Source of the DNA: Mytilus galloprovincialis
Lineage: Eukaryota > Mollusca > Bivalvia > Mytilida > Mytilidae
NCBI RefSeq assembly: GCF_965363235.1
Contig: NC_134843.1
Span: forward strand, 49,533,535-49,597,534
Direction of reading: 5' to 3'
DNA: 64,000 nt
The number at the start of each line of letters is the position of its first letter. Position 1 is the stretch's first letter. A model generated the notes under the pieces. The model made no database searches, was not told where the DNA came from, and worked only from the letters and a program-made list of their open reading frames with translations. Positions 1 through 64,000 of the stretch are shown piece after piece. The translations under genes were made by a program, and so were the position numbers.

Positions 1-2117
1 ATGAAATGACCCTATTAGCGTGCATTTACCCGTTCCAGCGCTCGGTTATTACCCTGTTACCTATTCGTTACCTATTCACTTATAATACGTTTGTTGTACG
101 TTGCACCTTTTAGAAAAGGCTTTTCAATTGTGTCCATGTCTCTGGTGGTAACAATGTGTTCTAAGAGATGAAATGACCCTATAAGGGCATATGTACCCGT
201 TCCAGCGCTCGGTTAATACCCTGTTACCTATTCGTTACCTATTCACTTATAATACGTTTGTTGTACGTTGCACCTTTTAGAAAAGGATTTTCAATTGTGT
301 CCATGTCTCTGATGGTAACAATGTGTTCTTAGAGATTAAATGACGCTATTAGCGCGTATGTACCCGTTCCAGCGCTCGGTTATTACCCTGTTACCTATTC
401 GTTACCTGTTCACTTATAATACGTTTGTTGTACGTTGCACCTTTTAGAAAAGGCTTTTCAATTGTGTCCATGTCTCTGGTGGTAACAATGTGTTCAAAGA
501 GATGAAATGACCCTATTAGCGCATATGTACCCGTTCCAGCGCTCGGTTAATACCCTGTTACCTATTCGTTACCTATTCGTTACTTATTCGCTTTAAATAC
601 GTTTGTTGTACGTTGCACCTTTTAGAAACGGATTTTCACTTGTGTTCATGTCTCTGGTGGTAACAATGTGTAATAAGAGATGAAATGACCCTATTTGCGT
701 GCATGTACCCGTTCCAGCGCTCGGTTATTACCCTGTTACCTATTCGTTACCTATTCACTTATAATACGTTTGTTGTACGTTGCACCTTTTAGAAAAGGAT
801 TTTCAATTGTGTCCATGTCTCTGGTGGTAACAATGTGTTCTTAGAGATGAAATGACACTATTAGCGCACATGTACCCATTCCAGCGCTCGGTTAATACCC
901 TGTTACCTATTCGTTACCTATTCGTTACCTATTCGATACCTATTCACTTATAATACGTTTGTTGTACGTTGCACCTTTTAGAAAAGGATTTTCAATTGTG
1001 TCCATGTCTCTGGTGGTAACAATGTGTTCTTAGAGATGAAATGACACTATTAGCGCGCATGTACCCGTTCCAGCGCTCGGTTAATACCCTGTTACCTATT
1101 CGTTACCTATTCGTTACCTATTCTCTTATAATACGTTTGTTGTACGTTGCACCTTTTAGAAAAGGATTTTCAATTGTGTCCATGTCTCTGGTGGTAACAA
1201 TGTGTTCTTAGAGATGAAATGACACTATTAGCGCGCATATACCCGTTCCAGCGCTCGGTTAATACCCTGTTACCTATTCGTTACCTATTCGTTACTTATT
1301 CGGTTTATATACGTTTGTTGTACGTTGCACTTTTTAGAAAAGGATTTTTACTTGTGTTCATGTCTCTGGTGGTAACAATGTGTTCTTAGAGATGAAACGA
1401 CCCTATTAGCGCGCATGTACCCGTTCCAGCGCTCAGTTAATACCCTGTTACCTATTCTTTACCTATTCGTTACTTATTCGCTTATAATACGTTTGTTGTA
1501 CGTTGCACCTTTTAGAAAAAGATTTTCATTTGTGTTCATGTCTCTGGTGGTAACAATGTGTTCGTAGAGGCAGCACTCGCACCCGAAAAGTGGAAAGGGG
1601 TAAATATAAGTTGCAAAACTTGTTTCCCAATCCACTATAAATAAATATATTTAAATTAAAAAATAAAACGTGTGTTATGCGTTTGCTCTTGAAAAAAAGA
1701 AATATGTTTGTGTCTTTGGTGGTAACTGTCGGTTTTTAGAGGTGAAATAACCCTAATAGAACATATGTACCCGTTTCAGCGCTCGACTGATAACCTGTAA
1801 CTTATTTGTTCCTTATTCGCTTTAAATACGCATGGAATACGTTGCACCTTGAAATAAATCGATTATCGATTGCTTTCACGTCTCTGGTGGTAATTATGTG
1901 TTCTGTGATCTGAGTTGAAAAAACTCTATTAGCGCATATGTACCCATTTCACCGCTCAGTGATACCCTGTTACTTATTCGTTCCTTATTCGCTTTTAAAA
2001 CGTGTGTAATGCGTTGCACTTTAAAAAGAAATATTTTTGTGTCTCTGGTGGTAACTGTCGGTTCTTAGAGGAGAAATAACCTTAATCGAACATATGTACC
2101 CGTTTCAGCGCTCGACT
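1..2117 (-). repeat. Satellite array, left arm (reverse orientation)
   Basis: About twelve tandem monomers of roughly 165-190 bp. Each holds a 'cgttccagcgctcggtta' block, a run of 'cctattcgtta' words, a 'gttgtacgttgcacctttta' block and a 'ctctggtggtaacaatgtg' block. Length varies mostly through the number of 'ttacctattcg' words. Monomers from 1 to about 1565 are close to one another. Those from about 1670 to 2117 are clearly more diverged, and about 100 bp of unrelated AT-rich sequence lies at 1567-1670. All are reverse-complement to the array that begins near 2130. I see no believable gene: open frames here are by-products of the repeat. Confidence 0.95.
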
Positions 2118-5100
2118 ACTTGAAATAAGAAGTAACAAATAGGTAACAAGGTATAAGCCGAACGCTGGAACGGGTACATACGCGCTAAAAGGGTTATTTC
2201 ATCTCTAAGAACACATTGTTACCACCAGAGACATGAACACAAATGAAAATCTTTTTCTAAAAGGTGCAACGTACAACAAACGTATTATAAGCAAATAAGT
2301 AACGAATAGGTAACGAATAGGTAATAGGGTATCAACCGAGCGCTGGAACGGGTACATGCGCGCTAACAGTGTCATTTCATCTCTAAGAACACATTGTTAC
2401 CACCAGAGACATGGACACAATTGAAAATCCTTTTCTAAAAGGTGCAACGTACAACAAACGTATTATAAGTGAATAGGTAACGAATAGGTAACAGGGTATT
2501 AACCGAGCGCTGGAACGGGTACATATGCGCTAATAGGGTCATTTCATCTCTTAGAACACATTGTTACCACCAGAGACATGGACACAATTGAAAATCCTTT
2601 TCTAAAAGGTGCAACGTACAACAAACGTATTATAAGTGAATAGGTAACGAATAGGTAACAGGGTAATAACCGAGCGCTGGAACGGGTAAATGCACGCTAA
2701 TAGGGTCATTTCATCTCTAATTACACATTGTTACCACCAGAGACATGAACACAAGTGAAAATCCTTTTCTCAAAGGTGCAACGTACAACAAACATATTTA
2801 AAGCGAATAAGTAACGAATAAATAACGAATAGGTAACAGGGTATTAACCGAGCGCTGGAACGGGTACATGCACTCTAATAGGGTCATTTCGTCTCTAAGA
2901 ACACATTGTTACCACCAGAGACATGAACACAATTAAAAAACAATTTATTTCAAGGTGTAACGTATACTTACCCCGCGCATTAAAAGCGAATAAGGAACGA
3001 ATAAGTAACAGGGTATTATCCGAGCGCTGGAACGGGTACATGCACGCTAATAGGGTCATTTCATCTCTAATTACACATTGTTACCTCCAGAGACATGAAC
3101 ACAAGTGGAAATCCTTTTCTAAAAGGTGCAACGTACAACAAATGTATTATAAGTGAATAGGTAACGAATAGGTAACAGGGTATTAACCGAGCGCTGGAAC
3201 GGGTACATGCGCGCTAATAGTGTCATTTCATCTCTAAAACACATTGTTACCACCAGAGACATGAACACAATTGAAAATCCTTTTCCAAAAGGTGCAACGT
3301 ACAACAAACGTATTATAAATGAATAGGTAACGAATAGGTAACGAATAGGTAACAGGGTATTAACCGAGCGGTGGAACGGGTACATGCACGCTAATAGGGT
3401 CATTTCATCTCTCATTACACATTGTTACCTCCAGAGACATGAACACAAGTGGAAATCCTTTTCTAAAAGGTGCAACGTACAACAAATGTATTATAAGTGA
3501 ATAGGTAACGAATAGGTAACAGGGTATTAACCGAGCGCTGGAACGGGTACATGCGCGCTAATAGTGTCATTTCATCTCTAAAAACACATTGTTACCACCA
3601 GAGATATGAACACAAGTAAAAATCCTTTTCTAAAAAGTGCAACGTACAACAAACGTTTATAAAGCGAATAAGTAACGAATAGGCAACGAATAGGTAACAG
3701 GGTATTAACCGAGCGCTGGAACGGGTACATATGCGCTAATAGGGTCATTTCATCTCTAAGAACACATTGTTACCACCAGAGACATGAACACAATTAAAAA
3801 ACGATTTATTTCAAGGTGCAACGTATACTTACCCCGCGCATTAAAAGCGAATAAGGAACGAATAAGTAACAAGGTATTATCCGAGCGCTGGAACGGGTAC
3901 ATCCACGCTAATAGGGTCATTTCATCTTTAAGAACACATTGTTACCACCAGAGACATGAACACAAGTAAAAATCGTTTTCTAAAAAGTGCAACGTACAAC
4001 AAACGTATATAAAGCGAATAAGTAACGAATAGGTAACGAATAGGTAACAGGGTATTAACCGAGCGCTGGAACGGGTACATGCTCGCTAATAGTGTCATTT
4101 CATCTCTAATTACACATTGTTACCACCAGAGACATGAACACAAGTGAAAATCCTTTTCTAAAAAGTGCAACGTACAACAAATGTATAATAAGTGAATAGG
4201 TAACGAATAGGTAACAGGGTATTAACCGAGCGCTAGAACGGGTACATGCATGCTAATAGGGTCATTTCATCTCTAATTACACATTGTTACCACCAGAGAC
4301 ATGAACACAAGTGAAAATCCTTTTCTCAAAGGTGCAACGTACAACAAACGTATTATAAGTGAATAGGTAACGTATAGGTAACGAATAGGTAACAGGGTAT
4401 TAACCGAGCGCTGGAACGGGTACATGCGCTCTAATAGGGTCATTTCTTCTCTAAGAACACATTGTTACCACCAGAGACATGAACACAATTAAAAAACGAT
4501 TTATTTCAAGGTGCACCGTATACCCCGCGCATTAAAAGCGAATAGGTAACGAATAGGTAACAGGGTATTAAACGAGCGCTGGAACGGGTACATGCGCGCT
4601 AATAGGGTTATTTCATCTCTAAGAACACATTCCTACCACCAGAGACCTGAACACAATTAAAAAACGATTTATTTCAAGGTGCACCGTATACCCCGCGCAT
4701 TAAAAGCGAATAAGTAACGAATAGGTAACAGGTTATTTACCGAGCGCTGGAACGGGTACATGCGCTCTAATGGGGTCATTTCATCTTTAAGAACATATTG
4801 TTACCGTCTGAGACCTGGACATAATTGAAAATCCTTTTCTAACAGGTGCAACGTATAAATAAATGTATTATAAGCGAATAGGTAACGAATAGGTAACGAA
4901 TAGGTAACAGGGTATTAACCGAGCGCTGGAACGGGTACATGCGCGCTAATAGGGTCATTTCATCTCTAAGAACACATTGTTACCACCAGAGACATGGACA
5001 CAATTGAAAATCCTTTTCTAAAAGCTGCAACGTACATCAAACGTATTATAAGTGAATAGGTAACGAATAGGTAACGAATAGGTAACAGGGTATTAACCGA

Positions 5101-7526
5101 GCGCTGGAAAGGTACATGCATACTAATAGGGTCATTTCATCTCTAATTACACATTGTTACCACCAGAGACATGAACACAAGTAAAAATCCTTTTCTAAAA
5201 GGTGCAACGTATAACAAACGTATTATAAGTGAATAGGTAACGAATAGGTAACAGGGTATTAACCGAGCGCTGGAACGGGTACATGCGCGCTAATAGGGTA
5301 ATTTCATCTCTAAGAACACATTCTTACCACCAGAGACCTGAACACAATTAAAAAACGATTTATTTCAAGGTGCAGCGTATACCCCCCGCATTAAAAGCGA
5401 ATAGGTAACGAATAGGTAACAGGTTATTTACCGAGCGCTGGAACGGGTACATGCGCTCTAATGGGGTCATTTCATCTCTAAGAACACATTGTTACCGTCT
5501 GAGACCTGGACATAATTGAAAATCCTTTTCTAACAGGTGCAACGTATAAAAAAATGTATTATAAGCGAATAGGTAACGAATAGGTAACAGGGTATTAACC
5601 GAGCGCTGGAACGGGTACATGCACGCTAATAGGGTAATTTCATCTCTAAGAACACATTCTTACCACCAGAGACCTGAACACAATTAAAAAACTATTTATT
5701 TCAAGGTGCACCGTATACCCCGCGCATTAAAAGCGAATAAGTAACGAATAGGTAACAGGTTATTTACCGAGCGCTGGAACGGGTACATGTGCTCTAATGG
5801 GGTCATTCATCTCTAAGAACACATTGTTACCACCAGACATGAACACAATTAAAACACGATTTATTTCAAGTTGCAGCGTATACCCCGCGCATTAAAAGCG
5901 AATAGGTAACGAATAGGTAACAAGATTATTTACCGAGCACTGGAACGGGTACATGAGCGCTAATAGGGTTATTTCATCTCTAAGAACACATTGTTACCAC
6001 CTGAGACATGGACATAATTGAAAATCCTTTTCTAACAGGTGAAACGTATAAGAAAATGTATTATAAGCGAATAGGTAACGAATAGGTAACAGGGTATTAA
6101 CCGAGCGCTGGAACGGGTACATGTGCGCTAATAGGGTCATTTCATCTCTAAGAACACATTCCTACCACCAGAGACCTGAACACAATTAAAAAACGATTTA
6201 TTTCAAGGTGCACCGTATACCCCGCGCATTAAAAGCGAATAAGTAACGAATATGTAACAGGTTATTTACCGAGCGCTGGAACGGGTACATGCGCTCTAAT
6301 GGGGTCATTTCATCTTTAAGAACATATTGTTACCGTCTGAGACCTGGACATAATTGAAAATCCTTTTCTAACAGGTGCAACGTATAAAAAAATGTATTAT
6401 AAGCGAATAGGTAACGAATAGGTAACAGGGTATTAACCGAGCGCTGGAACGGGTACATGTGCGCTAATAGGGTCATTTCATCTCTAAGAACACATTCCTA
6501 CCACCAGAGACCTGAACACAATTAAAAAACGATTTATTTCAAGGTGCACCGTATACCCCGCGCATTAAAAGCGAATAGGTAACGAATAGGTAACGAATAG
6601 GTAACAGGGTATTAACCGAGCGCTGGAACGGGTACATGCGCGCTAATAGGGTCATTTCATCTCTAAGAACACATTCCTACCACCAGAGACCTGAACACAA
6701 TTAAAAAACGATTTATTTCAAGGTGCACCGTATACCCCGTGCATTAAAAGCGAATAAGTAACGAATAGGTAACAGGTTATTTACCGAGCGCTGGAACGGG
6801 TACATGCGCTCTAATGGGGTCATTTCATCTTTAAGAACATATTGTTACCGTCTGAGACCTGGACATAATTGAAAATCCTTTTCTAACAGGTGCAACGTAT
6901 AAAAAAATGTATTATAAGCGAATAGGTAACGAATAGGTAACGAATAGGTAACAGGGTATTAACCGAGCGCTGGAACGGGTACATGCGCGCTAATAGGGTC
7001 ATTTCATCTCTAAGAACACATTCTTACCACCAGAGGCCTGAACACAATTAAAAAACGATTTATTTCAAGGTACACCGTATACCCCGCGCATTAAAAGCGA
7101 ATAGGTAACGAATAGGTAACAGGTTATTTACCGAGCGCTGGAACGGGTACATGCGCTCTAATGGGGTCATTTCATCTTTAAGAACATATTGTTACCGTCT
7201 GAGACCTGGACATAATTGAAAATCCTTTTCTAACAGGTGCAACGTATAAAAAAATGTACTATAAGCGAATAGGTAACGAATAGGTAACAGGGTATTAACC
7301 GAGCGCTGGAACGGGTACTTGCGCGCTAATAGGGTAATTTCATCTCTAAGAACACATTCTTAGCACCAGAGACCTGAACACAATTAAAAAACGATTTATT
7401 TCAAGGTGCAGCGTATACCCCCCGCATTAAAAGCGAATAGGTAACGAATAGGTAACAGGTTATTTACCGAGCGCTGGAACGGGTACATGCGCTCTAATGG
7501 GGTCATTTCATCTCTAAGAACACATT
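2118..7526 (+). repeat. Satellite array, right arm (forward orientation)
   Basis: The same satellite as at 1-2117 but inverted. From 2130 to about 4480 the monomers are of one type, with 'gacatggacacaattgaaaa' and 'gcaacgtacaacaaacgta'. From about 4480 two further types mix in. One has 'gacctgaacacaattaaaa' followed by 'cgatttatttcaaggtgca' and 'taccccgcgcattaaaagcg'. The other has 'gttaccgtctgagacctgg' and 'ctaacaggtgcaacgtata'. They alternate in blocks that repeat as larger units. The array is cut at 7526 by the retrotransposon and resumes at 14021. Short open frames such as 2923-3156 and 3784-3969 are the same monomer read through and are not genes. Confidence 0.95.
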
Positions 7527-7857
7527 ATCCTCGAGGCCCAAAACATAACAAATAGATAATAAGGTTTTGGCAGTATTTGGCCACAGCTTTATCTTGAATA
7601 AAATATAACATATATGATATATAATATGTATTTAAATTGGCAATCTTGCTCTGAAATATATTTATCAATGTCTGTATTTAATATATATGTAAATTATAAT
7701 GTGGCTACCGCAAATTATGGCAAACCACTAATATAAATATATTTAAGTAATATGTCTGGTACGAGAAGTTGACTGATGAGCCCTGGTAATCAGAGGCTAT
7801 CATTACTGTTCACTGAATATATGAATGTTAAATCCAGCGCAGCGAAATGTGCCAAAT
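7527..7857 (-). repeat. Split direct repeat B2 (outer end of retrotransposon)
   Basis: A 331-bp terminal repeat, identical by eye to 8251-8581 and of the same length. Its outer edge, 'atcctcgaggcccaaaac', abuts the satellite at 7526/7527. It is very AT-rich and has no coding signal. Confidence 0.93.
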
Positions 7858-8043
7858 GTGCTCTGCCAATGTCCACTTTTACATCTACATTGTGTTCACT
7901 AGTTGTCTCCTACTCTCCCATCTCAGTACCATTAGCAGAATTAAGCTGAAATATAAACTTAAAAGCAGTATCTGGTTTCTTACAACCATTCAGAACAAAT
8001 ACACATGTAACACAAAATTAATTTACATTGGGAGGGTGGTGGG
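7858..8043 (-). other. 186-bp unique spacer between A2 and B2
   Basis: Non-repeated sequence inside the right end of the element, between the second A copy and the outer B copy. It has no match elsewhere in the window. A plus-strand open frame (7847-8227) runs across it, but that frame also crosses B2 and A2 and resembles nothing I know. It may carry transcription end signals, though I cannot show it. Confidence 0.7.
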
Positions 8044-8250
8044 TTTTTTAAGAAGATTATTTTCTCGTCCAATTTTCGTCTGCTGCAATCTTGCCGACGT
8101 ATTTCGAAAAGACCAAAGCGAGGTTGCGATCAAACTAATAAACACAAATGTTAAATACCCAACAGTGAACCACCACCTGCCCAAATTAAAATCTTCGAGT
8201 TTGTACCCAATGGATAACGGGCTTTAAAATTGTAGATTTTAAATCCTTTT
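8044..8250 (-). repeat. Split direct repeat A2
   Basis: A 207-bp copy of the A repeat, differing from 13814-14020 at one position that I see ('cagtgaac' against 'cagttaac'). It joins B1 directly at 8250/8251. That junction puts together the two outer ends of the element (the A outer edge '...aaatcctttt' and the B outer edge 'atcctcgagg'), as expected if it copies the junction of a circular intermediate. Confidence 0.92.
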
Positions 8251-8581
8251 ATCCTCGAGGCCCAAAACATAACAAATAGATAATAAGGTTTTGGCAGTAT
8301 TTGGCCACAGCTTTATCTTGAATAAAATATAACATATATGATATATAATATGTATTTAAATTGGCAATCTTGCTCTGAAATATATTTATCAATGTCTGTA
8401 TTTAATATATATGTAAATTATAATGTGGCTACCGCAAATTATGGCAAACCACTAATATAAATATATTTAAGTAATATGTCTGGTACGAGAAGTTGACTGA
8501 TGAGCCCTGGTAATCAGAGGCTATCATTACTGTTCACTGAATATATGAATGTTAAATCCAGCGCAGCGAAATGTGCCAAAT
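8251..8581 (-). repeat. Split direct repeat B1
   Basis: A 331-bp copy of the B repeat, lying just downstream of the hydrolase frame in the element's orientation. It is flanked by A2 on one side and on the other by an imperfect stem-loop (8581-8623). Confidence 0.92.
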
Positions 8582-8718
8582 TGTCCGATAAGATCAGGGT
8601 AACAACTTGATCTGATTGGACAACCGCCACTGAAAAGAGGGGGTGTAGCTGCGCGAAGCTGTGCCAAATACAATTTAATATATTAACTTTCAAGTTACTT
8701 CCTAGTAACTTACTTGAA
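8581..8718 (-). other. Two inverted repeats beside B1
   Basis: The arms 8581-8596 and 8608-8623 pair with two mismatches around an 11-nt loop. A second pair at about 8689-8718 ('ttcaagt' against 'acttgaa', with inner pairing) follows. Both lie between the hydrolase stop codon and repeat B1, so they would fall in the 3' untranslated part of the element's RNA. They could be a recombinase-binding site, an RNA packaging or priming structure, or a termination signal. Confidence 0.5.
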
Positions 8719-8753
8719 ACGTCAGATATGAAATGTTAACATAACAGTTGTAT

Positions 8754-9386
8754 CTATTTACAGTCGGGGAAGGTTAAATTAATGCCAAGATTCCTGATGA
8801 TCATTTCTAATCCTCCCTGGAGGGTATTCAAAAAAATGTTATTTCCCAAAGACGTCAAATGCACTCCATCTTTCATTAAGAATAATTCATTAGCCTTTAT
8901 ATCAGGGTAACGGAGGTAACAACCATCTGTTTTGGTTAAAAATGATGCTATAGAGGTATTAACCCTCATTCTACATTTTTCCATGGCATTAATATTGTCA
9001 GAGTAACGCCAACTTGATCTCGGAATAATTTGAGACCAGACAAAAACTGTGTCCAACATCAGTTGACGCATCCAACTGAACTGTTTCCTTATTAGTTCAC
9101 AAAGAGTTTTTGAACTTTTTTCCCCTATATCATTGCCTCCAATATGTAAAACTAATATAGTTGGCGGATCTTCATATTTTAACATGGTTCTTATTTGTTG
9201 TTTCATGTCCAGCACTTTACCTCCACATTTTCCCTGCCACCAAATATTTACTCCCATCCTCTGCAGCCCCAAGTTTACCCCTCCCGGTCTTCTTCTGGCT
9301 TCCCCAAAGGCATGCTTAATAATCGAGGATCCAACGATCCAAACTGTAGCATGTCCTGCAATTCTTAGAAAGCAATTATTACTTGC
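8754..9386 (-). CDS. SGNH-type hydrolase domain of the Ngaro element
   Basis: An open frame of about 210 codons encoding a compact SGNH/GDSL-like esterase domain. The catalytic blocks are readable. Block I is IVGSS at 9324-9341 (the nucleophile serine in a GSS variant of GDS). Block III is HIGGND (Gly-x-Asn-Asp). Block V is DGVHLTSLGN (Asp-x-x-His). Hydrolases of this family are known from vertebrate and invertebrate Ngaro elements, and their role in the cycle is unclear. No ATG precedes block I: upstream the frame stays open only to a TAA at 9387-9389, and the first ATG (about 9257) lies after the nucleophile. A 3' splice-like sequence (ttgctttctaagaattgcag, ending at 9356) sits just before the domain, so it may be reached by splicing. 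How translation starts is unresolved. Confidence 0.75.
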   Translation of the reverse strand, partial: ASNNCFLRIAGHATVWIVGSSIIKHAFGEARRRPGGVNLGLQRMGVNIWWQGKCGGKVLDMKQQIRTMLKYEDPPTILVLHIGGNDIGEKSSKTLCELIRKQFSWMRQLMLDTVFVWSQIIPRSSWRYSDNINAMEKCRMRVNTSIASFLTKTDGCYLRYPDIKANELFLMKDGVHLTSLGNNIFLNTLQGGLEMIIRNLGINLTFPDCK

Positions 9387-9522
9387 TTATATTGATGCAG
9401 GACATACCATTTATTTACATAATACAATATTATTTAAATGCCAGCTCAAGACTGCATTACAAAATAAGCAAATATAGAAACATATTTACACAAATAAATG
9501 TACATATATGATGTTCAGGCAT

Positions 9523-10407
9523 TTAAATCCTAATGTAACGCAAAAAGGCCTGTGACTTCCAACGTCCCATTTCTTTAATTTGTTCATCAGAAATACCTTC
9601 TAATGCACATGTAGTTGCCATGCCAATTCTAAAGGAATGGGACTTAAATCCATTGTTTTCTATACCAATTACTGACAGAGACCTTTTTAATAATGCTGAA
9701 AACTGGTATCTTGTAAGGGGGGATCCATCAAAATGACAAAATAAAGGTCCCAGATAAGGTGGGCGAACTTTAATAAAATTAGCCATTATTTGTACTGGAC
9801 ATACATTTTTGTTTTTCTGCTTAGAAATAACGATTGTTGTTCCAGAACCAAACTGATCAGTTTTAGATGACGTCAATAAAACCTCTAATCTTGCATCACA
9901 AAGCTTTATATTTTCAAATTTTACAGTATGCATCTGCTTATTTTTACAATCAACTGTTATTTCACCTACTCTCATAAAACCATGAAAGGCTAGCGAAAAT
10001 GAAGCCATAAACAGTTTTGTCTCATACCCGTTTTTGCAAATCACCGCCAGTGACCTCAATAATTTTTCCAATATATCTCTCGTTATGGGTAATCTAGTGT
10101 CCTTTTGATTTGGGCCCCCCAACCTTTTTATTCCTTCAATCAATTTTCTGACAACAAATTTCTGTGTATTGTCTTCTAAATTGTTGATTTTATTAAAGTA
10201 ACTTAAGCCTGAAATATAGCCAGATACTGTTGAGTGGGACAATTTCTTTCTAAACATATAAACAATGAATGATGTCAAGTCATCAAGCGAAATAGGCCAG
10301 ACATCAGAAAAACCATGATTTTCTCTGAATTTAACAAATATGTCCATGCTATGCAAATATGCTTTCTGTGTACTGGGTGCTAATGAATTTATAAGTAAAT
10401 GATTCAT
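9523..10407 (-). CDS. Tyrosine recombinase (integrase) of the Ngaro element
   Basis: A 294-residue protein that integrates the circular DNA copy by site-specific-like recombination, replacing the DDE integrase of other LTR elements. An N-terminal SAM-like DNA-binding part covers about residues 1-105. The catalytic domain holds the full set: Arg146 (FMRVGEI), Lys182 (SSKTDQ), His257 and Arg260 (SHSFRIG), Trp283 (GRWKS) and nucleophile Tyr291 (LRYIR). The protein ends three residues after Tyr291. Its ATG overlaps the stop codon of the RT frame in an ATGA (10404-10407), so termination-reinitiation on one RNA is plausible. The start is a true ATG and the length is normal for the family. The enzyme appears intact. 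Confidence 0.93.
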   Translation of the reverse strand: MNHLLINSLAPSTQKAYLHSMDIFVKFRENHGFSDVWPISLDDLTSFIVYMFRKKLSHSTVSGYISGLSYFNKINNLEDNTQKFVVRKLIEGIKRLGGPNQKDTRLPITRDILEKLLRSLAVICKNGYETKLFMASFSLAFHGFMRVGEITVDCKNKQMHTVKFENIKLCDARLEVLLTSSKTDQFGSGTTIVISKQKNKNVCPVQIMANFIKVRPPYLGPLFCHFDGSPLTRYQFSALLKRSLSVIGIENNGFKSHSFRIGMATTCALEGISDEQIKEMGRWKSQAFLRYIRI

Positions 10408-12170
10408 TTCAGTTCTGAAATCATCGACAGGAATTCTTGTGGGATTGCTGCTGGAGAACTGTCTGCATTCGGGACCAAGTCCATAAAACGTTGTTCCTGA
10501 AATCGAGAAAGAGCATCTGCGATTGCATTATGCTCACCCTCAATATGTTGTGCCCTAAATTGTATGTTATTGTTCATAGTGAGAAAAACTAGTTGTCTTA
10601 TCAATATCATAACTCTCTTTGATTTTGATGTTCTTTTGTTCACAATGCTTACTAATGCCTGATTATCTATTCTCAACAGAATCTTTTTATTTCTAAATGA
10701 ACGACCCCATATCATGAACGACAGCACGATGGGAATAAGCTCCAAACATGTTATATCCAATAAAATGCTAGTATCAGCCCAACTACTTGGCCACTGGTAT
10801 TGTACCCAGTGACCTTGAAAATAAGCTCCACAACCTAATAAAACATTACCTGCACTATCAGTGAATAATTCCAGACTTTCATTAGTCGACCAAAATCTAT
10901 CAGGAAAATAACACTGACCATTGAATTGATCTAGAAAATTTAGCCAAACTCTAGCATCTGCTTTGACCTCTGAATTCAATCTGACAGTATAATAAGGCTT
11001 TCCATTCTTAACTGAAGCTATCAAATCGTAAAAACGACGAATAAAAGCACGGGCTGATATAATGGCCCTTGAACAAAATGCCATTAAACCAGTAATTGAT
11101 TCAAGTTCCTTCAGTGCCATTTTCTTTTTCGACAAGACCTGATCAAGCATAAATTTAAGTTTATCCAGTTTTTCAGGGGGGATTCTAACCAACATAAGTA
11201 CTGTGTCAATTTCAAGGCCTAAAAATGTGATACATGTGGTAGGACCTACTGTTTTATTCTCTGCTAGTGGAACACCTAGCTGCCTACATACTTCATTAAA
11301 AGTGTCCATCAAAATGGTACAATTATCCGTTGAACTTTCACCAGCAAAGAAAAAGTCATCCAAATAGTGGTCTAAAGTCTCAATGCCAGCTTTCAATGCA
11401 ACTGTTTTATGCAAAAAAGTGGCAAATTTTTCAAAGAGGGCACATGATATAGAACAGCCTTCAGGCAGACATTTATTAATATAATATTTCCCATCAAAGA
11501 AAATTCCCAGAAGGTCAAAATCAGCTGGGTGAACCAATAAAATTCTAAAGGCCTGACTAATGTCCATTTTTGCGCAAAGCACGTTATTTCCTAATTCAGA
11601 GATCATCCCAACCACTTTATCAAAAGAAGAATACTTTACTTTACAAATTTCTGGATCAATGAAATCATTCACACTCCAGTTTAGAGGATATGACAAGTGA
11701 GTTATAAGACGCCATCCACCGTCATTTTTTGAAACAACCCCAATAGGAGATATTCTTAAAGTTGAAATTGGTATTTTTGAAAAGGGGCCCAACATTCTAC
11801 CAAGATGCACTTCTTTTTGTAATTTTAAATTCGTTTCAGTTTTGTGAACTTCTGCCGAAATGAGATTGCTTGCAAAACTCGAGATCCTTGGACCAGTATA
11901 GTTTAATCTAAACCCCTCTATAAATCCCAATAATAACATTGCTGCATCAGTTTTGTTTTCATAATTTGACAGTAATTCTCTTAAAGATTTAATTTTGACT
12001 GGGGTTTTGCCTTTGTCCCATAAATGCTCCAGGAGAACGGAATCTTGTGTTATTTTGCATTTGCCTAGGTGCAAAGGGTTGAAAATTAGATGCTGTTTTT
12101 TGTGGTGCTTGAGGCCGGGCTGATCTGAATCTCTGAACAATCCCAGGTGACTGAGGATTATTAGAGTTAG
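10404..12170 (-). CDS. Reverse transcriptase-RNase H polyprotein of the Ngaro element
   Basis: A frame of about 588 codons. Numbering residues from the TTG at 12140, the RT begins after GRMLGPF (114-120), a mark of DIRS/Ngaro RTs. Motif A is MDISQAF with Asp193, and the catalytic box is YLDD (259-262). RNase H follows, with Asp428 (FTDSAG), Glu467 (CLELIP), Asp492 (RIDNQA) and Asp542 (ADALSR). It copies the element's RNA into DNA. The frame has no ATG upstream of the RT. It is open from 12170 and overlaps the end of gag (to 11989) in the +1 frame, so it is probably made by ribosomal frameshifting, by splicing or from a non-ATG start. It ends in an ATGA overlap with the recombinase. I see no stop or frame break. 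Confidence 0.92.
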   Translation of the reverse strand, partial: LTLIILSHLGLFRDSDQPGLKHHKKQHLIFNPLHLGKCKITQDSVLLEHLWDKGKTPVKIKSLRELLSNYENKTDAAMLLLGFIEGFRLNYTGPRISSFASNLISAEVHKTETNLKLQKEVHLGRMLGPFSKIPISTLRISPIGVVSKNDGGWRLITHLSYPLNWSVNDFIDPEICKVKYSSFDKVVGMISELGNNVLCAKMDISQAFRILLVHPADFDLLGIFFDGKYYINKCLPEGCSISCALFEKFATFLHKTVALKAGIETLDHYLDDFFFAGESSTDNCTILMDTFNEVCRQLGVPLAENKTVGPTTCITFLGLEIDTVLMLVRIPPEKLDKLKFMLDQVLSKKKMALKELESITGLMAFCSRAIISARAFIRRFYDLIASVKNGKPYYTVRLNSEVKADARVWLNFLDQFNGQCYFPDRFWSTNESLELFTDSAGNVLLGCGAYFQGHWVQYQWPSSWADTSILLDITCLELIPIVLSFMIWGRSFRNKKILLRIDNQALVSIVNKRTSKSKRVMILIRQLVFLTMNNNIQFRAQHIEGEHNAIADALSRFQEQRFMDLVPNADSSPAAIPQEFLSMISELK

Positions 12171-13083
12171 TCACTTTGCTATTAGTGCAATATATAACCG
12201 GATGTACCCCACTGCATTTTAAACAAGCATGTTTGTATGTGCAATATTGTTGGGTGCACGTCCCATTATAATTATATGCATAGCATTTAAGAAAATTGTT
12301 TGTTGGTTTTTGTGCAATATTGAACTCTGGCCCATTAATTGGACCTGCTGGTTGCATATACAATAACCATAGCTCAGTGTCTATGACAGACCAGGATCCA
12401 GCAGGCTCCTGTGATCTACGTAGTCTAAACTGTTCATCATACAATTTCCATCCTAAACCTGCATAGCGTTTAGCCCCTAACCTGACAGTTTGCATATACT
12501 TCAACAGTTCTTGGAACTGAGATGTATGTATAGTACAATAAATACTGATATATATTAAAAAGGCATCCGTCCATATACCTATTGTGTTAATTCTTGTATC
12601 CTGTTGCTTAGGTTGTAATATAATCTGTCCCTGATTAAATGTAAGTGTTTGATTCACTCCTGTTATGTTTTGTGAATTATTTAACAAACTGCCCATATCT
12701 ACATATTCCCCATTTATTACTTTTTGTTTGACATTTTGCGATACGTTTCGCGCTATGTCATCTGACGCCTTAACCGTTTCAATGGGTAAGGCATAACCTG
12801 TGTTAATTAGGGGTTGGTGTAATGTTGTATTACCTGGAGCAGGGTAAATTGTTTCTGCTGTCAGTGTTGCTGGGATCATTATTGGACTGTGTGGTAGTAC
12901 ATTAGTTGTCACTGTGTTTGAGCCGAGCTGTACAGGTGGTGTTCCACTTGTTCTAGGTAATCTATCTGCAATATTAGCAGTCGCCTCTTCCTGTTGCTGT
13001 TTCGACTTCTTTGCAGCAGCCGCTGCACCTCCATTATTTGCCCTGCTTGTCGGCACCCTTTTTCTGCCGGACCTCCTATACAT
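11989..13083 (-). CDS. Gag-like protein of the Ngaro element
   Basis: A 364-residue protein with a real ATG. The N-terminus is basic and Ala/Gln-rich (RRSGRKR; residues 1-35), and a Thr/Pro/Asn-rich linker follows. A central conserved block at about 170-222 contains WTDAFLIYIS and YDEQFR, words I associate with DIRS/Ngaro gag. A zinc-binding region at 267-299 has two cysteine/histidine arrays, C-x8-C-x4-C-x3-H and C-x2-C-x3-H-x4-C. The C-terminus is rich in Arg, Gln and Pro. It should bind the element's RNA and form particles. It overlaps the RT frame by about 180 nt in another frame. It is followed upstream by about 730 bp of leader before repeat A1. Confidence 0.87.
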   Translation of the reverse strand: MYRRSGRKRVPTSRANNGGAAAAAKKSKQQQEEATANIADRLPRTSGTPPVQLGSNTVTTNVLPHSPIMIPATLTAETIYPAPGNTTLHQPLINTGYALPIETVKASDDIARNVSQNVKQKVINGEYVDMGSLLNNSQNITGVNQTLTFNQGQIILQPKQQDTRINTIGIWTDAFLIYISIYCTIHTSQFQELLKYMQTVRLGAKRYAGLGWKLYDEQFRLRRSQEPAGSWSVIDTELWLLYMQPAGPINGPEFNIAQKPTNNFLKCYAYNYNGTCTQQYCTYKHACLKCSGVHPVIYCTNSKVTNSNNPQSPGIVQRFRSARPQAPQKTASNFQPFAPRQMQNNTRFRSPGAFMGQRQNPSQN

Positions 13084-13813
13084 GATCTGAAACTTAAAGT
13101 GTATGTGTTATCTTCATTCAAATACATGTGCTTTACCTTATATATATATATAAAATATTAAAAGTGAATATCCAAAAAACATACGTATTTCACAAATCTC
13201 TCTCCGATTATATGTCTATAGTTTGCTCTTTCGTGTTATTCTCAGGATATATAAACTAAGAATCAATTACTACTTACTAAAATGATTGTTTTGCCATTTG
13301 TGCAAATCCGAAACATACGAGTTTATCAAAGCCGGTTCCGGTTTTTATGCCCACCGTTAACCGGAAGTTTGTCATTACAAGTTTGTCAATAAATAGAGTC
13401 GAAACACTCAACTTTTTGCTCATTTTTGTCCTGTATTTAGATGAACTAAGTCATCGACTGCATCAATTTATATGCTGACAATAAGCTATTTCAAAATTTC
13501 ATTGTGAAAATATTTGGTTGATTTGAAAACCCCTTATATCACTAAAGTACGGCAATAACAGTTAAATTCCTTCACATTTTCAAATTGCATAAAAATATAA
13601 TGTCTAACACAATCTTGGTTTGATTTATTTTTGGCTGTGACCGTTTACTTAAATTCGACATTCATTTGCACATTAAATTTTTGTATGTTTTTAAATGTCG
13701 TTTTTAACTAAAATTTCAAGACATCGGGATTAAATCGATATCAATCCGTCTTTATCGTATATCAAAATAAACTTATAGCCCTTTATCAAACCTATTTCAG
13801 GTGTTATTTCAAC
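13084..13813 (-). promoter_or_regulatory. Leader region of the Ngaro element between A1 and gag
   Basis: About 730 bp of AT-rich sequence with a (TA)n tract at 13141-13151. It should hold the 5' untranslated leader and perhaps internal promoter sequence. I found no clear promoter motif. A short frame (12909-13127) overlapping gag in another phase and one at 13730-13954 are shadows. Confidence 0.5.
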
Positions 13814-14020
13814 TTTTTTAAGAAGATTATTTTCTCGTCCAATTTTCGTCTGCTGCAATCTTGCCGACGTATTTCGAAAAGACCAAAGCGAGGTTGCGAT
13901 CAAACTAATAAACACAAATGTTAAATACCCAACAGTTAACCACCACCTGCCCAAATTAAAATCTTCGAGTTTGTACCCAATGGATAACGGGCTTTAAAAT
14001 TGTAGATTTTAAATCCTTTT
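13814..14020 (-). repeat. Split direct repeat A1 (outer end of retrotransposon)
   Basis: A 207-bp terminal repeat matching 8044-8250. Its outer edge '...aaatcctttt' abuts satellite sequence at 14021. A 'tt' is shared between the element edges and the target edge, which fits strand exchange at a very short identity. Confidence 0.92.
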
Positions 14021-17000
14021 GTTACCGTCTGAGACCTGGACGTAATTGAAAATCCTTTTCTAACAGGTGCAACGTATAAATAAATGTATTATAAGCGAAT
14101 AGGTAACGAATAGGTAACAGGGTATTAACCGAGCGCTGGAACGGGTACATGTGCGCTAATAGGGTCATTTCATCTCTAAGAACACATTCCTACCACCAGA
14201 GACCTGAACACAATTAAAAAACGATTTATTTCAAGGTGCACCGTATACCCCGCGCATTAAAAGCGAATAGGTAACGAATAGGTAACGAATAGGTAACAGG
14301 GTATTAACCGAGCGCTGGAACGGGTACATGCGCGCTAATAGGGTCATTTCATCTCTAAGAACACATTCCTACCACCAGAGACCTGAACACAATTAAAAAA
14401 CGATTTATTTCAAGGTGCACCGTATACCCCGTGCATTAAAAGCGAATAAGTAACGAATAGGTAACAAGTTATTTACCGAGCGCTGGAACGGGTACATGCG
14501 CTCTAATGGGGTCATTTCATCTTTAAGAACATATTGTTACCGTCTGAGACCTGGACATAATTGAAAATCCTTTTCTAACAGGTGCAACGTATAAAAAAAT
14601 GTATTATAAGCGAATAGGTAACGAATAGGTAACGAATAGGTAACAGGGTATTAACCGAGCGCTGGAACGGGTACATGCGCGCTAATAGGGTCATTTCATC
14701 TCTAAGAACACATTCTTACCACCAGAGGCCTGAACACAATTAAAAAACGATTTATTTCAAGGTACACCGTATACCCCGCGCATTAAAAGCGAATAGGTAA
14801 CGAATAGGTAACAGGTTATTTACCGAGCGCTGGAACGGGTACATGCGCTCTAATGGGGTCATTTCATCTTTAAGAACATATTGTTACCGTCTGAGACCTG
14901 GACATAATTGAAAATCCTTTTCTAACAGGTGCAACGTATAAAAAAATGTACTATAAGCGAATAGGTAACGAATAGGTAACAGGGTATTAACCGAGCGCTG
15001 GAACGGGTACTTGCGCGCTAATAGGGTAATTTCATCTCTAAGAACACATTCTTAGCACCAGAGACCTGAACACAATTAAAAAACGATTTATTTCAAGGTG
15101 CAGCGTATACCCCCCGCATTAAAAGCGAATAGGTAACGAATAGGTAACAGGTTATTTACCGAGCGCTGGAACGGGTACATGCGCTCTAATGGGGTCATTT
15201 CATCTCTAAGAACACATTGTTACCGTCTGAGACCTGGACGTAATTGAAAATCCTTTTCTAACAGGTGCAACGTATAAATAAATGTATTATAAGCGAATAG
15301 GTAACGAATAGGTAACAGGGTATTAACCGAGCGCTGGAACGGGTACATGCGCGCTAATAGGGTCATTTCATCTCTAAGAACACATTCTTACCACCAGAGA
15401 CCTGAACACAATTAAAAAACGATTTATTTCAAGGTGCACCGTATACCCCGCGCATTAAAAGCGAATAGGTAACGAATAGGTAACAGGGTATTAACCGAGC
15501 GCTGGAACGGGTACATGCGCGCTAATAGGGTCATTTCATCTCTAAGAACACATTCCTACCACCAGAGACCTGAACACAATTAAAAAACGATTTATTTCAA
15601 GGTGCACCGTATACCCCGCGCATTAAAAGCGAATAAGTAACGAATAGGTAACAGGTTATTTACCGAGCGCTGGAACGGGTACATGCGCTCTAATGGGGTC
15701 ATTTCATCTTTAAGAACATATTGTTACCGTCTGAGACCTGGACATAATTGAAAATCCTTTTCTAACAGGTGCAACGTATAAAAAAATGTATTATAAGCGA
15801 ATAGGTAACGAATAGGTTACAGGGTATTAACCGAGCGCTGGAACGGGTACTTGCGCGCTAATAGGGTAATTTCATCTCTAAGAACACATTCTTAGCACCA
15901 GAGACCTGAACACAATTAAAAAACGATTTATTTCAAGGTGCAGCGTATACCCCCCGCATTAAAAGCGAATAGGTAACGAATAGGTAACAGGTTATTTACC
16001 GAGCGCTGGAACGGGTACATGCGCTCTAATGGGGTCATTTCATCTCTAAGAACACATTGTTACCGTCTGAGACCTGGACGTAATTGAAAATCCTTTTCTA
16101 ACAGGTGCAACGTATAAATAAATGTATTATAAGCGAATAGGTAACGAATAGGTAACAGGGTATTAACCGAGCGCTGGAACGGGTACATGCGCGCTAATAG
16201 GGTCATTTCATCTCTAAGAACACATTCTTACCACCAGAGACCTGAACACAATTAAAAAACGATTTATTTCAAGGTGCACCGTATACCCCGCGCATTAAAA
16301 GCGAATAGGTAACGAATAGGTAACAGGGTATTAACCGAGCGCTGGAACGGGTACATGCGCGCTAATAGGGTCATTTCATCTCTAAGAACACATTCCTACC
16401 ACCAGAGACCTGAACACAATTAAAAAACGATTTATTTCAAGGTGCACCGTATACCCCGCGCATTAAAAGCGAATAAGTAACGAATAGGTAACAGGTTATT
16501 TACCGAGCGCTGGAACGGGTACATGCGCTCTAATGGGGTCATTTCATCTTTAAGAACATATTGTTACCGTCTGAGACCTGGACATAATTGAAAATCCTTT
16601 TCTAACAGGTGCAACGTATAAAAAAATGTATTATAAGCGAATAGGTAACGAATAAGTTACAGGGTATTAACCGAGCGCTGGAACGGGTACATGCGCGCTA
16701 ATAGGGTCATTTCATCTCTAAGAACACATTCTTACCACCAGAGGCCTGAACACAATTAAAAAACGATCTATTTCAAGGTACACCGTATACCCCGCGCATT
16801 AAAAGCGAATAGGTAACGAATAGGTAACAGGTTATTTACCGAGGGCTGGAACGAGTACATGCGCTCTAATGGGGTCATTTCATCTTTAAGAACATATTGT
16901 TACCGTCTGAGACCTGGACATAATTGAAAATCCTTTTCTAACAGGTGCAACGTATAAAAAAATGTATTATAAGCGAATAGGTAACGAATAGGTAACAGGG

Positions 17001-17560
17001 TATTAACCGAGCGCTGGAACGGGTACATGCGCGCTAATAGGGTAATTTCATCTCTAAGAACACATTCTTAGCACCAGAGACCTGAACACAATTAAAAAAC
17101 GATTTATTTCAAGGTGCAGCGTATACCCCCCGCATTAAAAGGGAATAGGTAACGAATAGGTAACAGGTTTTTTACCGAGCGCTGGAACGGGTACATGCGC
17201 TCTAATGGGGTCATTTCATCTCTAAGAACACATTGTTACCGTCTGAGACCTGGACATAATTGAAAATCCTTTTCTAACAGGTGCAACGTATAAAAAAATG
17301 TATTATAAGCGAATAGGTAACGAATAGGTAACAGGGTATTAACCGAGCGCTGGAACGGGTACATGCGCGCTAATAGGGTAATTTCATCTCTAAGAACACA
17401 TTCTTACCACCAGAGACCTGAACACAATTAAAAAACGATTTATTTCAAGGTGCACCGTATACCCCGCGCATTAAAAGCGAATAAGTAACGAATATGTAAC
17501 AGGTTATTTACCGAGCGCTGGAACGGGTACATGCGCTCTAATGGGGTCATTTCATCTCTA
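14021..17560 (+). repeat. Satellite array resuming after the retrotransposon, with higher-order repeats
   Basis: The array continues in phase with 7526. Blocks starting 'gttaccgtctgagacctgga' with the variant 'cgtaattg' occur at 14021, 15217 and 16057, so larger units of about 1,196 bp (seven monomers) and 840 bp (five monomers) repeat. 15217-16056 and 16057-16896 are nearly identical over most of their length, and 14021-15216 resembles 6329-7526 just left of the insertion. Monomer types with 'cttagcacc', 'cctaccacc' and 'accgtctgag' keep their order inside the units. Confidence 0.93.
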
Positions 17561-18010
17561 AGAACACATTGTTACCACCAGAGATATGAATTTAATTGAA
17601 AATCCTTTTCTAAAAGGTGCAACGTACAACAAACGTACTATAAGTGAATAGGTAACGAATAGGTAACATGGTATTAACCGATCGCTGGAACGAGTTCATA
17701 TGCGCTTCAAGGGGTATTTCATCTATAAGAACACATTATTACCACCAGAGATATGAACACAATTGGAAATCCTTTTCTTAAAGGTGCAACGTACAACAAA
17801 CTTTTTAAAAGCGAATTAGTAACGAATATTTAACAGGGTATTATCCGACCGCTGGAACGGATACAAATGCACTTATAGAGTTATATCACCTCTAAGAGCC
17901 CAAATCTTCCACCAGAGACAACAAAACAATTGAAAATCATGTTTTAAAAGGTGCAACGTAAGATACACGTATTATAAGCGAATTATAAGCGAGTGATGGA
18001 ACGAATTAAA
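17561..18010 (+). repeat. Decayed edge of the satellite array
   Basis: Two to three monomers with rising divergence, still recognisable by 'ccgatcgctggaacg', 'cgaatattta acaggg' and 'gaaaggtgcaacg'-like words. The pattern fades out near 18010. Divergence toward an array edge is usual where unequal exchange no longer homogenises monomers. Confidence 0.85.
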
Positions 18011-18119
18011 CAAGGTAATAGCATGCTCCGAAACGATGTACACCCTGCTTACATGTTTAACTCTACCACATTATGTAAGTATGTGCCTGCCCCTAGACAA
18101 GAGCCTGAAATTAAGTAGT

Positions 18120-18362
18120 TATCGTTTGTTTTTGTGTTACATATTTCCGTTTATTTTTTTTTGTATATGAAATACGGCCGTCAGTTTTGTTGTTTGAATT
18201 GTATGAGGTTGTCATGTCTGAGCCTTTTATAGGTGACTACACGGTTTGGGCTATGCTCATTGTTGAAGGCCGTACAGTGAACTATAGTTGATAATTTCTG
18301 TGTCATTTTGGTCTAATGTGGAGTGTTGTCTCATTGGCAATCATACCACATCTTCGTTTTTA
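18120..18362 (-). repeat. Dispersed mussel repeat (gccaatgagacaac family)
   Basis: Contains 'ggccgtacagtgaactatag' and 'gtctcattggcaatcatacc' and ends in 'acatcttcgttttt'. I recall this sequence as very abundant in Mytilus DNA. Related pieces in this window are at 20805-21010, 51565-51612 and 53115-53310. It may be a short non-autonomous retroelement, but I cannot assign its class. 18011-18119 before it and 18363-18600 after it show nothing I recognise. Confidence 0.7.
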
Positions 18363-18600
18363 CGCAAGCGCTAACACGGTGATTTCATCCCGTCGAACCA
18401 AGATCCATCTTCAAACATACGGACATAAAGCAGTTAAAAGGTAGAACGTATAAAAAACAAGTAAGGAACAAATGCGTATCGAACATGAAGTAAAAGGATC
18501 GGTTGAGCACAAACACATATAAATAGGTCATAAAAAGATCATTTTACCTCAACCAATTCAGAACTATTACCATATGTAAGACTATTAACAACTAGGTTTG

Positions 18601-19230
18601 TAATTGCTAGCAATAACGGAAGGCACCCCTTCCCCCTATTACCAGGTGAGCGGCAGCCATTTTGACAATTCCAAAGTCAAAGAGAGCATCTACAGATGTC
18701 TAGTAACATTTTTGCAAAGTTTCATTAAGTTTGAACATTTTAAATTTTTGATTTTTTTGCTGTTTCCATGGTTACGGCGGCCATTTTGAAAATTCTAACT
18801 TCAAAATCCAACTCTGCCTATGCCAGTTACCATTCCTGTAAAGTTTCATCCAGTTTGCGGAAAATTCTTATTTTTGAATTTTTTGACCTTTTTTGCATTG
18901 TTTCCATGGTAACAAGACCTATTTTGGAAATTCCAGCTCCAATGTTGCTCATCATTACTGTGAAGTTTCATGAAGTTTTGAGCATTTTTAGAATTTTGAA
19001 AATTTTGGTGTAGTTTCCATGGAAACATAGTAGTTCCAATGATCGCCAAAATCATCCAACACCTGTATATAGTGGGCACCTACATTGTTTTAAAATATGA
19101 TGATTCTAAGTTGAAGCATATCCAAACAGTTCACCAAAAACCAAAAACTCATTTTTTCACAATTGTGCCGTTTCCATGGTAACGGCAGCCATATTAAACT
19201 TCCATGCCATAATTAAAAAGGGGGAAGGAT
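18601..19230. repeat. Degenerate tandem repeat with 'tttccatggtaac' core
   Basis: The word 'gtttccatggtaac' or a close variant recurs at about 18762, 18900, 19013 and 19170. Each is followed by 'ggcggccat'-like sequence and then 'gtaaagtttcat' or similar, so the units are about 115-155 bp and strongly diverged. Open frames at 18604-18789 and 18768-19013 are reads through the repeat. No gene is seen. Confidence 0.7.
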
Positions 19231-19238
19231 ATTAAAAA

Positions 19239-19495
19239 TCAAATAAGTAACGAATAGGTAACGAATAGGGAATAGGGAATAGGTAACGAATAGGTAACGA
19301 ATAGGGAATAGGGAATAGGTAACGAATAGGTAACGAATAGGGAATAGGGAATAGGTAACGAATAGGCAACGAATAGGGAATAGGGAATAGGTAACGAATA
19401 GGTAACGAATAGGGAATAGGGAATAGGTAACGAATAGTCAACGAATGGGGAATAGGGAATAGGTAACGAATAGGGAATAGGGAATAGGTAACCAA
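19239..19495. repeat. Minisatellite of gaataggtaac / gaatagggaatagg words
   Basis: Repeated words 'cgaataggtaac' and 'gaatagggaatagg' in a unit of about 46-60 bp. The word 'gaataggtaacgaatagg' is also the variable-number part of the large satellite monomers at 1-18010, in the orientation of 2130-18010. Two long minus-strand frames (19232-19507 and 19239-19523) encode only PIPYSLPIRYLF-type repeats and are artefacts. Confidence 0.92.
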
Positions 19496-19499
19496 CTTG

Positions 19500-22400
19500 A
19501 CGCCCATCCATCTTATTCCACAATCAAGTTTAAATATTTATAACTTTTCAAATGAGTGCAAAACCCAAAATCAAAATAAAACAAGGCAAACATGTTAAAG
19601 ATAGGCGAAAGGGATATTCAAACTTCCAGCTGAAGACAAATTGACAGCGTCATGGCCCAACGACGAACAATCAAAGTACAAGCATTTACAAAATAAACAA
19701 AAACAAAGCAAACACTGAACAACACGAAAAGTCATTATGCAAATGTCTATAACAGCTGGTAAGCACTGGTATCAGCACGTTGATAGTAAAGTTAAAAACC
19801 ATACGAAAGAATGACATAATGGTTGGTTGTATGTGATGTATATTTTGATAAAAAGTTATTATTTTATTTCCTACATTTTATTTTTATTTGTATAGATCAG
19901 TTGGATAGCTCTAAACCAATGAGCTGCCGTTCATCAATCATCTTCACTTATATTCACATTACTTACGCATGAAGCGGCAACTATCGTTACCTGTAAAATA
20001 ACTGGCCGACATTGCTAGTTGAATAAATATAGGTCTGAAACAATGTCTGCTAACTACTACATACAATTTTATGACCATAACGTGTTTTGTGGTTTACGCA
20101 TAATGTATTCTTCTTTTTCTTTTAACCGAACGCCTTCCTATATACTGAAACATTCATCTTCTTGATATTTGATTAGTTTATAGTATCTTGGTTGTGATGG
20201 TTTGGATGTTTCCGTAGCCTAGAAAAAAATACCAGTAAAACTCCCTTGTGTAACCAGAATTTATAACAGAATTAACATGAACACATCACGGTTGTAATGA
20301 ACTTGACATAGTATAAGCAAGTACATGTTTGTCAAAATGTTAGAATATTTTTTTGAACCCCTAAATTTCGTTTTGTTCATATATTGAATAAAGGTGTAAA
20401 CACTATATATTTTATCAACTTTGTTAACTTCAATTTCATCAATATACTCTTTCTGCTTTGTATGAGTGCATCTTTATACTCGACTCGTCTCTGTGGTAGA
20501 TGGTTTTTCTTTTTTTCATCTTTAGGATTGATTGTCTCATCACCTCAATTTTAAATTATGTGTGATGAACAGCTTTTTCGAAATCAAAGAGTTCCTTGTA
20601 GGTAAGTAGTGTCTAAACTTCAGTTGCATACTTTAACTCTTTATAAATGGAGTTGAAGAATATTTGTAATCTGATAGAAAGATGTCAAAATATACAAGCA
20701 ATCACAGGACAAAAACGGATGAGATACCAAAATGCGATCAAACACCTTTAAGTCTTAGATACAATCAAGATGACAGACATAAGTGACATCACTCCATAAC
20801 ACGTGTATAATAGATATAGGAAGGTGTGGCATGAGTGCCAATGAGACAACTAAGTCACAATTCATAAAAGTAAACCATTATAGGTCAAGTTACGGTCTTC
20901 AACACGGAGCCTAGGCTCACACCAAACAGCAAGCTATAAAAATTACTAGTTTAAAACCATTCAAACGGGAAAACTAACGGTCTTATCTATATAAAAAACG
21001 AGAAACGAGAAACACCATAAATCAACAATGTTACTAGTACCATTGATCCCAGATATATTAAGAGATGTAGTGAAGATGCTACCAAAGGTCTCCCAACAAA
21101 ATAGTTTGTAGAAAAGATAATTAAAACTACGATCATTTAACATAGCTCTTAAACAAAAAATATGTCTGTGAAAAATCTGTTTATGATAAAAAGTTTGCAT
21201 AGTGTAGGATATAAAACATGACAATAACACGCTATACATGTCATGCGTCTAAAGCGCTTTTCTGAAATTGCCTTCATAAGTAACGCTCAAAGCCGAAAAA
21301 CTGAAAGCCAAGATTGTTCAATAATCTAAACAGTTGAAGAGCTATATAACCCAAAAGGACCCCAAAAAATAGCCAAATCCATGTCGGTATCGAAGTAATG
21401 ACTACTGAGCGGATGCTACCCTCGAGGACTGATAGTCAACCATCAGAGGTATCTAATCAGAACTATACAAGATGGAAACAAAACACGTCACAACTTTCAT
21501 TAAAGGGGATCAAATTCAGTTTTTTTCGACATTCATCTATCTCCTCAGTCTAACTTCACATTTTTATTTTTGCTATACCTATCGACAACGGCAGCTCATT
21601 GGTTTAGAGCTATCCAACTGATATATAGAATTTGAATATAGATTTGTTACACGTTTCAAGAAGTTATATCATGATTTGTTTTATCTGTCGATGGATTTGT
21701 GAATTATAATCCAATACTCAATTTAGCTACTGTTTACAAAACATTCCTTTATGTTGGTGCAAAACCCATGACGTAAACAAAAGCATCATAATAATGATTG
21801 GAATTTACCAACATTAACATTTATCAATAATGATTTCTTTCATATTACTCTGTTTCTATTTTAAGCATACAAAACATCTGTGTTAAAAATCGATTTGGGT
21901 TCAATGCTAAAAGTATGCAACAAATGCAAATCAGGAGTTATTAGAACGAAATGGCGAACAAATGAATAACAAATTTTTGAACGCAATGCCATTTACAAAT
22001 GGAAATCGTTGAATTTTGAATAATATTTATAAAACAACGGTTTCCCCAAATTAGCCAAACATTAAAGGAATCACTGTGTTTCCAAATAAAGTAATAAAAT
22101 CCATCTGGGAAAATCCAAGCGATGATCAGGATTTTTGTTTTCATTTATTTCTGTTTAAAACAATTTAATTTACTTTTGATTTTACATGGATTAATTCACA
22201 ACAGATATATTAATATTTAGGGCACCATTTAATCGCCAAGATGCGAAAGAAACCATGGGAAATTCAAGTTTCATAAGACTAAGCAAAACTAACAACGCCA
22301 CGACTAAAGAAAATAATAAAAAGACAAGTCTTGAAATGAGAACATATATAGAAAACTAAGGATCGAAGAATACAAAACCATAAAATAGCGGGAATTAATT

Positions 22401-23700
22401 CAGGTAGTTCATTAGGGTCAGCATCAGTAGTGATCATAAATGAAAGAACAAAGCAATCGATAAATCTCATTGTGTAATGTCACATTCTAGGAAAAGATGA
22501 CGGGATTGGGATAACGACAATTGGAACATATCTCCCTTCTATTACCGTTACAAGAGCTATTATAATTTCACATTTCATATTACATACTATTAAGCGTATT
22601 TATCTGTGTTGTAAGTTTAAAGTAAATTTCAAAATATCAAACGTTACTCCTCCTCGGAATAATTAGTTGGAACGTAATTAATTGGAGCAAATTTTCATTT
22701 TCAATGTCACAGTAGTTACATAATGAAATTGAGTAGGTCACGCACTGATGTCAGCTATGTCATGAATTTTCATGAATAAATATATAAAAAGAAGTGCAAA
22801 ATATTTAACACTTTGTGTCAGATCATTTGTATTCAAGAAGGTTGAACTTGAAGTGGAAATATATGTTACTACTCCCTGTAAAGAAAGATTGGAAATAGAC
22901 AATCCTGAAACGTGAAAAACTACAGATAGTACTAGTAGTACCCCTCCCCCTTTTTCCGAGTTTTCTAGAAATAGCAAATATATTATTTTACTTTAAGCTA
23001 CTACTGTCCAAGATCAGTTCCTTAATTATGCTATATACGAGCTCTAAGTATAACATCGTCTTGAACTGTAACTGGTTACTGATTAAGAGGCATAATCGTA
23101 TGTTATAAATTTAAGAAACTATGAACAGTCTTGCTAAGTTAATCAGTTAATAACATTTCATTTTAGAAAATTGAAGATTCAATGAATTTCCATCTCAAAT
23201 TGTGCAAACCAAAGTACAGACACAGATATAGATAATATATAATAACCGCATGATCTGTGCATATTGTGTGCTATGAGAAAATCAATAAATCAAATTTTAT
23301 TCAAAATCAGAACAATATATTTCAAATAGAGGACGTAATTAGCTATTGATTAGATATTGTTTCTGATCAGGAGAAAAAAACGAAACAAATTCCATGAAGT
23401 CTCAGAATGAATTATGATTAAGATTATTTGAGAGAGACGATTGATTATCTAAAATATTGTCAAACCATCGAGGGTATATCACGCATGTAACATGCTTTTG
23501 AATTGCATGAATTGCAGGGCTAGACAGAGAGAACAAAATAGCCAATTATTTTGTTTTGGGATAAGGACAAGTGCAATTGAGCAAATGCTTTCCCGTGATT
23601 ATAACAACTTACAAATAAATAATTCGTTACAGTTTCTGTGCTATCAGTACAATTCCTTTCTATAGTTAGTAATAAAACCAGGTTTAATCAACCGTTTTTT
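19500..23700. other. Gene-free stretch with scattered repeat fragments
   Basis: AT-rich sequence with no open frame that I can support. 20805-21010 is a partial copy of the 'gccaatgagacaac' repeat family (with 'aaaccattataggtcaagt' and 'cgagaaacgagaaac'). 21240-21440 belongs to the 'aagcgcttttctg' family that also appears at 33585-33780 and 52095-52160. The sequence around 21590-21625 is an inverted relative of 19890-19930: both read as 'ttggatagctctaaaccaat' or its complement. Confidence 0.6.
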
Positions 23701-23704
23701 AAGA

Positions 23705-23845
23705 TAATACATGTACCAAGTCAGAAATATGACAGTTGTTATCCATTCGTTTGATATGTTTGAGCATTTGATTTTGCCATTTGATTGGGGACTTTCCGAT
23801 TAAAATTAGAGTTCAGTATTTTTGTGATTTTATTTTCAACTTAAA
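23705..23845 (-). repeat. Dispersed repeat, 'ctgacttggtacaggcat' family
   Basis: Holds 'tgtaccaagtcagaaatatg', 'ccatttgattggggacttt' and 'cagtatttttgtgatttta'. The same order appears at 25905-26060 (same strand) and in reverse at 28860-29165, 31175-31371, 32965-33270 and, more diverged, 37355-37520. I recall it as a common mussel repeat of unknown class. Confidence 0.7.
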
Positions 23846-26800
23846 ATAACAATTCAGAGTACTTAGAATATTTTTGTTTTTGTTTGTCTTTGCTCACAAT
23901 AGCTATAATCCAATACTGAAACTGAAACCAAATGCCCAAAATTCCAAATTGACCACCCTAATATAACATGTTTATCAAGTAGTACGAAGTATTCGAGACA
24001 ATTTAAAACTCGGTCAGTCGGAAATCTACTTCCTACATTAAAGTGTTTAACTGTAGTTTAATCAGATTATTAAGTTATCAAGTTTTTACAAGGGGGGTTA
24101 TGTCATTGACATACATGATAGTATATATTTTCCATTGCACACCGCTATTCAAAGAGGGGGATGTGTCGAACAGTTAACTATATTTGTAGTTGCAGTAGGT
24201 TATATTTAAAGCTAGGCTTTCTGAAATATCAAATATCACCACTTGTGATATTAACCTTAGTTTGTGGCTGTTTCTATAGGCTCTTTTGTGCGAATTTTTT
24301 AAATGTTGGAATTTCCATTTATGCATCCTATCATGTAAAAAAAAGACGCTTTGTGCACATAGAAATCGGTACAATCATATATAGTTCTTATGGAGTGTGT
24401 ATAAGGGTCTGACTTTTATTCTTTTTATGAGATTTCTACCCACAGAAACATTTACAACCATGGTATACATGGTATACATCTGTCGGCGATAACCATGTCT
24501 GCATGTGGAAAATATAAAATGACATATTGTCGGGGGGGGGGGATATTAAAGGGAGTGTTCACTGTGTCCTTGTGACAAAAACATTAAAGTAAGCACATAC
24601 CCTATTACTGCGGATAACGATACTGCAGATGCATAAGGTATCACATAAAACATCTGTTGTTTGCTATGTTTAACAACCTATGAAACCTCGTTTAATCCCC
24701 CATTTTCTACATAAGGAAATGCCCATAACGAATCAGGAGTATCAGAGTTCTTGTGAGGTTTTTAATTAGAAGCAAGGGTGAAGAACTATTTTTTTTAGTT
24801 ATCGGGAACTACAGACACAAATATGATGTAGATAAACGAAAAAAAATCGTTTTGATTTCAAGTGGGGCCACATATTTGATCGAATCTGCCATTGAAACGG
24901 ACGATTATAGGGGGTGTAGCATATGTCTGCATATATTTCTCATGCGACTTAGTTGTAATCTTGAGTTTCGTTGTTCATTTTCTGTTTTCGCAATAATGTT
25001 TATGATAAGCTTTTCAATTATGCGAAATGTTTACAATTCTATTTTAACCTATTTTCCAAGTAAAATAAGAGATTGTGTATTTTTGCAACATCGAAATCGG
25101 TCAGTCGGAAATATACTTCCTATATATTAGTACAGCAGTATTTAATTAATACCTTTGAAATTAATATAAAAGGAATGTCAAAAGCATACAAACTATTTTG
25201 TTTATTAAACCACAATACGGTTACACACGTCTGAAGTGCATAAAATAAACAAAACTTCTTTATGTTTAATTCGGATCACAAGAGAATATTAAAAAAAAAA
25301 AATAGATGAAAACGGATTGCACTGAATATATATGATATCTACAATGATAAATTATAAAACTTTGATCATTGAATTGCAAAGGTCAAAGATACCTTTTAAT
25401 CAATTAAAGTATGATTGGCGTCGTTTCCTTCTTTATCGAATCAGTGCGGTTTTCAGTTTTTCTCCGAATTATACGATCTAAATCAAATAAGTATTCTGTA
25501 TGGTCAAATTGCAGTTTCCTCAGAAAACCTAGTTTTGTAACATAACAAATTGGCCAATAGCAGCCTAACACAGTATGGCCAATTTCTTGTTGCTACCTGT
25601 CTCCATCCATTACAAACTTTAACACATATACCCCACAATCTGAAATAGTTATTTGGACGTTGCATAATAAAAGCCTGTTTTATGAAAGATTGTTTTATTT
25701 TTAATAAATGATTAAAGAAAGAGTAGTCAGAACTTGTTTACTGCATACCAGACATATTTAGGTATCGAAAGTTGCAATGTTAAATTGTAGCGAATACGAC
25801 CGACGTACACATTTCCACTCCATCTAATTTCAGTTTAGACAAGTTTAAAATTTCGTACAAAAGTATGCATTTTGCACAGGGATTTATTATTTCACAAAGA
25901 TTTTCTACATTTGAAAATGCCTGTACCAAGTCAGGAATATGACAGTTCTTGTCGATTCGTTTGTTATGTGTTTTGTCATTTGATTTTGCCATGTGATCAT
26001 GAACTTTCCGATTAAATTTTCCTCTGAGTTCAGTATTTTTGTGATTTTATTTTTGTGACAACATGGTAAAAATAAAACGAAATAGTTTAAATGAATTCTC
26101 ATTTTGGAAATTTACTTATCACTTTGAGTATTTGCCAATAAATAATCGGCATATTTTTTTAAGCATTGACAAACTGAACTATATCTTAATTTTTCATGCA
26201 ATAATAGATTTTAAATGATAGTACTTTCTAGCTAAACGTCTTTCTAAGAAACAAGTTTAAAGTTATCACACTTCAGATTTTAAAGATATCATAAATCAGT
26301 TTAAACCTTGAACGATAACAAAATACAAAGATAGTATTGTGATTCTTGTTTATGGGAAGGCTGGTCCTCTACCTTGCAATATACGGGTATTACAAGACCA
26401 AACAGATAAAGGACAGAGAACCAGGGTAGTTTATGGTATGGTCGTTCGTGTAAAGAATTAAAGTGAAACGGAAACTAAAATCTATATACAACATTTTTGA
26501 GGAATGAGCTTTCAGATACTAGTACGCGACAGTCTTGAATCTTTTGATTTCAACAAAATAAACGTATACAAATGAAACATCGATGAGACTGAAATAATTA
26601 TGGTATTGAGCGGCCAAGACTAAAAATGGGCCAGAATTAGTAGGGAAAAAACATAAAATGCAAAAGGAAACTAAAATTTATGCGACGGAGAGTACTATCC
26701 GTGAAGTTTACCATATCCCGCTACCAATACGACACTCGTTGTAGCCGGCAAAACCTGCAGTGGATAATCAGTTGGAATGCGCACCAAGCAAACAAAGTAG

Positions 26801-27090
26801 AATATTAATGTGCGTATTTGTTATGTGTTCGGGGGATGCGGAAGATAGCGAATGAATATTCAAATCTTCAGTTAAAGACAAAATGACAACGTAAAAATTA
26901 TTTAATGGCACTACATTGATAAAACCAGAAGATTCAGAATATCTGAAAATAATTCAAAAACAGCAGGGTCTTACATCCTTAATATTTACAATACAATAAG
27001 CAACCTTGATCTATATCTACTGCTCCTTGTTGACATATTTCTTGGAAGTCTCCTGAACTATATCTGTTTATCAAATGTATTTGTTTATTC
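23846..27090. other. Gene-free stretch
   Basis: AT-rich and without a supportable gene. The 125-codon frame at 24753-25130 resembles nothing I know. The phrase 'cggtcagtcggaaat' followed by 'tacttcct' occurs twice (24011 and 25097), which hints at an old local duplication. 25905-26060 is a copy of the 'ctgacttggtacaggcat' repeat, minus strand. A ten-base G run lies at about 24531-24542. Confidence 0.5.
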
Positions 27091-27570
27091 AAGGTTATTT
27101 AATGTCACAATTAAAACTGTTACGAAATACATTAAGCGTAACCTTTAATCTTAAAATTTGGAACCACAATGACTGTATTTTCGTTCTGATGTTTAAAACT
27201 CTCCTGCAGAGCATGACAATAATTAGGAATAAACCTATGCGTCAAAATCAAAATCTGTCCAAAGAATTGTTGGATTTGGTGACTGTCATTGCTCAAACTG
27301 AGATTTTACGTGTTCAAGGTTATTTTATGTCACAATTAAAACTCTTACGAAATACATTTAACTAAACCTCTAATCTTACTAATGGAATACACAATGACTG
27401 GGTTTTCTTTTTGACGTTTAAAAAATCTCCTGCAGAGAATCAAAAAAGCACATGACAAGGATTATGAATAAGCGTGCATCAAAAACAAAGAAACTTGAAT
27501 TAAACAAATTGAATGTATTTCCAAAGAATTGTTGGTTTTTGGTGATTGTCATTACTCAAACTGAAATTTT
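27088..27570 (+). repeat. Two-copy tandem duplication of about 225-255 bp
   Basis: Copy 1 (27088-27312) and copy 2 (27313-27570) share 'tgtcacaattaaaact', 'ttacgaaatacatt', 'ctcctgcagag', 'caaagaattgttgg' and 'ctcaaactga' in the same order, with indels and substitutions. Copy 2 carries about 30 extra bases. The frame 27075-27365 reads across the join and is not a gene. Confidence 0.75.
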
Positions 27571-29265
27571 ACATCTTCTTTTCATTGGCGGATATATCAG
27601 ATAGTTTAGAACGAAGTAAATTTTAAATCATATGTAACTGAGACTTTTCAAAAATATAAAACATACAAATTGTTGATATCAGTGTATCCCCAGTCCCAGT
27701 AAAAGTGGTTAAATGACCTATAATAAGATTTTGAAACCTTGACATTATGTTACCGAATCAATTTAGTTCTTGGAACCGCTCTGTCAGTTTGGCATTAACT
27801 TCATAGATTTATATAAAAATAGGTTAACAACCGCCTGATTAAATACGTATTGTCACAAGTTATAACGATATTATAATCCTACAAACGTGTTAACAACAAA
27901 TATAATATAATCGTCAAGGTTTATTAAATTTCCTATCTTTAAAGTGTGCTATCAAAGCAATACGCGTTTTAACAATAATCCCGATACTTTTTAGATTTCT
28001 TTAAGGTATGGGTATACTCATTGTTCGAGGCTTTCTGTAATTACAATAGAAATGGTAACAATTTTACTGCACCATATGCGAATTTCGACAATAGATTTCT
28101 CTTCATAAATGCTTGAGGCCAATATATTTTGAATTCATGGCTCATCAACAAAAATGAAGAGCTTATAAACAAAAGAAACAAAAAGTATATCCCAAGTCGG
28201 GCAAGGAATTGATATATGCATGAAAAGTCACTGATGTACAGCTCGATTTTTTCATCTATATATAATGAGTTAACAAATTTATGCACATAAACATAGACGA
28301 AAAATTGAAGATTTTGAGAAGCAGTTTTTCGAAATGTTATAGATCCGCAGATATAAGACGTTCCTGCTTATGTAATCCAACAACTGCGTGACAACCTTTT
28401 TCCACATTAGAATTTGATAAACACAAGGAAGCGCTGTTGTATTTTTACTAATTTTTAGAAATAAGCTTTGTCATGATTATCAGATAAAAAAAAGTGCATG
28501 TTCTAGTTTTAAAACTTTTCGGAAAACCCTTTAAATTATGTTTTGGTTTCAATTGAGTACAAAAGAAGTGTCAGCTATCGAGATCTATTCATTCAATAGT
28601 TTATGTTGAAATCGTATGATACAATATGCAGCTATTCAATTATTCAATGCTACCAGAAATAAAAAGTAAAACAAACATAACATTGACGTCATTCGGAACA
28701 ATATAATTGTGAGCCACATACAATTCACAACTTCTACTTATGGTGAATATAGTTACATTCAAACAAATGGTTTCGTTGTCATATACAGAAATAGTATAAG
28801 CAGAATTTAATGTACAGATGTCTAATCTAATAAGCAGAAATGTATGTCACTAGTTGCATTTTTGTAGCAAAAAGTAAAATCACAAAAATACTGAACTCCA
28901 AGGAAAATTCAAAACCTTATCAAATTGGCAAATTAAAACCGTAAACACAAACTAATGGATAACAACTGTTTTATCTCTAACTTGGAACAGGCATTTTCTT
29001 AAGTAGAAAATTGTGGATTGAACCAGGTTTATAGCTTACTAAACCCCTCACTTGTATGACAGTCGCATCAAATTTCATTATATTGACAACGAGTAAACAA
29101 AACAAACAGACATAATAGGTAAAATATCAAAGATAGGAGTACAGCAGTCAAAATTGTGTTATAATCATGATCACTATAAAACAAAATATGTAACAAAGAG
29201 GCACAAAGAGGCATATATCATATTTAACAACCTCATTTATTCAACAACACTAGTTCAATATGGGG
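27571..29265. other. Gene-free stretch ending in a dispersed repeat
   Basis: No supportable gene. 28860-29165 is a plus-strand copy of the 'ctgacttggtacaggcat' family, ending with 'ctcacttgtatgacagtcgc'. Confidence 0.55.
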
Positions 29266-29289
29266 TAGGCGCGCCCGCAAACATGTTTA

Positions 29290-29480
29290 ACCATGAACAT
29301 ATTTCACAGACCAGGAACTTATTTTACCAGGTGAGGAACAAATTTCACAAACCCAGAACTTATTTCACCAGGTAAGGAACAAATGTCATAAACCTGGAAC
29401 CTATTTCACAAGGTAAGGAACAAATTTCACCAACCCGGTACTTATTTCACCAGGTAAAGTGTGGAACTTATTTCATAGAG
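29290..29480 (+). repeat. Degenerate tandem repeat of about 55 bp units
   Basis: About four units of 'aacttatttcaccaggtaag' followed by 'gaacaaatttcacaaaccc', with substitutions. The edge at about 29480 runs into unrelated sequence. Confidence 0.75.
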
Positions 29481-29590
29481 ATGGAACAAATTATATTGAA
29501 ATTATCTATGAAAAAAGTTCTCCCAGAACATATTTCCTGTGATATTAGTTCTACTGGAACTTTTTTCACAGGAACAAATTTTGGCTCACA

Positions 29591-31371
29591 TTTACACGTG
29601 TCAATTGTTAAACATTTTGTCATTATTTCGGAACCTTTAATAGCTTGCCATGCAGTGAAAGTTTTGATCATTGTTGAATGCCGTAAGGGTGACATATATT
29701 TGTTGAATAGTTATCATATGTACCAGGACCTATACGGCATTTGGTCTCTAATGTCAACGTGACAATCCTATCACAACAGCTTATTTGCATACACAGAAAT
29801 TGTATTGTTGTCCTGTTTTGTCTGGAACTAAGGATTATAAATGTTTAAACAGTCTCAATATACAAATCCATGCTAGAACCAATATAACCCATTGGTTTCA
29901 CTGATTATGCTTGTTTTGGTCTAAATGTATTTTCTTATATCATTAAAAACGTTAAACTGATATAAGGGCTTATTGGTTGAAGTGAACTGTTTACTCATTA
30001 GGAATACCTCGTTTCACAAACGGTTCGCATGTTGCTTAATCTTGTGTGTCCCTTGGTGTTGGTTTGTAGCCCGGATTTGTTTTCTTTCAATCAATTTATG
30101 ACTTTAGAACACCGGTATACTACTGTTGCCTTAATTTATGTGTAGTTTTTAATTTACTGTTGTTTATCTTTTTCTCCCTTTTCCTCCTAGCTCAACCATT
30201 TAGAAATAAACGTTTGAACGCATTCTGCATATTTACAATATTTGTTTTATTTATATGAACATGATGGTCTCTATGTTTCGACTTTTTTACTTGGATATAT
30301 TTGCTCCGTAAAGGTTTCTTATTGATTATCCCTTTATTATATCATCTACATCTTCCATGGTACTAATTATATCAACCGTTCGTAGTTTGGCTTACTGAAT
30401 AAATGAAAAAAGATGAAAAGGGTTTTAAATCAAGAATATATACTGTTATTTGTGCTAATTATAGAGGACTAGATAAATGACTTACATGTTTGTATGGACG
30501 GACGGATGGACGAGAACCGTCAGTTACAATACTTTACAATACTTATAATAAACGGTTTTCTTTTTGTGGTATACAATACATATATGTGTAACCGAATTCT
30601 TGAAAAAAGATACGGATTTCAAATTTAGAAATTAGTATAGAATTACAAACTTAAGTTATGTGCATCACATATACATAATAAGAATATATAATAAACGAAT
30701 TAATATTTGTCATTAAACTCTCATCCCATTACTTTTTAAATTACAAACATGTATATTGTAAAAACAAATTTATTCTCATCCGTAACTATTTAAAGACATT
30801 TACAAAATTAAGGAGTTCATTAACTGTCCATTCCTTTAATGGAAATGACATATGATGCGGTGCATTGTGACACACACTGCATAGTACAAAATATTCTTTT
30901 GGACCAGGACGTTCTATTGCTATCAGGAAATAGTTGTATGGTTTCATTCATCTTTGATTTTTATTATTTCCCCTCTTTACTACAACTTTTCCTAAAAACG
31001 GAGCTCACATGGTTAATTACATGAAATGTCTTAACACACTCTCTTAACATGTTATCATCTTAAAATAAATGGATGAAACAAAAGGAAAAATGTGTATGCG
31101 TCCAAAAGTTAACCTCTATCAGAATTGTACACAGCCAAATATTTGAAAGTCAAGGATGTAAAAGAAAAACATATAATACCAAAAATACCAAACTCCGATG
31201 AAATTCTAAAACGAATGTCCCTCATCAAATGACAAAAGCAAAAGCTCAAACACATTTAACGAATGGATAACAGTTGTCATATTCCTGACTTGGTACAGGC
31301 ATTTTGTTATGTAGAAAATTGTTGATTTAACCTGGTTTTATAGCTAGATAAAACCTCTCACTTGTATTACA
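29591..31371 (+). repeat. 1.78-kb direct duplication, copy 1
   Basis: Starts at 'tttacacgtgtcaattg' and ends in 'cttgtattaca'. It matches 31391-33160 at an offset of 1,800 bp with only scattered substitutions and small indels (my estimate by eye is about 98% identity). Its last 200 bp are a copy of the dispersed 'ctgacttggtacaggcat' repeat. The short frames inside (29481-29762, 30839-31024) occur in both copies and look non-coding. Confidence 0.9.
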
Positions 31372-31390
31372 TTATCAATCAGGATATAAG

Positions 31391-33160
31391 TTTACACGTG
31401 TCAATTGTTAAACATTTTGTCATTATTTCGGAACCTTTAATAGCTTGCCATGCGGTGAAAGTTTTGCTCATTGTTGAATGCCGTAAGGGTGATATATATT
31501 TGTTGAATAGTTATCATAGGTACCAGGACCTATACGGCATTTGGTCTCTAATGTCAACGTGACAATCCTATCACAACAGCTTATTTGCATACACAGAAAT
31601 TGTATTGTTGTCCTGTTTTGTCTGGAACTAAGGATCATAAATGTTTAAACAGTCTCAATATACAAATCCATGCTAGAACCAATATAACCCATTGGTTTCA
31701 CTGATTATGCTTGTTTTGGTCTAAATGTATTTTCTTATATCATTAAAAACGTTAAACTGATATAAGGCTTATTGGTTGAAGTGAACTGTTTACTCATTAG
31801 GAATACCTCGTTTCACAAACGGTTCGCATGTTGCTTAATCTTGTGTGTCCCTTGGTGTTGGTTTGTAGCCCGGTTTGTTTTCTTTCAATCAATTTATGAC
31901 TTTAGAACACCGGTATATTACTGTTGCCTTAATTTATGTGTAGTTTTTAATTTACTGTTGTTTATCTTTTTCTCCCTTTTCCACCTAGCTCAACCATTTA
32001 GAAACAAACGTTTGAACGCATTCTGCATATTTACAATATTTGTTTTATTTATATGAACATGATGGTCTCGACTTTTTTTACTTGGATGTATTTGCTCCGT
32101 AAAAGTTTCTTATTGATTATCCCTTTATTATATCATCTACATCTTCCATGGTACCAATTATATCAACCGTTCGTAGTTTGGCTTACTGAATAAATGAAAA
32201 AAGATGAAAAGGGTTTTAAATCAAGAATATATACTGTTATTTGTGCTAATTATAGAGGACTAGATAAATGACTTACATGTTTGTATGGACGGGCGGATGG
32301 ACGAGAACCATCAGTTACATTACTTTACAATACTTATAATAAACGGTTTTTTTTGTGGTATACAATACATATATGTGTAACCGAATTCTTGGGAAAAAGA
32401 TACGGAATTCAAATTTAGAAATTAGTATAGAATTACAAACTTAAGTTATGTGCATCACATATACATAATAAGAATATAAAATAAACGAATTAATATTTGT
32501 CATTAAACTCTCATCCCATTACTTTTTAAATTACAAGCATGTATATTGTAAAACAAATTTATTCTCATCTGTAACTATTTAAAGACATTTACAAAATTAA
32601 GGAGTTCATTAACTGTCCATTCCTTTAATGGAAATGACATATGATGCGGTGCAGTGTGACACACACTGCATAGTACAAAATATTCTTTTGGACCAGGACG
32701 TTCTATTGCTATCAGGAAATAGTTGTATGGTTTCATTCATCTTTGATTTTTATTATTTCCCCTCTTTACTACAACTTTTCCTAAAAACGGAGCTCACATG
32801 GTTAATTACATGAAATGTCTTAACACACTCTCTTAACATGTTATCATCTTAAAATAAATGGATGAAACAAAAGGAAAAATGTGTATGCGTCCAAAAGTTA
32901 ACCTCTATCAGAATTGTACACAGCCAAATATTTGAAAGTCAAGGATGTAAAAGAAAAACATATAATACCAAAAATACCAAACTCCGATGAAATTCTAAAA
33001 CGAATGTCCCTCATCAAATGACAAAAGCAAAAGCTCAAACACATTTAACGAATGGATAACAGTTGTCATATTCCTGACTTGGTACAGGCATTTTGTTATG
33101 TAGAAAATTGTTGATTTAACCTGGTTTTATAGCTAGATAAAACCTCTCACTTGTATTACA
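31391..33160 (+). repeat. 1.78-kb direct duplication, copy 2
   Basis: The second copy follows the first after 19 bp of filler (31372-31390) that is not part of the unit. Here the terminal dispersed repeat continues beyond the duplicated part to about 33270, whereas in copy 1 it is cut at 31371. Copy 2 has a shortened 'ttttttttgtgg' tract and other small indels. Confidence 0.9.
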
Positions 33161-33270
33161 GTCGCATGAAATTATATTATAAATGACATCGATGTGTGAA
33201 CAAAACAATAGATAAAATTGACAAAAATAGGAGTATATATAGCAGTCAACATTGTGTTATAATCTTAATC

Positions 33271-34480
33271 GCAAAAAAAACAAGGTAAAACGTCAACAAA
33301 GATAAACAATATGGCTTATAGACAAAGCACATGATTAATTAAGCAAAATCGAAAGACAAAAATACAAAAAAACTACTATAGGACAATACCACAATGACGG
33401 GATATACGAGTAGCCAAACAGTTGAAGACCAAAATGGGATCTAAAATAAACGCCAGTTAAGGACAACTTTGCCTCGGAGAGTTGAGACCTTAGTTTCTTT
33501 AAAGTTTTAAATTCATTATGGATCAGATGATTGATCAGAAGACTTGAAAACATGCAAAACAACACGTTTAATAATTTATTGCGTCCGAAGCGCTTTTCTG
33601 GATTTACCTTCATCAGGAACGCTCAAACCCAAACATTTGAAATCCAAAGATGTATAAGTACCGAAAATCGTTGAAGAGCTTTATGTCAAAAATACCTAAA
33701 ATTAATAGTAATATTCATCTAAAGCCAACTTTGCCTGAGGGAGTTGAAACCCTTAGTTTCATAATAGTTTCAAAATTTATAAACGGATTAATATATTGTT
33801 CAGCTTTTTAAAAGCTGAACAGATCAAAAAGACAGTTTCAGAACAAAATTTGTTTACTAATGAATTATTAAAATATACTCTTATCATATTTTGTTCAGAC
33901 TCGCACGACAGCGTATAAATTAGAAGAGGAACCTGGATTTCCTCATATCATTGAAAGGGATCCGTGCTTATTGTTGTCGTGATCCCTTTTGGTGTGCATG
34001 CTTTTATTATATCAAAAACGGGGAAAAGCAATTTCTGTTTATATATCAGGTTAATATCCAGACTGCTTTCCAAGATTGTTTCATTCCAAGTCATTGCGAT
34101 ATTGTACGCAAATCGATAAAAAAAAACAATAAGAGGGGTTTTTAAAAAAGATATTTTTATCATTATTTATTCAAGACGGTTGAAGAGATTTGACCTTACA
34201 GCTTCGGTGCGTAAATCTTAACATTTTCAAACCAAATATCCAGAATTGTTTCCGGTTTTCACATGTTAACCAATAATAATAATTAAACAAGCAATCGAAC
34301 AAAATGTGTATAAAATGTATTACAAACCCTAACAATTTCATATAGGTTATAGTTTCAGAGGATAAAATGAAAATTTAAAACCGCAGTCATTTAATTGGTC
34401 TTTATTCAACTTATGTCTGATGGTACTATGGAACTTTGTTTCTTGGTCCTTTTATATAGTGGAATTGTCATACACGTTTA
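33271..34480. other. Gene-free stretch with repeat fragments
   Basis: 33585-33780 is a copy of a repeat family with 'gcgtccgaagcgcttttctg', 'ccttcatcaggaacgctc' and 'gttgaagagcttta'. Related pieces are at 21240-21440 and 52095-52160. A palindrome lies at 33798-33820. No gene is supportable. Confidence 0.6.
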
Positions 34481-34790
34481 TAGCCCAGTAGTCAACACTT
34501 CGGTGTTGACATGAATATCAATAATGTGGTCATTTTTATAAATTTCCTGTTTACTGAACTTTGAATTTTTCGAAAAACTAAGGATTTTCTTATTCCAGGC
34601 ATAGATTACCTTAGCCGTATTTGGCACAATTTTTTTGGAATTTTGGATCCTCAATGCTCTTCAACTTTTTACTTGTTTGGCTTTATAAATATTTTGATAT
34701 GAGCGTCACTGATGAGTCTTATATAGACGAAACGCGCGTCTGGCGTACTAAATTATAATCCTGGTACCTTTGATAACTATCATAACGTTA
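34480..34790 (+). mobile_element. Dispersed repeat carrying a UUCG hairpin and a hammerhead motif
   Basis: Runs from 'cagtagtcaacacttcgg' to 'atcctggtacctttgataac'. I recall the same string as a common mussel repeat. It has no coding capacity and carries two RNA-like structures: a perfect hairpin at 34491-34510 and a hammerhead core at 34703-34746. Non-coding elements with hammerheads are known in animals as retrozymes and as flanks of Penelope-like elements, so this is plausibly a related non-autonomous retroelement. The boundaries are approximate. Confidence 0.65.
34703..34746 (+). ncRNA. Hammerhead ribozyme motif, type I
   Basis: Stem I 5' strand is gcgtca (34703-34708). The core CTGATGA (34709-34715) follows. 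Stem II is GTC/GAC (34716-34718 with 34726-34728) closed by a 7-nt loop, and then comes GAAA (34729-34732). Stem III is very short: A34732 pairs with T34739, followed by CG/CG. The predicted cleavage is after the C of GTC at 34740. Stem I 3' strand tggcgt (34741-34746) pairs with the 5' strand through six pairs, two of them G-U. All invariant core bases of the family are present. A minimal stem III is typical of the retroelement-linked hammerheads of animals, which often cleave as dimers. I could not test activity or the stem I tertiary contacts. Confidence 0.85.
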
Positions 34791-37700
34791 GGGACTCTTT
34801 TAACAGACTTTGTGTAAGATGGAGATAATAGGTCGATGTTGATTCAAAAATTACAAACGATTCTTCCAGCAGAATTTATAACACAAGCATGTTTATGAGA
34901 TTAAACCGGGTCGATTAAAATATAATTTTAAAAAATTAAAAAAGATTAAGTGTGAACTTTATCATATATAAATATATATCAATCATAAAATTTAAAGATA
35001 CCGTTTCAATTTGAATAACAAAGGAATTTACGTATTTTTCTTCGGCAAGACCAATCTTTAAAGTACTAAACCTTTCAAACATCAATTTTAAAACTGAATT
35101 GAAATGTGCTTCAAATGATTATAAAAAAAGGCTTCTGATAGATGAGCAAACTCAGACCCAACATGTTGCATTCGTGATTAAATTAAAGGTGCTACGTTTT
35201 TCATGTTTTAAGAACGAAGTAAATAGACTCGAAAGGTAAACTTTAATCATGATGGTTGATTACATTAAGCCAGTTTATGGCTATGCAGATGCAGTTTGTT
35301 ACAACCAACGTTTGCAAATGAGTTCGTATGTTTTACTGTTACGAACTTGGGTGTTAATGACAGGACCCGTCATTGTTTAACTGACCAGAATGAAATGAAG
35401 AAATATAAACGTTTACACTGACCAATACAGATTATGAAAGAAGAAAATCACTTTAACAGATGGTTATGATATTGAATAATCAAGAATAGTTGCAGATGTT
35501 CTTACTTTTAACCTATCATAACAAAAGAAAGAGATTTCTAAAAAATATCACCAGAGATCATCGAAAAGACTAATTTCACAAATAGTATCATTACAACTTG
35601 TGTAAGCCAAATGACCAAGAACAACATAAAGGGATTCAATTATAAAAGGATGTTCCCTTTTTTGTAATTTTATCAGATTTGATGATGCAGTTTTCAATGG
35701 AAAATCTGAAAAAAAATCCCTACCAAAATCAAGAATGTTTTTATAAATATCTATGTGCCAGGTACAGTTTTGATAAAGCCCGAGCATGCATGCTTAGATA
35801 GTAGTTTCAGGGTATGTAATGGAAATAGGAAGCAGCAATGGTCTTTATCCAATCATTGCCTGTTTGTTGCTGGTGTTCATTGAGTGCATAGGGAATCGAT
35901 CTTGCGAGGGCTGTGCAGCAAGTCAAAGTCGTTGTTAAAATCTCCCATCATCATCAAAAGGGAAATGTATGTCTTGTCGTTCCTATTTTCTACGTCTTTT
36001 TTAGAATACACCTGACAAATTGGATGTGTCATTCATGTTTATCCACACGTCAAGTGGTTGACATGAAAAGTATTGTAAAAAGGAATCGATTTTAGAGTAT
36101 ATGTGATTATCAAGTTAAAGTATGTCAAAGTATGTTTACAAAAAAATATATGGAAAATATTTTAAAACGGTTCTTCCAATTGCATAATGGAAACATATAC
36201 TTGTGGCTAAAAATAACCAGGTCACTTGAAATATAATACATTGAGATTAAAGATTTTACTTATACGTTTACATAAATATATTATGAAATTTAAAGGGAAG
36301 TTCGCTGTACCTTATAAATTTCGATTTACAAGGGAATTTCCCCGGATTTCTTTTTAATCTTAAATGATTGAAACATGTCGGGCATATTGGTATATTTGAC
36401 ATAGTCAGTAAATAATATAAGTCTTAAAATTATAAATAATTAATGATTTTTGAAAGAAAATAACCGCTTTAGTTAAAGAATTTGATTAATAAAATTAAGC
36501 ATTTCAAATTAAACCGAGATGATATCTAGAGCAAAATGACGATTGCTATTGTGTTGGCTAGAGAGCGACTAATAATTTAGATTCAAGTTACAATAAATAA
36601 CGTTTTATTATTTTAAATATCACTTTTATAGGCTCGAAGGGTAAAAAAATATTTGAAAAATCACAGTTTTATTCGAAATAGATTAAATTGGATTTAGGTG
36701 ACAGGTTAAGTCTATGCAAACCCCTTCCATACAACAACATATGTTATTGCAAACAAATATGTAGGTTGCAGAGTTTTTTAATTTAGACCCCGTAAACAAA
36801 GGCCTGCGGGACAACTATATCTTCATAACATGTATGTACAGTATGGGAAGTTATTTGTAACTGATAGCACAATTTTGCAAAATGTTTGCCAACTTGCGAA
36901 TGTGAGGACGATGATCTCTGCTAAATAATGTACAACAGTTTAAACTGATCTATATTGGGTCTGCAGATATAAAGAGAATGCAACATTTTTCATCTCAGAT
37001 GCAAAATATTCACATTAAAAAATGCAATGAAATTCATAACCAGTTTGTTCTGGATACAAACAGATCATATTTCCTGTCATTACGTGTCACACATCGAATT
37101 GTCCTTTTTCAATCTTAGGCATTTTATGATTTAACCATCTATAAAGTGACAAAATCCTTCACACGTCAACTTGTTTTAAATTATAATAACAACATATAAA
37201 GGCAACAGGAGTATACCCCTGTTTGAAAGTCTTAAATTGATTGAGACAAATCCGGGTTACAAACTAAAACTGAGGGAAACACATTAACTAATAATCTATA
37301 TATAAGAGGAAAATAACGAAACAACAGAAACACTGATGTGAACAAAAAAAAACAAATGCAGCACACACAGAAACGAACTATAAGATCACGATTGCCATTT
37401 CCTGACTTGTAACAGGACATTTAAAGAAAAAATAGTGGTTAGAACCTGGATTTGTGGCTAGCCAAACCTCGCACTTTTATGACAATGTTAAATATAACAC
37501 TAAATTACACCATTACATGACAGGACAAATAAATGCAAGAACATATATATACACTAAAAATGTTTGTTAAAACTACCTCATGGCTGTCTATGCTCCGAAT
37601 AATCAATCGTTAGAATGGTAATGAGTATATACTAGGAAACAAATGCTGATTAAAAAAAAGCGCATACAGATGCTAAGTGAAACCTGTTTTAAAAGAGCAC

Positions 37701-39690
37701 TGAGTCTCTGTGACTCAAGGGAAAACTCAAAACTTAACTCAAAAGTGGTCTCATCAAACGGGTGGTATTTTAGTACTGTACAGATTCCATTTATATATGC
37801 AATGCAATCCAAAGAAAATTTAAATTAATGGTCTTATAAAACATGTTTTTGTTTAATAAACGTGGTCTCTAAGTCCGGTTTGAAATGTACGTAAACGGAC
37901 TCGGAAATTGTTGTAAATCGGCCAATACAAACTATCACTCGTACTGTAAATATAACTTACAGATACATGGTAGACTACTTCTCATTTCACACTTTATTTA
38001 ATTGCTACATCAAGTCTCTCTTGTCTGGGCACATTGCTTATTAAAGAACAACCCAAAATCCAATATTAATTGATTGTTTGTTTCTTGTTAAACGTTATGT
38101 GGCAAATACCTCAGAACAAGCAATGTACAGTTAAATATGCAGCCATAATAAAGAAATATCCGTTATGTATTAGCCTAACATTCTAGTCGGCCAAACCTCC
38201 TCTCGTCAGTGGTCGGCTGCCAAGAAGTGAGCCAGAACTCCAGTCTTGGATTATTATGAATATGCAGTTCGGAAACAGTTGAAAACGATACTTTTAAAAA
38301 TAGGTTAAAATGTGTAGAACCCTTGCATTCCGCTTATTCATTGTATTAAGGAATATCTCGTTCCGACATTTGTGTGAAACGCATGTTCTATCCTTTATTA
38401 GATAAGCCTTTGTAAATGCTAAATCGCTCTTTTAAATTCAAAAGTGCAGATATTTGTGGTAGATTTAAAACCATTTTTATAGGGTAATTTTATATATATT
38501 GCCGACCACAAGTCCTGGGTGCGTAAAGGTCTTTGAATTCTCTGATATCATAACAAAATTTAAATCAAACTGGTTAAAAATATTAAAGCTCTTCAGCTAC
38601 TTAAAATTCTTAATTAGAAAATCGTCGTTGTTATTATCATAATATATGTGAGGGCGTAGATGGGTTCCTGGATTCTGTATTATTTTTTAATTCTTTTTTC
38701 TATTCTTTATATATTAGCACATCATTGACTGTACTGTATATTTTAACATCCCTGTATTCTCTATTTCTAATCTTTCTCTTTTTCTACTATTTTTTGTCTT
38801 TTCTTTATTTTTTATCCATTAATCTCTATTCTGTAAACTCCGTCCAGATATATATGACCTACATAAGTAAAAATGTCACATTTACCTTTCGCAGTATATG
38901 AAATATGTTATTGATATAACTTAGCAAAAGCCCACATGGGAAATCCAGGTAACAAGTTCAAAGCCAGGTACATATTTATCTAGAACGACAAACAATGTTT
39001 TTTAATCGTTTCGATCAATAAACAAATATGTTTACACAACTAGTCATGTGTTGTTTATTTATGATTCAATCAGCTGATTACAAATTGATGATGAAACCAT
39101 TGATTACATAAACTAATCTCTCTGGATATATATAAATATGTCTTAATGAGGGAAAACCTCTAAGAAGCAAAAATAGATCATAAATAAGCAAAAACTTATA
39201 TTGCTAAGCTTTATTAAAAAAGAGCACTGTATAACAATTTCTATAATGAAACATTACATTGTTTATATATATACATATATGTATATTATTAGTAAGAAAG
39301 AGAAATGAGTCGAACGTACAAAGGTGACGGAGCAAAAAATAACACTTGATGACTATATATGATCAATGTATGCACTCAAAATGCAAAGAGATAGGACCGT
39401 TATCTCCGTGTCGTTTCTTTCACTAACGTGGTCAAAGTCTGAATATGATTTAAACCTACAAGAATTCGAATATCAAACTGTCTCTATAATTATTGATATA
39501 AATTAACATCTTCTATAACACTTTTCAAAGGAAAAATGGTTTAAGACTTGGATATTGCTGCTGAAGACAAAATTGAAATTAACAGGGTTTTGTCAGTTTT
39601 GTGAAATTATGCCGCGATGAGAATCTCTAACCAAAATGACCGAAAGATATGTATATAGCTCTATTTGCCCTAGAATATAAGTATATATTT
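34791..39690. other. Gene-free stretch
   Basis: AT-rich sequence with no supportable gene. The 79-codon minus frame at 35548-35787 and the 61- to 69-codon frames near 37232-37828 have no recognisable domain. 37355-37520 is a diverged copy of the 'ctgacttggtacaggcat' repeat. A pyrimidine-rich tract at about 38680-38840 repeats 'tctattcttta'-like words, and a similar tract lies at 63630-63750. Confidence 0.5.
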
Positions 39691-39694
39691 TCTT

Positions 39695-39893
39695 GTGTAC
39701 AATTTGGAGTTTAGTATGGCGTTCATTGTCACTAAACCAGTATATATTTGTTTCGGGGCCAGCTGAAGGACACCTCCGGGTGCGAGAATTTCTCGTTGCA
39801 TTGAAGACCTGTTGGTGACCTTCTGCTGTTGTCTGCTCTATGGTCGGGTTGTTGTCTCTTTGGCACATTCCCCATTTCCATTCTCAATTTTAT
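39695..39893 (-). repeat. Dispersed mussel repeat ('ggaaatggggaatgtgcc' family)
   Basis: On the minus strand it starts with 'taaaattgagaatggaaatg' and runs through the complements of 'ggtcgggttgttgtctct' and 'gacctgttggtgacc'. A shorter copy is at 44402-44493 in the same orientation. I recall it as abundant in Mytilus. The 91-codon frame 39593-39868 is the repeat read through, not a gene. Confidence 0.75.
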
Positions 39894-42800
39894 GTTGATT
39901 AAGGATGTCGATCCTTCATGTACGATATTTATTTCAGAAATACTTAAATATGAAAAAAAACTAAGTAAATGTGAATTTTAGAAAACACTGAATGACTTTT
40001 AAGAAAATGGACCTAGTGTGAACTAAGTTCTAGCCAAGAAATTGGTGCTACCCTCAGGTGCTACCTCTCTGTAAACTTACCATAAGCATACTTCTAGTCT
40101 TATCTGTATTAAAGTATCAACATACACAGCCCCTATTAATATGCTTATCTAATGATTGCTTTTTTTATGCGAAAACGTAGGGAGTAACTTTTTAAAATGA
40201 CCACGGTTTTGGTTCTCTCGGATTCTTGATCTTATAAAGTAATCTAAAGTAAATATGAACCGTTATTTTCTTACTTTTTGGAATTATTTAATGAATTTAA
40301 ATAGTGTTAAGACCCTAGATTGTATGATTTCTTTGTATGATTGTATGAGTATAATTTGGTTTCGTTGGGTTGCCGTCCATTGACGAGCATTTTTCATATA
40401 AAAGTCATGACTCCATCTCTTTACGTTCATACGGCATATTTGATTGTCTGCATACTTCTCCCAACATTACACTTGTAAGGTTTGTCAGGTGTATAATATA
40501 CAGTATATCCGTGCCTAACAACGAGTCGTCAAATGTTACCAATGCATTTCTATAAATTTAAGTACAATGGGACTTGAGAAAACTAAAACTTAATTATTCG
40601 ACCGGGAATTCAAATTTCATGTCAATCTAATATCAAGGCATTTGAGCTCCCGTACATAGCCGTGCATCTTTAAATGCAAATAGAAACTAGATGGTTTATT
40701 TCTCGGTATTTCCAATATGATATAAAAAATCCACTGTTTGCTAAATGTTAATTGCTCAATTTTCCAATAAATAATTGATAAGGAACAAAGATTCAGAAAT
40801 AGTTTGTCGGCTAATAAATATCTTATCAATCTCATGTACCGTGTTCTAAAATAGCTACATTAGTCTTAAATTAGCTATTAAGAAAGCGTTTTTATCCTGT
40901 AATTGAATTTTTGTAAGATCCTGCTGATGATCAACGCTATTTTGTTTTATTTGATCAATATCACCAGGTTTACATCGTCGTTGTATTATATCTAAGACTG
41001 AGCTTAACGGATTCCTGCAATTTGTGTAGGAATTCAATGAAATTCGTGTCGTTTGAACTACAGCGACTATATCGATTTAGTGCAAACTCAGAACTCCGAT
41101 ATCAAAACTTATTTACAATGTGAATGATTATATCTTTTCCATGCATTGAACACCAAAAGGTTCAAGCTGTAACACCCTATGTCACAATAGTTTTCGAGAT
41201 GAATGTCATTTTCAAAGGATAAGTTTAGGTTGTATGTCAGTTAGTACGTTTCTTGTTAGTCTGTTGTAAGTTTCGATTGAAGTACTTAAAAATCTTATGA
41301 AATTTTCATTGAATCGATAGTCAAATTTCGTCTTATGATACTTCCTAGAATACTTTATTTTTACATTTTCTTCTGTGAAAAGGTAGTAACATAAAAGATC
41401 TTTCTTATCATGGATTTGTGTATACACTTAAATGTGTGTTTACTGCTGTAAGCATTCAAAAAGTGTAGCAAGGCATTATGTTATAGGGCAATGGATAAAG
41501 GCCTGGGACATGAGTTGTAAGAGTCTAAATTGCTTTATCGGTTTTTGTTCTCATCATGACAGTCCATTATTTCATTAGCTTTGGCAGGTCTACAGTCCAA
41601 TCATTGGTTCAGATCAGACCTTTTTCCTTCGTCTAACTATTTTTCTACCTCACGTTCGAGATATGGAGCTACATATGAGGTTAAAGCATAAACTGTTACT
41701 CCACTCCTTGCGTTGCATTGGCGCCCTTCAAAATCCTGGATCCGCATTTGCATGACCTACCTTCTTGGATCAGATTCCAAGCTCGCTTAATGAAATTCAG
41801 AAAATCTACGAAACTAGTTTGCGTGGTCTGTTAAAAATAAATCAATTGAAGTGAAGTTTGCTGTGCTGTAAAAACAAAAATACAAACGCCTGTATTTCCA
41901 GTCAATTTAGTTTGAATGAAATGGTTTCTCCTGCAAAATGGCGCCAAATATGTTACTAAACAAAGTTGAGGGAATTCCGTTATATTTGAGCGGTTATTCC
42001 AGTTTCTATTACCGTGTGTGCGGCAAACAAGCAGTTGTACAACATTTTTTTGTGAAAATGTTTTTCCGTTACAAATTACACACTTAAAATTCTTTTGAAG
42101 TGAAGTCATATATAAACAATTGGTTAATCCAGTTGACGTGTTTTGTAACATTACTGAGAGCGTCATCATATTGTTTATCTCATGACGAAGCTTTGGTGAT
42201 AACTTGACCACTTGAGGAATATACCGTGTAGGCAACATATTTGGCGTTGTTGGTTACACCTTAGCTCAAAGTTCCTTTTCACCGAATTATTAAAGATTTG
42301 CAACTGATGTGTAAAGTTCATCAATATTTTTTTTTTAAAGTTAACTTTTATGAAGTTCGTTGTTAGCCTATGTAAAACTGAAGACACACTCTTACGATTT
42401 TGGCGGCAAAACAAGATGGTCCGAATGTTTTGTAAAGGGCTGACACAATTTTTGTACTTTGTATTTACAACTGTGAGGACCAGAATTAAGATTAGGACCA
42501 CCAGGTCACAAAATATTTTGAGAACCTTGGCAAACTTTGAAAATCCTATATAACACTGAAATACATCGGATGCCTGAACTTTAAGTAAGACACAATAATC
42601 AAACAAAATTATAAAATTGAAACTTTGGTCAGAGACATATATACATGTCTCTGCTTTGGTATATAGTGAAAAGAATATGTATCCTTCTTTCGTAGTGTCC
42701 CGTCACGTGGGACACGCAGTGGCGGCAACTCGAGGGCGGCAAGGCTTCTTGTATTCGGACAACTTTAGTCAAGTTAACCTATATGACATATTTTAAGTTA

Positions 42801-44401
42801 ATAAACTTCAACCACAGTTCGATTAATCCATCAAGTATATTAATTATAAATGTTTCTGCAAATATCTAAGAGTTAAATTTGCTGTATGGGAGTGAGATTT
42901 TTACACCTGTCAAAATATATCGAATCAATTCAATTGCAGATCCAGGATTTTGAAGAGCACGTACCAAAAATTATGTTACTTCGTTATTCAGATGTATAGC
43001 ATAGAATTTCATCATTGATATTTTCAGTCATACTAGGTGAATGATGTACACTTACTCGAGACATCTGAAACAAAAGATAAGATATCGTTTTGCCTTTTGT
43101 TGTGGGGTATATGTTAGATCGCATTTTCTCTTGCTACTCCTAAATTATCTGTAATGTATTCCTTAAATGTTTACAGTCACAGATTTAACCATAAAAATGC
43201 ACTTCATTTTTTTTTTTTTTTTATCTTTATCACCGTTTTCATTGTCTGGAGCCAGAGAAATAGAATACTATCGTATTAGGTCTCTATCTGTATAAAATAT
43301 GCATGACCTAAAGATCTAATTTCCAAATACATGTCGTCTAGCCTTAAAAGGCATTTACGCCAGTCGGGTCAATAACATATTTATCTTTTGAGCATGTGGC
43401 AATCTTAAAAGATATATTCGAATGCATGCGACCTTGGTTCCCACTGCATTCAAAATTAACGCAGAAGCTATATTTCATTCACGCATAACTGATTACATAC
43501 GTTAGTGTTGTTATCCATGAAGCTGTGCTGATTTGTCAAGCATGACTTGTAAAATGAGTCATTGATCGATATTAAGAGAACAAAGTACAATGGCTTTGCA
43601 TATGACTCTGGCTAGTTCTTAGAGGTGACAAAAAAATACAGTGCACTTTGCCCTTCCTTATACTTACATATATTTGATCGCATTAATTTCTTTACTCATG
43701 CAAGTTTAAACCTGTTTGATATAAACTGTTATATCATGACATGAATGATAAGCAGATGTGACCTAAATAGCAAGTGTTGAATTTTAAAAAGCTGGGCGAA
43801 GTAATTTTCCATCTAGTTTTTCTTTGTTACTGATAATTTAAATATTTTAAAAAGGTGAATGCACTCTGTAAGAAAAAAAAGTCCATGAACAAAGTACAAC
43901 ATACTGACATTAACCCAACACAACATCTGTTATAAATCAATATACATGTATAGATCAGTTTCTACACCAACGTCAGCAAGTGAAGAGAATTACCTTGATC
44001 CAAAGTCAGAAATTCAGAAATGTACATGTATATATATTTTGTAGTTACTCATTGCTACAGACAGTGCAGTGATCATGAGCCAAACTGTTTTTCCTCACAT
44101 TTCTTGTTACTCCACAGAATAATGTATAAATTTGTTCATGTTTGTATTTGGATATTATCTCAAGTGAATATATGAATATAAATATGATTAATAATGTGAA
44201 ACTAGTTTTTCCAGTAACTTTTCATTTTGAGGTAATTCCTGTTGTTTATTGTTTTGTTTTCCATTGGTTTTTTTTTTTTTAAGTTGAAGTTTCTTTTGTC
44301 TTTTTGTTTGATTTTTATTTGTGTTCCTGTATGTCACTTCGTGAAACTTTGGATTCCCAAGAAACATTTATGTAAAATAAATAAAAAAAACAATTTTATA
44401 T
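39894..44401. other. Gene-free stretch with two unassigned minus-strand frames
   Basis: Two overlapping minus-strand frames, 42175-42606 (143 codons) and 41831-42238 (135 codons), are longer than chance favours in such AT-rich DNA. I recognise no domain, and both strands are open near 42350-42553. The first has a hydrophobic stretch (VVLILILVLTVV) that could be a membrane segment. They may be remnants of a mobile element or chance. A hairpin 'gtgtccc...gggacac' lies at about 42695-42716. Nothing else is supportable. Confidence 0.4.
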
Positions 44402-44493
44402 GGACCTGTTGGTGTCACCTTCTGCTGTTTTTTTTTTCTATGGTCGGGTTGTTGTCTCTTTGGCACATTCCCCATTTCCATTCTCAATTTTAT
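44402..44493 (-). repeat. Dispersed mussel repeat, short copy
   Basis: Matches the end of 39695-39893 ('ggtcgggttgttgtctctt' and 'cattccccatttccattctc') with a T-run expansion at 44429-44438. It lies about 400 bp downstream of the IkB-like gene's stop codon. Confidence 0.75.
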
Positions 44494-44693
44494 CATACTA
44501 AATTTGGCTATTACTTGCAATTGAACATTGCCAAATTAAGAACTGATTTTTTGAAACCAGAGCCCTGCTTTAACAGGTCTCATAGACAATTATACCAACT
44601 TATTAATATCCTTCAAGTATCAACACTTACAAGTGTAAAACTGAAATAACTTAAATATCATAAACAACATACAAAAGTTTTCAATATCAAACT

Positions 44694-44699
44694 TTTAAT
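44694..44699 (-). terminator. Possible polyadenylation signal (ATTAAA) of the IkB-like gene
   Basis: ATTAAA on the minus strand about 205 nt downstream of the stop codon at 44903. It is the common variant of AATAAA. No AATAAA is nearer on this strand that I see. Confidence 0.4.
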
Positions 44700-44786
44700 A
44701 CTAGTATGAAATCTATCTACACAGATGATCCATTTTCTTACACAATCAGAGTGAAAAAACAGTGGAATCCGTTTAAAGTTAGTAAA

Positions 44787-44794
44787 AATAAATA
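44787..44794 (-). promoter_or_regulatory. AU-rich element in the IkB-like 3' UTR
   Basis: The minus strand reads TATTTATT inside a T/A-rich stretch about 110 nt after the stop codon. UAUUUAUU-type elements shorten mRNA life in inducible immune genes of animals. Use here is an inference. Confidence 0.4.
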
Positions 44795-44902
44795 CATTTA
44801 CATATTTATATGAACATTTTAATTTTGTCAGCAGTATGAACAACCTGTTAATGAAATATTCCTGAGATTTGAATTAAGAAAAGTTTTTGTACAGTTTCTA
44901 TT

Positions 44903-46081
44903 TTACATATCATCGTCCTCACTGGAATTTGGACTACCGGTCAAACTAAGGTTTCCAAATGATGCTCCGGCACGCTTCAATTTTTCAAGAATTTCAGTGT
45001 TTTTACGATAATGAGACAAAAGCATTGGAGTTGTTCCATTATATAGTTTATTGTCAATGTTTGTGTCTCTTCGGGACAGCAAGTAACTGACCATTTCAGA
45101 ATTGCTTTGATCGATGGCCATATGGAGTACTGTTGCTCCACATTTACATTCTTTTGTATTTACTTGAGCTCCTTTCGAAATCAATACTTTCATAATGTTC
45201 AATTGTCCGTTGAGTGCTGATTCGTGTAAACATGTATATCCATTGGAATTTCTAATTTCAAGATTCTGTGGAACTTGTCTTACAGGAATTCTGTATTCGT
45301 TAAATTGTGTTTCACTTAGTTCAATAGGCCGCAATAAAACTGAAACCATGTCTATATCCCCAAGACGGCATGCAATATGAAGTGGCGTATCTCCATTGCT
45401 GTCCTGAATTTCAATATCGGCCCCGCCAACCATTAATCTCCGTGCTATTTCCATCTGATGAGTTAAAGCTGCCAAATGTAGGGGTGTCTGCCACATATCG
45501 CTATTTTGAATGTCTAACCAGACACACCCTGGTGCAAGCTTTATAAACTCAGATACGAGTTGTGTTTGTCGCTCTAAAATAGCAATGTTCAATAAGGTAT
45601 CACCATCCTCGTCTTTTCCATATACGACCATAGCTTCTGGCGTTACTCTGTCGGAATCGATAGAACTGCAACTAGATCCCAATGAGTCTAAAGAATTGAT
45701 TCTCATATCTCCAAGACGCTCTGAAATGTCACTGATCTGAAACTTTCCTTCAACATTGGAGGCTTTTTCGCATAAAATGTCATCTTCAATTTCCACAGAT
45801 TGAAGTGATTTGCCGATTGCACTGTCAACTGAATCTAGTCCAACACCACTGTCTTTAGGATTAAAAGAATCAAAGTTATGTGTTGATTTAGACATGCTGG
45901 AAATTTGTGTTATTTCACGTCTCAGTTCTAAGTCACTTTTAAATCCTTGTATAGAACTAGATGAATTAACTGAATTGTATGATGAATACGCAGAGTCAAA
46001 TCTTTCATCAGTTTGATGTTTTAATAATTGTTCACCATCAGTCTCGATATCTCCACCTTTATGACGACAATGAGCATCCAT
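44903..46081 (-). CDS. IkB: IkB/cactus-like NF-kB inhibitor with six ankyrin repeats
   Basis: A 392-residue protein from the ATG at 46081. It should bind Rel/NF-kB dimers in the cytoplasm and be destroyed after signalling. A Ser-rich N-terminal region (about 1-155) contains the phosphodegron DSGVGLDS at 77-84, the type read by beta-TrCP after IKK phosphorylation; a second DSAIGKS lies just after it. Six ankyrin repeats follow at about 158-375, with typical TPLHLAA and TPLHIAC cores and a longer insert after the third, as in IkB-alpha. The tail is acidic and Ser-rich (SPNSSEDDDM). The whole protein is in one exon. The frame stays open upstream to about 46217 without another ATG, so a spliced upstream start is possible, but a TATA-like box at 46234 and kB sites at 46330-46353 favour this start. 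Which vertebrate IkB it matches cannot be decided here. Confidence 0.92.
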   Translation of the reverse strand: MDAHCRHKGGDIETDGEQLLKHQTDERFDSAYSSYNSVNSSSSIQGFKSDLELRREITQISSMSKSTHNFDSFNPKDSGVGLDSVDSAIGKSLQSVEIEDDILCEKASNVEGKFQISDISERLGDMRINSLDSLGSSCSSIDSDRVTPEAMVVYGKDEDGDTLLNIAILERQTQLVSEFIKLAPGCVWLDIQNSDMWQTPLHLAALTHQMEIARRLMVGGADIEIQDSNGDTPLHIACRLGDIDMVSVLLRPIELSETQFNEYRIPVRQVPQNLEIRNSNGYTCLHESALNGQLNIMKVLISKGAQVNTKECKCGATVLHMAIDQSNSEMVSYLLSRRDTNIDNKLYNGTTPMLLSHYRKNTEILEKLKRAGASFGNLSLTGSPNSSEDDDM

Positions 46082-46233
46082 ACTTTTCTGTGTAAAATTA
46101 TATTCAAAATGTCGGACTATAACTTGTAGTTGCTTTGTGTTCACTTCTGGAACAAAATTTACTTTGTAGATAAATTGTACAACTCTCTCGATTAAATTCT
46201 GTTTGAAAACTGGTATTTACAACCGATGGAAAT

Positions 46234-46241
46234 CCTTATAT
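46234..46241 (-). promoter_or_regulatory. TATA-like box of the IkB-like gene
   Basis: The minus strand reads ATATAAGG about 155 bp upstream of the ATG, in a TTTAAATATAAGG context. With the usual 30-bp spacing transcription would start near 46205, giving a 5' UTR of about 125 nt. Confidence 0.5.
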
Positions 46242-46329
46242 TTAAAACGAACAATAAGTCTGGAAAATCCAAGCGATTTAGATCAGTCACCTTTTGCGTG
46301 TCATTCAATCAATCGAGGAAGTTTCGAAG

Positions 46330-46353
46330 GGGGTTTCCCATCTGGTTTTCCCC
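46330..46353 (-). promoter_or_regulatory. Paired kB (Rel/NF-kB) sites in the IkB-like promoter
   Basis: 46330-46339 reads GGGAAACCCC on the minus strand, a full match to GGGRNNYYCC. 46344-46353 reads GGGGAAAACC, which fits the Dorsal-type consensus GGGWWWWCC. They are four bases apart and about 90-115 bp upstream of the TATA-like box. Weaker related words lie at 46388-46397 and 46429-46438. IkB genes in many animals are induced by NF-kB through such sites, as negative feedback. Confidence 0.65.
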
Positions 46354-46439
46354 TGTCGGTTATTGAGGTCAAACGAGGGGCACTTATGGGAAATTTACTT
46401 ATTTCATTTACATAACAGAGAAGAGAAACTGTGGGAAAC

Positions 46440-47170
46440 TACAAATTAAGAATTATTTTGATGAAATTTGGAATTCGGAATTAATCTTTGTACATTTTCA
46501 TATGTTAGTATGTTGGAAATAAATTGTATGTAATATTGCTAAGTAAAAACAAACAAGGTTTTCCCATTGGTATGTAATGTGAATATATATTATTTAATTT
46601 AATACAGATAACAATGCTCAAGGTTTATTAAGTAGAATGTATATTTCCATTACATACATGTATTCAGTTATACACAAAAGATCTGTTGACTACATTCAGT
46701 CACACGTAAATGGCTGAACGTAAACAACTTAATTTTACACACGGGAATTATCCAGATAATTCTTGCATTTTTGCGAACGACCAGGAATGTAAAAAAAAAA
46801 CCATATAGTGCATAATGGTGCATATTCAGTATTATCTTGTCATATCATTGACCTAAGATACGGGATCATTTGCAGGGAATTACAATCATGAAAGTCAAAT
46901 GGTTGAAACTTGATATCACTGACAACATTATTTTTATATCAGTAATGAATACAAATATATAAATTATAAATATGATGTAGCTGCATGGCCAGTATTGATA
47001 GCAGATTGATTTAAATTTACAGGGCTTGGCTATTTAGTCGTGGGATTTAGTGGAGGAGGGCAGTGGTCAAAACCAAGAAATTTTAAAAACATTTTTTCCA
47101 AGCCTAAATGAATCACAGCTTCATGCCCTTTCCCCCAAACTGTAAATCCTATGCCATTCAGTGCTCCACT
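46440..47170. other. Gene-free stretch upstream of the IkB-like gene
   Basis: AT-rich, with no gene seen. It may include distal control sequence of the gene at 44903-46081. Confidence 0.5.
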
Positions 47171-48250
47171 CAGGGCCGTAACTAGGGTTCTAATTCAGGG
47201 GAGGCAGGGGTTTGGGGGCCGCCGATTGAGGCTCTCGCAGTAAAATGGCTAAACATGACCCGTTTTCCTTCGAATTACTTACTTTAAGAAACATCAGTAT
47301 TGCTTGAACCTGGAAACAATTTTTATGCAAACACAAACTGAGATTGCTGTTCAGGGTGAGCCAAGGCTCCGCCTTGAGGGCCGTACTTTGACCTATAATT
47401 ATTAACATTAAATACATTGTGACCGCAGATTTTGTCCTCAATATGGCTAAAAATCACCCGTTTTCCTTCGATTTCCTTACTTTAAGAAACATCAGTATTG
47501 CTGGATCCTGGAAGCAATTTTTATGCAAACACTTAAGTTATTATCTGTATTTAAAGATGTTTTTGTTAGAAATCAAACTGGTAAGTTAAAAAAACATATA
47601 AAGATCATAGAAAGCAAGATATTTTTTTTGTCGAGGACCTTGAATTTCAATATGGTTGAAAGCTGAACAGACATGTATATAACTACAACCAGGGACTTTC
47701 TAAACTAGTATATACTTAGTTTAGAAAGTCTCTGCTTCAACGAATGGGAGTGTTTAACTACTAAGGCATTGACCATAATGTTCTCGTACGATCGGCCGGG
47801 AGACGTTAAAAAAATGACCCAACAGCTGATTCAGCCGGTAACGAATTTCCGATATCATAAAAGATTCACAATACAAAGGGAACTTCCTCTGCTTAATGGA
47901 GCCCCTACAAAGTCCTACATAAATGTGAATAGTTAAGTTTTATTCAAAATTGTCGAAAGCAAAGTTTCATATATGTGTTCTCGTACGAATACTGAATAAC
48001 AGACGGACGGCCACACGAAAAAAAAATATAACCGGTTCACTTTCGATCAAAAATCCGGAAAATGTCAGATATATCACGTATCACGATAACACTGTTAAAA
48101 CTGCAAACTTGTGTTGTTTATAATATAAATTCAAGTTCTTCGTGTACATATTGTCAATATTTCATTTTATTACTTCAAAAAAAAAAATTTGGTGTAGAAA
48201 ATTCAGGGGAGGCAACTGCCTCCCTTGCCTCATAGGTAGTTACGGCCCTG
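47171..48250. mobile_element. Non-autonomous hAT-type element, 1.08 kb
   Basis: The left end 'cagggccgtaactag' and right end '...gtagttacggccctg' form terminal inverted repeats. The flanks carry a 5-bp direct duplication 'ccact' (47166-47170 and 48251-48255). 'ggggaggca' occurs near both ends. There is no transposase. An internal block (about 47240-47335, with 'ctttaagaaacatcagtatt') is repeated at about 47440-47535. A palindrome lies at 47694-47731. The same end type is found at 62022-63588, where a hAT transposase remnant is present. Confidence 0.82.
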
Positions 48251-51200
48251 CCACTGTTTCCTTTTTAATAGCATTTGATAGGGTGGGGTACCTCAAGACT
48301 GAGAGAATATCATCTTGGTTTACTGTGAGGTCTGTAACGCTAGTACTGATTTACACACAAAACTAATCTTGAACACAAAGGATCAAACATGAGACAACTG
48401 AAGAGATTAGTGAGTCTAAATACCCGGTTATGTCCGAGACGTTTTTTCAGACTTGAAATAGAATGATGGCATCATGCAAAGAAGTTCATTTTTTTTCATG
48501 CGCAAGTAAATTTGCAGTTAAGCTATAGATTAAGTTTTAGTCGAAAAAAAATAAACCAATTTATTCAAGATAATAGTTTGAGGTTCGCAGCTTGTTTAAG
48601 TTCATATATATATATATACATGTATAGAATAGAATAGAATAGAATAGAATATTTTTATTTACCAAATTAGGGCCCCAGGAGGGCATATGATACAGACAAT
48701 ATTATTATAAACAATAACATATGCAATACACACACAGTAAAGATATGTAACAAGTGTTATAAAAATAATAAAATAAAATAATATAACACAGAAAATACAC
48801 TCAACAAAATAGTAGCAATGTATTATTATTCAATGAATACTATGTTGAAAATGACTCAAGTGCACCCGGTAAGTGTATCTTCACTTTGAGAAGACAAACA
48901 TGAGGCATTAGTAGTTTGTGCGGAGAAATGTCAATATATAAAAAAAAAAAAAAAAAATACCAAAAAATACAAAAAGAACCCAATAAAAAACAAAGCAATT
49001 AAGCACTCCCACATTTGACTATGAGGTATACTGCAAATAACAAAGTTTATTTAATATATATATATATGTACAATGGTTCAAACCTGTTTAAAATAAAAGT
49101 GAAAAAAAAAGATGTCACATAGAAACCTTTCTTTACATTTTTGGTCGGCCTAATAATGCTATATAGTATACCAGATTCTAGTAAGAGTGCATGAGTGCGA
49201 CGACTGAAATAAATGTACATGTATAAACATCTGATCATGAACTCTGCTTTCATCTTTTTCAAGTCAAGCTAAAATTTTGACATGTGGTTTTCTTTGCGAA
49301 TAAAATCTATCGACGTTTTTTTCAAAAGATATTTTTAATGAACTTCGTTTGTTGCATCGATATAATTATCTCTTCGTTTGTAGAGACATTAAGGTCTCTC
49401 CAATGTCTATCAGATTTAAAACATTCTTCAAGCGGCGAGAAAACAGACGAAAGATACCAATGAGACATTCAACATGTCAGTTACGGCGAGGAATTGACAA
49501 CATGTCGGGGACTGGAGACGAAAAATTCAATGACCAACAAATTCCTACAAAAATCTACATAGAAAACACAGACCCCCACCAAGTACCAAATATTGGCCCA
49601 ATGTGTTAAGGAAGGAAAGGCAATCTTTGAAATAATCGACAGATTAGTCCCCGAAAATTAAGTAAAAATTACGATCAATTTCAATTTTGATGTCTTTTTG
49701 TGGTTTTTAGCCTAATATAATTTCTTTTTCAAAGAAGAAATATATGTATATATATATTGTCTTGGGTTTATGGAACTAAAAGACCCGTATCTGGTTAAGG
49801 TTTTCACATTTATTATATAAAAGATTATTGTTTACTTGGTACCGTCAATGTTACACTTGTGATAGAAGGGAAGCAACTCCTGTCATTTTGAATTACTGTA
49901 CGTATAACATTAGCTATGGAAAGCGCTTAATTTATACAATCTTAGTCATACACAAAAAATGCTTTCCGTTCCAACAAGTATAATTATATTACAAAAGAAT
50001 CGCAACACGTTATATTCTCTGTCTGTCCATTACGATCAAAAATACTTATTTACGACTATACATAATTATTTCTGTAGATACGTAATTTGATTTACCGGTA
50101 AATGCGTAATATTGATTTACGTATTATTAGAAATGCTTATGTATATATACGTAATTAAATAATTACGTATATACAGAAATAATTGTGTATATACGAAAAA
50201 GAAGTAATTTCTGTACAACGAAAATAGTTAGGACCCGGCCTCAGTTCTGTATATGCGCAATTCGATTATGTATATATACTGAAATGTTCGATTTATGAAA
50301 TAATAATTATTTTTGTATATATAATTATCAGACACGATTTGTACTTAAAACTTATATTTCGGTAGATATTTTATCCAAATGGCTCTAGAAAACGTTCTGG
50401 ACATTAAGAATACCACTTTGAACAGCATACTGATCCATACTTTCGTCTTGAACTCCTTATACAGAAATTACATTGAAAACGACAGAGACATGTAGCACAA
50501 GTATATATCCATTCAAAATTAGAATTGGGACATTTTAATACGTTTTTGATCAAAAAATGATTGTACATCCATGGTATCGACTATTCTCATCGGAAAAGAC
50601 GCTGACATTCGTGCCATATCACCGTTTTTTTCTTATCGTTACAAAACATATGTTCAAATATGTGTACACCACAGTCTACTCAGACATCCACACATGCATT
50701 TAAATAGCGAAAGCCGAATCTCAGTATAAACAGTTACATGTACTACATGATTATTTAACCGAAATTGAAATTGAACAGAGAAGCTTGATTTTTGCTTCCC
50801 CTTTAACTTTTCATCACTTTCTTTAAATGACTAAGGTTTATAAGTATTGCCTTCTGCTCTAATTTTATATAATATCCCTTTTAACCATTGATTTAAAAAA
50901 AAGTGGATAAAGTAATCAGTCAAGGGCAGTAACTCCTGTAAGGAATCTTGATAATTTCATCCATTTTGACTGCAACTGAATAAGGAATTGGCTATCGTTG
51001 ATTGATATTTAAAGATTGATCTTGTTCTGCTGATGAAATACTAAAAATTTGGAATAATCCTTGAGTTGACTGGTGGTTTCGTGCATGTTTACTTATTTTC
51101 TACAAAAATCAGATTTTTCCCTTTTGAAAAAGGTTCTGCAAAAAAATATTCAAAACGGATAAAATTCAACCAAGGGCAATAACTCCTACAAGGAGATAAT

Positions 51201-51560
51201 TGACGATTTTTACAATAAAGAATACAAGTTTATAAATCTTCTCCTGATGATCCCTTTTTCAAAATCTATTTACATTACAAAAACTCAAAATCGACAGATA
51301 TCTTCAGCCAATGACAATAACCCATATAAGTTGGCTGATGATTTCGTCCATGTTAACTAATTAGAAGATCTTGTGATCACTTTTGCTTATACAGTTTTCT
51401 GTTTATCTTCTAATGATTTAGAAAAGAGGGGAGAAAACACAAAAAAAAAATTAAAGGGAATAACTGCAACACAGAGTCAATTGGCGATCAATCACCAATG
51501 TCACAAGACCTCTCTCCAAACCTATTCGATCTACTGAAGTTCAGAATCAAACAGCCAGTA
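48251..51560. other. Gene-free stretch with microsatellites and a degenerate repeat array
   Basis: 48622-48652 is an (AATAG)n microsatellite. TA-rich tracts lie at 48605-48618 and 49052-49068, and an A-run at 48941-48957. 50020-50330 is rich in 'tacgtaat' words and palindromes. From about 50925 to 51540 the motif 'aagggcaataactcc' recurs at roughly 130-290 bp spacing, a decayed relative of the internal units of the element at 56073-57273. The 86-codon frame 49349-49609 has no known domain. Confidence 0.55.
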
Positions 51561-51564
51561 TATA

Positions 51565-51612
51565 AAAAAGAAGATGTGGTATGATTGCCAATGAGACAAC
51601 TGTCCACAAGAG
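51565..51612 (+). repeat. Fragment of dispersed mussel repeat
   Basis: 'agatgtggtatgattgcc' followed by 'aatgagacaactgtccac', the opposite strand of the family at 18120-18362. Confidence 0.75.
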
Positions 51613-52094
51613 CCTCATATTTGATTTTCATTACATTCGCCAAATTTTAGAATTATATTGCTTTTGGCTGTGATACGAGTGTCTAGTTTTCAGGTAAACT
51701 GGAACTTAGTTATTAGTAGGCCAAAGTTAGCAAAAAAGTGGTAGGTCCTTGATATTCCAGAATTTATTTAAATATTTTCTAATTTTCTTTTTTAGGTAGG
51801 GGTGGACACCAAGTTTGATAAGGAATCATATCATCAATCAACAACCAACATTCTGTAAGCTGATAAATATTATTCAATCATTTGTTCTGATTGATTGTTG
51901 GTTTCTTAACGTCCAGTGGCAAGTATTTCATCTATGTTCAGGACAATCAAAGTTTCTGCATCTACTATCAAATGCCTTCCTCAGTATACACTTTAGGGTG
52001 ATCAAAACAGAAGTGTAGTTTATCTAACATTTAAATATAATCAAAACTATTTCTTGAAACAATGAAAATAATACTTTATATTTAAAATTTGGTG

Positions 52095-52160
52095 TTGTTG
52101 AAAGCACTTTTCTGGATTAACCTTCATCCAGAATGCTCAAAACAGAAAATTTGAAATCTG
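52095..52160. repeat. Fragment of the 'aagcgcttttctg' repeat family
   Basis: 'aaagcacttttctggatta' and 'ccttcatccagaatgctc' match 33585-33660 and 21240-21300 in part. It abuts the small inverted-repeat element that starts at 52164. Confidence 0.6.
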
Positions 52161-52163
52161 TGG

Positions 52164-52312
52164 CAGGGGTGGATCCAGCCATTTTAAAAAGGGGGGTCCC
52201 AACCCAGGACAAAAGGGGGGGTTCCAACTATATGTCCCCATTCAAATGCATTGATCGTCCAAAAAAAAAGGGGGTTCCAACCCCCGGAACCCTCACCCTG
52301 GATCCGCCACTG
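52164..52312. mobile_element. Short inverted-repeat element (MITE), 149 bp
   Basis: The left end 'caggggtggatccag' and right end 'ctggatccgccactg' are inverted repeats with two mismatches. The inside is G-run rich on the left and right ('aaaggggggtccc', 'aaagggggttcc'). Flanks 'tgtgg' and 'tgtga' could be a decayed 5-bp duplication. The ends resemble hAT-type MITEs of invertebrates. The 65-codon frame over it is not a gene. Confidence 0.7.
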
Positions 52313-53520
52313 TGTGACCATGATGTATAAAGCTGTCATAATTAGATTATAGATGATATGCTATTGTAGAAAAGTAGCTAGACAATGCAGAATATATTTG
52401 GCACTGTGTCTTTCCATTTAGTTTATGGGTATTATAAATAAAAATACAACTCTTCTTCTTTCTGTAGATTAGTCCATTTAGTTACAAGCCCTCTTGATGA
52501 CTAATTGCATTTCTCAAAAGGTAACACATTATGGTTTCTTTGGAACATTAATTTTGAACTAACACAAAAGACAAATACTCTTAAATAAATGCTAGTCATA
52601 AAAATTATGTAACATTTGATGTATCATATTGAGAAATATATGTACACGTATATTCCAAATATGAAACAGATTTCAAAACAATCTCTATAAAACTGGATAA
52701 ATGGAAACTAATATGGGGTTATTAACCAAACTTGACCACAAACACAGTCAGCCTAAGCCTACACCTTTTAAAGTTTTTTGCATTTAATATTATTAATTTT
52801 ACCTTTCGGTCAAATACCTGGGTTATTAAATGTTAAGTAAATATAAATGGTCTGGATTGTTAAATATTAAGTAAATATAAACAATTTTATTTAATTCAAT
52901 TTAAAGTTGAAAAAACTTTTAAATATTTCACAATAAAGGAGACAACAACATAGCTTATATTTCACAAGGTGTAAAATGGTTCATCAGTGTGAGTACAGGG
53001 TAAACTGGTTCAAAAAATAACAGAAAACCTGTGTCATATTTTTTTCCTGTATATTGTTTTGTTTTGCTATAAAAAAGGCTGTTTGTTTTCTCAATTGAAT
53101 TATATTTTTCAAGCAGGGCCTTTTATAGCGGACCATACAGTACAGTTTTTTCTCATTGTTGAAGTGCTGTACAGTCACCTATAATTGCTTGTACATCCAC
53201 TTTATTTTAACTGTCGAATAGTTGTCTCATTAGAAATCACAAGGGTGGTTTTTAACAACCTTGACTACACATGATGGTTTTGCAGAGTCAGTCATACCAC
53301 ATGTCCCTAGTTTTATATTGTTGTTATTTTCATCAGTCCCCAATTGATGGGGAAATCAAAACCTCACCTATTTTGTAATTGGCATTCCTTTGTAGAAATC
53401 TTAAGCAACTAAAGTAGCAATCGTCACATTAAATCAGTTGTATTGAAATTTGTGCCTCAATTGTCTAAGAGAAAAGTTTTGAAACTTCACAACAACTATA
53501 TTATTTCCATATGAAATAGA
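52313..53520. other. Gene-free stretch with one dispersed repeat
   Basis: 53115-53310 is a diverged copy of the family at 18120-18362, same strand ('ctcattgttgaagtgctgta', 'gttgtctcatta'), interrupted by about 50 bp. 'taaatattaagtaaatata' occurs twice near 52825-52880. No gene is seen. Confidence 0.55.
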
Positions 53521-53557
53521 TGAATGATAACACAAAACAAAAATATTTCCTTACAAT

Positions 53558-53563
53558 TTTATT
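53558..53563 (-). terminator. Likely polyadenylation signal of the RHIM/death-domain gene
   Basis: AATAAA on the minus strand about 195 nt after the stop codon at 53758, in a suitable 3' UTR position. Confidence 0.5.
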
Positions 53564-53757
53564 TTTTTCCTCTTATTATGAATTAAATATTAGTATGCAT
53601 ATTTACATAAAAAAACAACAACATATGAGTTCCTGTTCACATGAATACTATAAAACAGTACTCCCATACATTCCCTTTTTGTGAGCACTCGCTTCACACA
53701 GATATTAATGCTTAATGAAATGTCTAAATAAGTATGCAAAAATGAATAACAAACATT

Positions 53758-54029
53758 TTAAAATCTTAAAAATCTGGACAAATCGTCTCTCCTCATTTTA
53801 TGTAAAGCATTTGATAAAACAACATTAGTTGCAGCATCTCCGTTTAGTTCTTGCCACTTTTTGACCATCTGATATGTTACTTCATGCATTCCTTCTTTTT
53901 TATAGTCCTCCACAACTTGTTCTACTGCGTTATAGGGTACTTTCAGCTGTCTCCCTAAATTACGATAGTCACCATGTATTTTTGAAGCTATTTTATCTAT
54001 TTCTAATTTTGTTGGTGGTCTTGCATTAC
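53758..54029 (-). CDS. RHIM/death-domain adaptor, last coding exon (death domain)
   Basis: A 272-bp terminal exon. It has a strong acceptor (a T-run, then acag, at 54030) and ends in TAA at 53758-53760. It encodes about 90 residues with a death domain: IASKIHGDYRNLGRQL (helices 1-2), YNAVEQVVEDY, then VTYQMVKKWQELNGDAAT (the conserved Trp in helix 5) and LSNALHKMRRDDLSRFL. Death domains join receptors and adaptors by homotypic contact. The preceding exon ends in one base of a Ser codon and this exon supplies the other two, giving PPS-NARPP in frame. The protein ends six residues after the domain, as in IMD and RIPK1. Sequence order shows adaptor or kinase-tail type rather than a receptor. Confidence 0.88.
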
Positions 54030-54896
54030 CTGTAAAAAAAATTTAAAAAATTCTAATATGAGGTCCTTTTTTCACCATTTATTAAGCTCAGGAAAAATTG
54101 TCAATAAACAATAACCAAAAGCTTCATAACTTTTCTGATAGCTTTGTCCAACCTTTGTGATTTTTGTATATTTTCCTGTTTGAACTGAATTTCTTTTTCA
54201 CATTCAGTGGTTTTTCTTTCATTTAACCATTTATCGAACTAATATTTCCATAAATGTCCTCACAGTTCCTGACAACATCAGAATAAATATAGCATATCCA
54301 ATGGTAAAATAACATTCTAAACAAGGTCTCTTTAGTTATATAGCTCCTCAAGTATTTATACATTCATATCTTTAAAAAATTTGGGTTTTAGTGATCCTGA
54401 TAAAGGTTAAACTAGAAAAGCGCTTCCAACGCACAAACTTTATAGTGTTATTTTCATATTGGAAATAAATCTAACTTGAGGCGGGGCAGGACCTTTTTCG
54501 TGACATCTGGATCTGGTGTTTTTAAGCTCGGGATTTAGGGATTGATCCTTACGAGATTTGGGAATTCTTTTTTCGGGATTTAAGTTTCCATAAATTCGGG
54601 ACCTCTGGATTTCATGTTTTTAAGCCTGGGATTTCGGGAACAGGACCCCTCCGACCCCTCCTCTTACTTATATCACATAAGAAGGTAGCACAAAGGAACC
54701 AATCAAGTGTTTAAGACTGCATGAAACGGATCATCTTACCACAAATCGATATGGTCAAAATAGAAGGAAATTTTTCCATTTTTTCTAAATTATCACAAAT
54801 ATGCAAAATAAGAATATATGGCAAAACAATAACTTTATTCCACCAATTTTCAAAACTAAAAAAAAAATGTTTTGAATTCAATTTATTCATACTTAC
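54030..54896 (-). other. Intron between the RHIM and death-domain exons
   Basis: An 867-bp phase-1 intron, gtaagt...cag. I see no gene in it. The frames at 54711-54974 and 54721-54924 overlap the exon or intron by chance. Confidence 0.8.
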
Positions 54897-55058
54897 TAGG
54901 TGGTTGATATGTTTTATCATATGAGCTATCTGGCATATAATCATCATCATCGCTGTCATCAAAATGGCGACCAATGTGCATTACATTCTTGTCTCCCACT
55001 TGCATGTTGGGTACTTTTGCACTTTTACCAAAAAACAGTTTAGTTAGTCCTCCAAATA
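54897..55058 (-). CDS. RHIM/death-domain adaptor, internal exon with RHIM-like motif
   Basis: A 162-bp exon, acceptor ttcatcttattttag at 55059, donor gtaagt at 54896. It encodes 53 full codons, including MQVGDKNVMHIG (55014 down to about 54979). This fits the RHIM core (V/I-Q-V/I/L-G-x-x-N-x-hydrophobic), the motif through which RIPK1, RIPK3 and TRIF, and in cryptic form fly IMD and PGRPs, build amyloid-like signalling fibres. An acidic stretch (DDSDDDD) follows. The motif lies about 45 residues before the death domain, the same order as in IMD and RIPK1. The upstream exon ends in G and this exon begins TA, forming a Val codon. Whether the full gene is an IMD-like adaptor or a RIPK1-like kinase depends on 5' exons outside or not found in the window. 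Confidence 0.83.
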
Positions 55059-55192
55059 CTAAAATAAGATGAACATAAAATTCTGAGGTCATTGTTATAA
55101 TCATAGTAGTTTGTTTGTTTTAAACTATGGATCTTTGCAAGGTTTTGAATCAACATTTATTTTTTTATAACATTAAGATGCAGGGGTCTTAA

Positions 55193-55875
55193 AGGGGCAC
55201 TAGCTGTCAAATTCATTGTAACCGATTTGACTCAAATTCTCATATTTGGTTTATAACAATGTAAAACATTTATCCAAACTATCAAAAGTCTAAAATAAAC
55301 AGTATACAGAGCATGGGGTAGATAATATATAGGTTCGTTTTGTGTGTATTTTAGTCCAGACGCCATCTAATTAACTATCGATTTGACCTCAGATGACCAT
55401 ATAAGCGATGTAAACAAAAATAAAGATACGAATAGATTAAACCAACACGTGCAATTGCATTTTTATAGGTCTGTTTGATTTTATTTTATAGATTAAAAAT
55501 AGATGTTTCTCATTGTTTTAACCATATAAGAATGATTTTATGTGCATCGAATTAGTAATCAAATGATTTACCGTAGTTTCACTTTCATTGTTGACATTCT
55601 TTTTCTTTAAATAACCAGTACACGTACAATGCATGCGTTGTCAATCTCTAGCTAGGGGTTAACTTGAAGTTCACATGAATACCGGTTAGAATGATGATGA
55701 CGTTTTCACTTGCAAGTGAATCCGTCAAAAATTATGTTTAATCGCTTATTTCAACAAAATTAAAGGAAATTGATTGCTAAAAGCAAATTATTATTTCATT
55801 ATTCCAATTTGATTAATGATTGATCCAAAAAAAATCATACTTTATTTTTTTATATATATCGTAGCTAGTGCCCCT
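55193..55875. mobile_element. TTAA-flanked inverted-repeat element in an intron
   Basis: A 683-bp element with ends 'aggggcactagct' and 'agctagtgcccct', each flanked by TTAA (55189-55192 and 55876-55879). TTAA duplication with short inverted ends is the mark of piggyBac-type elements and their MITEs. No transposase is present. It lies in the long intron of the RHIM/death-domain gene. Confidence 0.85.
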
Positions 55876-56072
55876 TTAATATTATGACCTATACTATTTG
55901 TCTCAAATGGTCCGAGTACACAGTTATCGTCCTTTGATTTTCGTTGTCCACGAATATAGTCCTTAGTGTGGACAGTGTGTTACTTGCCAATTTTTATTGT
56001 ACCCTTCCAAATTTATTTCTCCATGTTTTATGCCTCATATAGGAAGTTGGGGGGTGAAATGACACTGTAAAA

Positions 56073-57273
56073 CTAGAGGCTCTAAAGAGCCTGTGTCGCT
56101 CACCTTGGTCTATGTGAATATTTAACAGTACTTTCTGTGGAAAATGTTATTGAAAATCTTCAAATTTTAAGAAAATTGTTAAAAATTGACTATGAAGGGC
56201 AATAACTCCTTAGGGGGTCAATTGACTATTATGGTCATAGTGACTTATTTTTAGTTCTTACTTTGCTGTACATTATTGCTGTTTACAGTTTATCTCTATC
56301 TATAATAATATTCAAGATAACAAAAAAACAGCAAAATTTCCTCAAAATTACCAATTCAGGGGCAGCAACCTATCAACTGATTATCTGATTCATCTGAAAA
56401 TTCCAGGGCAGATAGATCGTGACCTGATCAACAATTTTACTTCCTGTCAGATTTGCTCTTAATGCTTTGGTTTTTGAGTTAAAAGCCAAAAACTGCATTT
56501 TACCCCCATGTTCTATTTTTAGCCATGGTGGCCATCTTGGTTTGTTGGCCGAGTTACCGGACACATTTTTTAAACTAGATACCCCAATGATGATTATGGC
56601 CAAGTTTGGTTAAATTTGGCCCAGTAGTTTCAGAGGAGAAGATTTTTCTAAAAGATTACTAAGATTTACGAAAAATGGTTAAAAATTGACTATAAAGGGC
56701 AATAACTCCTAAAGTGGTCAACTGACCATTTTGGTCATGTTAACTTATTTGTAGATCTTACTTTGCTGAACATTATTGCTGTTTACAGTTTATCTCTATC
56801 TATAATAATATTCAAGATAATAACCAAAAACAGCAAAATTTCCTTAAAATTACCATTTCAGGGGCAGCAACCCAACAACGAAATGTCCGATTCATCTGAA
56901 AATTTCAGGGCAGATAGATCTTAACCTGATAAACAATATTACCCCATGTCAGATTTGCTCTAAATTCTTTGGTTTTTGAGTTATAAGCCAAAAACTGCAT
57001 TTTACCCCTATGTTCTATTTTTAGCCATGGCGGCCATCTTGGTTGGTTGGCCGGGTCATCGGACACAATTTTTAAACTAGATACCCCAATGATGATTGTG
57101 GCCAAGTTTGGTAAAAATTGGCCCAGTAGTTTCAGAGGAGAAGATTTTTGTAAAAGCTAACGACGGACGACGACGACGACGACGACGACGACGGACGACG
57201 GACGCCGGACGCCGGACGCCGGACGCCAAGTGATGGGAAAAGCTCACTTGGCCCTTTGGGCCAGGTGAGCTAA
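56073..57273. mobile_element. Hairpin-ended repeat with internal duplication and ACG microsatellite
   Basis: The left end has the palindrome 'aggctctaaagagcct' followed by 'gtcgctcacctt'. The right end is the hairpin 'agctcacttggccc ttt gggccaggtgagct' (57239-57271). Inside, a unit of about 500 bp occurs twice (about 56150-56650 and 56651-57150) with 'ttaaaaattgacta', 'gggcaataactcct' and 'tttacagtttatctctatc' in each. An (ACG)n tract with CCGG variants is at 57159-57229. I recall this as a frequent bivalve repeat of unclear class. The frames 56373-56603 and 56905-57105 are the two copies read through. Confidence 0.78.
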
Positions 57274-57929
57274 AAATGATTTCAAGACCCCCTTAACATA
57301 AAATTGTCCATATTTTGAGTTAGAGCCTGAGGTTAGAGCTGATGAAGTTTTCTATAATTTTGATATAATTTGTCCCAAAAGTAGTACAACACACTGTAAA
57401 AATATTATTGAGAAAGGGCAGGTGGGATTTTTTTAATTTTCATTTATTGTCTAAAAGAATTGCACTACAAAATAACTGTGTACTCGGACCAAATGGCTAT
57501 CAAATTTGAACTTTGAAATTTGAAATTGTAGAAATAATGGTAATTCTAAAGAGTAAGACATCACTTTTTTGTCTGGCTCTTGTAGTAATAGTGTCTTGAA
57601 CTTCCAAAAAACTATGTTAACCTATGGGAATATCACTACAGACCTTGTCTATAATTTGAATACACTTCAGAAACTACTACTACAGGTTACAGGTCAGGTT
57701 TTGTAAAAAATCAGAAAAAGGGAAAGTCTGGATATTTGATTGACATGACTTTCATAAGACATAGACTGCCAAGCCCAGATCAGTTTCTCTCAGACCTGAG
57801 CACTTTAGTGGTTTTTGTGGTGTCTTGGACAACTTTTTGATTTTTTTGTGTTGCCATCTTGTCAATGTTAAATATATCTCCTATTCTACATGCATTAAAT
57901 TTGGAATTCTCCAATGTGCTTAGAATTAC
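57274..57929 (-). other. Intron sequence before the RHIM exon
   Basis: The start of a 2.87-kb phase-1 intron (55059-57929) that begins gtaatt and ends ttttag. Apart from the two elements described above I see nothing coding. 'tgtactcggaccaaatgg' near 57478 is the complement of 'ccatttggtccgagtaca', which resembles 55904-55922, so a diffuse repeat lies on both sides of the mobile elements. Confidence 0.6.
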
Positions 57930-58026
57930 CTCCAGAACTTTTATGCTCAATTTCCACTGAGCCATCTGTACTGGTGGATAACTTTGGTGTACTTTCACTT
58001 GAAGAGCCTTTGGCATCAGTCTCTAA
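57930..58026 (-). CDS. RHIM/death-domain adaptor, internal exon
   Basis: A 97-bp exon, acceptor ttttatag at 58027, donor gtaatt at 57929. It encodes 32 codons, Ser/Thr-rich (LETDAKGSSSESTPKLSTST and following), with one base left over that joins the RHIM exon in frame. It is probably a disordered linker. It is supported mainly by the agreement of phases on both sides (phase 0 in, phase 1 out). Confidence 0.72.
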
Positions 58027-58198
58027 CTATAAAACAGACAGCATAATACTAAATAATTTAATTTTGGATGTAAAGCGTCTTCTGATTGGCTGACGTTATT
58101 TTGTTATCAGCCCATAGACATAATTTAGTCCTGTGACCGTGACGTCATCAACGTTTTTCATGGTTTTCTACGGTTTAAAATGGAATTTAGAATTAAAT

Positions 58199-58360
58199 TA
58201 TAGGAAATGACTGTAATATTTTTTCTGTCTATTCGTAATAACATAAAAAATATGGTGCACACTGTTAAATAACCCGCTACGTGCTTTATTCAGTGTGCAC
58301 CAAATTTTTTGTTATTTCTTCATAGACTGAAAAAATATTACAGTCATTCCTTAAGTGAGA
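58199..58360. repeat. Long inverted repeat (hairpin) in an intron
   Basis: The left arm 58199-58264 ('ggaaatgactgtaatatttt' onward to 'tggtgcacactg') and right arm about 58290-58360 are complementary with mismatches around a loop of about 25 nt. 'cgtgacgtcatcaacg' lies just outside the left arm. It may be the end structure of a non-autonomous DNA element. Confidence 0.75.
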
Positions 58361-58748
58361 AAGGTCATTTTAAAGATCCAAAATTGGATAGCAATAATAT
58401 CTGTTGAAAAATAAACTTAATTAAGAAATGGAAAAATATGGGTTTGTATAAAAAAAAATTATATTGTTTTTGTTCCTGAGTGTTTTTAATGTTGTGTCAA
58501 TCAGAATCAATGATAGTTTTCGATCAAAGTCAGTATGATCAATTCTTATTTCTTATTTTTTTCACACTTCAAACATTGTAAGTTTTGAAGAAACAAACAA
58601 TGCAATTTATGGTTTTAACGGTATGTTTCTTGAATACATGTTTATTGTTGTTTAATTGTTTTTAAACAATTTCTAACCAAAAGCGAGTTCCTTGCCAGCT
58701 TAACAAAACAATTATAATACTAGTTAAAAACCTTATAAGCAATCTTAC

Positions 58749-58905
58749 ATCAGATTTGGATTTTTTAGGGTCTGGTGGGTTTGACGGTCCTTTTTCTCCA
58801 GATTTAACAGAGATATCTGGTATGGACCCTGAAGCATCTGTTTCTAAATCTGACTGGGTTTTTGTTGCCATAGGCTTTGAGGATGTAGGACTACTGCTTG
58901 ATTTT
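58749..58905 (-). CDS. RHIM/death-domain adaptor, most 5' exon found
   Basis: A 157-bp exon, acceptor tttttctttcag at 58906 with a long pyrimidine tract, donor gtaaga at 58748. It encodes one base plus 52 codons, Ser/Pro/Lys-rich (SPTSSKPMATKTQSDLETDA and onward), and ends in phase 0, which fits the next exon. It contains an ATG (MATKTQ), but the strong acceptor and open frame before it suggest the protein starts in an earlier exon. Low-complexity sequence here resembles the linker before the RHIM in RIPK1 and IMD. I found no convincing exon between 58906 and 64000. Confidence 0.72.
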
Positions 58906-61900
58906 CTGAAAGAAAAAAAGAAAAAAAGTTGTTCACATATTAATAAATTTAAACAAAAATGTCATAACTGAGCATTTTTAGTACATTTGTAGAACCTAAG
59001 AACATAATACTAAAGAGACAGTAACCCAACAAATCAACTGAATAAAGAATCAGAGGTTGACATACAGTCTTTAATGATAGCACATAAATGAGTCCACAGC
59101 ATATGTGCAAACATCTGCAAACATCTTAAAACATGTGTTAAAACATATCTTAAAACATATCTTAAAACATCTTAAAACATATGCCAACTTCTTAAAATTT
59201 CTTGCTGTTATGTGTGTACCATTTCAGAATATTTAATAGTTCTATAAATAAAACTTATGATCGCAAAGAAAAAGATGAATTCTGAAAAAATGTTGGTTCA
59301 ACTGCCACAGAACTTAAAATAGTCATTATAAATTATTACATAAGTATCTAAAATTGTTAACAATTAGTGAATGAAATTCATAGGTAAAAGGTCAACAAAA
59401 CACAATAAATTTCTTAAAATGGAAAAAGCTTCTCAAGGAGAGGCGAAGATATCAAATTTATAGTCATCAATCTAAAACAAACTGACAATACAATGGCAAA
59501 AATGAAATGTTGCTAGAAAGATTTGAAAATTTCATAATTGGGACGCTGAAATCATCTCTTTTGTCGTAAATTTTTTTTCCCATTCTTTCCTCATTATCAA
59601 TTACTTGAAGATGTGGATCAATGCATGAAGCCAACTCAATTGTATCGCTTGTATCCTTTATGTTATTTAGTTAGATAGATGCGTTCAACATTACAAGTCA
59701 CCAAAGTTTGAATAATTTAGTGAGAAGACATCATATTTATAGCAGAATCTGAAGTTAATTCCTATTGCTAGCTGTTTTCATTCTTCTTTAGAAACTCTTT
59801 TATGAAGTCTGCCTCATACTAATGAAGGAACAAGTCAGAACAAAAATGGAGCACAGTTGGTTCCAATGGAAATGCTGATTGTTTGCCAAAGAGCACATCT
59901 TCTTAACATAACAAGAATGTTGTCAATCAAGAAATGGAACATCTTGATAATGCATTTTTTTTTTTAAACAGAGTGGTTGGTTTTTTTTTATAATCAGAGT
60001 GGGTGTTTACAAAGTATGACATGCAAAAAACATGGTTGCAACTTTTTTATATACCAAAAAAGAACAATTCCTTCAATATGTCTTGAAGAATGGAACGAGG
60101 CACTTGTGTATATAAGATACATGTACAACCCCCCAACAAATATTACTTTCTCTTTAATATATTTCTTCAGCTAAACAAACTTGTCCAAAGTCTTTTATGT
60201 TTAGAGTTAAGAATTTGATCATTAATGAAGCCTCTGTCTTGAAAAACTAGTCAGTGATGACAGACAGACAGACAGACCAATAAATCTGTGGTTTCTTTAT
60301 ATACACTATTTATTTCAATTTATTCTTACAGACTGAATTTCAGACAGCAACCTCACAATCTGCAAATTTGCAACTACCGTATTAATAATATTGCAATATT
60401 TTAGACCAAATCAATCAAACATTTGTGTTGGTTTTTTTTTTAATCTTAATTAAAGCAAATCAATTTTAAAAAAATAAAAATATAAAAACTTTAATAGGAA
60501 ATTGCCTACTAATTAATTCCATTTAAAAAAAAAACCACCACAACAAAACCCTCAGGATCTATTGTACTTATTTTGTCAAATCCTAATTCAATTTTAAAAT
60601 TCAGAAAATGTTTTAATTTGTGTTAAGTTCCCTCTTCCTAATTTATGAAATTCTGGGTCAACATTTTTCCTTCCTTTTCCTAGCAAATACTCAAACAACA
60701 GAATTTAAATTTATCTTTCCCTGGAAAAATCAATAAGGTAAACCAAAACACTTTTAGTACATATGTCCATCAAAACCTACATATCCATTACTTCCTTCAA
60801 CCTATCATGTCTAGTACATATCACCACAATCTCTTCCTTCTAACATAACGTTAAATCATATCTTTTTAATATGTATTTTCCCGCCAGGTCGAACACTGCA
60901 GTGTTGACTGTCTGTCGTCTTAAAATATTTCTTATTTCTTATTGCTTATCAGATATATTTAGTTTGTGGCTTTTTAAATATATCTTCTTTGTTTATGTCA
61001 CTGTCAACGACTTCACTTGTCTATATTAGTACATACATGATTTAAAAGGCAATAACATGTAAAGGGTAAAAACCCTGGAAAAATCCAAAATCAATTAAAT
61101 CAAGGTCATTTCAATGTTTTGTAGATAATATATATGGGTTTTATAATATATGTTCATCAAGATCAAAGACATATAAGTCTATTCCTAGATACTAGATCAT
61201 ATATGTATTCCAAATTACACTAATTAAATGTCTTTCTTTTCGTATGTCCCCTGCAAAGAATATTCATGTATATAGCCTTAAATGGCGAGTTTCTTTTCCA
61301 AAATGTCCCCTGCAAAGAATATTCAATGTAGGTAGCCTTAAATGGTGAGTTTAGGAATGAGTATGTCAATGAAATAAGTGCCAGAAATAAAATTTTGCTC
61401 AATTATTTGTTCCTACACATTTTGGAAAACTGGAAAACTGTTACCAAGAGGCATGAGATAATATTAAAAATAAACATGCAACTCTTTGTCAAAAATTGCA
61501 CATTATTTTTTTTGGAATTTTATGACTCAAATGTTTAATTTAAGATGCAAGCAGAAAACCCATGCAAGCCATACACATTTTACATGTTCTTGTTCAAAGC
61601 AAGTGTGTATGATTCATATAATGCATCAAGAAATATGCTAGGTATTTACTGCACATAATACATTGGACAAAGAAATTCTTTCATTATAATGTCATTATCT
61701 TTCTGCACAATGACATGTACATCTACCTATCAAATGCACTTAAATTCCGGTCACATCAACATGCAACACAAAATATATAATTATCAAGAATAATTTTTAT
61801 GTATAATATGTATTTACTACAAGGGGTTTTTTTTCTTTGAAAAAATTGAAACTAATTTAGACTCCTTTTTGTGTGCATTTGTATGAATACTTTATTACTT

Positions 61901-62021
61901 TTTTGTAAAATATTACTGCAGATTAAAAAATAACAGATTTTATTATATACAGATACTATAAATATTGTCTCAGTTAATATACACTCAGTAAAATGTGCAG
62001 GCATTTCTGTGCAAATGTTTT
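58906..62021. other. Gene-free stretch upstream of the RHIM/death-domain exons
   Basis: Very AT-rich, probably intron. A 'cttaaaacatat' short tandem repeat is at 59118-59185. A 62-bp tandem pair is at about 61231-61355 ('tgtcccctgcaaagaatatt' and 'agccttaaatgg'). (CAGA)n lies at 60261-60276. The frame 59977-60174 has no known domain. Confidence 0.5.
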
Positions 62022-63588
62022 CAAGGCCGTAGCTACCCTTGAGGCAAGTGAGGCAATTGCCTCACTAAAATTTCGACACTGATTATTTTTTTTATACATA
62101 TATATATATCAATATAATAGTCATTTGTTGTTCTGTCTCAACCTTAATTTCTATATAACTTGTCATCATTCCTTTTAAACTATTCTTCCTGGATATAACT
62201 CAGCATCTCAACGGGTGTTGTTTCTCGATAACATTAACCTAGTAATGATAATCATCATGGATCTCTAGTTAAAACAGGCTCTTGCAGAAAAGGAAAAGCG
62301 ACACTGAAGGTAAAGAAGGAATGATTCTAGTAAACTATTTTTTTGTGAACAGAGTTTGAGTATTGCATATAACTTCATTGGAACAATCCAAAAACGATAA
62401 GTAGACTGACAAATCAAGTACTGGTCTTTGGAAGGGGGCAGTGCACTGCTGTCTGTGTATTCATTTCTCCGTTTAACCAACTTTTGACAAATCAAGTCAT
62501 CGCAAGGGGGCAGTCCTGTCTACATATTCATTTCACGAACTTTAATCTTTCTCTTTACAGATAAATAAAATATAAATAATATGAAACATGCATGGATTAG
62601 TTTCTATCCATGTTTCTTTAACCTTAAAAATTGAAAGAATATCCCATATTCCAATTTGATATTATTGAGGAATGGTAGAACCTTTAACACAGGATTTTGT
62701 CTTTACTTATTCGGGACTACGGAATTTCGGATCTTTATATTCGGGGTTTCGGAATCGGACACCCCATACCCCTAACCCCTAAAATACCACCAACTATTTT
62801 CAGAAATAATTTGAAATTATGGACCTACATGTAAACGTCAAAAACTCCATTCACATTCCCCTGTACCCATATCATATATACTCTATAGATAGAATCATAT
62901 ACATTTATCTTATCTCATTCTATCCCTAGTTTTTCTACTCTTTGTCAGCATAAAAGCAAGTTTAATGTTTTGTAACTGCAACTGTATGGATAGTGCTTAC
63001 AGGAAAGCTTAATTCCCTTTTGCAAACAAAACTGTTACTACCGATGCTACTACCAAATTGATGATGGAGAAGGAATTGGAAGAAGACATTGATCATTGTG
63101 TTGATGATAATGTGCTTCCTTTAGAAACACAGACTGCCCTAAAAAGACTCAAAACTTGGAAAACAGCATGCATGAGTGGCGAGAGATTGTGCGGGCTTGC
63201 CATGTTCATCGCGATAAGGATATCAGCAGACCAAATTATGATTCTGAAACGATTTGACTGAACCGGCCATTGAAAAATTTGGCAAACTGTACTGAATCGA
63301 TGTGCGTTCTATGTTCTGGCAGCAGACTCAAATCAGTGATATTTGGATGATTATCTTACATATAAATTTAAATAAAGTTGTTAAAAATTTGGTGTTAGTA
63401 AAAGTCTTAAAATATAAAAAAAAAGTATAAAAAGTGTCCAAATTCAAAACATTATCAAACTTTCTTAAAATGCCTAGAATGCAGGATTTTGCACCATTCA
63501 TTTCATATCCTCCAAAAAAAATTTCGTCTCGCTTCGCTCGGCTCAATTATTTTGCCTCACTAAAATAAGATGCCTAGCTACGGCCTTG
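62022..63588. mobile_element. Degraded hAT-type DNA transposon, 1.57 kb
   Basis: The ends 'caaggccgtagcta' (62022-62035) and 'tagctacggccttg' (63575-63588) are perfect 14-bp inverted repeats. A 5-bp direct repeat 'gtttt' flanks it (62017-62021 and 63589-63593). 'ttgcctcactaaaat' occurs near both ends. A transposase C-terminal remnant lies at 63055-63258. Its ends match those of 47171-48250 at most positions, so the two belong to related families. Confidence 0.85.
63055..63261 (+). pseudogene. hAT transposase C-terminal remnant
   Basis: A 67-codon frame with ALKRLKTWKTACMSGERLCG and a final ILKRFD, which resembles the hAT dimerisation end of ZMYM1/TTF-finger type transposase proteins (usual form RLKTWL...ERL.GLAL...HRD). 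In the middle the frame reads MFIAIRIS where an HVHRDKDIS-like string appears one base over, so two offsetting frameshifts are likely. The rest of the transposase, including the zinc finger and catalytic core, is missing. Confidence 0.7.
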
Positions 63589-64000
63589 GTTTTGGGTCCA
63601 TCATTTCTGTACGGTACTCTTTAAAATTTGCTTACTTTTCTCTATTCTTCATTTATTTTGCTCATTATTATCTATTCTTTATAATTTATCACCAAAGTCT
63701 TTAATTATATTTTGTTTATTTTTCTCTATTCTTTATTTTTTTTGGTCATTTACTCTACCGTATTTACCCAACCCAGACCCCAATATATGGAATATTGTTT
63801 CCTATGCATCACAAAAAAACACATTATAAAATTGAAAGTGCTTAATGTTTTCAATCTTTAATGTAATAATCTATATTTGTATCTTAAATTTTAAAATACC
63901 AGGACATGAGAAATCGGATATACATGTACTTATGTGACAGGTTTAATGTCTACGGTACACCAGTAATAGTATATATATAAAATAGAAAGGATGTACAGGC
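63589..64000. other. Gene-free right edge of the window
   Basis: Includes a pyrimidine-rich tract (about 63630-63750) with repeated 'tctattctttat' words. No gene is seen. If the RHIM/death-domain gene is long, this may be intron. Confidence 0.5.

Follow-up and report, generated by a model that had tools for sequence, protein, structure and literature searches.

Gene structure at the locus

The window, a 64,000-nucleotide stretch of Mytilus galloprovincialis DNA corresponding to C6:49533535-49597534, was analyzed together with the surrounding genome (1.385 Gb, 331 contigs), and positions past its end are given in an extended numbering that runs beyond 64000 (genome position = 49533534 + number). 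Four coding exons lie on its minus strand (exons 13–16; Table 1), and re-reading of the sequence together with codon scoring bore out the coordinates, splice sites and phases that the initial annotation had assigned to them. The exons have GT-AG borders and fitting phases and join in a single frame to encode 228 residues and a stop codon; in each of the four, this frame is the sole stop-free one, the final stop excepted. Codon scores, trained only on a separate window ORF (44906-46216), were reached by 0/687, 0/2,368, 2/648 and 0/150 non-coding stop-free stretches of equal length for exons 13, 14, 15 and 16, respectively, the 2/648 belonging to the exon that carries the RHIM-like motif. In an exon search, the three internal window exons scored 20.8-42.6 and the acceptor at position 58905 was strong, whereas the best of 35 candidates further upstream within the window scored 4.0; as none of these was credible, the 5′ exons were sought outside the window.

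Table 1. Features of the two genes; contig C6 positions are in window numbering, extended past 64000 for exons 1–12, unless a contig is given.
Feature	Position	Strand	Content	Basis or remarks
Exons 1-6	90257-90091, 88796-88496, 87826-87613, 86777-86631, 86023-85926, 84946-84304	-		sequence reading, phase-matched
Exons 7-12	82568-82373, 81518-81432, 80924-80698, 80308-80112, 79550-79423, 79275-79195	-	linker	exon scoring, phase-matched
Coding exon 13/16	58749..58905	-	Ser/Pro-rich linker	length 157; 1 base completes codon at start, ends phase 0; acceptor TTTTTTTCTTTCAG, donor GTAAGATT
Coding exon 14/16	57930..58026	-	Ser/Thr-rich linker	length 97
Coding exon 15/16	54897..55058	-	RHIM-like motif and acidic stretch	length 162
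RHIM-like core	54970..55005	-	MQVGDKNVMHIG	core scoring; its 19-mer starts at 55026
Coding exon 16/16, last	53758..54029	-	death domain and stop codon	length 272
Death domain, Pfam PF00531 match	53770..54003 (C6:49587304-49587537)	-		genome profile search, E 2.9e-7
Poly(A) signal	53558..53563	-	AATAAA	starts at 53563, ~200 bases 3′ of stop
C13 gene, five exons	C13: 58755675-58755737, 58757306-58757417, 58760103-58760336, 58761548-58761625, 58762781-58762980	+		phase-matched

Several other features occupy the window. The minus-strand ORF at 44903-46216 is intron-free and encodes 437 amino acids with ankyrin repeats; its best PDB matches are ankyrins and designed repeats, IkB-alpha matches at 2.4e-35 in a single stretch (residues 203-424), and the ORF may represent an IkB-like gene located ~7 kb from the RIPK1-type gene on the same strand. 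A minus-strand retroelement at 8754-13107 contains ORFs for a tyrosine recombinase, a reverse transcriptase and a GDSL-like hydrolase in a row and is presumably of the DIRS/Ngaro kind. Two repeats are located in introns: an inverted repeat at ~58215-58345, with ~55 bases per arm, which is MITE-like by eye, and a repeat beginning AGCTCACCTGGCCCAAAGGGCCAAGTGAGC at ~56080-57275 in the RHIM intron, which has two related internal halves and resembles text in a kinase intron (L011 5160-5670).

The C-terminal death domain

The death domain proposed in the initial annotation was recovered by profile search, as Pfam PF00531 matched the four-exon protein at E 1.8e-9 (38 bits; cut-off 22.6) and the 1,057-aa joined protein described below at E 8.4e-9. 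Its nearest solved relatives in a PDB sequence search are the death domains of RIPK1 (1.2e-7 to 1e-6), followed by weaker matches to THO complex subunit 1 (0.038), TRADD (0.08) and FADD (0.19); both Pfam and PDB thus place a RIPK1-type death domain at the C-terminus. A single-sequence AlphaFold prediction of the death-domain exon alone gave six helices at low confidence (pLDDT 50.6), too weak for a fold search. When the C-terminal protein was compared with the whole genome, the C6 locus was the only strong one, with 4/7 matches, the others having E values of 0.03-1.6. Death-domain matches at E ≤ 0.001 number at least 104 across the genome (150/217 candidates scored), many of them clustered on contigs C11, C12, C6 and C8. 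A death-domain scan of collections of viral contigs and genome contigs yielded 8 and 40 pattern matches, respectively, none of which was confirmed.

Kinase exons upstream of the window

The analysis was extended to the 60 kb past position 64000, and the first 40 kb of this stretch was scanned with Pfam on the minus strand. Kinase matches were identified inside C6:49617535-49627534 on the minus strand, and the corresponding RIP-family kinase exons (C6:49620165-49623791) lie ~28-31 kb upstream of exon 13 on the same strand; the question raised initially, whether a kinase domain is encoded upstream, is thus answered in the affirmative, beyond the window. The exon containing the ATG carries the glycine loop GRGGFGTV and VAVK, and HLDLKADN and DFG are found in the exons after it. 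Exon 5 is weak (score 5.9). The six linker exons (exons 7–12) are the best six non-overlapping candidates in the 25-kb gap at 58906-84303, exon 12 being barely ahead of the next candidate (9.5 vs 8.8). The codon table used in this gap search is not an independent control for the kinase and window exons, which supplied part of its training set. The large intron also contains, on the minus strand of C6:49597535-49607534, a match to DUF3737 (E 8.1e-15) that is split into four stretches.

These 12 exons chain in phase with the four window exons, giving 16 exons and one open frame of 1,057 codons with the domain order kinase, ~650-aa linker, RHIM-like motif and death domain; the linker of human RIPK1, in contrast, is ~250 aa long. 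Pfam PK_Tyr_Ser-Thr matched the joined protein at 3.8e-46, and the N-terminal domain is a RIP-family kinase, as in RIPK1: among 2,347 matches, the best 32 of the 60 PDB entries listed belong without exception to RIPK3, RIPK1, RIPK2 or RIPK4 (2.5e-40 to 2.8e-34), and the first non-RIPK kinase among the matches listed is EGFR (3.5e-31). The kinase alone cannot separate RIPK1 (3.5e-40) from RIPK3 (2.5e-40); it is the death domain that makes this distinction.

The two parts of the gene are presumably joined across a 20-kb junction (79195 to 58905). No good gene end or start was identified in 58906-79194 (terminal exons ≤8.9 and initial exons ≤6.3, vs 30.6 for the true last exon), and one gene across the kinase and window exons therefore appears to be the simplest model. 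An arrangement of two genes, in which a RIP-type kinase gene ends near 79195 and a separate kinase-less, IMD-like adaptor with RHIM and death domain starts upstream of or within exon 13, would account for an intron of 20 kb and for the weakness of the gap exon nearest the break (79195-79275), and exon 13 does contain an ATG, from which a protein of ~217 aa would be made. We nevertheless consider this arrangement improbable, because the phases match across the gap, the acceptor of exon 13 is strong, the gap lacks a good terminal or initial exon, a RIPK1-type kinase and a RIPK1-type death domain lie on the same strand in RIPK1 order, and the bivalve homolog in print is described as one protein (PMC12119088).

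The RHIM-like core

Across all six frames, the window contains 37,484 stop-free 19-mers, and each was scored against the RHIM sequences of human RIPK1, mouse RIPK1 and human RIPK3, two of these three references being confirmed in PDB. On the 13 core positions, MQVGDKNVMHIG ranked first (30.0, vs 18.3 for the next), and its score was reached by 0/2,000 shuffles of the joined protein; on all 19 positions, it scored 22.7, below repeat copies elsewhere in the window (23.7-28.3), and 1/2,000 shuffles reached this value. When the window is read in all six frames, the pattern [IVML]Q[IVLC]G..N.[MLIV] appears a single time, and 1/20,000 shuffles of the joined protein contained it. By eye, 6/12 core residues are identical to those of human RIPK1, which, together with the window-best core score, agrees with the earlier view that the core is nearer to the vertebrate form.

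The pairing of RHIM and death domain proposed for these exons is firm as regards the RIPK1-type death domain and is favored by the core score, but the RHIM half is weakened by the silence of Pfam and by a tetrad that begins with M. Pfam RHIM (PF12721) reported nothing on the protein at E ≤ 1, the core is absent from the matches of a whole-genome PF12721 search at E ≤ 10, and no RIPK was among the PDB matches when the RHIM region served as the sole query. The tetrad reads MQVG, in which 3/4 positions fit (V/I)-Q-(V/I)-G, and the flank upstream of the core differs from that of RIPK1. We therefore call the stretch RHIM-like, its main support being its position before a RIPK1-type death domain. 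The silent Pfam model, the M at position 1 and the divergent flank could also mean that the resemblance is fortuitous and that the protein is a kinase–death-domain protein without amyloid function; we consider this unlikely, given that the core far outscores the next in the window, directly precedes the death domain as in RIPK1, and has the same core score as a second gene described below (30.0 each). Lamprey RIPK1a, described as having IQIG and yet a RHIM that escapes domain tools (PMC7179693), provides a precedent for a RHIM overlooked by models. A pseudogene or a set of chance exons is very unlikely in view of an open frame of 1,057 codons across 16 exons and of coding scores trained on an independent ORF.

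A second gene with a RHIM-type motif and a death domain

The whole-genome Pfam RHIM search gave 7 matches at E ≤ 10, the best with E 1.78 and none significant alone. The match at C13:58760186 was followed up because the same strand carries, 2.6 kb downstream, a death-domain exon that matches the window protein at C13:58762810 (E 0.55). Five exons (Table 1) encode 228 aa comprising a short N-terminus, IQIGNNNTMIIN (an IQIGNNN RHIM), a death domain and a stop; the start is uncertain, as a second-exon ATG has a marginally better score (17.8 vs 15.8). The C13 protein matched Pfam Death at E 2.2e-10 and Pfam RHIM at 0.033, below the cut-off, and its best PDB matches are RIPK1 (2.4e-7) and then FADD (4.6e-6); its identity to the C6 protein is 29% over 181 residues. 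Among the remaining matches, C5:90415872 (IQIGKNNCLIYI) and C9:28895980 (VQIGHNNGL) were rejected as chance, since neither has coding context or resembles the C6 or C13 protein, and the other four showed stops or no core in translation.

A tblastn search with the C6 kinase found no kinase in C13:58730001-58770000, a stretch that includes 30 kb upstream, and the C13 gene, judged from its sequence, appears to have the IMD layout, i.e., a short, kinase-less protein with a RHIM-type motif and a death domain. Its N-terminus contains IESD|SLPY, a stretch that by look alone is similar to the site at which insect IMD is cut by a caspase and to its IAP-binding motif. According to a 2023 paper, neither molluscs nor brachiopods had yielded an Imd adaptor; the same paper presents a nemertean Imd as the first from a spiralian, for which a death domain, and no RHIM, is described (PMC9835746). 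No earlier report of a molluscan IMD was seen in the openly accessible papers searched.

Relation to known systems and proposed function

The window exons very probably belong to a bivalve RIPK1-type gene, of which they form the 3′ end and whose product would signal via RHIM and death domain. RIPK1 with kinase, RHIM tetrad and death domain has been described in zebra mussel, Lingula, other spiralians and lancelets (PMC12119088), and oyster RIPK1 annotations exist (PMC8917759); the C6 gene adds to these RIPK1 genes already reported in other shellfish. An older survey, in which RHIM arose in vertebrates (PMC9573974), is contradicted by the former paper, of 2025. As judged from published descriptions, the C6 gene shares with zebra mussel RIPK1 (XP_052232845.1) and the spiralian and lancelet homologs a kinase, a long linker, a RHIM-like motif and a C-terminal death domain, in that order, and differs from them in its tetrad, MQVG rather than (V/I)Q(V/I)G. 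Like RIPK3, it combines a RIP kinase with a RHIM-type motif, and unlike RIPK3, described as lacking a death domain (PMC7179693), it has one. It resembles insect IMD in that a RHIM-type motif precedes the death domain and, by analogy, may act in an NF-kB pathway; IMD, however, is a short adaptor with no kinase, whereas the C6 gene has kinase exons upstream in phase. A RIPK1-type reading of the window gene is therefore preferred to an IMD one, and the IMD layout fits the C13 gene instead.

In the proposed mechanism, a death-domain receptor or a FADD-like adaptor upstream would recruit the C6 protein via its death domain, and the RHIM would then stack, either with further copies of itself or with a different RHIM protein, into a short cross-beta polymer. 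This stacking would bring the kinase and the long, disordered-looking linker together in a platform activating IKK/NF-kB, and the same platform could lead to cell death through FADD/caspase-8. The initial annotation had suggested an adaptor feeding NF-kB or cell death: with a RIP kinase upstream in phase, a full RIPK1-type kinase is a better reading than an adaptor, and the NF-kB part is made likely by the zebra mussel work, in which the RIPK1 C-terminus is reported to activate NF-kB in HEK293T cells and RHIM mutation to attenuate or prevent this (PMC12119088). Necroptosis through MLKL is an unlikely output because MLKL is reported as not detected in Mollusca (PMC11476962); NF-kB activation and caspase-8-type death are more likely.

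With its complete gene model, the C6 gene would enlarge the small set of RIPK1 homologs from outside the vertebrates, in a group reported to lack MLKL, and bears on the role of RIPK1 before necroptosis. The most interesting outcome seems to be the occurrence of the C6 and C13 genes in one genome. It is conceivable, though we put it forward only tentatively, that this animal keeps a RIPK1-type kinase (C6) and an IMD-type adaptor (C13) as RHIM partners in one NF-kB platform, and that an early bilaterian had both, arthropods having lost the kinase and vertebrates the adaptor. If so, cleavage of the C13 protein at IESD|SLPY by a caspase-8-type caspase would leave an IAP-binding end exposed, in parallel with insect IMD. 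Through the C6 and C13 genes, a single animal would allow a test of the long-standing question of whether a common RHIM–death-domain signalling pair gave rise to insect IMD and vertebrate RIPK1.
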